The position numbers and the translations under genes are program-made. The notes beneath the pieces were generated by a model. The model searched no databases, was not told the origin of the DNA, and saw only the letters and a program-made list of their open reading frames with translations. A DNA stretch of 38,030 nt, taken from positions 1 through 38,030 of the IMG/VR virus record IMGVR_UViG_3300042897_000659. One strand, 5' to 3'. Numbering within the stretch: position 1 is the first letter of the stretch; every line of letters begins with the position of its first letter. This document shows, one piece after another, positions 1 through 38,030 of the stretch. The stretch is from a virus.

Positions 1-3000
1 CTACACCTGCGCCTGCCCCTGCGGCGATTACGCCTGCCACAAAAACAGCCAATGAACTCGCTGGGGATCTTGCGCTTTTAAGAGCGCAAAAACCGAGGCC
101 GCTTAAGAAGCTTTTTGGCCCCAACCCAACCGAAAAACAAAAGGCGGCACACAAAGCCGCGATGTCTGATTGGGAGAAGCAGTATCGTAAACTGGCTCAG
201 CTGCAAAAACGCACGCTTGACCAAGAAAACGCTAATCGCACCTCCAAAGTCCGTCCCGCATCCCCCGGAGAACAGGTTCAACCTCCAGCTGCGGCCGGTG
301 CCCCGATGCAAGAAGGCATCGACAACATCAAGTTTGTCAGCGAACCCGTTGCTCAAGCTCGCGGCGGTGGCATGGACGCTAAGGATGCCAAGGCTAAACT
401 CGTTCAGCAGCTGGAGCGGGCCGTAGAAGCTGCGCCTGCTGAAAGCGATCAGCAGTACCGAGACCTGATTTCGACAGGTCAAACGGATCTTGAAGAGCGA
501 TTCAAGACCGTGAACGACAAGAACATGGGCGCCGGGTTTGAGGCCAAGTACCGAAAAGCTCACGAACTCGGGAAGCAGTTGCTCGCCAAGTACGGGCCAA
601 GCGTTCCCAAGGTTACGATCGAGATCCCTGGAGATGGCACTTACACCATTGCTAACACAAAGCAGGCGCTGAATCAGGTTTTAGCAAAAGCCCAGAAGCT
701 CAACACTTCCACGGCAAAAGGACCCGTTCGTGCTCCAGCTGCTGCTAGAAAGCCTGAGCGCGCAAACGAAATGCTGATGCGGATGGCGAAGCAGGCGACC
801 CAGGTGTACGGAAAGAACGCCGCTGCAAAGCTACGGGAGCAGGCTGCTAATACCGACCTTGAACTTACTGATGCACAGCGCAACGACTTGAAGGTTGTTG
901 CGGACATGATTACCCCAGTAGTCGCCGAACCCACCGAAGCCGAACTTCAAGCAGCTGAGGAAGCCCGCCTAGCTCAAGCTGAGCAAGAGATCGACGCTGG
1001 CCCCATTGGCCAAGCCAAGCAGAAGTTGGAGGATGAAGGCTCCGACATGAAAAAGAGCCAGGTTAAAGCCATGGCGCGTAAACTGGAGGCTAGCGGCGTC
1101 ATTGATGACTCTGAGTTGGATGATGAAGGCCGTGACACTGGAGTGGATGAGCTTGTCGGTCAGCTGCTAGAACGCGTTGAGGAGGCCCGGGATACGGCGA
1201 TTCAAGAGCGGGAACAGGAGTTGGCTGATGAGGCGAAGGCTGAAAAGGCGGCTCCCAAAACAGCCGCCCAATCCGCCATAGACGCCATCGACAAGGTCAG
1301 CAAAGGGCTGTCAGAAAATTCGTACTCCGATCCGCTGTTTCTAACCCCGCTGGCAAAGCTAGCACTGCAAATTGCCAAGGGACTAATTCAGGTTGGTGTT
1401 GCGGTTGATAAAGCAATTCGCCAAGCCATCGCGCAGGCTAGACAGCAGTTTCCGAATGATCCTACTGACGACATCCAGTTGGCCGATCGACTGATTCGAG
1501 ATGCGGAGTATACCGCAGCTGTTGCAGCCGGTGACATGGAGACAGCCCAGCGGATGGTGGATGCTGCTGCGAAGGCGGCGGGGTACAATGTTGGTCCGGT
1601 GTATCATGGCGTTCGTGAGCGTTATCGCATGGGGACCGAATCATCTCCACCGGCAATATTGCCAGCTACTAAGTTCACTAAATGGATTGCCTCAGAAGCA
1701 AATTTTCCAGCATTTTATGCAAGCATAGATAAGGCAGCAGTTGAAAGATGGGCAAAAAGACCATCAAACGTAATGGCTGTTTATCTCAAAGCTCAAAATA
1801 CAGCAAAAGAAGGCGAGATCATTATCAGTTCATCATTCCTTCAAAAGGAGGTTGTAGATAAACTAAAGTCTTTAGGATATGACTCGGTAGAAGGCGGGCG
1901 TGATTTCAATGCTCACGAAATTGCGGTGTTTGATGCTTCTCAAATCAAATCCGCCGACCCCGTCACTCGCGACGATGAGGGTAACGTCGTTCCGTTAAGC
2001 CAGCGTTTCCAAGCTAGCACGGCTGACATTCGAGGAGCATCCGGTTTAAACCGTGGAATCGGAAAGCGGCTGTCCGATTGGGCTAGGAATGATACCGACG
2101 AAGCTACTCGCCGGGTGCGATTTACGAATCCATCGACTGGAGAACAAGCGACCTTTGGAGATGTTATCTCCGATCTGCAATCAATCTCGGATGAGGCTGC
2201 TCCAGAATACGTTCGATGGCTGCAAAGCATTCCGAACAAATCTACTGCGACTGCTGACATTGTCTCCGATATTACCTTTATTTCCCGATTGGATGCTGAG
2301 GCTGAGCGCAATCAACGCCCCGACTCCGTCGAAGCCATCCTTCAAAAGGTAATCGCCGCTACCGATCCCAAGGGCAAGGTATTCGAGGCCATAACCGGGT
2401 TGTCGAACTTCGTGATTTATCAAGCCTCGAAGATCGCACTCCGGATCTACCAGGCTACCAAGTCCTGGGTGGCCGCCCGTAATGCTGGCATGGACTACAT
2501 CAAATCCCACGTCCAGCTGAGCAACGAAGCGGAGACTGCCGCTAACTTCGAGGAGTACATCAAGGCTTTCCCGAACCAGGAGATTCCTGCTGGGGCTCCT
2601 GGCCGGCCTCAGCCTCCGTCTCCAACCGAGCGCGTTGAATCACGAGGCATCTTCCGTGGTGATGTAGCCCGAGACACCGATGAAAACTGGCAGTCCGAAG
2701 CCCGCAAGTGGGTAGACTTTTACAAGGGGAACCTGGAGCGGGCGTTTCAGGGTTTCATGGGCGCCGACATCGACAAGGCTCTGCGTGAATACGTTGGCGG
2801 CGAACTGCTTCAGCGATCTGAGCTGGAGATCGCACGCGCAAAGAATCCTATCGACTTGCTGCGCGCACTCTACCTGCAAGCACGCATTGCAACTGCGTTG
2901 GTTCAAGCAGGCTCTGACTTCGGTAAACAGGGCCGCGCTCGCCAGCTGACGTTCGCTCGCTACGCGTGGATGGTTCCGCAGCTGGTATATCGCCGACTGG

Positions 3001-5486
3001 TGAACGAACAGCAGAAGCGCAAGATACCGTTCCCCGAGATCGTTGCCCAGCAGGTGCGCGATTGGCTCGTTCAGTCTGGTCAGCAGGCGATCGACCAAGT
3101 CAAAGAAGCTATGAAGCAGGCGGACAACGTGTTTGCCCGCGAGTTTAAGAAAATCAAGCAGGTCCCCGGTCAACCTAAAGGCCCCCCCATCGAGATCAAG
3201 TGGCAGGATATTCTAACTAAGTCCCTGCAAACCCAGGGTTCCGTGCGTCAGAAGATGCTTCAGGTTATTTTGGCCGATCCTCGGCTGAAGAACCTCAGTC
3301 CTGCTGGCATCGCTGAGATCACGAATCTCTTGACCAATGCTTGGGAAAAGAAGCGCGATCAGATTTTCAGATCCGAGTTTGCTAAGAAAGTTCCGCTGCC
3401 GACGGTCAAGCCGGATGCTCGCGAGAAACTCTTTCGCTCTCTGCCTCGCATCCTAAAGTACGCCAACATCGCCAGGGCTACAGCCGGCGATCAAATTACG
3501 ACTGATGGCCCCGACACATTCCTTCTGTGGGATCAGGCTTTCCGAGATGCAGTGGCGCCAGAGTTTGGTGTAGCCGAGATCAACGGCCTTACCGCTCGCA
3601 AGCTCACCGAGCTAGCACAGCGGGCACAAGCCGCTCAGGGTGTTAATCGAAACCAGATTATCCAAGAGATGTTCCGCCTTATGGCCCGGGACGGCGGCGT
3701 GCGGTTCTCGGATGTCCTAAGGGATTACTGGTACGCGGCGGTTCTGTCGGGAACTCGAACCCAGCTGGACAACGCGCTCAACATCCTCAACGGCGCACTG
3801 AACACGGTTATGCTTGCGGGCATGGCCGGTAAAGAAGCCGGGCTGGTTACCAAGTCTGCACTCAAAGGGCTCAACGAAGGTCTCCGAGACTTTTGGCCAA
3901 TGCTCTGGCGCGGCGAGCTTTACCGCTCAGTGAACTTCAATCCAGACCAACCCGGCAACGCACTCGAAGGTCTCGGAGAATCTCGCAACCTGTTTGCCAA
4001 GGGAATCAGTCAAGCCAAGTACGTGAGCCGGCTGATGTTGGCGCTAGATCACGTGACCGCCATGATGTCTGACGGAGCCGCGAAGGCTTACGCGCTCAAC
4101 AAGGAAGTCGGATCCGAAGAAGCACGCAACCTGATGCTTCCAGAGGCGGACATAGTGAAGGCCGCCCGCGATCGCGCCATCGCTGAAGGCACCCGCCCTG
4201 ACCTAGTCAACAAGCGCACCCGTGAGATTCTCCAGGAGAGCTTCCCGGTCGATGTCTTGATGACCTCTAAGGATATCCGCGAGGCCGTGACGTTTACCGA
4301 GGTTCCGCAGGGTGTGATGGGTTCGCTTTACGAAGGACTGAACGCCGCTTCACGTAAGTTCCCGGCACTGAAGTTCCTGACTGGAACCAATTTTGTTCGC
4401 TTTGCCGCCAACTACACCAACGAGCTTCTCAACTACGCGGCTCCGATTGCGGTCTATCGTTGGGTTCAATCCGCACCTGGCAAGTCTGACCAGCCCGGCG
4501 GGCTTCAGTTTACACCGGCCCGACGTGACCTGCTGCTAGCAAAGGCTTCACTAGGTACGGCGTTGGGCGCAACGGCAGCCGCACTGTTCCTCGGTGACGA
4601 TGACAAGGAAGAGGATCGTGACATCGACATCACTGGATCGTTCAAGTCCCTCGATCCAAACAAGCGAAAGCAGCTGCTATCAGAAGGCCGACAGCCCTAT
4701 TCGATCCGCGTTGGCGACACCTACGTTTCCTACCGTCAGCTAGGATTCGGAGGTTTGCTTGGCGCCATCGGTGAACTTCGTGATCGCCAGCTGTTTGAAC
4801 CAGAAAAATGGAATGAGGAGGGCATTATCGCCAAGGTTCAAGATGCAGCCACGGCCGGCCTGTTCATCGTGAAGGACTCATCTGCGATCTCTGGTCTCAC
4901 GGAGTTCTTAGGCTTCGCTAACGCCTACAAGTACGACACCAACGAGGTTATCGAGAAATCAATGCCGCGTTACTTGGCACGGCTTGGTGGGTCGTTCGTT
5001 CCCAACATCCTCAAGGAAGTCGATGCTTGGTCTGACCCGTCGATCTTTAAGGCTGAACCCGGTGGTCTTGGTCACGAATACTTCCTTCAGCAGGTGCCGT
5101 ATGCCCGTCGCGAGATTGGGCCAGGTCCGATCCTGAACGTCCTTGGTGAGCCAGTGCGCGTCGAGCGTTACCCGTACAGCCGCTGGATTACTCAGCGTTC
5201 AGAAGACCCCGCCTGGAATACCCTCGGCCAGCTCGCGAGCAAAGGCGTCTTTATGCCGGTGCCGGCAATCACGGTCAAGGTCAACGAAAACGGCACGCGC
5301 CGAGAACTCACACGCGAAGAGAAATACACCTACCAGCAGGCCGTTGGTCAGGGTTACCGCAAGTTTATCGAGCAGAATAGGGAGCGGCTGCTAGCTCTTC
5401 CGCCTGCCCAGGCATCCGACTTCATCGACAAAAATGCAGATCGCATTCGTCGAAATGCCCGAACAAATCTGAAAAATTCGTTCTGA
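1..5486 (+). CDS. Large phage polyvalent / ejected virion protein, 5'-truncated by the window edge
   Basis: The frame is open from the first in-frame codon at nt 3, so the gene begins upstream and the ATG at 162 is internal; more than 1820 residues are seen. The N-terminal third is Ala/Glu/Lys-rich and helical. Around nt 1600-2010 lies a segment resembling the ADP-ribosyltransferase-like domains of phage polyvalent proteins: it opens with VYHG and closes with IKSADPV, DDEGNVV and PLSQRF. The rest is long helical sequence. The segment DYWYAAVLSGTRTQLDNALN (near nt 3725) and a C-terminal part with PYSIRVGDTYVSYRQ (near nt 4700) are typical of the C-terminal half of such proteins. By family knowledge these are packaged in the head and delivered with the DNA, carrying enzymes that act on the host. 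The ART assignment is by pattern only. The ART-like segment is visibly AT-richer than its flanks. RecT follows after 44 bp. Confidence 0.75.
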   Translation, partial: TPAPAPAAITPATKTANELAGDLALLRAQKPRPLKKLFGPNPTEKQKAAHKAAMSDWEKQYRKLAQLQKRTLDQENANRTSKVRPASPGEQVQPPAAAGAPMQEGIDNIKFVSEPVAQARGGGMDAKDAKAKLVQQLERAVEAAPAESDQQYRDLISTGQTDLEERFKTVNDKNMGAGFEAKYRKAHELGKQLLAKYGPSVPKVTIEIPGDGTYTIANTKQALNQVLAKAQKLNTSTAKGPVRAPAAARKPERANEMLMRMAKQATQVYGKNAAAKLREQAANTDLELTDAQRNDLKVVADMITPVVAEPTEAELQAAEEARLAQAEQEIDAGPIGQAKQKLEDEGSDMKKSQVKAMARKLEASGVIDDSELDDEGRDTGVDELVGQLLERVEEARDTAIQEREQELADEAKAEKAAPKTAAQSAIDAIDKVSKGLSENSYSDPLFLTPLAKLALQIAKGLIQVGVAVDKAIRQAIAQARQQFPNDPTDDIQLADRLIRDAEYTAAVAAGDMETAQRMVDAAAKAAGYNVGPVYHGVRERYRMGTESSPPAILPATKFTKWIASEANFPAFYASIDKAAVERWAKRPSNVMAVYLKAQNTAKEGEIIISSSFLQKEVVDKLKSLGYDSVEGGRDFNAHEIAVFDASQIKSADPVTRDDEGNVVPLSQRFQASTADIRGASGLNRGIGKRLSDWARNDTDEATRRVRFTNPSTGEQATFGDVISDLQSISDEAAPEYVRWLQSIPNKSTATADIVSDITFISRLDAEAERNQRPDSVEAILQKVIAATDPKGKVFEAITGLSNFVIYQASKIALRIYQATKSWVAARNAGMDYIKSHVQLSNEAETAANFEEYIKAFPNQEIPAGAPGRPQPPSPTERVESRGIFRGDVARDTDENWQSEARKWVDFYKGNLERAFQGFMGADIDKALREYVGGELLQRSELEIARAKNPIDLLRALYLQARIATALVQAGSDFGKQGRARQLTFARYAWMVPQLVYRRLVNEQQKRKIPFPEIVAQQVRDWLVQSGQQAIDQVKEAMKQADNVFAREFKKIKQVPGQPKGPPIEIKWQDILTKSLQTQGSVRQKMLQVILADPRLKNLSPAGIAEITNLLTNAWEKKRDQIFRSEFAKKVPLPTVKPDAREKLFRSLPRILKYANIARATAGDQITTDGPDTFLLWDQAFRDAVAPEFGVAEINGLTARKLTELAQRAQAAQGVNRNQIIQEMFRLMARDGGVRFSDVLRDYWYAAVLSGTRTQLDNALNILNGALNTVMLAGMAGKEAGLVTKSALKGLNEGLRDFWPMLWRGELYRSVNFNPDQPGNALEGLGESRNLFAKGISQAKYVSRLMLALDHVTAMMSDGAAKAYALNKEVGSEEARNLMLPEADIVKAARDRAIAEGTRPDLVNKRTREILQESFPVDVLMTSKDIREAVTFTEVPQGVMGSLYEGLNAASRKFPALKFLTGTNFVRFAANYTNELLNYAAPIAVYRWVQSAPGKSDQPGGLQFTPARRDLLLAKASLGTALGATAAALFLGDDDKEEDRDIDITGSFKSLDPNKRKQLLSEGRQPYSIRVGDTYVSYRQLGFGGLLGAIGELRDRQLFEPEKWNEEGIIAKVQDAATAGLFIVKDSSAISGLTEFLGFANAYKYDTNEVIEKSMPRYLARLGGSFVPNILKEVDAWSDPSIFKAEPGGLGHEYFLQQVPYARREIGPGPILNVLGEPVRVERYPYSRWITQRSEDPAWNTLGQLASKGVFMPVPAITVKVNENGTRRELTREEKYTYQQAVGQGYRKFIEQNRERLLALPPAQASDFIDKNADRIRRNARTNLKNSF

Positions 5487-5513
5487 AATTGCTGGACACC
5501 TAACGCCACTTGC

Positions 5514-5533
5514 CATACGTTGACTGACGTATG
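5514..5533 (+). promoter_or_regulatory. Inverted repeat covering the recT start codon
   Basis: CATACGT (5514-5520) and ACGTATG (5527-5533) are perfect 7-bp arms around a 6-nt loop. The second arm contains the ATG of the recT-like gene. No Shine-Dalgarno sequence is visible upstream. In RNA the hairpin would bury the start codon; in DNA it is a two-fold symmetric operator candidate. Confidence 0.5.
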
Positions 5534-6517
5534 AGCAACCTACAAGTCGCAACACAGCAAGCACAACCTCTCAGCGCCTTCTCTTCGGAGAACGCGTTCG
5601 TTTCAGTCCAACGCATGGCCAAGGCCCTTGCGTCCAGCACCCTCGTTCCCGACGCCTACCGGGGCGAGGCTAACCTCGGGAACTGCATCATCGCGTTGGA
5701 ACTCAGCCAACGCATTGGCGCCTCAGTCATGGCTGTCATGCAGTCCATGGTTCCTATCCACGGCAAGCCCACCTGGTCTGCTTCGTTCTTGATCGCCACC
5801 GTCAACAGCTGCGGTCGGTTCAGTCCGATGCGTTTCCGATGGGTTGGAAAAGAGGGGACAGATGAGTGGGGCTGCCGCGCCTTCGCAGTCGAGCGCGATT
5901 CCAACCTGGAACTCGTTGGCGCCCTCGTGAATATCAACATGGCCAAGGTCGAGGGTTGGTACGGCAAGTCTGGCTCCAAGTGGAAGACCATGCCGGAGCA
6001 GATGCTCCAGTACCGGGCCGGCGCCTTCTGGTGTCGCACCTACGCGCCCGAGATCGCACTCGGGATGCACACCTCGGAAGAGGTCCAGGACACCCCTGCG
6101 GCCCAGCAAGTGGTCCAGTCGGTCACCGTGAGTTCATCCATCATGGACGTTACACCCACGCCTCCCGCACCTACCGAGCCCAAGCCGCGCAAGAAGAAGG
6201 AGGCCGAGGCTATCGCAATCGTGGAGCCGCCCGCTCCCGCCGCTCCTGAACCCACACCGGAGATCGTTGAGACCGCACCCGCCCCGCTCGCTCCCGTTCC
6301 CACACCGGAGCCTGAATTGGAAACCGTCGAAGGGACGCTAGCATCCGCTGGGATCACCTACGAGCAGCTGGTGAAGCTGGTCATAGACCTGAAGTGGTGG
6401 GAAAACCCCGAAGCCTATCCCACGGTGGCAGACCTGCCCCCTGATATCTGCAACTGGATCATCCGGAATAAGCGGGGTATCGGCCGTGCAGTGGTGAAGG
6501 CGGGAGGTGCGCTGTGA
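5531..6517 (+). CDS. recT: RecT-family single-strand annealing protein
   Basis: The 328-aa product is a RecT-like recombinase. By family knowledge these bind ssDNA exposed by an exonuclease and anneal it to complementary strands during phage recombination. The core (about residues 1-195) has the family pattern AFSSENAFVSVQRMAKALAS, ALELSQRIGASVMAVMQSM, HGKPTWSASFLI, NSCGRFSPMRFRW and MLQYRAGAFWCRTYAPEIALG. A Pro/Ala/Glu-rich linker follows (about 205-262), holding a KPRKKK basic patch, then a small C-terminal domain (about 268-328, with TYEQLVKLVIDLKWWENPEA) that I do not recognise; it may recruit a partner. The stop overlaps the start of the RecE-like nuclease by 4 bp (ATGA type), so the pair is translationally coupled. 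The start at 5531 sits inside an inverted repeat. Confidence 0.85.
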   Translation: MSNLQVATQQAQPLSAFSSENAFVSVQRMAKALASSTLVPDAYRGEANLGNCIIALELSQRIGASVMAVMQSMVPIHGKPTWSASFLIATVNSCGRFSPMRFRWVGKEGTDEWGCRAFAVERDSNLELVGALVNINMAKVEGWYGKSGSKWKTMPEQMLQYRAGAFWCRTYAPEIALGMHTSEEVQDTPAAQQVVQSVTVSSSIMDVTPTPPAPTEPKPRKKKEAEAIAIVEPPAPAAPEPTPEIVETAPAPLAPVPTPEPELETVEGTLASAGITYEQLVKLVIDLKWWENPEAYPTVADLPPDICNWIIRNKRGIGRAVVKAGGAL

Positions 6518-7308
6518 AGTTAGTCCACCCCATCGACGTAAACACCTACCGCAGTCACCCGGCGATCAACATCTCCAGTCTCAAGGCGTTCAGCCGGTCG
6601 CCAGCGCACGCTGAGGTCGGCTTTGAGGAAGAACGCGAACCGTCCGAGGCCATGGCGATCGGCTCCCTGCTGGATCACAAGGTCCTCGGGACGCCGTACC
6701 TTTGGACCACATCTCCTTACGACGACTTCAGAACCAAGGAAGCACGCGCCTGGCGAGATGACCAGGAGTACCGCCGGGTCACCGTGTTTAAGCAGGACGC
6801 GATCGAGACTGTCGAGCGCATGGTTAAGTCCGTCCGTGAACACCCGGTCGCCGGCCGCCTGCTGGCCGAGCCGGGTAAGGCCCAGGTCGGGATGTTTGGC
6901 GAGTTCGATGGCTGCGACCGGAAGGGCCTGATCGACTGGTTGCCTAACACGACCCCGGTGATCGTGGACCTGAAGAAATGCCGCGATGCTAGCAAGGCTG
7001 GGTTCCGCCGGCAGATCGGCCAGCTGCGCTACGACGTGCAGGCGGCGTACTACCGGGACCTCTACCGGGATATCACCGGGGAGACTCGCGCCTGGCAGTG
7101 GATTTGCGTTGAAGATCAAGCGCCCTACGCGGTCGCTGTTTACCAGATGGACACCGAATCCTTGGACAAGGGATCAGCCACATGGCAGTCGTGGATCCGA
7201 CAGTGGATGGTCTGCGAGGACACCGACAGCTGGCCGGGTTACAACGGCGACTCCATTCAAATCATTCAATCGCCCACCTGGATTCTTAAAGATGAAACTC
7301 TCCCGTGA
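6514..7308 (+). CDS. RecE / exodeoxyribonuclease VIII-like PD-(D/E)XK nuclease
   Basis: The 264-aa product is a putative 5'-3' dsDNA exonuclease that would make the ssDNA used by RecT. The active-site signature is visible: GEFDGCDRKGLIDWL (acidic residue of the PD motif), IVDLKKCRDAS (D-x-K) and then RQIGQLRYDVQAAYYRDLY, matching the QxxxY-type helix of RecE/Cas4-like enzymes. The N-terminal ISSLKAFSRSPAHAEVGF and AMAIGSLLDHKVLG also fit the RecE/PDDEXK_12 type. Its length suits a stand-alone catalytic domain, unlike the 866-aa E. coli RecE. It overlaps recT by 4 bp and the next gene by 17 bp. Confidence 0.85.
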   Translation: MKLVHPIDVNTYRSHPAINISSLKAFSRSPAHAEVGFEEEREPSEAMAIGSLLDHKVLGTPYLWTTSPYDDFRTKEARAWRDDQEYRRVTVFKQDAIETVERMVKSVREHPVAGRLLAEPGKAQVGMFGEFDGCDRKGLIDWLPNTTPVIVDLKKCRDASKAGFRRQIGQLRYDVQAAYYRDLYRDITGETRAWQWICVEDQAPYAVAVYQMDTESLDKGSATWQSWIRQWMVCEDTDSWPGYNGDSIQIIQSPTWILKDETLP

Positions 7309-7546
7309 AGCCATTGAACGCCTGATGGGGCCACAGCCCACGATCACGAAAACCGTTGTAGTCGAGAAACCCAAAGAAGGTTGGAGCCCGATGACCGAGA
7401 AAGAGAAGGCAGCCATCGAGCGGTTCGTAAAAGACAACCCAACATTTTCCTACAAAGAACTGTCCAAGAAGTTCGGCCGCGCTCCGAGCGTGATCTGTGG
7501 TCTGTGCAAAAAAGCTGGATTGAAGATTCAAAAGAAACGCCCATGA
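7292..7546 (+). CDS. Small helix-turn-helix protein
   Basis: 84 aa; start ATG 7292, inside the end of the RecE-like gene. The C-terminal half (IERFVKDNPTFSYKELSKKF, then GRAPSVICGLCKKAGL) reads as a homeodomain-like helix-turn-helix of the resolvase/transposase DNA-binding type, followed by a basic tail KIQKKRP. The N-terminus (REAIERLMGPQP) may be a short linker. It is probably a DNA-binding regulator; the target is unknown. It ends in an ATGA overlap with the next gene. A longer in-frame start at 6986 would bury 300 bp inside the nuclease gene and is unlikely. Confidence 0.65.
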   Translation: MKLSREAIERLMGPQPTITKTVVVEKPKEGWSPMTEKEKAAIERFVKDNPTFSYKELSKKFGRAPSVICGLCKKAGLKIQKKRP

Positions 7547-7791
7547 ACTCACTCATCCAAAACGCAGTGGCCCGAGGTTGGATCAGCTTCCCTCACCCAG
7601 CTGCGGTGACGGCACATCCAGACGTGGTCCGGGCACGAATCAACTCGCCGAACTACAATGCCCAACGCGCCTGGAAACTGTGGAACGAAGGCCAGAGCTT
7701 GGCCTACGTGGCGAAGGCTGTCGGCGTAAAGAAGCGGTGCGTGATGGCAATTATTGAAGAGGGGAAATCTAAAGCGAAGGAGGAGAAATGA
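7543..7791 (+). CDS. Small protein with helix-turn-helix-like C-terminus
   Basis: 82 aa; start ATG 7543 overlaps the preceding stop (ATGA). Residues about 49-75 (LWNEGQSLAYVAKAVGVKKR, CVMAIIEEG) have the spacing of a helix-turn-helix: helix, GV turn, recognition helix with KKR. The N-terminal 45 residues are not recognised. Two consecutive small HTH genes downstream of recombination genes suggest local regulators. The last codons carry AAGGAGG, serving as the ribosome site of the next gene. Confidence 0.55.
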   Translation: MNSLIQNAVARGWISFPHPAAVTAHPDVVRARINSPNYNAQRAWKLWNEGQSLAYVAKAVGVKKRCVMAIIEEGKSKAKEEK

Positions 7792-8027
7792 CACCCCGTG
7801 AATTAGCCAACGAGCATTCCAGGAAACACAATGCACGGACAACGAGCGGAGGCAGTGATGCGCCGAAAAAGATCCGCGAGCTACAAGAGCGCATCAAACG
7901 GTTGGAAGAGGCGGGGGATGCGCTATGCGAAAACTCCAATTTATCACGCTGGGATTCACCAGCAGCCGCTGCTCGAAAGATAATAGACCAATCAAACTGG
8001 CTGAAAGCCAAGGAGGTTAAGCCGTGA
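7788..8027 (+). CDS. Small coiled-coil protein
   Basis: 79 aa; ATG 7788 overlaps the previous stop and has a strong AAGGAGG 4 nt upstream. The segment KKIRELQERIKRLEEAGDAL is a heptad-type coiled coil. A near-identical module (RELKDRIKRLEDAGN) occurs in the gene at 8209 and a looser one (RKLEDRVKQLEQEND) in the gene at 8700, so these are shuffled copies. The C-terminus KAKEVKP is encoded by the sequence that holds the next gene's Shine-Dalgarno. Function unknown. Confidence 0.6.
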   Translation: MTPRELANEHSRKHNARTTSGGSDAPKKIRELQERIKRLEEAGDALCENSNLSRWDSPAAAARKIIDQSNWLKAKEVKP

Positions 8028-8212
8028 GAGACTTAGATCTTCCTCCAATTGCGTATGCCTTAATCGGTTGTTTCTTCGTAGCTCTTTCAACAGTCATTGG
8101 CTTGGGCCGTGGAGAAACCCTAATGCGCGAAGAAGCAGTTTTAAAAGGCCATGCCGAATGGGTGGCCGACACAAGCGGCAAACCGCAATTTAAATGGAAG
8201 GAATGTAAATGA
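8024..8212 (+). CDS. Small single-pass membrane protein
   Basis: 62 aa; GTG start at 8024, with AAGGAGG 7 nt upstream, overlapping the previous stop. Residues about 6-27 (LPPIAYALIGCFFVALSTVI) form one hydrophobic membrane-spanning segment, followed by a basic and polar tail. No signal-peptidase motif is obvious, so it is probably an inner-membrane anchor protein. The function is not recognised; the position among early-type small genes suggests a host-directed accessory role (inference). Confidence 0.6.
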   Translation: MRDLDLPPIAYALIGCFFVALSTVIGLGRGETLMREEAVLKGHAEWVADTSGKPQFKWKECK

Positions 8213-8703
8213 ACGACACCCCTAGAACAGACGAACAGATCAACGGTAAACCATGCACTCGATTTGAAATACTAGCTGGTGATTCGCTGCGTAATGCCGC
8301 AGTTCCATCGGAGTTCGCTCGCCAGCTAGAACGCGAACTCAACGCGACCAACAGCAAGATCGAACTTCTCATGTCCGCCAATGCTGACGTGGCTCGAATT
8401 GCTGACGAACGCGATGCAGCGGAGAAGCGCGTTCGCTTGCTCATCTCAGAGCGCGACACGGCTAGAGGATATGCTGATCAAAAATGGAAGCTTCGGCAGG
8501 AGTTTCACGATCTATTTGGAACCGACGATATCTCCGAAGCAGTGGCTTTAGTGCGTGAGCTTAAAGACCGCATCAAGCGGCTGGAGGATGCGGGTAATGA
8601 GACTGATGGTAGGCTTGGATGTGGGTGTGGATGCGATGGACCTTGTAGTGATTGCCGTAGCGCATCCGAGAAGTGGCACAAAGCAAAGGAGGCAAAGCCG
8701 TGA
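8209..8703 (+). CDS. Coiled-coil protein with C-terminal cysteine cluster
   Basis: 164 aa; ATG 8209 overlaps the previous stop. The N-terminus begins NDTPRTDEQINGK, a frequent opening in small phage coiled-coil proteins, followed by long amphipathic helices (FARQLERELNATNSKIELLM). The module ALVRELKDRIKRLEDAGN is shared with the gene at 7788. Near the C-terminus a cluster CGCGCDGPCSDC could bind metal or form disulfides. The final residues KAKEAKP again encode the Shine-Dalgarno of the next gene. Function unknown. Confidence 0.6.
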   Translation: MNDTPRTDEQINGKPCTRFEILAGDSLRNAAVPSEFARQLERELNATNSKIELLMSANADVARIADERDAAEKRVRLLISERDTARGYADQKWKLRQEFHDLFGTDDISEAVALVRELKDRIKRLEDAGNETDGRLGCGCGCDGPCSDCRSASEKWHKAKEAKP

Positions 8704-8882
8704 GCGTAGAACAACGAATCTTGGACCTGCCGGCTTTTGCCGATTACAACGACCGCCGCCAACTCCGCGCAATCGCTCTCGATGTCCGTAAGCTGGAGGA
8801 TCGGGTGAAACAACTGGAGCAGGAGAACGACGCCATGCGAGCGGATCTGCTGCTGTGGAATGAGAAGGAGGTTAAGCTGTGA
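8700..8882 (+). CDS. Small coiled-coil protein
   Basis: 60 aa; GTG start 8700, AAGGAGG exactly 7 nt upstream, overlapping the preceding stop. Residues about 29-45 (VRKLEDRVKQLEQENDAM) are a coiled coil, third relative of the module at 7788 and 8209. The N-terminal LDLPAFADYNDRRQLRAIAL is not recognised. An in-frame ATG at 8673 lies inside the previous gene without a ribosome site, so the GTG is preferred. Function unknown. Confidence 0.55.
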   Translation: MSVEQRILDLPAFADYNDRRQLRAIALDVRKLEDRVKQLEQENDAMRADLLLWNEKEVKL

Positions 8883-9079
8883 GCGCAATCCATTACGCCG
8901 AGACAAAATACGGATTTGATTATGGTTCTGCAAAAATCACACGCTGCTTTTCTGATGATAAAAAAGGATGGGTAACCATTCTTGTGGAAACACCGAAGCA
9001 TAAAGGCGGAAACGCACTTCAAATATTCGTCACAAAAACCGGCAAAGTTAGGGTTAACGGAATCGAAATTAAACCATGA
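8879..9079 (+). CDS. Conserved small phage protein, beta-rich
   Basis: 66 aa; GTG start 8879 with AAGGAGG 7 nt upstream. The sequence (AETKYGFDYGSAKITRCFSD, DDKKGWVTILVETPK, QIFVTKTGKVRVNG) matches a pattern I recall from small uncharacterised phage proteins: an aromatic/gly strand, KGWV strand, then a VTKTGK(V/I)R strand. It is probably a compact beta-sheet domain. No function is known to me. Its stop overlaps the next ATG. Confidence 0.6.
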   Translation: MSAIHYAETKYGFDYGSAKITRCFSDDKKGWVTILVETPKHKGGNALQIFVTKTGKVRVNGIEIKP

Positions 9080-9288
9080 ACCAAATCAGGTTTGATACAG
9101 CGGCTTTTGTCTACGTCCACGCATTTAACGGCATCGTTCGCGTTGAGAGTATTGATACAGCTCGAAACATTGATGGCAATCCAGAGTGGAAACACGTTAG
9201 CACGGTGAACCCTCACGTTGTGCTGGAGAGCATTCTCCGAGCTTCGATCAAAGACAGGAACCTCATCATCAAACACCTGCTAGCATGA
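9076..9288 (+). CDS. Hypothetical protein
   Basis: 70 aa; ATG 9076 overlaps the preceding stop. Mixed alpha/beta pattern: AAFVYVHAFNGIVRVESI, a His/Val strand TVNPHVVLESILRA, and a final helix. No family is recognised. A TGCTAGCA palindrome (9278-9285) covers its last codons and the start of the next gene. Confidence 0.5.
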   Translation: MNQIRFDTAAFVYVHAFNGIVRVESIDTARNIDGNPEWKHVSTVNPHVVLESILRASIKDRNLIIKHLLA

Positions 9289-9830
9289 CCTACTCCCAAT
9301 CCGGACAAATTCCACACCACCAATACTGTCTCGTCGATGCCTCGTTCATCTCCAGTCGCACCGGGTTCATCCCCTGCGTCTGGTTCGGCCTGGTCTCTAT
9401 CCCTGGTCGAATGTGGGGCTGCACCATCATGCTTGAATGCGGAGCGGTCTATCGCGCCGTGCCGCCTCACGCGCTAGCATTCGATCCACAGCCTGAACTG
9501 GACTGGCGCGAATACCAAGCCCAACGCTGGGACTGCTACGGCCGGGAGTTCTCGACCATCGAATACACCTACCTCCGAGGCATGGAAGCCGTAGTGAAAT
9601 GCTCTGACACATTCAGGTACGGCACCTACATCTTTACGGCCGCACCCATCGACGACGGCTTCTCTCGGCATCCAGAGCAGGCTAAGGAGCTCATGTTTCT
9701 GCGCGGTCACAATGGACGCCTTATGATCCAGCCCACCGATAAGGTCTTATTTTGCGACCCCTCGTTCGTCGTCACCCCCGAGTGGCCGACGGATCTCAAA
9801 ACCACAACCGAAATCTACACCTGCGAATGA
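9285..9830 (+). CDS. Hypothetical protein, 181 aa
   Basis: ATG 9285 overlaps the previous stop by 4 bp. The protein is rich in Trp, Tyr, Cys and Pro with many short strands (VWFGLVSIPGRMWGCTIML, VYRAVPPHALAF, WDCYGREFSTIEYTYLRG, TYIFTAAPIDDGFS). This suggests a globular, largely beta protein with no membrane segment. I do not recognise the family. It overlaps the HTH gene downstream, so it belongs to the same coupled operon. Confidence 0.6.
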   Translation: MTYSQSGQIPHHQYCLVDASFISSRTGFIPCVWFGLVSIPGRMWGCTIMLECGAVYRAVPPHALAFDPQPELDWREYQAQRWDCYGREFSTIEYTYLRGMEAVVKCSDTFRYGTYIFTAAPIDDGFSRHPEQAKELMFLRGHNGRLMIQPTDKVLFCDPSFVVTPEWPTDLKTTTEIYTCE

Positions 9831-10054
9831 AACTCATCGACCGAATCAAAAAATTCCTCGGATTCAAATCCAGAGTCGGACGTCCTAGGATTTCTCAATC
9901 CAAACAAGACGCCATCAAATCCGCTCCCATCGACGTGACGGATGCCGATCTAGCACGCCTCTTTCGCCTCTCCTATACCACCATTCAAAGATACCGTTAC
10001 GCCGATGGAAGACCGCGCAGAAAAATTCGCTCAAATCGCCAGAGAACTCCATGA
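9827..10054 (+). CDS. Small helix-turn-helix protein
   Basis: 75 aa; ATG 9827 overlaps the previous stop. The basic N-terminus (KLIDRIKKFLGFKSRVGRPR) is followed by a helix-turn-helix candidate at about 36-65 (DVTDADLARLFRLSYTTIQR, YRYADGRPRRK). It is probably a DNA-binding regulator. It is one candidate reader of the palindromic motifs in this genome, but nothing in the sequence ties it to a given site. Confidence 0.6.
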   Translation: MKLIDRIKKFLGFKSRVGRPRISQSKQDAIKSAPIDVTDADLARLFRLSYTTIQRYRYADGRPRRKIRSNRQRTP

Positions 10055-10178
10055 GCGCATCGCCTGTGGCTGTCATCCAAACCCATGCTGGACCTGCCAG
10101 CAGGTGAAACGGAAATATGAAGCAATCGCCCGCGAAGACGCCCGCATCAACGCAGCGCCGGATAAACCTCAGCGGTAA
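10005..10178 (+). CDS. Mini-protein with four-cysteine cluster
   Basis: 57 aa; ATG 10005 to TAA 10178, overlapping the HTH gene by 50 bp in another frame. It has an N-terminal helix (EDRAEKFAQIARELHERIA), then CGCHPNPCWTCQQ, a CxC-x4-CxxC spacing that could hold zinc, then a basic helix. Cys-rich mini-proteins of this form are common in phage operons. It also overlaps the next gene by 62 bp, so one of the two may not be expressed as drawn. Confidence 0.45.
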   Translation: MEDRAEKFAQIARELHERIACGCHPNPCWTCQQVKRKYEAIAREDARINAAPDKPQR

Positions 10179-10326
10179 CCGCGTGGTGATCGTCGAGACC
10201 AAGGACATATCCGACCGAGGTGAGAAGGATATCATCGGCAGCTGCGTGTCGAACTCGCAAGATCCAGCGGCGCTCCTGGCGAACCTCAAGAGGATTCCTG
10301 GGGTGATATCAGCACAGTATCGGTAA
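10117..10326 (+). CDS. Hypothetical protein, last gene of the rightward early cluster
   Basis: 69 aa from ATG 10117. Alternative GTG codons at 10183/10186 would remove the overlap with the Cys mini-protein and leave about 47 residues (VVIVETKDISDRGEKDIIGS, LKRIPGVISAQYR). No clear ribosome site supports either start. No family recognised. It ends 6 bp before the hairpin shared with the converging operon. Confidence 0.4.
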   Translation: MKQSPAKTPASTQRRINLSGNRVVIVETKDISDRGEKDIIGSCVSNSQDPAALLANLKRIPGVISAQYR

Positions 10327-10332
10327 AAGAAA

Positions 10333-10360
10333 ACCCCCAGGACCTCACAATCCCGGGGGT
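10333..10360 (-). terminator. Rho-independent terminator of the leftward operon
   Basis: Arms ACCCCCAGG (10333-10341) and CCCGGGGGT (10352-10360) pair over 9 positions with one mismatch around a 10-nt loop. Read leftward, the stem is followed by TTTTCTTTT, a proper U-tract. Read rightward it is followed by A-rich sequence. It sits between converging genes and serves mainly the minus-strand operon. Confidence 0.75.
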
Positions 10361-10395
10361 AAAAACAACCAAAAACCACTACAAGCGGTAGTACC

Positions 10396-10698
10396 TTATT
10401 TCTTAGAGGCCACAACAGCAAGTGTTTTTATCACCCGATCGGACAGATCCTTGGTCGGCTTGAAGAATATCTTCGGCCTCGGCGGGATCTCGATCTCGAT
10501 CTTGGGCTTCAGGGGGTTGCGGCCAATCATTGGCTTGGTCCAACGCACCTCGAACTTACCCACGCCGGGCAGTTCAAACTCCCCCTTGAGGATTTCCTGC
10601 ACGATGATCTCGGTCAACGACCCGACAACCTTGTCGGCGTGCATGACCAAGAGCCCGCACTCATCGCTCAGGCGCTGCGCTATGTGCCGGCGCTTCAT
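10396..10698 (-). CDS. HU/IHF-like DNA-binding protein
   Basis: 100 aa. The fold pattern of bacterial HU is readable: N-terminal helices (RRHIAQRLSDECGLL, then VVGSLTEIIVQEILKGE), then FELPGVGKFEVRWTKPMIGR, the beta wing with the GVGKFEV signature and the NPLKPKIEIEIPPRPKIFF arm containing the conserved N-P. HU proteins bend and compact DNA; phage copies help replication, packaging or transcription. Length is slightly above the usual 90 residues because of a C-terminal tail. It is the last gene before the terminator, coupled (ATGA) to the gene upstream. Confidence 0.85.
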   Translation of the reverse strand: MKRRHIAQRLSDECGLLVMHADKVVGSLTEIIVQEILKGEFELPGVGKFEVRWTKPMIGRNPLKPKIEIEIPPRPKIFFKPTKDLSDRVIKTLAVVASKK

Positions 10699-10931
10699 CA
10701 GTTAGCGGCCTCGGGCGGTGCCTCGGGCGGTGCCTCGGGGGCCTCGGGCGTCTGCCGGTTCACCAGTTCCTCAATCGCCCGGCGAGCGACTGATCCGGCC
10801 ATCAGCGCCGGAGTCGGACGCACCTGCGATCCATCAGCTTCGATCGGCGGCACGCAATCCATCGAGAGGGTAAACCCACCCTCGGCGTCTTCGATCACGA
10901 TCGTGACCTTGCGGTGTGTGATCTCGCTCAC
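10698..10931 (-). CDS. Hypothetical protein with Pro-Glu-Ala repeat tail
   Basis: 77 aa; GTG start at 10931, overlapping the preceding stop. An N-terminal beta-like stretch (HRKVTIVIEDAEGGFTLSMD) and a helix (ALMAGSVARRAIEELVNRQ) are followed by a low-complexity tail PEAPEAPPEAPPEA, mirrored in the DNA as repeated GCCTCGGGCGGT units near 10708-10750. No family recognised. The tail is probably an unstructured linker. Confidence 0.5.
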   Translation of the reverse strand: MSEITHRKVTIVIEDAEGGFTLSMDCVPPIEADGSQVRPTPALMAGSVARRAIEELVNRQTPEAPEAPPEAPPEAAN

Positions 10932-11332
10932 GATACAACCCTCCCCTGTACTCGGACGGTGCGCTCACCGGCCCACGGCGTTGGCTTCTTCGACTCCTGT
11001 GCGATCTGTTCGACCAAGGCAGGATTCGTTACCTGCTGAATCTGGGGAGCCTTCACTCGTTGCTGCACCGTGGTGTTGCCACCCGGGCTGTTCACGACGA
11101 TGCCCTGCACGCGCACGGTCCGGCGCTTCTCGTTGATCGCCCCCATCTGGTCAACCCGGCGCTGCCGGTCCTCGGGAGTGAGTGTCTTCGTTTTACCTCG
11201 GCCGCGTTTACCCAGCTGAGAGGCAGCAAGCTGGACCTCGGTGGGTTCGATAGGTGTTTCGATAGGTGTTTCGTTTTCCATGTTAGTATACCGCGTTACT
11301 GGCGCGGATCGGTAACTCCTGTTAGGAGGCAC
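10928..11332 (-). CDS. Hypothetical basic protein with internal repeat
   Basis: 134 aa from ATG 11332, which lies inside the end of the lysozyme gene. A second start, ATG 11281 (MENETPIETPIEP), is preceded by TATACT and 3 nt and may be the real one. The protein repeats a short unit: RRTVRVQGIVVNS near the middle and ERTVRVQGRVVS at the C-terminus. It also has a Lys/Arg-rich stretch (KRGRGKTKTLTPEDRQRRVD) that could bind nucleic acid. A 12-bp DNA direct repeat (GATAGGTGTTTC twice, near 11249-11272) encodes the ETPIETPIE segment. Function unknown. Confidence 0.5.
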   Translation of the reverse strand: MPPNRSYRSAPVTRYTNMENETPIETPIEPTEVQLAASQLGKRGRGKTKTLTPEDRQRRVDQMGAINEKRRTVRVQGIVVNSPGGNTTVQQRVKAPQIQQVTNPALVEQIAQESKKPTPWAGERTVRVQGRVVS

Positions 11333-11666
11333 CCATCCGAGCCTGTACCCGCTTCCAATACGTTATCGACCCTCGCCTCCAGCCCGTCGGGCCATGATGC
11401 CAGATCATCGCCAGATCCCGGTCAGTCGGTTTTCTCCCCAGACGACTCGGTGAACCCCAGTGATCGAGGTACGCCCGAGCGACTCGGGTAGCCGTCACCC
11501 GGTTGGTCATCTCGGACCAGCGATAATTCCCCCCGACGACTCGGTTCACGTCCTTCACGACGCAGGAGCGCACCTGCAAAGCGCCGAGTTCCCCGTGCCG
11601 GCCTCGGGCGAGGTCGTTCCCGCCGGATTCCACGGCGATCAGTGCTGCTAGCAATTCGGCTGTCAT
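11322..11666 (-). CDS. Lysozyme / transglycosylase-like endolysin A
   Basis: 114 aa. The catalytic-type start ALIAVESGGNDLARG (Glu in VES), then GELGALQVRSCVVKDVNRVV, MTNRVTATRVARAYLDHW and the C-terminal GRKPTDRDLAMIWHHGPTGW form the compact lysozyme-like/SLT domain used by phages to cut peptidoglycan. By eye it is about half identical to the product at 36298-36693. There is no signal peptide, so release would need a holin or it acts as a virion-bound enzyme. No Shine-Dalgarno precedes ATG 11666; instead a conserved 55-nt hairpin element ends 7 nt upstream. Its place in an early-looking leftward operon, away from the holin/spanin genes, is unusual. Confidence 0.75.
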   Translation of the reverse strand: MTAELLAALIAVESGGNDLARGRHGELGALQVRSCVVKDVNRVVGGNYRWSEMTNRVTATRVARAYLDHWGSPSRLGRKPTDRDLAMIWHHGPTGWRRGSITYWKRVQARMGAS

Positions 11667-11673
11667 AAAATCG

Positions 11674-11728
11674 TGCGCGTTAATCAGTCGCGCCCCTGAG
11701 GTGATACTTGCCTCACCGGGGCTAAATC
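11674..11728 (-). ncRNA. Conserved structured leader element, copy A (candidate cis-regulatory RNA)
   Basis: Read leftward, it begins GATTTAGCCCCGG and ends AACGCGCA, 7 nt before the lysozyme A start. Hairpin 1: GCCCC / GGGGC outer stem, GGTGA / TCACC inner stem, loop GGCAAGTA, 3' bulge TCA. Hairpin 2: GCGCG, 9-nt loop ACTGATTAA, CGCGC. A second copy lies at 36210-36266 before lysozyme B with the same ends and the same pairing. The gap 11667-11840 otherwise holds only a 14-codon frame (11746-11790). Confidence 0.6.
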
Positions 11729-11840
11729 GAAAGACCTGAGTGTTTCTATAGGATAGACCTCCCCCGTTGCGGGCTCTCCCCGCACACCATGCTCAGGCCC
11801 AGCCAGAGCGCCCCGCTGTCACCGAGGCGCTCGCGCTGAG

Positions 11841-12104
11841 TCAGTACACCGTAAGGCGTTTTCCGCAGTAGTCAACAGCCAGCACAACCAGATCCCGGGC
11901 GGAGTCCTTGGTCAGCCGGCGCTCACGACGACGCAGGCAGTTGGCTAGGAACTCTTCGCATCCCTGCGGCAGATCCCGGCCCCACCTGTGGATTTCCCGA
12001 GCTAGCAGCAGGGCGTCATAGGCCGACAACACCGGGCCCCGAACGGACTCGGGCCCCACGAGCATGGCCAGCCGGGTTGATAATTGAGCTTCGTCGAGGG
12101 TCAT
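11841..12104 (-). CDS. Hypothetical protein
   Basis: 87 aa; ATG 12104 with GGGGAGGA just upstream. Helical throughout: EAQLSTRLAMLVGPESVRGP, LSAYDALLLAREIHRWGRD, FLANCLRRRERRLTKDSARD. No membrane segment and no recognised family. The start overlaps the stop of the upstream gene, so it is coupled. The 174-nt gap downstream holds the leader of lysozyme A. Confidence 0.5.
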   Translation of the reverse strand: MTLDEAQLSTRLAMLVGPESVRGPVLSAYDALLLAREIHRWGRDLPQGCEEFLANCLRRRERRLTKDSARDLVVLAVDYCGKRLTVY

Positions 12105-12340
12105 TCATCCTCCCCGGGCAAGTGGTTCAGGCACGCCGCCGAGTATGTCGAGGTAACGCAGACCACCGCCTCGGGATATGCCTTCTGGGCTTCCTCCAGT
12201 GAGTCGAAGTCATCCAGCCAGCTGCGGCGACTCTGGCCAGACAGGACACTGTCCCTGTCATAGACGCCGTGCTCGTAAACGGTCCAGCGGTCCGAGGAAT
12301 ACGTCTCGCCCCGGCCGCGCTCGATGGTCTGGTCAGTCAC
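12101..12340 (-). CDS. Hypothetical acidic protein
   Basis: 79 aa; GTG start 12340 with AAGGG upstream. The pattern (SSDRWTVYEHGVYDRDSVL, SWLDDFDSLEEAQKAYPEAV, STYSAACLNHLPGED) resembles small phage proteins with a Trp-x-Val strand followed by a D-SLEEAQ helix. No function is known to me. ATGA-type overlaps on both sides place it in the leftward operon. Confidence 0.5.
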   Translation of the reverse strand: MTDQTIERGRGETYSSDRWTVYEHGVYDRDSVLSGQSRRSWLDDFDSLEEAQKAYPEAVVCVTSTYSAACLNHLPGEDE

Positions 12341-12615
12341 AGAAGCCCTTTCATTCCAGCCAGCACGTCACGCACGGCGGTTTCAATTCGGACGCCGGGC
12401 ATCGGCCAATTCCGATCCTTCAGGCACTGCCCGACTCGGTCCAGCAGGGAGTCATAATCCCCCTCGTGAATCAGATCGCCGCCCTCCTGTTCAGCAATGG
12501 CGCACGCAGCCAGCGCGACTCGGGTCATCTTTTCCATCGAGGCTCCGTCGTCCAGCCGGGCCATCAGTCCAGCGGCCGCGAACGCCGCATCGAATGCGTT
12601 GGGTTCGTTGTTCAT
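12337..12615 (-). CDS. Hypothetical helical protein
   Basis: 92 aa; ATG 12615 with GAGGG 7 nt upstream. Three helices can be read: NAFDAAFAAAGLMARLDDG, MEKMTRVALAACAIAEQEGG, then YDSLLDRVGQCLKDRNW and VRIETAVRDVLAGMKGLL. No motifs recognised. Coupled to its neighbours by 4-bp overlaps. Confidence 0.5.
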   Translation of the reverse strand: MNNEPNAFDAAFAAAGLMARLDDGASMEKMTRVALAACAIAEQEGGDLIHEGDYDSLLDRVGQCLKDRNWPMPGVRIETAVRDVLAGMKGLL

Positions 12616-12824
12616 CGGCGTCCCTCGATTTCCATCTTTAAGGATTCGATTTTATCCCATCCAACCGGCTCGCCGTCGGCCTCGAAGCAGTAAGTCACAT
12701 AGGACCCCGGCCCGTTGTTTTTTATCACCTGGGCACTGTGCTTCCTCTGTGCTAGCACGGCGTTTTCCAATGTCCGGTGCCGGCTCAGCGAGCGCCCGTT
12801 AAACGTGTCGATTAGTGTTATCAT
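12612..12824 (-). CDS. Hypothetical small protein
   Basis: 70 aa; ATG 12824, preceded by TATAAA and 3 nt rather than by a Shine-Dalgarno. MITLIDTFNGRSLSRHRTLE and NAVLAQRKHSAQVIKNNGPG suggest a small alpha/beta fold. The form (strand, ENAVLAQRKH helix, YVTYCF strand) recalls small phage proteins of unknown role. It starts a new transcription or translation unit after a 73-bp gap with two hairpins. Confidence 0.5.
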   Translation of the reverse strand: MITLIDTFNGRSLSRHRTLENAVLAQRKHSAQVIKNNGPGSYVTYCFEADGEPVGWDKIESLKMEIEGRR

Positions 12825-12834
12825 GGTTTTATAT

Positions 12835-12878
12835 GGATCAACCGATCCGCAGGGCCCCCGCCTGTCACTCAGGGGCCC
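12835..12878 (-). other. Two hairpins in the gap before the 12824 gene
   Basis: GGATC (12835-12839) pairs with GATCC (12844-12848) around 4 nt. GGGCCCC (12852-12858) pairs perfectly with GGGGCCC (12872-12878) around 13 nt. Neither is followed by a T-run in the leftward direction. They may be attenuation or leader structures. Confidence 0.4.
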
Positions 12879-12897
12879 GCCGGGTCAGTCGAGCCGG

Positions 12898-13524
12898 TCA
12901 GTCGATTATCTCAACCTTCGCAAGCTGCGCCCGGGGGTAAGTCCATGTCCCGTCTATGAACCGCACCGTGATCACGTCCCCGTCGATCGCGTTGACGAAC
13001 CCGGTTCGGCCATCCGCAGACGTCACGACGTCCCCCAGCTCCAGCGCCTCCCCGGCCAGCAGCGCCGGGATCGACGCCACTGCCAGCAGCTCAACCCGGC
13101 CGGTCTGCTCCCGGTTCATCGCGTCCAGCTGCGCCATCCCCTCAGCGTCCCACGACACCGCGACCGGGCGCATACCGTCGGCGATTTCCTGAGCGCGACG
13201 CCGGAACCCGGCCGGAATCCAAGCGATCGCCCCTGCCGCGACTCCGGTCGGGATCGGCAGGTCAACCCACTCCCCGAGCGCCCCGCCTAGCATAACGGCC
13301 CGGCCAGCAAGCATCTGGTCGCCGCCAAGGATCCAGTGGTCCGCCCCGTCGCGGAGCATTCCCTCCTCATCGATCCAGACGTCAACGCCGGCCCCGCACC
13401 CCACCCGCTCTAACAAGTCCGCCCCGATCCATTCCCGGGCGCTTTGGAAGGTATCGATCGCCGCTGTAATCGTCCGCGCCGCCGGGTCAATTCGGAGGAC
13501 CCGGGCTTTAATGTTCTGACTCAT
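12898..13524 (-). CDS. DUF3846-like protein
   Basis: 208 aa. The N-terminus (KARVLRIDPAARTITAAID, VGCGAGVDVWIDEEGMLRDG, HWILGGDQMLAGRAVMLGG) follows the layout of DUF3846: a short beta-rich domain seen in plasmids and phages with a WIDEEG-like turn and a final GRAV(M/V)(L/V)G. Residues about 95-150 are helical, and the C-terminal 60 (LELGDVVTSADGRTGFVNAI, DGDVITVRFIDGTW) look like a small SH3-like barrel. Function unknown. The start ATG 13524 is preceded by TATAAA-AAT and a hairpin, not a Shine-Dalgarno. Confidence 0.55.
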   Translation of the reverse strand: MSQNIKARVLRIDPAARTITAAIDTFQSAREWIGADLLERVGCGAGVDVWIDEEGMLRDGADHWILGGDQMLAGRAVMLGGALGEWVDLPIPTGVAAGAIAWIPAGFRRRAQEIADGMRPVAVSWDAEGMAQLDAMNREQTGRVELLAVASIPALLAGEALELGDVVTSADGRTGFVNAIDGDVITVRFIDGTWTYPRAQLAKVEIID

Positions 13525-13540
13525 ATTTTTATAACCGTCG

Positions 13541-13557
13541 GCCGGATTCAGTCCGGC
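13541..13557 (-). other. Hairpin in the gap before the 13524 gene
   Basis: GCCGGA (13541-13546) and TCCGGC (13552-13557) pair perfectly around TTCAG. A second short stem (GGCCC / GGGCC, near 13593-13606) lies further upstream in the same 100-bp gap. Leader or weak termination structures are possible; no T-run follows. Confidence 0.35.
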
Positions 13558-13624
13558 GGCCGCCTGTCCGTTCTGGGCAGAGAGGGCAGGCCCCGCAGGG
13601 CCGGCCGTGCTCTACTCAGGCCGC

Positions 13625-14446
13625 TCAGGCTCCGATTGACCGCATCCACTCTGCCTCAAGGCCATTCATCACCCGCCCGACGTGCACCGCATCCAGCCGG
13701 ATCTCACCCGATTCGAGGGGCAGTTCCGACGCCTGCGAGTACCCGTAGGAGTGGGACGGCTTCAGCGCCTTTCGCGATTCCCGCCAGCGCCAGCCAACCC
13801 GCCGGAAAGCGGCCGCACTCAGGCCGGCGACCAGCCGGGGCAGGTCCACTGAGTCTTCCGCCCGTTTCAGCAGGTGCCAAACCTCAGCTAACTCCGTTCC
13901 GAACTTCGCGGCATAGTAAACCCAGACTTCAACCCGCCGGCCGGCCGCTTCCATCCGATCCACTGCCGCCGTTATCAGCACGGCCGCCCGGGTAAACGTT
14001 TCAACGCTCACCTCAGCGGAACCGCCCCCTTTAATCGCCAGCCGGACAACCGCGCCGCCGTCCCCCTCAGCAGGAACCGGAACACTCAGCGCCATGTTTT
14101 CCGGCTCACCCGACAGGAACCGGCTCACGTCGGCTTCATCACCTGCGACGTCCCACTCAGTCTGAAACGTCTCGCGCCGGCTCGCGGCCGCTAGCACGCC
14201 GTCGAGCTTCTCAGCCATCTCCCGGGCACGTTCAGCGCCCGACGGCCAACCCGATCGGATGAGCGCCACGCCACTGGCGTAATCCTCAGAGCCCATAAAC
14301 CCCGCGCCGGCTTGGTGAGTCTCGCAGGCGGTGCACTCAGACAACCGGGCCGGAGGATTCAAAAATTCCGCCGTGGTGTAGCACTTCGCCACATAGTGGC
14401 CGCATCCCGTCGCCGGGGACGTTCCAACTCGCTTCCACTCGCTCAT
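13625..14446 (-). CDS. DUF7192-like partner of the AAA+ ATPase
   Basis: 273 aa; ATG 14446 with an AAGGGGG ribosome site, overlapping the AAA+ gene by 4 bp. The N-terminus carries two cysteine pairs (CGHYVAKC, CTAC). The signature stretch GFMGSEDYASGVALIRSGWP (F-x-G-S...A...GWPxG), WDVAGDEADVSRFLSGEPEN and VVRLAIKGGGSAEVS recalls proteins I know as DUF7192, encoded next to MoxR-type ATPases in phages. The middle part, with alternating strands and helices, could be a von Willebrand-A-like fold (inference). The pairing with an ATPase suggests a two-component chaperone or remodelling machine. Its substrate is unknown. Confidence 0.6.
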   Translation of the reverse strand: MSEWKRVGTSPATGCGHYVAKCYTTAEFLNPPARLSECTACETHQAGAGFMGSEDYASGVALIRSGWPSGAERAREMAEKLDGVLAAASRRETFQTEWDVAGDEADVSRFLSGEPENMALSVPVPAEGDGGAVVRLAIKGGGSAEVSVETFTRAAVLITAAVDRMEAAGRRVEVWVYYAAKFGTELAEVWHLLKRAEDSVDLPRLVAGLSAAAFRRVGWRWRESRKALKPSHSYGYSQASELPLESGEIRLDAVHVGRVMNGLEAEWMRSIGA

Positions 14447-15507
14447 TTTGCACCCCCTTCAACCCGGGTGCGTGCGTCGGAAGGCATACCGCGCCAGAGG
14501 ACCATCTCCTCAACCCAATGACGCCCCACGCCAGCACCCAGAAGCGCAACGCCGGCCAGCGTCGCCCGGGGCGAAACGACGGCTCGAATCTGCTCCCGCT
14601 CAACGCTAGCACGTACAGCACGCACCCGGGCCAGCCATCCGGCCGGGTCAAGCGTCCCGCCCCATCCGACGTCCAAACCGGAAGCCGGGGCCGGCAGGCC
14701 GATCATCACGGCTTCGAGGCCCTCATCGACGGGCCAGTCCAAAACCGCGAAGCGATCCAAAGTCGCGGCGTCTAGCTGATTGCGGCCGACGTACTGCCGG
14801 CTCGCGCCTTGGCCGTAGGTGTTCGCGCCTGCAACGCAGATAAACCGGGCCGATCGCTTCACCATTCCGGCCGGCGTCGGCATCACGTCGCCCGATAGCG
14901 CGGCGTTCAAAACCGTCAAAACCCCGGCGTTGCCAGCGTCCATTTCATCGAGGAGGAACACCCCGCCGTCGCGGTACGTAGCCACAAACATGGACTCCCG
15001 GTACGTGCCCCCGGCGTCGGTAAACCCTAGCAAGTCGCTTTTCGACGTCTGGGGTCCCACACTCAGGCAGGCAAACTCCAACCCCAGCGCCTGAGCCGCC
15101 GCCCGGGCCGCCGACGTTTTCCCGGTTCCGGCCGGGCCTACGAGGAGCACGTTCAGCCCCACGGCCAGCGTTTGGAGGAGGAGCGGAAACCTTTCGTGCT
15201 GCCGGCTGATTTCGATGGGCTCAGCGCCTGAGACCCGAATCCGGATCGTGGGCGGGGCCGGGACTTCCTCGCGGACAATCTGCCGGACTCGCTCCTCGTC
15301 CAACCCGGGGGCCGGCATCATTGCGAGCAGAGCGGCCGAAAGCGCCGCCGCTGGGTCGGAGGCAGGGGAACCGGCCGGCCATGTTCCGGACGTCAGCGCC
15401 TGAACCAACTGAGCCTTGGATGCAACGGCCCGTTGTCCGCCGGTTCCAATGTTCCTCTGGTTTGCTTCGGCCCTCAGGGCCTGAACCGTCATGTTCTGGT
15501 AATCCAT
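14443..15507 (-). CDS. AAA+ ATPase, MoxR/AAA_5 type
   Basis: 354 aa from ATG 15507 (MDYQNMTVQAL), 1 nt after the stop of the membrane mini-protein; a TTG-start extension to 15549 is unlikely. The N-terminal 35 residues (TVQALRAEANQRNIGTGGQR, then SKAQLVQAL) resemble a SAP/HeH DNA-binding motif. The ATPase core shows Walker A LLVGPAGTGKTSAA, Walker B GGVFLLDEMDAG, sensor 1 VAGANT and the LDRF motif. MoxR-type proteins work with vWA-like partners to remodel or activate other proteins, and the next gene fits that partner role. A SAP motif would bring the machine to DNA (inference). Confidence 0.8.
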   Translation of the reverse strand: MDYQNMTVQALRAEANQRNIGTGGQRAVASKAQLVQALTSGTWPAGSPASDPAAALSAALLAMMPAPGLDEERVRQIVREEVPAPPTIRIRVSGAEPIEISRQHERFPLLLQTLAVGLNVLLVGPAGTGKTSAARAAAQALGLEFACLSVGPQTSKSDLLGFTDAGGTYRESMFVATYRDGGVFLLDEMDAGNAGVLTVLNAALSGDVMPTPAGMVKRSARFICVAGANTYGQGASRQYVGRNQLDAATLDRFAVLDWPVDEGLEAVMIGLPAPASGLDVGWGGTLDPAGWLARVRAVRASVEREQIRAVVSPRATLAGVALLGAGVGRHWVEEMVLWRGMPSDARTRVEGGAK

Positions 15508-15508
15508 A

Positions 15509-15622
15509 TCAGTGGTTGGGTAGGCCGGCTTCGGTTTCGAGGTATCCAAGCGCCAGCAACACGGCCAGCACCAACAGCGCCAGAAGCGCCGCTTTGATTC
15601 GTTCTTTCGTTTGGTTTTTCAT
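15509..15622 (-). CDS. 37-aa membrane mini-protein
   Basis: ATG 15622 to TGA 15509. A basic N-terminus (MKNQTKERIK) is followed by a strongly hydrophobic helix (AALLALLVLAVLLALGYL) and a short polar tail, so it is a single-pass membrane peptide with N-in orientation expected. It is first in the leftward operon, just before the AAA+ gene. Very small and without a Shine-Dalgarno, but its composition and fit between promoter and ATPase support it. Confidence 0.5.
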   Translation of the reverse strand: MKNQTKERIKAALLALLVLAVLLALGYLETEAGLPNH

Positions 15623-15640
15623 AGGTGAGTCGTCACTTTT

Positions 15641-15658
15641 GCATAAACCGTTTTATGC
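15641..15658. promoter_or_regulatory. Operator-like inverted repeat in the divergent control region
   Basis: GCATAAA (15641-15647) and TTTATGC (15652-15658) are perfect 7-bp arms 4 bp apart, between the leftward operon (start 15622) and the rightward gene (start 15730). Read leftward, GCTTGACG ends just upstream of the repeat, so a repressor here could cover a -35-like box. Confidence 0.5.
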
Positions 15659-15729
15659 GTCAAGCACTTAGCGTAAGTTCTTTCGGTTTTCCCAATGTTT
15701 TCGGGCTTGGAATTAGCGTCGGACATTGT

Positions 15730-16074
15730 ATGTCTGAGGGTATGTCAGAGCTCGAATCTGTTGCCCCCAATGCCAGCCCCCAATCGTTGGCGAGGAGGGC
15801 GAAGCGGAATGAGAATGTGCTAGCGGCCTGCCGGCTCACGATGCCCGGGCGAATGGTGCTGAGCGCACGCCGGGAATTGGAGATCGTCCATCAGGAAGCG
15901 GCCGCCCCGGGCCTGAGCCCAACCGATCGCGCCTGCCTCGTTAGCACCTCAGTCAAACTCAGGGACCAACTGATGGATCTTCTATCCCTACCCAAGCGCC
16001 CCGCCGCTGCCGGCAAAGGGAAAGCCTCAGCCCCGATGCTCGACGTGTCCCCCACTCCGCCGGACCTAGACTGA
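15730..16074 (+). CDS. Hypothetical small protein, lone rightward gene
   Basis: 114 aa from ATG 15730 (MSEGMSELESV); ATG 15742 is also possible, and an earlier in-frame start at 15625 would cover the control region. Helical: SPQSLARRAKRNENVLAACR, RRELEIVHQEAA, STSVKLRDQLMDLLSLPK, then an Ala/Lys/Pro-rich tail. Not recognised. A small DNA-binding subunit (for example a terminase-small-like or replication accessory protein) is conceivable because of the basic helices and the adjacent repeat-rich gap, but no motif proves it. Confidence 0.5.
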   Translation: MSEGMSELESVAPNASPQSLARRAKRNENVLAACRLTMPGRMVLSARRELEIVHQEAAAPGLSPTDRACLVSTSVKLRDQLMDLLSLPKRPAAAGKGKASAPMLDVSPTPPDLD

Positions 16075-16086
16075 GGTGCCCCCGGG

Positions 16087-16124
16087 TTGCTGCTAGCATG
16101 GACGGCGCTTGCTGCTAGCATGGG
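16087..16124. repeat. Tandem TGCTAGCA palindromes, 22 bp apart
   Basis: The 15-mer TTGCTGCTAGCATGG occurs at 16087-16101 and 16109-16123. Each contains the palindrome TGCTAGCA (16091-16098, 16113-16120). The 22-bp spacing is about two helical turns, so bound dimers would face the same side. Further TGCTAGCA copies: 4534, 6987, 9278, 11646, 12750, 20456 and 23594. Confidence 0.6.
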
Positions 16125-16568
16125 CCCCGGCCGTGGGCTTAAGTAAAAGATACCTTAAAGGCCAGACCGTGGGGGCGGGGTGCCCGGGGGCGGGGGCCCG
16201 ACCCGGCGACTGGTCAACGTGGGTCCCCCTCTCCAATACCTAGGCCATTTTCCGAACTCACATAAACCGCTTTACCAGGGGAGGGTGCCTCCTAGGGGTA
16301 GAGGGGTCACTTAGGGGTATAGCCCGACCCTCACCCTGCGTTTTCGACCCCTGTTCATTGGCCTTTCTTAATATTCCGTTCTTTCTAGGGGAGGGTAGAG
16401 GGGGGTTAGATGTATTGTTCGTTGGATAAATCTCCAGAGGCTCCGCAGTTTCAGCAAGCCTCCGCCGCCGCCCGCCAGCAATTCAGAGCATACCCTTGAG
16501 GTCCCCTACCATTTTCATGTCGAACTCATTCGGAGCCCTGTTTACAGGGGTCAAACGGAGTAGGAGGG

Positions 16569-16593
16569 GGGGTGCTGATCCTCACTGCACCCC
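16569..16593 (-). other. Hairpin downstream of the 16983-16603 gene
   Basis: GGGGTGC (16569-16575) pairs perfectly with GCACCCC (16587-16593) around 11 nt. It follows the stop of the leftward gene by 10 bp and could end or protect that transcript. No T-run follows, so an intrinsic terminator is not certain. Confidence 0.4.
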
Positions 16594-16602
16594 TAAAGAG
16601 CC

Positions 16603-16983
16603 TCACCCTGCGTTTTGAATTTCCTCCTCTGAATCCAGTATCACCCAATAGTTTCTCCGGTTTACGCGAACTTTCCTAACTCGATGCGGAGTTCGCTTTG
16701 CCAGGCGACCGAAGAGGACGGCGAAGGTCACAGCGTCGTAGGTTGAGTCGTTTTGGGTCTTATAGAGGCTGTCCATCGAGCCTTGCCACTTGGGTAAAGG
16801 CCACTGAAACGATTTCTCGAAACGCTCGTCGGCGGAGTCAACCGGGGTCGTGGCAGCTTTGTAGGTTGTCCACGCCTGGATGTAGTCGTCGGTAACATTG
16901 AGGTGCGGCATCTTGAGGGCGTGATGCTTCAGCAAATTCCAATGCTCTGGGTTTGCGTCGAAGTTAGATCGGTGAAGCGTCAT
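16603..16983 (-). CDS. Hypothetical protein
   Basis: 126 aa from ATG 16983 (MTLHRSNFDANPEHW), chosen because GGAG stands 7 nt upstream; a GTG at 17022 would add 13 residues without such a site. Features: KHHALKMPHLNVTDDYIQAW, then FQWPLPKWQGSMDSLY, and a basic C-terminal part (LAKRTPHRVRKVRVNRRNYW) with a final strand. I do not recognise it. It is the last gene of the leftward replication block. A TTGACA lies at the end of the primase gene, upstream of it. Confidence 0.55.
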   Translation of the reverse strand: MTLHRSNFDANPEHWNLLKHHALKMPHLNVTDDYIQAWTTYKAATTPVDSADERFEKSFQWPLPKWQGSMDSLYKTQNDSTYDAVTFAVLFGRLAKRTPHRVRKVRVNRRNYWVILDSEEEIQNAG

Positions 16984-17053
16984 TCCAACGCTCCACCGTT
17001 TCAGCTGCCATGTTATATTCACGATCGTATGATTACGACCCCTCCACTGGCTG

Positions 17054-19273
17054 TCAAGCCCACGCGTTGCCGGTAGACCCAGCTGGAGGAGAAATTGCCC
17101 AGCGGACCTTCCCGTTGGATTTTGTCTTCGAGATGCGCTCAGGATCCTGCTCGTGCAGTCGAGCGAGGTAGACGCCGCACGCGGTGTTGAACCGAAAAAG
17201 CCGGTCAGCCTCCCGGGCGTACTTAGAATCGCGTAGGGCGGTTTCGAGGTCGGCAGCTGTACCTCGCCAGATGAGGAACTCCTTCTCGAAGATCACGGTG
17301 TCGATGAGACCGACGAGCTGATGCTCCGGGGAGAGCTGCATGAGTTCTTCAAGGATGGCCGGGTGCTGGTAGGCTTTCAGGCCGCAGCGGGGTTCGACGA
17401 GGTGCTCAGGCACGACGAGGCCGTCGAGGTAGTGGGCGAAGGGCTGGAGTTCGGACTGGAGGATGTCCTTAAGGACGGTGATTTCGTCGCCGGGCCAGGG
17501 GAGGGTATGGCGGACGCAGCGGAGGATGATGAGTTTGTCGAGTAGAGACGGGTCGAGCGGGGGGAGGACTTGGAGGTTTTCGGGCTCGTCGTTCAGGGAG
17601 ATGGACATGGCCCAGATGGGGCGGAGGGTTATGGCTTGGCGGTTCTTGGGGTGGCAGGACTGGTTCTGGGCGAAGAGCATGGATTTGATGTTGGAACCCA
17701 GAGCGCGGCGGGAGTGGATGTCGCGGCCGGGTGCCTCGTCTTCGATTGCCAGGTGCTCGGATGCGAAGAGGTCGCCGTTGAAATCGGTCGCTCCGGACAT
17801 ATAGCGGTAGGGTTTGGCGATGCGGCCGCCGAGGAGGGGCGTGATGACGGCAGACTGGAGGAAGGACTTACCGCAGGCGGCGGGTCCTACGAGGGCGAGG
17901 GCCTGACTGGATCGCCAGGTGCCTGTCAGGACAGCCTGCCGGCGGAGCGCGAGCCAGAAGATGATGCGCCAGTATTGGTCGTCGTTCTGGTCCAGGAGGT
18001 TGTGGATGTAGGTTAGGATACGGGCGCAGTCGCCGGGGGCGCCCGGGAGTGGGACGACGGAACGAGTGACGAGGATCGTGCCGTAGAGGCCAGCGCGGTG
18101 GCCGGCGAGGGGACCGGCGTATTCGATGAGGGTATCGCGGGTGCGGCGCAGGAGCTGGCGATCGACCTCGGAGGTGCCGGTTTCGTCCTTAACGTGGGAC
18201 ACACCGGATTCGAGGAGGAACGTGCGGGCGCGGTCGCCGTTGATCTGGGCGTAATCGCCCCACGCGTTGCGGGTCCACCACTGGCCGGAGTTCGGATCGT
18301 AGTGGAGGTCGTCGAGCGGGTTAGCCGCAGCCGGTACGGGTTCAGCCTGAACGGGTCGCGGTGGATCGCCAGCGGCGTCGAGGAGGCCCTGGATGGATAC
18401 GTCAGGCGGGATAGGGTCGGCGAGGTCCCAGCCCTCGGGGAGCGTATCGGGGAGGTGGACGAGGCGGGAGGCGGGGAGGCGGGCCTTAAGGTAGATCATG
18501 GCGTCGCGGCCGGGTTTATCGGCGTCGGGCCAGAGGATTACGGGGGTATCGCGTGTGAGAAGGGGGTCGATAGCGGCCCGCTGGATGCGCTTGGAGCCGC
18601 CCTGCCAGGTGATAACGACGTGGGACGGGAAGAGTTTCGAGGCCGCGATGGCGGTTTTCTCACCCTCGACGATGAGAACCGGGTCGGTTGGGCGCCGTGC
18701 GAGGAGGTGGAGGTTGAATAGGGGGACGGATTCGGGACTGGTCCAGCCCTTCCAGCGCCAGTGGCGTGGGTTCAGGGGGTCCGGCGGCTGGTTTTCCGGT
18801 GGGAGGAACCGGAGGGGGCGGACGTCCTTAGAGCCGTCTGGGAGGTCGAATCGGACGACGTAGGCGTAGATGGCGCCGTCGGCGTCGGGATATGGCCAGG
18901 CAGCGGAGCCGTATCGGTAGGGTTGAGAGGCGTCGTTGCGGTGGCCGTGTTTCAGGGGATCGAAGCGGCGAGGCTCAGGTTGGTAATCGTCGCGTATGCC
19001 GAGGAAGTCGCGAGCCCACTGGGCGGACTGCGCCTTGGAGTAGACGTGATGCTGGCCGATGAGTTCGAGGAGATCACCGCCCTGACCAGCGGCGTGGTCG
19101 TACCAGAGGCCCTGCTTAGGGCCGGTGAGTTCGACGTAGAGAGAGTCGCCAGCGTCGCCGAAGACGTTGCCGACGATCCACTGGGGGCCGATCTGACGGC
19201 CGGCGGGTAGGAGTTGAGAGCAGAGTTCTGCGACCCGGACGGAGAGGGCGTCCGAGAGTTCTGTGAGGGTCAT
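17054..19273 (-). CDS. TOPRIM primase - SF3-type helicase fusion
   Basis: 739 aa. The N-terminal part (GLWYDHAAGQGGDLLELIGQ, residues about 55-75) is the W-x-D...GGDLL motif of phage primases. A TOPRIM core follows (about 198-260) with VLIVEGEKTAIAA and VILWPDADKPG, the Glu and Asp-x-Asp metal ligands of primer synthesis. After a linker, the helicase domain has Walker A ALVGPAACGKSF (about 460-471) and an acidic Walker-B-like LAIEDEAPG. The C-terminal 150 residues are helical. The enzyme would prime and unwind DNA at the phage fork. I see no clear N-terminal zinc-finger cysteines, so template recognition may differ. The neighbouring nuclease, SF2 helicase and origin-like gap fit replication. 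Confidence 0.85.
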   Translation of the reverse strand: MTLTELSDALSVRVAELCSQLLPAGRQIGPQWIVGNVFGDAGDSLYVELTGPKQGLWYDHAAGQGGDLLELIGQHHVYSKAQSAQWARDFLGIRDDYQPEPRRFDPLKHGHRNDASQPYRYGSAAWPYPDADGAIYAYVVRFDLPDGSKDVRPLRFLPPENQPPDPLNPRHWRWKGWTSPESVPLFNLHLLARRPTDPVLIVEGEKTAIAASKLFPSHVVITWQGGSKRIQRAAIDPLLTRDTPVILWPDADKPGRDAMIYLKARLPASRLVHLPDTLPEGWDLADPIPPDVSIQGLLDAAGDPPRPVQAEPVPAAANPLDDLHYDPNSGQWWTRNAWGDYAQINGDRARTFLLESGVSHVKDETGTSEVDRQLLRRTRDTLIEYAGPLAGHRAGLYGTILVTRSVVPLPGAPGDCARILTYIHNLLDQNDDQYWRIIFWLALRRQAVLTGTWRSSQALALVGPAACGKSFLQSAVITPLLGGRIAKPYRYMSGATDFNGDLFASEHLAIEDEAPGRDIHSRRALGSNIKSMLFAQNQSCHPKNRQAITLRPIWAMSISLNDEPENLQVLPPLDPSLLDKLIILRCVRHTLPWPGDEITVLKDILQSELQPFAHYLDGLVVPEHLVEPRCGLKAYQHPAILEELMQLSPEHQLVGLIDTVIFEKEFLIWRGTAADLETALRDSKYAREADRLFRFNTACGVYLARLHEQDPERISKTKSNGKVRWAISPPAGSTGNAWA

Positions 19274-19294
19274 GCTTGTAGTGAGTGAGTGAGG

Positions 19295-19492
19295 TTAGTC
19301 GTCGCTGTTCAGGTCGTATTCCGCTGCCTCCAGGAGCGCGATGCGGAGCTGGCTCTCGGTGGCGGCAGCGTTGCCGCAGATGATTCCGAGGCGTTCGTAG
19401 AAGCGGTAGGTGGCTTCCGGTGAGAGGTGTTCGGGCGCTGTCTGGCGCAGGGCCTGCGTGATAGCAGCTGCGCGGATTGTAGGGTCGCTCAT
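19295..19492 (-). CDS. Hypothetical small protein in replication block
   Basis: 65 aa; ATG 19492 overlaps the VRR-NUC stop. All-helical (AAITQALRQTAPEHLSPEAT, YRFYERLGIICGNAAATESQ, LRIALLEAAEYDLNSDD) with an acidic C-terminus. No family recognised. It lies 21 bp before the primase-helicase and could be a small partner of replication proteins. Confidence 0.5.
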   Translation of the reverse strand: MSDPTIRAAAITQALRQTAPEHLSPEATYRFYERLGIICGNAAATESQLRIALLEAAEYDLNSDD

Positions 19493-19860
19493 AGGTTGTC
19501 GGTGTCTGAAACGGATCGCGCCACGATGGCGTGCCCGCCGGCTATGGTGATTTGGTCGAGCCAGTTCTGTTGGTCAGGACGGACCCGGCCGGTTTTGGTT
19601 TTTACTTCGATGGAGAGGAATTGGGCGATAGGCTTGCCGACCATGTCGGGTGTCACGGTAATGGTACGCCAGCCGATGAGATCACCGGACCCGGGGAACA
19701 GGCCCATGCGGACGTGACGTGCGTCGCGCAGGAAGACGCCTTCGGGATCGCGTAGCGCCTGACCGACGTAGCCCTCGCCGACCTGATTACGGAAGACGCG
19801 GACGTGCGGTTTAGATCCAGCGGCGCGGAGGATCAGGGCTTGGAGTTCGGATTCGGTCAT
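19489..19860 (-). CDS. VRR-NUC family nuclease
   Basis: 123 aa. The active-site order of the VRR-NUC (PD-(D/E)XK) fold is clear: TESELQALILRAAG, VFRNQVGEGYVG, GLFPGSGDLIGWR (catalytic Asp after GSG), FLSIEVKTKTGRV (E-x-K), then RPDQQNWLDQITIAGGHAIV (Q-x3-W-L...GG). Single-domain VRR-NUC proteins are common in phages and are thought to cut branched or junction DNA. It sits between the SF2 helicase and the primase-helicase with 4-bp overlaps, so they are made together. Confidence 0.85.
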   Translation of the reverse strand: MTESELQALILRAAGSKPHVRVFRNQVGEGYVGQALRDPEGVFLRDARHVRMGLFPGSGDLIGWRTITVTPDMVGKPIAQFLSIEVKTKTGRVRPDQQNWLDQITIAGGHAIVARSVSDTDNL

Positions 19861-21221
19861 AGAGATTTGCGTTGACGTGCTTGCCAGCGGAAGAAGGCCC
19901 AGCCTAACTTATATCCCCGCTGCTTGGCGAGTGCTCGGAAGTCGTCGAGCGTTTTGCATTTACCTTCTTCACGGCGATCTTCGCGTTTCTTGGAGATATC
20001 TTCGATCGACAGGCGCTGAAGCTCACCATCGACCTCTTCGATTTCGCGAGCGGCTATCTCACGCTGCGATCCGCACTGAGGGCAAACGGTTCCTGCAAAA
20101 ATCGCGAAGCACTTGGAGCACTGCTTGGTTTCAACGAGGGAGGATTTCTTTAATCTCTTCTCGCGCCCGCTGAGATCCCAGTCGCGCTCCTGCTCAGCGA
20201 GTCCATGGCGGAGACAGTTCCCGACGTGATCGAGGATGATGGCGTTAGCCTTGCCCGGGTACGGCCGCAGGGCCCGGCCCACCTGCTGAAGGTGCATAGA
20301 CAGAGACTGAGTCGGCCGAAGCAGGATGGCCGCGTTCACAGCCGGCAGATCGAATCCCTCGGAAATGAGTTCGCAGGAGGTAAGGACCAGGATTTTTCCA
20401 GCGGTTAGATCCTCCACGCGCTGCTTTCGGACCTCGGGATCTAGGGTTCCGTCGATGCTAGCAGATGGTATTCCGCAGGAGTTGAACGTATCGGCGACGT
20501 GCTGAGCGTGAGCGACCGATATACAGAACGCGACGGCCCGCTGTCGGTTACAGAATCTCACGTAATGAGTCACGGCATCGCCCGTAATCCGTGGTGTATC
20601 AACGATCTCCTCGGTCTCGGAGCGATCGAAGTCGCCGGCAATCGTGTGAACCTGAGATAGATCAACCACCTCACGAGGCGCGTAGTACACAGGCTGAGCC
20701 AGGAATCCGTTGTCGATAAGCCACTGGACGGACGGACCCATGACCATGCGGTCGAACATGGCCCCGAGGCCCTTGCCATCGAGGCGCTCTGGCGTCGCCG
20801 TCACGCCGATAAACTTGGCGGTCGGCCATGCCGCAAACATCTGGACGTAGGACTTGGAGACCGAGTGGTGCGCTTCGTCGATAATAACGAGGTCCGGAGC
20901 GGGTATAGTATCCAGGCGCCGCGCTAAGGTCTGGATCGAAGCGACCATGGCAGGCTGAGTGGACGTGGATTTACCCGCCTGAATGAAGCCATGAGGGACG
21001 CCAACGCGCTTCAGAGTGGCGCTGATTTGATCGAGGATTTCGCGGCGATGCGCGATGATGATAACGCGAGACCCCCGCTTAAGGACCTGGGACGTGATGT
21101 AGGAGAAGAGGACTGTTTTACCGGAGCCGGTCGGGCTGACCGCCAGTGGGCGGTTTGCTCCAGATCCGAACGCCCCTCTGATATCGTTTGCCAGCTGGTT
21201 TTGGTAAGGCCGGAGTTCCAT
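19857..21221 (-). CDS. SF2 DEAD/DEAH-type DNA helicase
   Basis: 454 aa from ATG 21221 (MELRPYQ); upstream in-frame codons lie in the previous gene. Motifs in order: RPYQNQL (Q-like), AVSPTGSGKTV (Walker A), VIIIAHRREILDQI (Ia), LVIIDEAHH (Walker B, DEAH), GVTATPERLDGKGL (III), CISVAHAQHVADTFNSCGI (IV), VLTSCELISEGFDLPAV (V) and QQVGRALRPYPGKANAI (VI). A C-terminal zinc ribbon (CSKCFAIFAGTVCPQCG) follows. This is the SSL2/type III restriction-like helicase common in phage replication modules. It probably remodels DNA during replication or recombination. Confidence 0.9.
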   Translation of the reverse strand: MELRPYQNQLANDIRGAFGSGANRPLAVSPTGSGKTVLFSYITSQVLKRGSRVIIIAHRREILDQISATLKRVGVPHGFIQAGKSTSTQPAMVASIQTLARRLDTIPAPDLVIIDEAHHSVSKSYVQMFAAWPTAKFIGVTATPERLDGKGLGAMFDRMVMGPSVQWLIDNGFLAQPVYYAPREVVDLSQVHTIAGDFDRSETEEIVDTPRITGDAVTHYVRFCNRQRAVAFCISVAHAQHVADTFNSCGIPSASIDGTLDPEVRKQRVEDLTAGKILVLTSCELISEGFDLPAVNAAILLRPTQSLSMHLQQVGRALRPYPGKANAIILDHVGNCLRHGLAEQERDWDLSGREKRLKKSSLVETKQCSKCFAIFAGTVCPQCGSQREIAAREIEEVDGELQRLSIEDISKKREDRREEGKCKTLDDFRALAKQRGYKLGWAFFRWQARQRKSL

Positions 21222-21226
21222 AGGTG

Positions 21227-21430
21227 TTACCCCACGCGAATCAGCCGGTTTCTCCAGCAAAACATCGCGATTTCTTCGGTATCTCCATCTTTGATTAACC
21301 GAATATTTCTTCCTTTGAAGCGGATTTCTTTGAGCGTGTAGATGGGGCCTAGAACGCCATCATTGAGCCATTGATAACGGGCACCGATTTCAAGTTCGTC
21401 TGCCCTGGTAAGTCTGTTTTGTTTATCCAT
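21227..21430 (-). CDS. Hypothetical small protein, first gene of the leftward replication block
   Basis: 67 aa from ATG 21430 (MDKQNRLTRADELEIGARYQ). Beta-rich: YQWLNDGVLGPIYTLKEIRF, KGRNIRLIKDGDTEEIAMFC. This resembles a small SH3-like barrel as in short phage proteins of unknown role. It begins 61 bp from the divergent RHH gene, with a perfect palindrome in between, and ends 5 bp before the helicase gene. Confidence 0.55.
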   Translation of the reverse strand: MDKQNRLTRADELEIGARYQWLNDGVLGPIYTLKEIRFKGRNIRLIKDGDTEEIAMFCWRNRLIRVG

Positions 21431-21456
21431 CGTGAGCCGTAGGCTGCGTTCTGAGG

Positions 21457-21470
21457 CTTGACGTGTCAAG
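21457..21470. promoter_or_regulatory. Palindromic operator between divergent genes
   Basis: CTTGAC-GT-GTCAAG is a perfect palindrome in the 61-bp gap between 21430 (leftward) and 21492 (rightward RHH gene). It gives a TTGACA -35-like box leftward and TTGACG rightward; no good -10 is evident. It is a natural site for the adjacent RHH protein (inference). Confidence 0.5.
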
Positions 21471-21491
21471 CATAAGCTGCACACTGCCGGC

Positions 21492-21683
21492 ATGAAAAAC
21501 ACGGTTCGAGTGAGCTACAGGTTGCCGATCGAAGTGGCGAAGATGCTTGAGGATGAAGCGGTGCGTGCCCGGCGCACGAAGACTGCGGTGCTGATTATCG
21601 CGATCGAGGACCACGTTCTGCGGTGTGATGATGAACGGTCGGATTGGGTCGAAAAACCCGTTGACACCAAGAAGAAGCGGTAG
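21492..21683 (+). CDS. Ribbon-helix-helix (CopG/Arc-like) regulator
   Basis: 63 aa. The short N-terminal strand KNTVRVSYRLPIEVAKMLE, followed by DEAVRARRTKTAVLIIAIED, is the ribbon-helix-helix layout (strand with alternating basic residues, two helices). The C-terminal tail is basic (VEKPVDTKKKR). Such proteins dimerise and bind palindromes, often controlling their own gene. It lies between the palindrome at 21457 and the capsid leader, and so is well placed to control the switch between replication and capsid transcription (inference). Confidence 0.65.
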   Translation: MKNTVRVSYRLPIEVAKMLEDEAVRARRTKTAVLIIAIEDHVLRCDDERSDWVEKPVDTKKKR

Positions 21684-21708
21684 AACGATACCTCCACGAC
21701 GCATAGCT

Positions 21709-21874
21709 TGGTTTCGTCAACCAGGCGCGAACTGGGCGCGTAATTCCAGTTGGCAAAGAGTGCTGAAGAGCACTCGCCGGTTCCACGGCTCGGGCTCGCC
21801 ACCGAGGTTGGATTGATGGTCTTAGGACCTGCAATCTGCCTCGTTGTCTCGGAGGGGTAGATCAAGTAAACCCC
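21709..21874 (+). promoter_or_regulatory. Structured 5' leader of the major capsid gene
   Basis: The 207-bp gap before the capsid gene has no ORF but four local hairpins: TGGTT/AACCA (21709-21723); GAGTGCT-GAAG-AGCACTC (21758-21775, perfect 7 bp with tetraloop); a long one at 21804-21842 (GAGG/CCTC outer, GATTG/CAATC middle, GGTC-TTAG-GACC tip); and GGGGT/ACCCC (21854-21874), which ends 4 nt before the AGGAG ribosome site. CCTC (21839-21842) could instead pair with GAGG (21852-21855). Confidence 0.5.
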
Positions 21875-21890
21875 GGGCAGGAGAGCCAAT

Positions 21891-23516
21891 ATGGCCAGTG
21901 GAAATGTAATCAGCTGTAAGCAGTTTCAGTCTTTTCTTGTCTCGCAGGAACCTGTGTATGACAAGGAGATCCTCAAGGACATCCGCCCGTTTGACGGGTT
22001 GATCGGATACTACAACACCGGATCGTTTGACGCGTATTCCGGCACCACTCACACGTTTGACCGCTTCAACAGCGTGTTCCCGAATGTGACTGGCGCCTGG
22101 GAGAATCCTACGGGCGCCGCCTGTACTGGAACGCCTTGCGACACGGAAGAGAACAAGATCGGTTGGGGTTTCACCCGCAACACCTACTCGCTTGAAAAGC
22201 AGGCGTGGGGTTCGGATCTGCTGTGCTTCGACCAGATTATGACGAAGACGAAGGCTAAGGAGCACTTCCGTCAGATCATCGACGACGTTCTTCGCCCTGC
22301 GACGAACTGGATCACCACCTACTACCTCCAGCGTAAGGCGATGGAGCTGTCTGGTTATGACGCTATCTCGAACACTCAACCTGGCGCTTTCGCTTGTTCG
22401 GCTGGTCTGCCGGCGATCGCTTTCTCTTGGGTTGGCACTGGTTACTCGGTGCTGCGTGTAACCGACACCGCCGGCGCTCCCATTGCTTTTGCTACGCTCG
22501 GTCAGTTGACTCCGGACATCCTCCGTAGCCGCGTGACCCGTCAATACTTCTTGGGCGCTGTTCAGGCCGGTAAAGACGGTTACGACAGCCTCCAACTGCA
22601 CACCGACAAGGAAACCTTCCGTTACCTGTCCAAGGAGAATCCGCTGCTCATTAGCGCCTGGCGTTTCGGTGAGTTCGCTCCCGCCGCCAAGGAGTTCTAC
22701 AAGTACGGCTTCATGGGATACGTCGGCGACTTTATGGTGAAGGTGCTGCAATTCCCGCTGCGATTCAGCTCGATTCCGGCTACTCCTGGTAATTACCGAC
22801 TGGTTCTTCCCTACCGCAACGTCGTAGCTACCCAGGGTATCCGGTCTGAGTTCAATCCTGACTACAACGCCGCCCAGTACCAGATCAGCTACATCAACAA
22901 CCCGCGTGCGTTGCGCGTGTTGCCGTTCCGCCCCGAGGCCGTCAACCCGAATATGCCGTTCCTGGTTCGGGATTACGGTGGTCGCTGGAAGTTTGCGACC
23001 AACGACTTGGGCGCCGATTGCTCCGGTAAACCGATCGACAACAGCCGTGGTAACAAAGGTAAGTTCATTGCCGACTTCCAGTTGGCCGTGAAACCTGAGC
23101 ATCCGGAATGGCTTGAAGCGATCTTCCATCGACTTTGCGTTCCTCAGGCTTTGATTATTGCTGGTTGCACCGCCGATCCAGGCGATCTCGCTCAGAACTA
23201 CAACTCTGCGGACCCTGTCTGCAATCCTGTGATTCAGTTCACCGCTGTTCCCAACGATGCTGGAAACTTCGTCATTGGCACCACCGGCATCATGTGCAAC
23301 GACAATATCGTCACCAACGCGGGCATCAGCGAAGCCACTCTTGCGCTTTTCGTTGCAGCCCTGCAGGTAATCTGGGATGCCGAGTTTGGCGCCGCTTCTG
23401 GAACCTGGAGCATTGTGAATCTTGCTTCTAACCTGATCCAGCTAGCCAGCAACAACTTGACTCCTCCGACCGAAGTGGTCCCCTGCACCAACGTCACGTT
23501 GGAGTTCTCAATTTAA
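21891..23516 (+). CDS. Major capsid protein
   Basis: 541 aa; strong AGGAG 7 nt before ATG 21891. The body has the features of a phage major capsid protein: an N-terminal helix-rich lead (KQFQSFLVSQEPVYDKEILK), the segment FTRNTYSLEKQAWGSDLLCF, and a long spine-like helix KAKEHFRQIIDDVLRPATNW that I associate with capsid proteins of uncultured phages. The rest is beta-rich, ending in the VTLEFSI strand. Cys is unusually frequent (for example CTGTPCDTEENK), so disulfide stabilisation is possible. Codon use is uniform and rich in C-ending codons, as in a highly expressed gene. A strong terminator follows at once, isolating it as a single-gene unit with a structured leader. No adjacent protease, scaffold or portal gene is present. 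Confidence 0.75.
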   Translation: MASGNVISCKQFQSFLVSQEPVYDKEILKDIRPFDGLIGYYNTGSFDAYSGTTHTFDRFNSVFPNVTGAWENPTGAACTGTPCDTEENKIGWGFTRNTYSLEKQAWGSDLLCFDQIMTKTKAKEHFRQIIDDVLRPATNWITTYYLQRKAMELSGYDAISNTQPGAFACSAGLPAIAFSWVGTGYSVLRVTDTAGAPIAFATLGQLTPDILRSRVTRQYFLGAVQAGKDGYDSLQLHTDKETFRYLSKENPLLISAWRFGEFAPAAKEFYKYGFMGYVGDFMVKVLQFPLRFSSIPATPGNYRLVLPYRNVVATQGIRSEFNPDYNAAQYQISYINNPRALRVLPFRPEAVNPNMPFLVRDYGGRWKFATNDLGADCSGKPIDNSRGNKGKFIADFQLAVKPEHPEWLEAIFHRLCVPQALIIAGCTADPGDLAQNYNSADPVCNPVIQFTAVPNDAGNFVIGTTGIMCNDNIVTNAGISEATLALFVAALQVIWDAEFGAASGTWSIVNLASNLIQLASNNLTPPTEVVPCTNVTLEFSI

Positions 23517-23532
23517 TCGGGTCGATAACAAC

Positions 23533-23561
23533 GGGGCTCTCCTTCGGGGGAGCCCCCTTTT
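23533..23561 (+). terminator. Rho-independent terminator after the capsid gene
   Basis: GGGGCTCTCC (23533-23542), TTCG tetraloop, GGGGAGCCCC (23547-23556), then CTTTT: a 10-bp stem with one G-T pair and a UUCG-type loop, 16 bp after the capsid stop. Confidence 0.9.
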
Positions 23562-23604
23562 GAGGTGCTGGTAGCCGCCCGGAGCGTCCGGGATGCTAGC
23601 AGCA

Positions 23605-23628
23605 TCTCACCAAGACCTCTCACCAAGA
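23605..23628 (+). repeat. Direct repeat TCTCACCAAGA
   Basis: Two identical 11-mers (23605-23615 and 23618-23628), 13 bp apart, just after a TGCTAGCA palindrome (23594-23601) and before the next gene. The gap may hold the promoter of the tail region. Confidence 0.4.
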
Positions 23629-23650
23629 TTTCAAAGAAAAGGATTTTACG

Positions 23651-23917
23651 ATGTACGGACAAATGATGGGTAAACGAAAGATGGACGGCATGGGCCGTAT
23701 GGAACCCGAAGTCGAGACCGTCGAGTTTACTCCGCCCAAGGAGCTAAGACTCGAAGGCGACTCCGGAACCGCAATGGTTGACTGGCGCACCACGGCGCGT
23801 GGCACCATTGAGATCATTGGATTCGACGGCATCACACTTGGTGAGTCTGGCCGGCAGGACGTAGAAGAGATGGAAGGCGCCGAGATGGAGATGGATGAGA
23901 TGGAGGAGGAAGCCTAA
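23651..23917 (+). CDS. Small acidic virion-region protein
   Basis: 88 aa; AAGGA 8 nt before ATG 23651. The Met/Gly/Lys-rich N-terminus (MYGQMMGKRKMDGMGRM) is followed by a small beta domain (EFTPPKELRLEGDSGTAMVD, GTIEIIGFDGITLG) and a strongly acidic Met/Glu tail (EEMEGAEMEMDEMEEEA). The position right after the capsid suggests a head accessory or assembly protein, but no family is recognised. Confidence 0.55.
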   Translation: MYGQMMGKRKMDGMGRMEPEVETVEFTPPKELRLEGDSGTAMVDWRTTARGTIEIIGFDGITLGESGRQDVEEMEGAEMEMDEMEEEA

Positions 23918-23918
23918 T

Positions 23919-24326
23919 ATGCCAGTTTTAACCCCTCAAGAACTCGCCGATACGGGCGGTTGTTTCAACTGCATGGATCCCGTCGTGCAGCAGACGATGC
24001 TGCTGTCGCTGCTCCAGCAGATTCAGGTCGCTTCAACTGACGCTGCTCGCATCACAACGAGCCCAAGTGGACTCCTGACTGCGACTGCAACGGCCGCTGC
24101 CAATCCTAATCGCCGTCGGTTTGTAATCCAGAATCAGAAGACTACCGAGCATCTCCACCTAAAATTTGGAACTGGATGCACAACGATTGACTACCACTAC
24201 ACTTTGCTGAGCGCCGCAACCGCTGGCGCTCACGCATCATCCCTGACTTTTGAAGGCTACACTGGCGCGATCAGTGTCGCTACTGCCACCGGAACCCCGT
24301 CCTACACCTTTGCTGAATTTGTCTAA
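23919..24326 (+). CDS. Structural-region protein, possible head or fibre accessory
   Basis: 135 aa from ATG 23919; the longer frame from 23895 would overlap the previous gene. The N-terminus has CFNCMDPVVQQTMLLSLLQQ, and the rest is a beta sandwich-like domain (RRFVIQNQKTTEHLHLKFGT, SSLTFEGYTGAISVATATGT) rich in Thr, Ala and Gly, as in phage decoration or tail accessory proteins. Function is inferred from position and composition only. Confidence 0.55.
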   Translation: MPVLTPQELADTGGCFNCMDPVVQQTMLLSLLQQIQVASTDAARITTSPSGLLTATATAAANPNRRRFVIQNQKTTEHLHLKFGTGCTTIDYHYTLLSAATAGAHASSLTFEGYTGAISVATATGTPSYTFAEFV

Positions 24327-24329
24327 CCT

Positions 24330-25481
24330 ATGGCCACTCCTTCGATTCAAACCCTCATTACGCAGGCTCAACAGGTTTTAAACCTACAGTCGTCTAATGA
24401 GATCCGCGCCACGCTTGCCGCCGTACTTGCTAACGCAAACGTCGGCACCCCGCTCAATCCAAACCTGACCACACAACAGCTGTGGAATGAGTTTGGTGAA
24501 ATTGTTCGCCAGTCAACTGACGACATCATGTCGATCGTCGTCGATCAGATGATGCGGATGGTGTTCTCCCCGCCGGCTCCCGGTGGTGCTGGTGCGGATA
24601 AGCAGGTGATCTTCAATGATGGTGGGGTGTTGGCTGGGGATGCGGGGTTGACGTACAATAAGGCTACGGATGCTCTCACCATCACCGGCGCACTGACGGT
24701 GGACAGCCCGACGCTGGTGGCTAATGCGGCTGGATATGCTGATCGAGTGGGTATTGGTACGGCAACGCCTGGGTATTTGCTGGATATTACAGATGCGAGT
24801 GTTGCAACCCGTTTCGCTGCCACAAATACCAACAACTCTGCATACGGGGCTGGCATTTATCTCAAGACGATGAATGGCGCATCGATGGTTAGTAATGCGA
24901 CATTGGCTACATCAAATGATGGCACGTTTAATTTATTTACAGGAACCAGTGCCGATAGTACAAAGTTGTCTATTAATACTTCCGGCGACGTAAATATAGC
25001 TCTCGGCAACGTAGTGATGGCTACGTCCGGCAAAGGCATCGACTTCTCCGCAAATAATCCTGATCCTGCCGGAAAAACCTCCGAGCTACTGAACGATTAC
25101 GAGGAGGGGACTTGGGTTGGGACGTTGACTGGAAGCACAACCAACCCAACCACTGCTGTCACTGCGACTGGACGTTACACTAAGGTTGGTCGAGTTGTTA
25201 CTGTTTCAATCCACTATGAAAGTGTAAGCACAGTTGGAGCATCGGGAAATATTGGAATATCTGGTTTACCATTTGCAAACAACGCTTCGGTTCCATCAAT
25301 AGGTCCTGTAAGTATATATCAAGCAGGAACATTCACGGGAAGTCCTTTTATCAGAGTGGATACGTCTGCGTCTGTTATAGAATTTTTTGCAAGTGTTTCA
25401 AACGCGGTTTCTTCTAATGTAACTCACAACGCAGGTACCGGTCGATATATTTCAACCTCCGTTTCTTACACCGTCGCCTAA
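24330..25481 (+). CDS. Tail fibre / receptor-binding protein
   Basis: 383 aa. After an N-terminal helical part (about 1-90, IQTLITQAQQVLNLQSSNEI) comes a beta-rich fibre: KQVIFNDGGVLAGDAGLTYN, RVGIGTATPGYLLDI (a repeat motif of fibre shafts), and a C-terminal domain with GKGIDFSAN, ELLNDYEEGTWVGTLTGST and GRYTKVGRVVTVSI, the DYEEGTW...GRYTK pattern of many phage tail-fibre tips. It should bind the host surface. Base composition changes sharply within the gene: GT-rich near 24590-24780, AT-rich near 24830-25000 and 25210-25460. This suggests recent exchange of the host-binding parts. Confidence 0.7.
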   Translation: MATPSIQTLITQAQQVLNLQSSNEIRATLAAVLANANVGTPLNPNLTTQQLWNEFGEIVRQSTDDIMSIVVDQMMRMVFSPPAPGGAGADKQVIFNDGGVLAGDAGLTYNKATDALTITGALTVDSPTLVANAAGYADRVGIGTATPGYLLDITDASVATRFAATNTNNSAYGAGIYLKTMNGASMVSNATLATSNDGTFNLFTGTSADSTKLSINTSGDVNIALGNVVMATSGKGIDFSANNPDPAGKTSELLNDYEEGTWVGTLTGSTTNPTTAVTATGRYTKVGRVVTVSIHYESVSTVGASGNIGISGLPFANNASVPSIGPVSIYQAGTFTGSPFIRVDTSASVIEFFASVSNAVSSNVTHNAGTGRYISTSVSYTVA

Positions 25482-25485
25482 CCCT

Positions 25486-25731
25486 ATGCTAACAGAACGC
25501 ACCATTTTCTCGCTCTGCGAGGTTCTTCCTTCAACCGTCCTTCAGGTTCGCCTGTCGGACCAGATCGTCGATGGCGAGGTTGTCAAAGCCTCCACCTTCC
25601 GCCGCTACTGTCTCGCTCCCGGCTCAGACCTTACGGGTCAGCCCGAGCAGGTTGTCGCCATTGCCAACGCCGTCTGGACTCCTGCCGCGATTACCGCTTA
25701 CAACGCCAACCTCAAACCCACCATCCAATGA
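25486..25731 (+). CDS. Small protein, paralogue 1 of a tandem pair
   Basis: 81 aa. Shares with the next gene the pattern Y-x-L-x-PG-x-DLTGQP-x2-VV-x-IAN-A-x-W-TPA-x3-AY-x-A (here YCLAPGSDLTGQPEQVVAIA, NAVWTPAAITAYNAN). The N-terminal half is a beta hairpin (LQVRLSDQIVDGEVV). This looks like a short fibre-associated or tail chaperone protein duplicated in place. Overlaps the next gene by 4 bp. Confidence 0.6.
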   Translation: MLTERTIFSLCEVLPSTVLQVRLSDQIVDGEVVKASTFRRYCLAPGSDLTGQPEQVVAIANAVWTPAAITAYNANLKPTIQ

Positions 25732-25988
25732 TCATTCCAGTTGATATTGTCGCAGTGCAGGTCAACCAGAACAACTCACTGTTCGTGACGACCGGAATCG
25801 ATTACGACAGCGACGGCGCGATTGTCGGTTCTGAGATTACCGCTCAGTACACATTGAACCCCGGTGACGACCTTACTGGTCAGCCGACCGAGGTGGTCTC
25901 GATTGCCAATGCGCTGTGGACTCCGGCGGTTGTTGTTGCGTACAAAGCGGCGAATCCGGTGGTTGAAGCCGCACAGCCTAACGAGTAA
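25728..25988 (+). CDS. Small protein, paralogue 2 of a tandem pair
   Basis: 86 aa; relative of the gene just upstream (YTLNPGDDLTGQPTEVVSIA, NALWTPAVVVAYKAA), with a longer C-terminal tail and a different N-terminal beta half (VDIVAVQVNQNNSLFVTTGI). The pair sits between the tail fibre and the lysis cassette. Function unknown; a fibre-folding or attachment role is a guess from position. Confidence 0.6.
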   Translation: MIIPVDIVAVQVNQNNSLFVTTGIDYDSDGAIVGSEITAQYTLNPGDDLTGQPTEVVSIANALWTPAVVVAYKAANPVVEAAQPNE

Positions 25989-26158
25989 TGGAACCAACGA
26001 ACAGCAGCACCAGCCCTGGACTATCCCTAGCAGCAGCAGCAGGTGCCACCGCTGCATCATTCCTGCCAATCCTAACCGATTGGGTGCGACTGGTGACCGC
26101 TGTGGTTGGTCTCTTGTGCGCCTGTTACGGAGCCTATAGGCTGTTCAAATCCAAATGA
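25988..26158 (+). CDS. Small membrane protein, holin candidate
   Basis: 56 aa; ATG 25988 overlaps the preceding TAA by one base, and it ends in ATGA overlap with the next membrane gene. A Ser/Ala-rich start (EPTNSSTSPGLSLAAAAGAT) is followed by hydrophobic stretches AASFLPILTDWVRLVTAVVG and LLCACYGAYRLFKSK, with a basic end. Together with the next three genes this looks like a lysis cassette: small membrane proteins, then spanin-like proteins. Confidence 0.55.
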   Translation: MEPTNSSTSPGLSLAAAAGATAASFLPILTDWVRLVTAVVGLLCACYGAYRLFKSK

Positions 26159-26346
26159 AAAACACGAAAACAACCCTCGCCGGTGTAGGTGCCATTCTCG
26201 TTGCTGTTGGTGGGGCTCTCAAGGCCCTGTTCGACGGTGACCCGACAACCAACCTCGACCTGACGACGACCATCGCCGCGGTGACCGCTGGTATCGGCCT
26301 GATCTGGGCCAAGGATGCCAAGGAAGCCGAAGTTCCTAAGCCGTGA
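26155..26346 (+). CDS. Two-helix membrane protein, holin candidate
   Basis: 63 aa. Two hydrophobic segments: TTLAGVGAILVAVGGALKAL (about 6-25) and TTTIAAVTAGIGLIWAKD (about 37-54), separated by a short acidic turn (FDGDPTTNLDL). This hairpin topology with charged ends fits a small holin that would open the inner membrane for the lysozymes. Small proteins of this pattern are common beside spanin genes in metagenomic phages. The call rests on topology and context. Confidence 0.6.
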   Translation: MKNTKTTLAGVGAILVAVGGALKALFDGDPTTNLDLTTTIAAVTAGIGLIWAKDAKEAEVPKP

Positions 26347-26516
26347 ACTGGGTCTACCAGATCCTCAAGGCTCTGCTCGACTGGCTCCGCGAAACACCAC
26401 CTACCGATGTGCAACATGGCAAAGCTCCCGAGGCCCTCAAGAGCGATCTGGATGGCCGCATTGCTGACCTGCCTGGGTTGCCAGATGACCAGGGTGGTCC
26501 TGGTGCCAAGCGGTGA
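26343..26516 (+). CDS. i-spanin-like small protein
   Basis: 57 aa; GTG start 26343 overlaps the previous stop. An amphipathic or weakly membrane-associated N-terminal helix (MNWVYQILKALLDWLRE) is followed by a polar, charged tail. The next gene, a lipoprotein, starts inside it in another frame, as Rz1 does inside Rz. It would be the inner-membrane part of a spanin pair. The hydrophobic segment is short for a true transmembrane anchor, so this is tentative. Confidence 0.45.
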   Translation: MNWVYQILKALLDWLRETPPTDVQHGKAPEALKSDLDGRIADLPGLPDDQGGPGAKR

Positions 26517-26637
26517 TCCGGTGATGCTGGCCAAGCCTACAACGGCCAGCGTCTACGGATTCGATGCCGACAAGAAGCTGGTCGGGCCATCCCGGGTAAC
26601 CCTCCCGGCCGGCTGGTACGTCCTACCCAAGAAATAA
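26407..26637 (+). CDS. o-spanin-like outer-membrane lipoprotein
   Basis: 76 aa; ATG 26407 (or 26416, MAKLPRPSRAIWM). A basic N-terminus plus hydrophobic core ends in a lipobox-like LLTCLGC (Cys at residue 25), giving a lipoprotein. The mature part (RVVLVPSGDPVMLAKPTTAS, VGPSRVTLPAGWYVLPKK) matches small phage lipoproteins I recall with a VPDG-x-PV-x-L and LP-GWY-LP ending, usually next to holin and i-spanin genes. Its job would be to join inner and outer membranes for the last step of lysis. It implies a Gram-negative host. Confidence 0.65.
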   Translation: MCNMAKLPRPSRAIWMAALLTCLGCQMTRVVLVPSGDPVMLAKPTTASVYGFDADKKLVGPSRVTLPAGWYVLPKK

Positions 26638-26641
26638 AACT

Positions 26642-27142
26642 ATGGCCCAGCAAACGATCAACATCGGCACCATCGCCAACGACAACACCGGGGATACCCT
26701 CCGCGGCGCCGGCGAGAAGATAAACGACAACTTTACCGAGCTGTATGCCGCCCTGCCGCTGGTTACACCGACGACCTGGGCGCCTACACTAACCGACTCC
26801 GGCGGTGGCCGCACCTTCGCCATCACCACCAACACCGCCCGACACACCACCATCGGATGCGTGACCACATTCACCGCGGACGTCACCGTCAACTCTGTGA
26901 CCGGATCCGCCACAGGCAACCTCCGGCTGTCGCTGCCTGATGCCGTGACCTACGAGGCCGCCGCCGCGGTGTGGCTGACCAACGGAACCAACCAGGCCAA
27001 GACTGCAATCATCGCCAGGCTAATCGCCGGCACCAGCTACCTCGAGCTGTCGCACTTTGAGACTGGAGCAGCCACTAGCCTGGCCCCCCATCTCCAGGCC
27101 ACCAGCCGGCTGATAGTGTCCGGCACGTATTTCACAGCCTAA
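26642..27142 (+). CDS. Short tail-fibre-type protein
   Basis: 166 aa. The N-terminus INIGTIANDNTGDTLRGAGE followed by KINDNFTELYAAL is the well-known attachment motif at the start of many phage fibres. The rest is a beta-rich domain (TFAITTNTARHTTIGCVTTF, SYLELSHFETG). It is too short for a full fibre, so it may be a trimeric plug, a chaperone-like fibre or a domain-lacking remnant. It lies just after the lysis genes and before the neck genes. Confidence 0.6.
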   Translation: MAQQTINIGTIANDNTGDTLRGAGEKINDNFTELYAALPLVTPTTWAPTLTDSGGGRTFAITTNTARHTTIGCVTTFTADVTVNSVTGSATGNLRLSLPDAVTYEAAAAVWLTNGTNQAKTAIIARLIAGTSYLELSHFETGAATSLAPHLQATSRLIVSGTYFTA

Positions 27143-27143
27143 C

Positions 27144-27599
27144 ATGACCACCATCGGATCCAGTCTCCAGCAGGGCATGGCAGTGCTCCAGCAAATGCTG
27201 GGGGCGCCCATGTTCATTTGGGAAGGGACGTCGATCCGGTGCATCCCGGCTGCCGTCAACGATGCCAACGTGCCCATCTCCGGTGGCTTCCAGGACAACG
27301 TGACCTCTAGGATTCTGGTCATGTTCAGCGACTGGAAGACCTGCGACAGCACCCTGGTCTCGATGGACAGCACACTCTACACGCTCGACCAGGGCACGAC
27401 CTTTTCCCGGCTGCTCAAAGAAGACGGCCTTTTCATCCTCCAGGAGAACAGCGACCGCATCGCCCTGACCTTCTGCAAGCCTCGGCCGGTGGTCGGCAGG
27501 ACTCTAGTCTACCAGGGACGCACCCTCCGCATTCTGTCCTGCCGTGTGGATGCCTCCGGCGCCTACTACAACCTGGAACTGGGGGCCAAGACCAAGTGA
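27144..27599 (+). CDS. Head-tail connector-like protein
   Basis: 151 aa. Mixed alpha/beta with QQGMAVLQQMLGAPMFIWEG, RILVMFSDWKTCDSTLVSMD and a C-terminal strand pair RTLVYQGRTLRILSCRVDAS. The order (this gene, then a basic helical protein, a terminator-like protein and a tube protein) is that of siphovirus neck genes, so a stopper or connector role fits. No specific motif proves it. Overlaps the next gene by 4 bp. Confidence 0.5.
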   Translation: MTTIGSSLQQGMAVLQQMLGAPMFIWEGTSIRCIPAAVNDANVPISGGFQDNVTSRILVMFSDWKTCDSTLVSMDSTLYTLDQGTTFSRLLKEDGLFILQENSDRIALTFCKPRPVVGRTLVYQGRTLRILSCRVDASGAYYNLELGAKTK

Positions 27600-28393
27600 G
27601 GCCCGTTGTTAACATGACGGTCGACTCGAGTAAGTTCGACGCTGCCATGAAGCAGTATCTGCTGACGACATCGCGCGATCTTCACAAGGCCATCAACAGC
27701 CGGTTCTTCTATCTGATGGTCCGGCTGTTTGTCCTGGTGCCGCCTAAGAGCCCAGGCCAGGAGCGCCGCAGGATTGCCGACTACCTGGGGACGCCTGTCG
27801 GTGACATCAACCGCAAGAGCAAGAAGACCGGCAAGCGGATCGGTAAATCCCGAATCCTTCGCCGGGTGCACCTCATCGCTCAGTCGAAGGAAGCTAAAGG
27901 TGGTCGCCGCGGCCTCTATGGCGAAGAGATGAAGGCAGCAGCCTCGGCCCTGATGCGGAAGGCCATCGGGTCGGTCGGCTACCTTCGATCCGGTGTTGTG
28001 AAGATGATCCGCGTCTACAACAAGGGCTTCAGCCAGTTTCAAAGCGCCAAGTGGAAGCCGCTGTCGAAGCCTCCCGGCTACAAGGCGCCGAAGCAGACCA
28101 ACGGCGCACTCATCTCACTGGCCAACCAGTACGGCCTCCCCCAGGAGAACGTCGCCACACACAAGGGCACCAAGGCCCGAGGGATCCAGGCTGTCCCAGG
28201 ATTCAACCCGACAGCCTCGGTGGTCATGACTGCCGGTGTGGCCGACAGCCAATACAACCGGGTATCTCAAATTTATGACCAGGCCATGCAGAAGGCCATG
28301 GACGACGAGACAACCGAGATGATCAACCACATGACCGAGGCCCTCCTGGCCAACGGTAAGGTTCTTGAAGACAACGGAATCTCAATCAAATGA
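27596..28393 (+). CDS. Neck / tail-completion protein (HK97 gp10-like position)
   Basis: 265 aa; GTG start 27596. MTVDSSKFDAAMKQYLLTTS at the N-terminus is typical of gp10-like tail completion proteins. A long basic middle (RKSKKTGKRIGKSRILRRVH) and YLRSGVVKMIRVYNKGFSQF follow. It is larger than usual gp10-like proteins (about 110-150 aa), with an insert. Assigned by order and the N-terminal pattern. Confidence 0.5.
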   Translation: MRPVVNMTVDSSKFDAAMKQYLLTTSRDLHKAINSRFFYLMVRLFVLVPPKSPGQERRRIADYLGTPVGDINRKSKKTGKRIGKSRILRRVHLIAQSKEAKGGRRGLYGEEMKAAASALMRKAIGSVGYLRSGVVKMIRVYNKGFSQFQSAKWKPLSKPPGYKAPKQTNGALISLANQYGLPQENVATHKGTKARGIQAVPGFNPTASVVMTAGVADSQYNRVSQIYDQAMQKAMDDETTEMINHMTEALLANGKVLEDNGISIK

Positions 28394-28872
28394 ACGCCGT
28401 CGCCCTAAGAGCTGAACTTGCAGTCGCCGACTACCTGGCGGCCGCCGACTGGTCGGCCTCCGGCGCCGGCACGCCCACCTGCCTCACGTCCTACAGCCGC
28501 GGTCTCTACGACGATCCAGACGACCAGGACGTCATGCCCAACTTCCCACGCCTGGTAGTCTCGACCAACTCGGCCAGGCCAATGCAGCGCACCGACTTAA
28601 CCTGTGAGATCGAGATCGCTGTCGAGTTGCAGCTATCGGCCGACGACACCGACGAGGCTGCTGTGCTGACCACCGTCCAGGTGCTCGACAACCTGATCCT
28701 GCCGCTCTTCGACGACACCGGGGCCTCGGCCTTGGATGCCGCAGCAAACGATCCCAGCGGCCCGTTTACCGCGCAATTCGCCGCCCCTCTGGACTTTGGG
28801 GCATCCTCAATCTCTAATAGGTCTAGGACGTTCACCAGGACCTTCACACTCTACTGCAGCGCAACCATCTAA
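28390..28872 (+). CDS. Tail terminator-like protein
   Basis: 160 aa; ATG 28390 overlaps the previous stop. The pattern RAELAVADYLAAADWSASGA, then NFPRLVVSTNSARPMQ, TCEIEIAVELQLSADDTDEA and a final FTRTFTLYCS strand is that of minor tail/terminator proteins (gpU/HK97 gp11 type), which cap the tail tube and join it to the head. Position right before the tube protein supports it. Confidence 0.6.
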   Translation: MNAVALRAELAVADYLAAADWSASGAGTPTCLTSYSRGLYDDPDDQDVMPNFPRLVVSTNSARPMQRTDLTCEIEIAVELQLSADDTDEAAVLTTVQVLDNLILPLFDDTGASALDAAANDPSGPFTAQFAAPLDFGASSISNRSRTFTRTFTLYCSATI

Positions 28873-28884
28873 CCTTAGACACCT

Positions 28885-29376
28885 ATGGCTAACGTACACG
28901 GAAATAAATATCTCTTTGGATCACCGGCGACCTTGGCAATGTACGACGCCTCCGGCTCGCTCATTGTCAGCGGATACATCTCGCCCGAGATTGAAAGTTA
29001 CGACATCACCGGGGAATGCGACACCGAGGAGGTTCGCAACAACAATGGCGAGGTGGTCGGCCACATTGCCTACAACAACCGCCTGACCCTGACCATCAAT
29101 TTCATTCCTGTTGGAACGAATGCCACGGCAGCCACTGCACTTAACGAGCGTCTCTACGGCTGCTCGTTGCCTCAAGGCAACGGGACTGTTGCGATCACCA
29201 ACGCCCCTGTGATCAATTTTGGCGGATACGCTGACGCCATCAACACCGGCAGCGGTGGTCGATGGATCTATGCCGGCGGTGGTTCAATCAAGACCACCCA
29301 GACCGGCAAAGCCACCGGGACGATCACTCTCAAGCGCTTTCCCGCCATCAGCGCTGCCGCGGCCACCAACTTGTGA
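28885..29376 (+). CDS. Major tail tube protein
   Basis: 163 aa. Beta-rich: KYLFGSPATLAMYDASGSLI, SYDITGECDTEEVRNNNGEV, VGHIAYNNRLTLTINFIPVG and C-terminal GSIKTTQTGKATGTITLKRF. The size and strand pattern, with a KAT.TITLKRFP ending, fit a phage tail tube subunit. It precedes the chaperone and tape-measure genes, the usual order. It overlaps the next GTG by 4 bp. Confidence 0.6.
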   Translation: MANVHGNKYLFGSPATLAMYDASGSLIVSGYISPEIESYDITGECDTEEVRNNNGEVVGHIAYNNRLTLTINFIPVGTNATAATALNERLYGCSLPQGNGTVAITNAPVINFGGYADAINTGSGGRWIYAGGGSIKTTQTGKATGTITLKRFPAISAAAATNL

Positions 29377-29933
29377 CCGCTCTGGCCGACATCCTGAACG
29401 CTACAGCCGAGCCCTGTCCCGTTGTGATGGGGCTCCGGCTGGTGCCGTTCAGCGTCGGCCATTCTCTGGTGCTGCATCGTATTGGCTCGCCCTTGGCCCT
29501 TGGCGGCCCCGTAGAGCGTTCCAATCTCATGGAGGCTGTGTTGGTGTGCTCCCAACCTGTCAGAGAGTCCCTGAAGGCAATCCGCTCACCACTGCGAGGC
29601 CTGGCGATCTGGCTATGGGCAAAGAGGACCAAGCATCTTTCATTCGATGCCGAGTTTGAGAAGTGGAACGACTGGATGGCCAAGCAGTCGACGGCCCCCG
29701 AAATCTTGAGCAAGCCTGGGAAAGGGCGCACACTAGCTATGCCTTGGCCCGAGAGAATGCTGGCCTGCTGCATGGATATCGGTCTCCAGGAGAATACTGT
29801 ATTGGCCATGCCAATCGGTGACGCCGAGCGCCTTGTCCTGGCTCGTGCGGAAACCCATGGAGATGTCGAGCTGTGGAGCCCCAAGGACGAGGCCCTCTGG
29901 CATTGGGCGCAGCAACAAAACACCAACAACTGA
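29373..29933 (+). CDS. Tail assembly chaperone-like protein
   Basis: 186 aa; GTG start 29373. Helical, with PVVMGLRLVPFSVGHSLVLH, EAVLVCSQPVRESLKAIRSP and AERLVLARAETHGDVELWSP. It occupies the slot between tube and tape measure where tail assembly chaperones lie. I see no obvious slippery sequence near the end, so a -1 frameshifted long form is not supported. Function by position. Confidence 0.5.
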   Translation: MTALADILNATAEPCPVVMGLRLVPFSVGHSLVLHRIGSPLALGGPVERSNLMEAVLVCSQPVRESLKAIRSPLRGLAIWLWAKRTKHLSFDAEFEKWNDWMAKQSTAPEILSKPGKGRTLAMPWPERMLACCMDIGLQENTVLAMPIGDAERLVLARAETHGDVELWSPKDEALWHWAQQQNTNN

Positions 29934-29935
29934 CC

Positions 29936-31015
29936 ATGGCTATATTCTCTCTTCTCGCAAAACTCGGGCTCGATGGCACTGCCTTTGAAACAGGCCTAAA
30001 GCGGTCTCAATCGCTCGCCAAAAGTATCGGCAGGGACATTTCAGGAACGGTGGCCGGTGTTTTCGCGGTCGATAAGCTGGTCGAGTTTGGAACTCAAGCA
30101 CTTGAGACCGCCGGAAAACTCCAAGACCTATCAACGCAACTCGGTGTGTCTGCCGAGTTCTTGCAGGAGATGAAGTTCGCCGCCGATATGGGCGGATCAA
30201 GCCTGGATGCGGTCTCTACGGCACTTGAGAAAATCACAATCGCACGAGGCAAAGCACTTGGAGGAGATCAAGGACTGGTTGATGCCTTTGCCCGTTTCAA
30301 AGTCAGTGCTTCGGAAATCAAGTCAGCAAAGATTGAGGACATCTTCCTGAAGATCGGCCGTGCATTTGAAGGTGATGCCAACCCGCAAAACCTTCTCACA
30401 CCTTTCCGTGAACTGGCTGGCAAAAGCGCTGGCGCCTTGATTCCAGCCATGGCGTCGGGACTTTCGGATGCAGCAAATCAAGCCCACAGATTGGGTATGA
30501 TCATGTCGACCGACGTCATAGACACCTTGGACGAGGCAAACGACCGTGTGGACATCATGCGGAAGACTATGGAAGCTGGAACCGGCTCATTCATGGCCAA
30601 GATTATTGAGCCAGCTTTCCGGCAACTCGAAGCACTAGGTGCAGGCATTCAAGGATTCTTTGGTGCTATGTTTGCCGAAGGCCGAGCCGGTTTCCAAATC
30701 GAGAACTTCTTTCAGCAGTTTGCACAGGCCAGACGCGCAGCCCTGGACGAGATGGATGCCGAAATACAAGGCAAACGCGAGGCTAGGGACAGGCGAGCAG
30801 AGGTCAGACGGAAGATTGAGATGACTCCGGAAGGTGAAAAGTTCAAGACCGTGGCGGTTTCCGCGGCTACCGGCGACCAACTCGCACGCACCGGTGGATT
30901 CACCGCTTTTCAGACAAACATGGACCGATACTTTGGATCGGTGAAAACTCAGGCTCAGGATATCCGGGACATCGCCCGAAACACTCAAAGGACGGCTGAG
31001 GCCGTCGAGGAATAA
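29936..31015 (+). CDS. Tape measure protein (short)
   Basis: 359 aa from ATG 29936; the open frame extends 63 nt upstream into the chaperone gene. N-terminal SLLAKLGLDGTAFETGLKRS and LAKSIGRDISGTVAGVFAVD, then ETAGKLQDLSTQLGVSAEFL and FAADMGGSSLDAVSTALEKI, are the hallmarks of tape measure proteins (helical, with a LGLD(G)-x-F-x3-L start and repeated Ser/Ala-rich helices). A coiled coil with many Arg/Glu (DEMDAEIQGKREARDRRAEV) lies near the C-terminus. At roughly 1.5 angstrom per residue a tail of only about 50 nm is implied. Confidence 0.75.
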   Translation: MAIFSLLAKLGLDGTAFETGLKRSQSLAKSIGRDISGTVAGVFAVDKLVEFGTQALETAGKLQDLSTQLGVSAEFLQEMKFAADMGGSSLDAVSTALEKITIARGKALGGDQGLVDAFARFKVSASEIKSAKIEDIFLKIGRAFEGDANPQNLLTPFRELAGKSAGALIPAMASGLSDAANQAHRLGMIMSTDVIDTLDEANDRVDIMRKTMEAGTGSFMAKIIEPAFRQLEALGAGIQGFFGAMFAEGRAGFQIENFFQQFAQARRAALDEMDAEIQGKREARDRRAEVRRKIEMTPEGEKFKTVAVSAATGDQLARTGGFTAFQTNMDRYFGSVKTQAQDIRDIARNTQRTAEAVEE

Positions 31016-31016
31016 C

Positions 31017-31850
31017 ATGGCAACGATCCAGGGTAACTTAATCGCTCCAACGCCGCCTCCGAGCAACACGCCGCTGACCTATGTAGAAGTCAGCCGTGGA
31101 TACGACAACGTCGGCAATGGGCGAGTTGTCACGCTGACATTCAAAGGCCCCAAGGATGCCCTCCGGATCGCATCGGCCCAATGGGTGGCTTTGGGCGCCA
31201 AGTACAGCATTCGAGAGGAAGGCCCTTATTCTGAGGCAACCGTTACCATCGGCGGCACATCATTCGACCCAGGCCTTCCGATTCAAGACCAGAGCATCCC
31301 GCAGGTAGGTGAACTGGCCGACATCCGCTACGAGTTCCGGACTGATTACGTCGACGTGAGCATCTTTGCGCTTCCTGCCGTCGCCAGGGAGGCCACAATC
31401 ACTGGAAATCCGGCAGGCTACAAATACACCCTTGAGACTGCTGTCAGGAACGGAGATCCACTGCCAACAAACAGCGGAACCATGGCCACCAAGGTTTATC
31501 AGAAGCTGTCCCGCGGTGAGGAATCTTTCCCAGTTGCTCGGGTCAGCCTGACCAGGATAGCCACATTTTCGGGAAACCTAGGTCTACCACAAACGCCCCA
31601 AGGAATCCCACCTGTCTACACACCGGCATCCTTTGCAATCGCTTGGCAGCTTCCGTTTGCTGTGCAGCAAATGCTTCCCCCTGTTCCGGTCGACCCAAAC
31701 ACCGGACAAATCCAAGCACCATCTGGCACCGCTTGGGGCTGGAAGCTGACAAACTATTCAACGAGCCTTGTCACAAAGACAAACCAAGTAGAGCAAAACA
31801 TCTCCTGGACGTTCGCCCCATACGATCTCGACATTTACCCCTTCTTTTAA
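31017..31850 (+). CDS. Minor tail protein
   Basis: 277 aa, ATG 1 nt after the tape-measure stop. Beta-rich: GRVVTLTFKGPKDALRIASA, KYSIREEGPYSEATVTIGGT, VDVSIFALPAVAREATITGN and the C-terminal QVEQNISWTFAPYDLDIYPF. The slot right after the tape measure is normally the distal tail or a baseplate hub part. I do not recognise a specific family. Confidence 0.55.
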   Translation: MATIQGNLIAPTPPPSNTPLTYVEVSRGYDNVGNGRVVTLTFKGPKDALRIASAQWVALGAKYSIREEGPYSEATVTIGGTSFDPGLPIQDQSIPQVGELADIRYEFRTDYVDVSIFALPAVAREATITGNPAGYKYTLETAVRNGDPLPTNSGTMATKVYQKLSRGEESFPVARVSLTRIATFSGNLGLPQTPQGIPPVYTPASFAIAWQLPFAVQQMLPPVPVDPNTGQIQAPSGTAWGWKLTNYSTSLVTKTNQVEQNISWTFAPYDLDIYPFF

Positions 31851-31869
31851 CCTCAACTAACACACCTCT

Positions 31870-32244
31870 ATGGCAGACGAAATTCAAATGACCGCCCGGC
31901 TGTACGCTTCCAAAAACGGAGCCTACCTGCCCTCAGTAACCTACACCAAGAGCGCCACCATGGTCGGCACCGACATGGGCAGCCAGACTCAGGCTATCGG
32001 CACCGCATCTTCTGAGACCCTGGACGTTCCTGTCGACGTGACCAGTCCCTACAAGGTGCTGATCTCCAACCTAGACTCGACCAACTACGTCGAGCTGTCG
32101 TTCACCTCTGGCTTCGCCGCGGGTGCCGGCACGATGCGCTTACCGGCAGGAGAGACCATGCTGATCCCGTACATCAACACGAACCTCTACCTGATTGCCA
32201 ACACCTCCGCGGTGACCATCCAGGCGACCTTCTGCGAGATTTAA
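31870..32244 (+). CDS. Virion-type beta protein, paralogue 1
   Basis: 124 aa. Tandem relative of the following gene: both start MA(D/N)E(I/V)(Q/E)M-x-ARLYASK, share GTDMG-x-QTQ and SP/TPY(K/R)-LLI/V-NLD, and end with a -FCEI C-terminus. Probably a jelly-roll or immunoglobulin-like decoration or baseplate protein. The 4-strand pattern (PYKVLISNLDSTNYVELSFT, AGETMLIPYINTNLYLIANT) supports a beta sandwich. Function not known. Confidence 0.6.
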   Translation: MADEIQMTARLYASKNGAYLPSVTYTKSATMVGTDMGSQTQAIGTASSETLDVPVDVTSPYKVLISNLDSTNYVELSFTSGFAAGAGTMRLPAGETMLIPYINTNLYLIANTSAVTIQATFCEI

Positions 32245-32256
32245 CGCACCAACCCT

Positions 32257-32613
32257 ATGGCCAACGAAGTCGAGATGTCCGCGCGGCTTTACGCCTCCAA
32301 AGGCGGTGCTGTGATCAACTCACTGTCTTACAGTGCGATAGCCAACATGACCGGCACCGACATGGGGCAGCAGACCCAGGTGGTCGGCACTAGCGACGAG
32401 ACCCTGGACCTCACCGCTGACCTGTCTACACCCTATCGCCTCCTGGTGGTCAACCTAGACCTAGTTAACCCGGTCTCTATCGGGCCTTCCTCACCGTACT
32501 CGTTCCAGATCCCAGCCGGGCAGTTCATCCTGATCCCGTGGGTCGACGCTACGATGTACGTCAAAGCCAGCAACAGCTCCGTAAAGATCTTCGCTCAGTT
32601 CTGCGAGATCTAA
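32257..32613 (+). CDS. Virion-type beta protein, paralogue 2
   Basis: 118 aa. Second member of the pair (EVEMSARLYASKGGAVINSL, SYSAIANMTGTDMGQQTQVV, AGQFILIPWVDATMYVKASN). Roughly half identical to the first by eye, so the duplication is not recent. Two non-identical subunits may form a hetero-oligomer at the tail tip (inference). Confidence 0.6.
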   Translation: MANEVEMSARLYASKGGAVINSLSYSAIANMTGTDMGQQTQVVGTSDETLDLTADLSTPYRLLVVNLDLVNPVSIGPSSPYSFQIPAGQFILIPWVDATMYVKASNSSVKIFAQFCEI

Positions 32614-32619
32614 CCAGCC

Positions 32620-32829
32620 ATGGCCATTCAACTGCCCTCCAAACTGGCCGAGACCGGCTTCAAGGCAGATCATGCCCGGGCCATTAACCAGCTCATCGAG
32701 GCTGTGCGCCGGGTCCAGCTCGTCGCCGGGCCTGGCCAACGGGTCGAGCAGAACGCCAACGGCACGACCCTGAAGACCCCGGTGATGTCGACAACGGTGC
32801 AGACCTCCGAGGAGTCTTGGTTCTACTGA
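32620..32829 (+). CDS. Hypothetical small tail-region protein
   Basis: 69 aa. One helix (GFKADHARAINQLIEAVRRV), then a beta-like part (GPGQRVEQNANGTTLKTPVM). The N-terminal LP-x-K-x-AE-x-G-F-K-x-DHA-x-A-INQLI and the R-V-x-QNANGTTL pattern are seen in short phage tail proteins. It leads into the 900-aa gene 3 bp downstream. Confidence 0.5.
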   Translation: MAIQLPSKLAETGFKADHARAINQLIEAVRRVQLVAGPGQRVEQNANGTTLKTPVMSTTVQTSEESWFY

Positions 32830-32832
32830 CCC

Positions 32833-35535
32833 ATGCCCTACGCTACCGACAGGAAAGACAAGATGTTCACGGCCTACAACCTGAACGTCCTGTACAGCCG
32901 GTTCGACGCGAAATGTCGGGCAGCGTTGAATGAGATGGGTCCGCTGTGGGCTGAAACAGTTAGTGCAATCCATTGGTCGGCGCCGTTCCCTTACGGTGTG
33001 TGGTACGTCTACCGGAACGACCCGCAGACCGCTTTGAGACTAAAGGACGACGGAGGAGTGCCTAACCCGTCTATCCCTGGCATCGGCTACTACCGCGACC
33101 AGCACAGCCAACAGGCAGCCAAGATCGCCCTGTCGAAGCTCGAGAACAAGTACCTAGACACAGCCGGCGGCCAGGTCTACGTCGACCACCACAGCACCTC
33201 CGGTGATCCTTTTACAGCCGACGTTGGCTCGATCCACTACAGCTTCGAGCTGCTGCGCCGGGAGGTTGCCGGCATCCAGTACGACGTGCACCTGGGCTGG
33301 GATCCCCAGGCCGGCTCAGGCCTGACGTCCTATGTCCGCGGCAGCCTCGGGCCTTCCGACCCCACACTGCCTCCTGGTCGGATCCACAAGCACAAGCTGG
33401 CTGTCGCCGAGATCGCCATCGAGGGCCTGACCGTCTTTCGTATCCTCAACACCTACCAAAGATACGACTGCTGGCGGGTGCACAACTGCGGCACCACCAC
33501 CGTGCAGGTGTTACTCCAGCTACCCGATGGCAGTGGCGATAGGGAGTTTGTAGGCCCAGGGCAGGTCCGAGCCTTCCGACGCCGCCAGGACGGAACCTGG
33601 GCTACGCGCTGGCCTAACGGTGGCTTTTGTTACCATTTCTTCCCGTACTTCCCAGGCGACGTGCCGTATTTCGCCGAGGGACCGCCGAGCTGGCAGTCTC
33701 CAAGCACCTCGCCATTCCTGGCTCTGGAACGCTCGGCCCAGGCCAACAACGTGGCCAATCCGTTCATTATGTTCGACTGGCTGCACACGATGGAGGCACA
33801 GATCGACCCAAAGGTTCATCACGACATCCGGCAGGTCTACCCAGGCGTCTATGCCGACCCGGGTGACTACCGGCAACAGCTCGGCGACCTGGTGTTCACC
33901 TGGGGACGGGCCAAGGTGCGATATATTTTTGGATCTTCCGGCCTGGTATCCGAGGAAAAGATCGTCAACTTCCCAGGCGTTGGAAGCCTGGTTCAACGGC
34001 TGGAAGGTCTCGGAATCACCGTGGTTCAGAATTCGACAAGTCTGACGCTGACCAGCCGCCGTGGTTTGATCTATATCAGCCCGGTCGATTGCAACATCTT
34101 TACCGATTCACAGTATCCATATTGGGAGATCGGTGTGGTGCCGGTCACTATTTCCACGATTTATCCCAGCTCCACAAATCTCGCACCATTTTGGTCTGCC
34201 GGCAACGAGGCCACGATCTTCGACAAGGTGCTGGATGTCCGGCGCCGTCTGGCTGTTGAGGCTGGTTTCCTGAACGACTACGAGGACGCCCACGACATCA
34301 CCGAGGACAGAATTGGGCTTCTCAGGTTGACGCCTCAAGGGCTGGCGTGCAGCACTGGATCCCCGTTTGGAATCGAATCAAATATTTTGATCGACTACGA
34401 GCAGTATGCTTCAGCCAGCGATCTCTACAACACATCGCGCAACCCAGACTTTGGTGTAGGCCCTTGGACCAATTTTTACATGAACTCGGCCAATCGAACA
34501 GTGTTGATTGGTCCATCAAAGGTAAACAACGTAACGGGTCAATGGACCAACCTGTTCCCGACTAAGATCAGCACATCTACAGCAACCTCGGCTTTGCTTT
34601 ATCAGGGATCGATCAATGCAGCATTCATCCCGCCAGGAGGGCCTTGGGGATTCGCATCAGGCAACTACGACAACGAGCTGATGCGAGCCACCTATGGCGA
34701 TCCTGAACACGCTTCAATCTCTGGATTTGAGGCTGACTTCTGGGTCAACAAATGGGGAGGGCCCAACGGTGTCGATGCCTCGGTGCGGATCCTAGGCAGC
34801 CCAAACAAAACACCTAAGTTTATTACAGGACCAGATGGTCTTTTGCAGAAATCAGTAGACGACGTTTTCAAGGACAAGCTGGTATCCCGTTTTGCCTCGA
34901 CTGTCCCCCTTCAGACACTGACCACAGTCGCCACCTACCGAGATGCTCTTACGTCCATCAAATTTGATAACGGAGGGCACATATCAAGCACTTTCGATAT
35001 CCCTTACCGCCCTCTGCTGACGCTTAACGGCGGCCCAGGCTGCGGCCCATTTTTCCACAAGATCCCGAAGAGCGCCTGGCTATGGAACCTGCTCCAGTGG
35101 CGCCTAGACTCCTGGACCGAGTCGCCGTGCCTGTGTACCCAAAACTTGTCCGCCCCAGGCCTTCCTGGATTCTTTGGAACCGGCTATGAGCCCGACTTCG
35201 ACCTCGATGCCTGGTATTTGGACCAGGCTGGCTACGATCTTCTTAGCGGCTACGGCGTCCAATGCTTCCGAGGTGAGGACAGCTTCTCGACCGAGTATTT
35301 CTTCGTCCCACCTCAGAACATTCAGACCTGGTGCCGGAAGTTCGGCTTCACCTCGGGCAACTGGCAGACCGAGAACGGCCAGCCGACCGAGTTTCCAGCG
35401 GTGGCAGCCACCCGAGTAAAAGACTACCGGAGCTACTCTGAAAGAGAGACCCAGAAGGTATTATCCTACTTCGACGCAACGACCAATTCTCAGAAATACC
35501 TGACCCTGAGCTTCGTTGATCTTAAGGGAATTTGA
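32833..35535 (+). CDS. Large tail / baseplate protein, 900 aa
   Basis: Not recognised. The protein is rich in Tyr, Trp, Phe, Asn, Gly and Pro with little coiled coil, like a large folded virion surface protein. Examples are WSAPFPYGVWYVYRNDPQTA, VYVDHHSTSGDPFTADVGSI, YDCWRVHNCGTTTVQVLLQL and FHKIPKSAWLWNLLQWRLDS. Its place as last and largest gene of the tail operon suggests a tail-tip, baseplate or host-recognition protein. Codons in the part near 34040-34980 look more AT-rich than the rest, which suggests mosaic exchange. No enzymatic motif is evident. The stop codon lies in a tandem 11-bp repeat. Confidence 0.5.
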   Translation: MPYATDRKDKMFTAYNLNVLYSRFDAKCRAALNEMGPLWAETVSAIHWSAPFPYGVWYVYRNDPQTALRLKDDGGVPNPSIPGIGYYRDQHSQQAAKIALSKLENKYLDTAGGQVYVDHHSTSGDPFTADVGSIHYSFELLRREVAGIQYDVHLGWDPQAGSGLTSYVRGSLGPSDPTLPPGRIHKHKLAVAEIAIEGLTVFRILNTYQRYDCWRVHNCGTTTVQVLLQLPDGSGDREFVGPGQVRAFRRRQDGTWATRWPNGGFCYHFFPYFPGDVPYFAEGPPSWQSPSTSPFLALERSAQANNVANPFIMFDWLHTMEAQIDPKVHHDIRQVYPGVYADPGDYRQQLGDLVFTWGRAKVRYIFGSSGLVSEEKIVNFPGVGSLVQRLEGLGITVVQNSTSLTLTSRRGLIYISPVDCNIFTDSQYPYWEIGVVPVTISTIYPSSTNLAPFWSAGNEATIFDKVLDVRRRLAVEAGFLNDYEDAHDITEDRIGLLRLTPQGLACSTGSPFGIESNILIDYEQYASASDLYNTSRNPDFGVGPWTNFYMNSANRTVLIGPSKVNNVTGQWTNLFPTKISTSTATSALLYQGSINAAFIPPGGPWGFASGNYDNELMRATYGDPEHASISGFEADFWVNKWGGPNGVDASVRILGSPNKTPKFITGPDGLLQKSVDDVFKDKLVSRFASTVPLQTLTTVATYRDALTSIKFDNGGHISSTFDIPYRPLLTLNGGPGCGPFFHKIPKSAWLWNLLQWRLDSWTESPCLCTQNLSAPGLPGFFGTGYEPDFDLDAWYLDQAGYDLLSGYGVQCFRGEDSFSTEYFFVPPQNIQTWCRKFGFTSGNWQTENGQPTEFPAVAATRVKDYRSYSERETQKVLSYFDATTNSQKYLTLSFVDLKGI

Positions 35536-35552
35536 CCCCTGTTTGACCCCTG
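35531..35552. repeat. Tandem 11-mer TTTGACCCCTG
   Basis: Two perfect head-to-tail copies (35531-35541, 35542-35552) at the end of the tail operon; the first contains the stop codon of the 900-aa gene. The same 11-mer occurs inverted at 16545-16555 in the origin-like gap, and a close form (GACCCCTG) occurs at 16346-16353. Confidence 0.55.
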
Positions 35553-35576
35553 CAAACATTGGGTTTTCTCTCAAAT

Positions 35577-35602
35577 CTACAGAAAAGAGTAGAATGCTGT
35601 AG
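35577..35602. promoter_or_regulatory. Inverted repeat in the 35.5-kb control gap
   Basis: CTACAG (35577-35582) and CTGTAG (35597-35602), 14 nt apart, in the 138-bp gap between the tail operon and the 35674 gene. It could be a weak terminator or an operator. The gap is AT-rich compared with flanking genes and is a plausible promoter region; no consensus promoter is clear. Confidence 0.4.
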
Positions 35603-35673
35603 ACTCATGTCCTTGTCCTGTGGCAGCTTGACTTCCGTCGGGGCAATCAAGTTTGAAGAAAAAAAGAAACAAC

Positions 35674-36207
35674 ATGAGCAACACAGCAAATTTCAACATT
35701 CAGAAGGACGAGCAGAAGTTTGAGAAATTGGCTCCTTACTTGGCGTCTGATAAGCACGTGATCGCCGGATGGGGAGTGCTGAACATCGCTCAGTGCGCCC
35801 AGCAGGACGGTGAACGTGAAAACCCACCGTGCTGGACCGTTGGTTACCTGGAGCAGTATTTCGCCGGCTGCATCGGAGATACTGGCAGCCGAGAACTTGA
35901 ACAGGCCTGCAAGGCAATCTGGGACGCCGCAACCAACCCAACACTTAACGTCACGTTGAGGAGCATCAAAACTGCTGATGGCTATCACAACGTGGACTGC
36001 AAAGAGCTTGTTGATTTTGCAATGGCCAACTCCGATTCCGATGCCAAGCGCAACGGGCAGCCTAGGTTCTGTATCTTTGAGGGCAACGAGTCGATCCGAA
36101 TCAAAACCAAGAAGGCGTTGGAAAAGATCCTCCATACCGTCTCTTGTCCGGTTAAGGTCGAGGCCTTCAGGAACTTCAATCACGGTGTGACGATCAAACT
36201 GCTCTGA
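35674..36207 (+). CDS. Hypothetical protein, 177 aa
   Basis: ATG 35674 (MSNTANFN), preceded by a GAAGAAAAA purine tract; a TTG at 35653 would add 7 basic residues. Pattern: KFEKLAPYLASDKHVIAGWG, CWTVGYLEQYFAGCIGDTGS, LNVTLRSIKTADGYHNVDCK, RFCIFEGNESIRIKTKKALE. It looks like a soluble alpha/beta protein with four cysteines. No family recognised. It begins a new transcription unit and ends 3 bp before the structured leader of lysozyme B. Confidence 0.55.
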   Translation: MSNTANFNIQKDEQKFEKLAPYLASDKHVIAGWGVLNIAQCAQQDGERENPPCWTVGYLEQYFAGCIGDTGSRELEQACKAIWDAATNPTLNVTLRSIKTADGYHNVDCKELVDFAMANSDSDAKRNGQPRFCIFEGNESIRIKTKKALEKILHTVSCPVKVEAFRNFNHGVTIKLL

Positions 36208-36209
36208 TG

Positions 36210-36266
36210 GATTTAGCCCCGGGTGGGGCCAATACCACCCCCAGGGGCGCGACTGGCCAACGCGCA
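36210..36266 (+). ncRNA. Conserved structured leader element, copy B (candidate cis-regulatory RNA)
   Basis: Begins GATTTAGCCCCGG and ends AACGCGCA, exactly like the copy at 11728-11674. Hairpin 1: GCCCC / GGGGC outer stem, GGGTGG / CCACCC inner stem, loop GGCCAATA, 3' bulge CCA. Hairpin 2: GCGCG, loop ACTGGCCAA, CGCGC. Relative to copy A, the inner stem differs by an inserted G-C pair and an A-T to G-C swap, so pairing is kept. It starts 3 bp after the previous stop, 88 nt before the lysozyme B start. Confidence 0.6.
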
Positions 36267-36297
36267 AACCACAGCAACACCACAGCAATGCACAGCA

Positions 36298-36693
36298 ATG
36301 AACCTCAACAGCTTAATCTCAGCCCTGATGATCGTAGAAAGCAGCAACAACGACCTGGCCATCGGTGACCAAGGCCGGGCCATTGGCTGCCTCCAGATCC
36401 ACCGCGCGGTTGTCCTGGACGTGAACCGGATCACCGGCAGCCATTACCGGCACCAGGACATGACCAACCGGGTGCAGGCCCGAGCAGTCTGCCAGGCCTA
36501 CCTGACCCACTACGTGACCGAAAAACGAATCGGTAGAAAACCAACCATTGCGGATTTTGCTAAGGTGTGGAATTCTGGCCCTGACGGTTTTAAGAAAACC
36601 TGTTCAGACAAATACTCGGCCAAAGTTCAACTTCAAACCATCAAGCAAAATGACAATCACATTGAAAAACGGAAGGCAGTTCCAAATAGATGA
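36298..36693 (+). CDS. Lysozyme / transglycosylase-like endolysin B, 3' end altered by HNH gene
   Basis: 131 aa from ATG 36298, chosen by alignment with the product at 11666-11322; an earlier frame start at 36223 lies inside the RNA-like leader. ALMIVESSNNDLAIGDQGRA (Glu in VES), IGCLQIHRAVVLDVNRITGS, DMTNRVQARAVCQAYLTHYV and IGRKPTIADFAKVWNSGPDG define the compact lysozyme-like domain. The match to lysozyme A ends at about residue 113 (DKYSAKVQLQ). The last 15-20 residues read into the HNH gene (44-bp overlap), so the natural C-terminus seems to have been replaced. There is no Shine-Dalgarno; a triple ACAGCAA repeat precedes the ATG. Confidence 0.75.
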   Translation: MNLNSLISALMIVESSNNDLAIGDQGRAIGCLQIHRAVVLDVNRITGSHYRHQDMTNRVQARAVCQAYLTHYVTEKRIGRKPTIADFAKVWNSGPDGFKKTCSDKYSAKVQLQTIKQNDNHIEKRKAVPNR

Positions 36694-37114
36694 GCAAGAT
36701 TGGGAAAAGGTTAAGTGTATCAAGTGGAATGTTCACATGATGAAAAAGGGTTACAAATACGTGTACACATTTCAAAAGTTAAATGAAAAGCGCAAAATGG
36801 TGTACCTACATAGAGTTCTTATGAATTGCAATGGGTCTTTATTTGTTGATCACATTAATGGAAATCCACTAGATAACAGTAGGTCAAATTTACGGTTATC
36901 TACAAACAGGCAAAACCAATGGAATCAGAAGCGCATAAGAGGTGCAGTTCCACATAAAGGCGTTACATTTGAAAACGGTAGTTTCAGAAGCAGAATTAGA
37001 ATCAACGGCAAAAAGAAATCACTTGGGCAATTTAAAACAGCGATTGAGGCATCAAATGCATATAACAAAGCGTCTTTAGAATTGCACGGATCCTATTCAC
37101 ACACAGTTAAATGA
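36650..37114 (+). CDS. HNH homing endonuclease with AP2-like domain
   Basis: 154 aa from ATG 36650. The N-terminal DEQDWEKVKCIKWNVHMMKK and KMVYLHRVLM are followed by the HNH core VDHINGNPLDNSRSNLRLST and the basic NRQNQWNQKRIRG. A C-terminal AP2/ERF-like DNA-binding domain (GVTFENGSFRSRIRINGKKK, SLGQFKTAIEASNAYNKASL) completes the classic phage homing endonuclease layout. It cuts alleles lacking it and spreads by repair. Its AT-rich, A-heavy codon use contrasts with the GC-rich flanks, a sign of transfer. It sits at the 3' end of lysozyme B. Confidence 0.85.
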   Translation: MTITLKNGRQFQIDEQDWEKVKCIKWNVHMMKKGYKYVYTFQKLNEKRKMVYLHRVLMNCNGSLFVDHINGNPLDNSRSNLRLSTNRQNQWNQKRIRGAVPHKGVTFENGSFRSRIRINGKKKSLGQFKTAIEASNAYNKASLELHGSYSHTVK

Positions 37115-37245
37115 AACCCAAAACCATCAACGTGACACCAACCACCCACAAAGCCCTGCGAGCCTACTGCCTCGCCAACGGCCTCAAGATCCAGGCGGTG
37201 GCCGATCATGCCATTCAGGCCTGGCTAAAGAAGGCCGCCCGATGA
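37111..37245 (+). CDS. 44-aa ribbon-helix-helix-like mini-protein
   Basis: ATG 37111 overlaps the HNH stop, and it ends in an ATGA overlap with the RuvC-like gene. KPKTINVTPTTHKALRAYCL, then ANGLKIQAVADHAIQAWLKK, fits the strand-helix-helix plan of Arc/CopG-type proteins (KTI-x-V-x-P-x-THKAL... I-x-x-VADHAI-x-x-WL). Coupled to the resolvase, so it may be a small DNA-binding partner or regulator. Confidence 0.55.
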   Translation: MKPKTINVTPTTHKALRAYCLANGLKIQAVADHAIQAWLKKAAR

Positions 37246-37697
37246 AGCGGATCTTGGCCATCGACCCAGGCCTATCTGGCGGCCTGGCGCACTTCGCCGG
37301 CAACCGGGTCACCCTCGAGCCCATGCCGACGACCGACGGCGACATCCGGGAGGTGCTGATCAACTTCCTGTCCCAGTCGGATGTCTGCTACATCGAGAAG
37401 GTGGGCGGATACATCGGAGGCAAGGGAGCGCCCGGCAGCGCCATGTTCCAATTCGGTCGCAATGTCGGCTTCCTGCATGGGCTCATTGCTTCCATGAACA
37501 CCAGGTGCATCGAGGTTACCCCACAGCGCTGGCAGAAGACTTTGGGTGCAGGCACCAGCAAGACGCATGGAACGCGCTGGAAAGGCCATCTAAAGGGCCT
37601 GGCGCAGCAACGGCAGCCTTCACTCCACATCACTCTAAAGACGGCAGATTCGGTGCTGATACTTGAGCATGCTCTGATTGCGGAGGGCGTCAAGTGA
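37242..37697 (+). CDS. RuvC-like Holliday junction resolvase
   Basis: 151 aa. RNase H-fold signature in order: ILAIDPGLSGGLAHF (first catalytic Asp and G-x-GG), SDVCYIEKVGGYIGG (Glu) and LHITLKTADSVLILEHAL (C-terminal Asp). GSAMFQFGRNVGFLHGLIAS and EVTPQRWQKTLG are typical of phage RuvC-like nucleases. It should resolve branched DNA made during replication and recombination, before packaging. The last Asp motif has a single clear acid, so one catalytic position is uncertain. Confidence 0.85.
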   Translation: MKRILAIDPGLSGGLAHFAGNRVTLEPMPTTDGDIREVLINFLSQSDVCYIEKVGGYIGGKGAPGSAMFQFGRNVGFLHGLIASMNTRCIEVTPQRWQKTLGAGTSKTHGTRWKGHLKGLAQQRQPSLHITLKTADSVLILEHALIAEGVK

Positions 37698-37894
37698 GCA
37701 AAAAAGAAGACAAAGAGCAGTATCGCCTCACATTCAAAGGACTGCTGTCGATTTATCTACCCGACGCAGTTATGAACGAAGTCCTAACCGCAATCGAACT
37801 GTCCTGCCGTCGCAACGGCTGGGGTATCGCAATTAACGAAGAGAACCGACTGGACTTTGTGCAGATGCAACAAGTGAAGGAGGCCAATCCGTGA
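37694..37894 (+). CDS. Hypothetical small protein
   Basis: 66 aa; GTG start 37694 overlaps the RuvC-like stop. YRLTFKGLLSIYLPDAVMNE and VLTAIELSCRRNGWGIAINE suggest one beta strand and two helices. No family recognised. The last codons contain AAGGAGG exactly 7 nt before the next GTG, the same junction as in the 8.0-8.9-kb gene chain. Confidence 0.55.
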   Translation: MSKKEDKEQYRLTFKGLLSIYLPDAVMNEVLTAIELSCRRNGWGIAINEENRLDFVQMQQVKEANP

Positions 37895-38030
37895 CACCAG
37901 AAGCACAACGAATAGCCATCGCGGAAGCGTGTGGGTGGACAAACGTAGCACCACGGATCGTCAAAAACGTAAAGCATCAAGGCGACGATATAACAGTGGG
38001 AATCTGGTCTGATGATGGGTGGATTCCCGA
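37891..38030 (+). CDS. Partial small protein, cut by the window edge
   Basis: GTG start 37891; 46 codons are seen, open to the end. TPEAQRIAIAEACGWTNV and a strand-rich VGIWSDDGWIP follow the style of short phage proteins that begin with a (T/S)PE-x-QR-x-AIAEACGW helix; function unknown. The same coupled, GTG-start arrangement shows the small-gene operon continues. Confidence 0.5.
   Translation, partial: MTPEAQRIAIAEACGWTNVAPRIVKNVKHQGDDITVGIWSDDGWIP

What the first reader, a model, noticed from the sequence alone, without database searches (positions are those of the whole stretch)
36210..36266. Twin structured leader before two diverged lysozyme genes: candidate new cis-regulatory RNA
A 55-57-nt element occurs at 11728-11674 (minus) and 36210-36266 (plus), each upstream of a lysozyme-like gene. 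Both begin with GATTTAGCCCCGG, carry AGGGGCGCGACTG and end AACGCGCA. Both fold into the same two hairpins: a GCCCC/GGGGC stem with inner GGTGA/TCACC (A) or GGGTGG/CCACCC (B), and GCGCG-9 nt-CGCGC. The inner stem differs by compensatory change and an added pair, while the loop and the linker CGACTG stay. The proteins have diverged to about half identity, so this non-coding element is better kept than expected by descent alone. Neither gene has a Shine-Dalgarno. It may be a riboswitch, a protein-binding RNA that times lysis, or a translation initiation element.
Basis: partly seen in the sequence, partly recalled or inferred. Interest (0 to 1): 0.85.

Follow-up and report, generated by a model that had tools for sequence, protein, structure and literature searches.

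The report
Widespread phage intergenic RNA pseudoknot
The repeated stretch before two lysozyme genes is one case of a tiny knotted RNA of about 24 letters that sits between genes in unrelated phages and a few plasmids but is nearly absent from bacterial chromosomes sampled here; no database or paper I could search describes it, and its function is still unknown.

Summary
Its 3' half is an H-type pseudoknot: NCAG-GG-GYGCG-N-CTGN-NNAA-CGCRC-A. Stem 1 covaries freely; stem 2 swaps one pair, C-G for T-A, always on both sides. The 5' half is a second, variable pseudoknot abutting it. The 3' knot precedes dozens of unrelated genes, and sometimes tRNAs, in Mycobacterium, Corynebacterium, Microbacterium, crAss-like, coliphage/Klebsiella and microvirus genomes and two Corynebacterium plasmids. 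It is absent from 396 actinobacterial genomes and matches no Rfam family. Lysozyme homologues picked by protein alone have it at the operon head in 77 of 80 cases. It starts at least 6 nt after the upstream stop codon in 90 of 91 families and usually 3-4 nt before a tRNA; distance to start codons is unconstrained. This argues against a lysis riboswitch or ribosome-binding element. I favour an intercistronic RNA barrier protecting processed ends (about 35-40%); the mechanism is untested. The 'twin' is misleading: at about 26.05 kb the window switches from 100% identity with one phage contig to 100% with another, so copies A and B come from different phages.

The parts
36216..36240 (+). Copy B, 5' pseudoknot (PK1): GCC 36216-36218 pairs with GGC 36227-36229; GGGTGG 36221-36226 pairs with CCACCC 36235-36240
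   Evidence: Covariation across relatives: fourth S1 pair C-G, G-C or A-T; S2 GGGTGG/CCACCC or GGATGG/CCATCC. Specific to this phage group.
36241..36266 (+). Copy B, 3' pseudoknot (PK2, the widespread core): C36241-G36256 and CAG 36242-36244/CTG 36253-36255; GCGCG 36247-36251/CGCGC 36261-36265; loops GG 36245-36246 and CCAA 36257-36260; A36266
   Evidence: Covariation on 104 distinct sequences, 98.6% of cells paired against 87.2% shuffled and at most 47% when slid; found in unrelated phages.
36267..36297 (+). CA-rich leader without Shine-Dalgarno between the knot and the start codon
   Evidence: Sequence.
36298..36693 (+). Lysozyme-like gene B, 131 aa, SLT-like (sub-threshold Pfam match)
35653..36207 (+). 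Upstream ORF, 184 aa; its TGA ends 8 nt before PK1
11700..11722 (-). Copy A, 5' pseudoknot (PK1): GCC 11722-11720/GGC 11712-11710; GGTGA 11717-11713/TCACC 11704-11700
   Evidence: Sequence and comparison with relatives
11674..11699 (-). Copy A, 3' pseudoknot (PK2): T11699-A11684, CAG 11698-11696/CTG 11687-11685, GCGCG 11693-11689/CGCGC 11679-11675, A11674
   Evidence: flanking pair T-A here, C-G in copy B
11322..11666 (-). Lysozyme-like gene A, 114 aa, Pfam SLT above its cut-off; start codon 7 nt after PK2

Best explanation
Identity (about 0.97, shown by sequence comparison): a compact RNA pseudoknot family of phages and plasmids. A nearly invariant 24-nt H-type knot (PK2: stem 1 NCAG/CTGN or another paired triplet, loop GG, stem 2 GYGCG/CGCRC, loop ending AA) is transcribed between genes, in some lineages preceded directly by a second, variable knot (PK1). 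Mechanism (my best bet, 35-40%, inferred and untested): it is an intercistronic RNA barrier. A mechanically strong knot stands just outside the reach of a ribosome that terminates on the upstream gene. When the transcript is cut nearby, for example by RNase P at a tRNA or by an endonuclease in the loose A/C-rich leader, the knot sits at the new end and stops exonucleases, so upstream and downstream parts of the message get separate lifetimes. Shown: the fold, the position between genes, the spacing limits, indifference to which gene follows, near-restriction to phage and plasmid sequence in the sample. Inferred: the barrier, the cutting, and which side is protected.
For: Fold: 104 distinct sequences, covariation score 0.336 against 0.114 shuffled and at most 0.073 when slid. 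The scan that forced both sides of stem-2 pair 2 to change returned only T-A (one search counts 121, none of the other eight combinations). In seven Stephanstirmvirinae phages aligned from nucleotide homology, stem 2 is GTGCG/CGCAC, ATGCG/CGCAT or TTGCG/CGCAA, and stem 1 CAG/CTG or GAG/CTC. Position: 90 of 91 upstream families leave at least 6 nt after the stop codon, mode 6; 216 of 226 elements have an upstream stop within 75 nt. Before tRNAs the gap is 3-4 nt: cr50_1, cr1_1, Pumpernickel, L393, and by eye the tRNA-like L399, L200, L209; one exception at 11 nt. The next feature may be a gene, a tRNA or a terminator. Tandem knots recur with different sequences in separate lineages. Unpaired GG and AA are constant while stem 1 is free (partly imposed by the search pattern).
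Against: No transcript ends, half-lives or exonuclease data were available. Stem-2 pairs 3 and 4 never vary on both sides, which would equally fit recognition by a host protein or RNA. Only 1-3 copies occur per genome, few for a general stabiliser. In some coliphages a terminator hairpin already protects the 3' end. Copy A lies 118 nt after the nearest upstream ORF, so the tight stop-codon spacing is not universal. The knot is linked to the downstream operon in the lysozyme group but to the upstream gene in some mycobacteriophages, so the protected side is unclear. Pattern-based retrieval could not return strongly diverged members.
Confidence: 0.38

Rival explanations
1. The knot is a docking site for a conserved host machine (RNA polymerase, Rho, an RNase or another RNA-binding protein), acting in cis as an antiterminator-like element or in trans as a decoy that favours the phage.
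For: Stem-2 core and loops look sequence-specific, not just paired. Context hardly matters. A 5.8-kb microvirus carries it, so a phage-encoded partner is unlikely. It was absent from 396 actinobacterial genomes, and the one match in 59 Verrucomicrobiota genomes is on a contig that resembles the window's phage. In several coliphages a terminator follows within tens of bases.
Against: The 6-nt edge after stop codons and the 3-4 nt tRNA gap are not predicted by this alone. crAss-like phages are known (my own knowledge) to carry their own RNA polymerase.
Confidence: 0.25
2. The knot acts on terminating or post-termination ribosomes: it sits at the mouth of the mRNA channel when the stop codon is decoded and blocks sliding or reinitiation, so neighbouring genes or tRNAs are insulated.
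For: Gap of 6-8 nt after the stop codon in many independent families, like the spacers of recoding pseudoknots (established knowledge).
Against: Reading frame of up- and downstream genes is random (83/59/73) and not preferentially open between them, so read-through fusion is rejected. Some copies follow tRNAs, and copy A and others are 30-148 nt from any stop.
Confidence: 0.17
3. It is a new self-cleaving ribozyme or the recognition element of a specific endonuclease that cuts beside the knot.
For: Nearly constant A right after stem 2 (161 of 166 distinct sequences); short gap to tRNAs; position between units that must be separated.
Against: About 25 nt is smaller than any natural self-cleaving ribozyme I know of; stem 2 is more conserved than expected for a catalytic core with free helices; no match to ribozyme families.
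Confidence: 0.1
4. It is a leader that times lysis or senses a ligand upstream of lysozyme, or a translation-initiation element.
For: 77 of 80 lysozyme loci chosen by protein alone carry it at the operon head; no Shine-Dalgarno in these leaders.
Against: Most lineages have it before unrelated genes or tRNAs; variable distance to the start codon; ordinary Shine-Dalgarno present in actinophages.
Confidence: 0.05
5. It is a DNA site (operator or recombination boundary) rather than an RNA.
For: Two crossing inverted repeats; different genes on either side of the same site suggest module exchange.
Against: Within one genome stem 1 differs in sequence but stays paired (EastView9101, PSonyx); G-T pairs occur at the flanking position; it lies between genes on the strand of those genes. 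Exchange at the site can be a side effect.
Confidence: 0.05

Closest known systems
Bacteriophage T2/T4 gene 32 leader pseudoknot (PMC3014915)
   Same: Short coaxial H-type pseudoknot in a phage mRNA upstream of a start codon, followed by an unstructured stretch
   Different: Gene-specific operator bound by the gene 32 protein 67 nt upstream of its start; here the knot is widespread, also lies before tRNAs, has a different sequence, and carriers as small as a microvirus share no obvious common protein
SAS/ESAS repeats of cluster K mycobacteriophages (PMC3203893)
   Same: Short conserved intergenic element near starts of many small non-structural phage genes, function unknown
   Different: SAS is GGGATAGGAGCCC next to the start codon; ESAS are 17-bp inverted repeats; no pseudoknot; described for one phage cluster
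HDV-like theta ribozymes next to phage tRNAs (PMC10879173)
   Same: Compact pseudoknotted phage RNA directly abutting tRNA genes
   Different: Theta ribozymes sit with their cleavage site at the tRNA 3' end; this knot sits 3-4 nt before the tRNA 5' end, is smaller and matches no ribozyme model
Type III antitoxin RNAs such as ToxI (PMC5086642)
   Same: Small H-type pseudoknots, sometimes consecutive, linked to phage biology
   Different: ToxI is an array of repeats that guards against a toxic endoribonuclease; here at most two unlike knots and no toxin partner seen
Viral exoribonuclease-resistant RNAs (xrRNA)
   Same: Compact pseudoknots with an invariant core, often in tandem; the proposed way of working
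   Different: Known examples act against eukaryotic Xrn1 and have a ring fold (PMC8571300); no resistance was tested here and no sequence kinship is claimed

Membership tests
Any Rfam 15 family | Covariance-model match over the element | tested here: not met
   No convincing match over the element at gathering score or at lenient E-values; the weak sub-threshold matches overlap mainly terminators and tRNAs
H-type pseudoknot (structural class) | Two crossing helices supported by compensatory change | tested here: met
T4 gene 32-type translational operator | Knot lies in the leader of the gene for its own binding protein | tested here: not met
   At least 66 downstream protein families plus tRNAs
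SAS/ESAS | GGGATAGGAGCCC at the translation start, with 17-bp inverted repeats | tested here: not met
   Sequence compared with PMC3203893
HDV-like/theta ribozyme | HDV-like model match, cleavage site at the tRNA 3' end | tested here: not met
   No HDV-family match; knot is 5' of the tRNA
HDV-like/theta ribozyme | Self-cleavage | not testable with these tools
   Needs an in vitro assay
Type III toxin-antitoxin RNA | Repeat array directly upstream of a ToxN-like endoribonuclease gene | tested here: not met
   No repeat array in the window at the element; downstream genes are lysozymes, HNH proteins and small unknowns
xrRNA-like exonuclease block | Stops a processive exonuclease | not testable with these tools
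   Needs a biochemical assay
Processive antitermination RNA (HK022 put-like) | Makes RNA polymerase read through terminators | not testable with these tools
   Terminators downstream in some coliphages are only suggestive
Shine-Dalgarno substitute / translation initiation element | Fixed short distance to the start codon | tested here: not met
   Median distance 7 to 90 nt across 66 families
Stop-codon read-through pseudoknot | Open in-frame continuation into the next ORF | tested here: not met
   Frames 83/59/73, no preference for an open frame

The most novel reading that the evidence does not exclude
A near-universal phage RNA module: one 24-nt pseudoknot shared by tailed phages of Actinomycetota, Enterobacterales and gut crAss-like viruses, by a single-stranded DNA microvirus and by plasmids, acting on a conserved bacterial machine (ribosome, RNase or RNA polymerase) in a way not known for any phage RNA.
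Probability: 0.35. Interest if true: 0.93.

Novelty: new variant of a known kind. Interest (0 to 1): 0.8.

Why it matters
If right, hundreds of sequenced phages, including well-studied mycobacteriophages and coliphages, carry an unannotated RNA that has kept the same core across very distant viruses and hosts. Something that constant in phages yet almost absent from the bacterial genomes sampled probably meets a host component that hardly changes. Because it occurs in phages of tractable hosts (M. smegmatis, C. glutamicum, E. coli), its function can be tested directly, and its tight rules (6 nt after a stop codon, 3-4 nt before a tRNA) give precise predictions. It is also an example of a structured RNA that nested secondary-structure searches miss because its two helices cross.

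Tried and rejected
Read-through or frameshift pseudoknot: frames are random. Ribosome-binding substitute: spacing varies and a normal Shine-Dalgarno is present in actinophages. DNA operator or recombination site: stem 1 differs within one genome but stays paired, and G-T pairs occur. Lysozyme-specific element: contradicted by gene diversity. Scan for stem-1 first-pair variants: 11 hits, probably chance. Scans forcing change on both sides of stem-2 pairs 3 and 4: none, so those pairs look invariant. Plasmid matches in Rhizobium, Roseomonas, Cupriavidus: partial, taken as chance. Literature by sequence text and by topic: nothing describing it. An upstream C-run that could pair with the GGGG is enriched in AT-rich contigs (55 of 97 distinct contexts against 184 of 1803 post-stop controls); lineages are not independent and I could not show a switch.

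Full report
What was checked. The genes that follow are SLT-like lysozymes, 48% identical. Free-energy folding of the stretch is not remarkable (z -1.2 and -2.4), so the case rests on comparison.

Finding the real core. A composite pattern found 36 IMG/VR contigs. The conserved part is the 3' half, CAGGGGCGCGACTGNNNAACGCGCA, in GC-rich and AT-rich phages and before unrelated genes. The base before CAG covaries with the base after CTG, while GCGCG and CGCGC pair across it: an H-type pseudoknot. Forcing both sides of stem-2 pair 2 to differ from wild type gave at least 120 contigs, all T-A out of nine possible combinations. Stem-1 pair 2 may be A-T, G-C or T-A; GAG/CTC, TAG/CTA and AGG/CCT also occur. 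Forcing change on both sides of stem-2 pairs 3 and 4 gave nothing. On 104 distinct sequences 98.6% of pair cells are standard, against 87.2% shuffled and at most 47% for slid versions. These sequences were retrieved with patterns, so invariance elsewhere is partly imposed. Sets not chosen by the knot pattern are the lysozyme loci and the coliphage group.

Isolated phages. It is unannotated and mostly between genes in over 400 Mycobacterium phage records, Corynebacterium phi673, phi674, BFK20 and PSonyx, Microbacterium Pumpernickel, crAss-like cr50_1 and cr1_1, a microvirus, and Corynebacterium plasmids pCGR1 and pCC2. In Stephanstirmvirinae, 131 records match a longer RNA region, usually 3' of a tRNA array. 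Seven were aligned, and all seven keep the knot through changes in both stems and in loop length; some are followed by an intrinsic terminator. None of 396 actinobacterial genomes has it. One of 59 Verrucomicrobiota genomes does, on a contig similar to the window's phage.

The 5' half. In the freshwater lysozyme phages the 5' stretch forms a second knot: GCC before the hairpin pairs with GGC in its loop. The fourth pair is C-G, G-C or A-T, and the hairpin stem is GGGTGG/CCACCC or GGATGG/CCATCC, or GGTGA/TCACC in copy A. Comparable upstream knots with other sequences appear in the L209/L252 and L216/L222 contigs (58 of 273 contexts in all score at or above 26, against 2.2 expected from shuffles). 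A further hairpin type with a GAGGAAT loop and many compensated stems replaces it in relatives.

Genomic rules. Lysozyme homologues chosen by protein alone carry the 3' knot in 77 of 80 loci: 45 directly upstream and 32 further upstream with sequence between, so it heads the operon. Across all elements the upstream gap is at least 6 nt in 90 of 91 families, mode 6, while the distance to the next start is 7-90 nt. Before tRNAs the gap is 3-4 nt in several unrelated phages, with one case at 11 nt. The frame relation is random. Copy A itself is an exception, 118 nt after the nearest upstream ORF.

The window. Identity to contig G006 is 100% in 100-base bins up to about 26.1 kb and then falls to about 70%; identity to G415 rises to 100% from about 26.05 kb. 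G006 holds only copy A, G415 only copy B. The window is an assembly chimera or a very fresh recombinant.

How it works. Shown: fold, placement, spacing, indifference to neighbours, near-restriction to phage and plasmid sequence in the genomes sampled. Inferred: a barrier between cistrons that survives terminating ribosomes and guards processed RNA ends. Rivals are a docking site for a host machine, a ribosome insulator, and a cleavage element. No experiment here separates them.

Novelty. No Rfam match; no paper in the searchable library prints the core as a phage element. Papers behind subscription and supplementary tables were not searchable, so an earlier description cannot be excluded. I rate it a new family within the known kind of compact phage RNA structures, with a real chance that its way of working is new.

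Noticed in passing
window 25985-26150: Sharp switch from 100% identity with one phage contig (G006) to 100% with another (G415); the window is a chimera or fresh recombinant.
   Followed up: yes
window 36515-37106: Relatives align up to 36514 and resume at 37107; the segment between holds an HNH_3 gene and changes the C-terminus of lysozyme B: a likely homing-endonuclease insertion.
   Followed up: partly
window 162-5486: 1774-aa protein with a near-threshold polyvalent-protein ADP-ribosyltransferase match (ART-PolyVal).
   Followed up: no
L156, L200, L209, L252: Directly after the knot lie tRNA-like sequences (T-arm and CCA present) with odd middle parts that ARAGORN does not call.
   Followed up: no
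L286:1440-1530, L439:1440-1530 and relatives: Coliphage version has a conserved 5' domain (GCCAGCGGTATCTTCGAAGAACATGCCTAGTTCC) that may itself be a pseudoknot with compensatory changes; in several records it follows directly on tRNA-Ile or tRNA-Met.
   Followed up: partly
L289:2501-2602: In Mycobacterium phage Zizzle the mobile element gene MPME2 follows directly after the knot.
   Followed up: no
L267:7398-7461: Strong twister-P5 ribozyme match (E 1e-8) in a viral contig unrelated to the knot.
   Followed up: no
upstream of knots in AT-rich contigs: A C-run able to pair with the GGGG of the knot is enriched (57% against 10% of control contexts), hinting at an alternative fold.
   Followed up: partly
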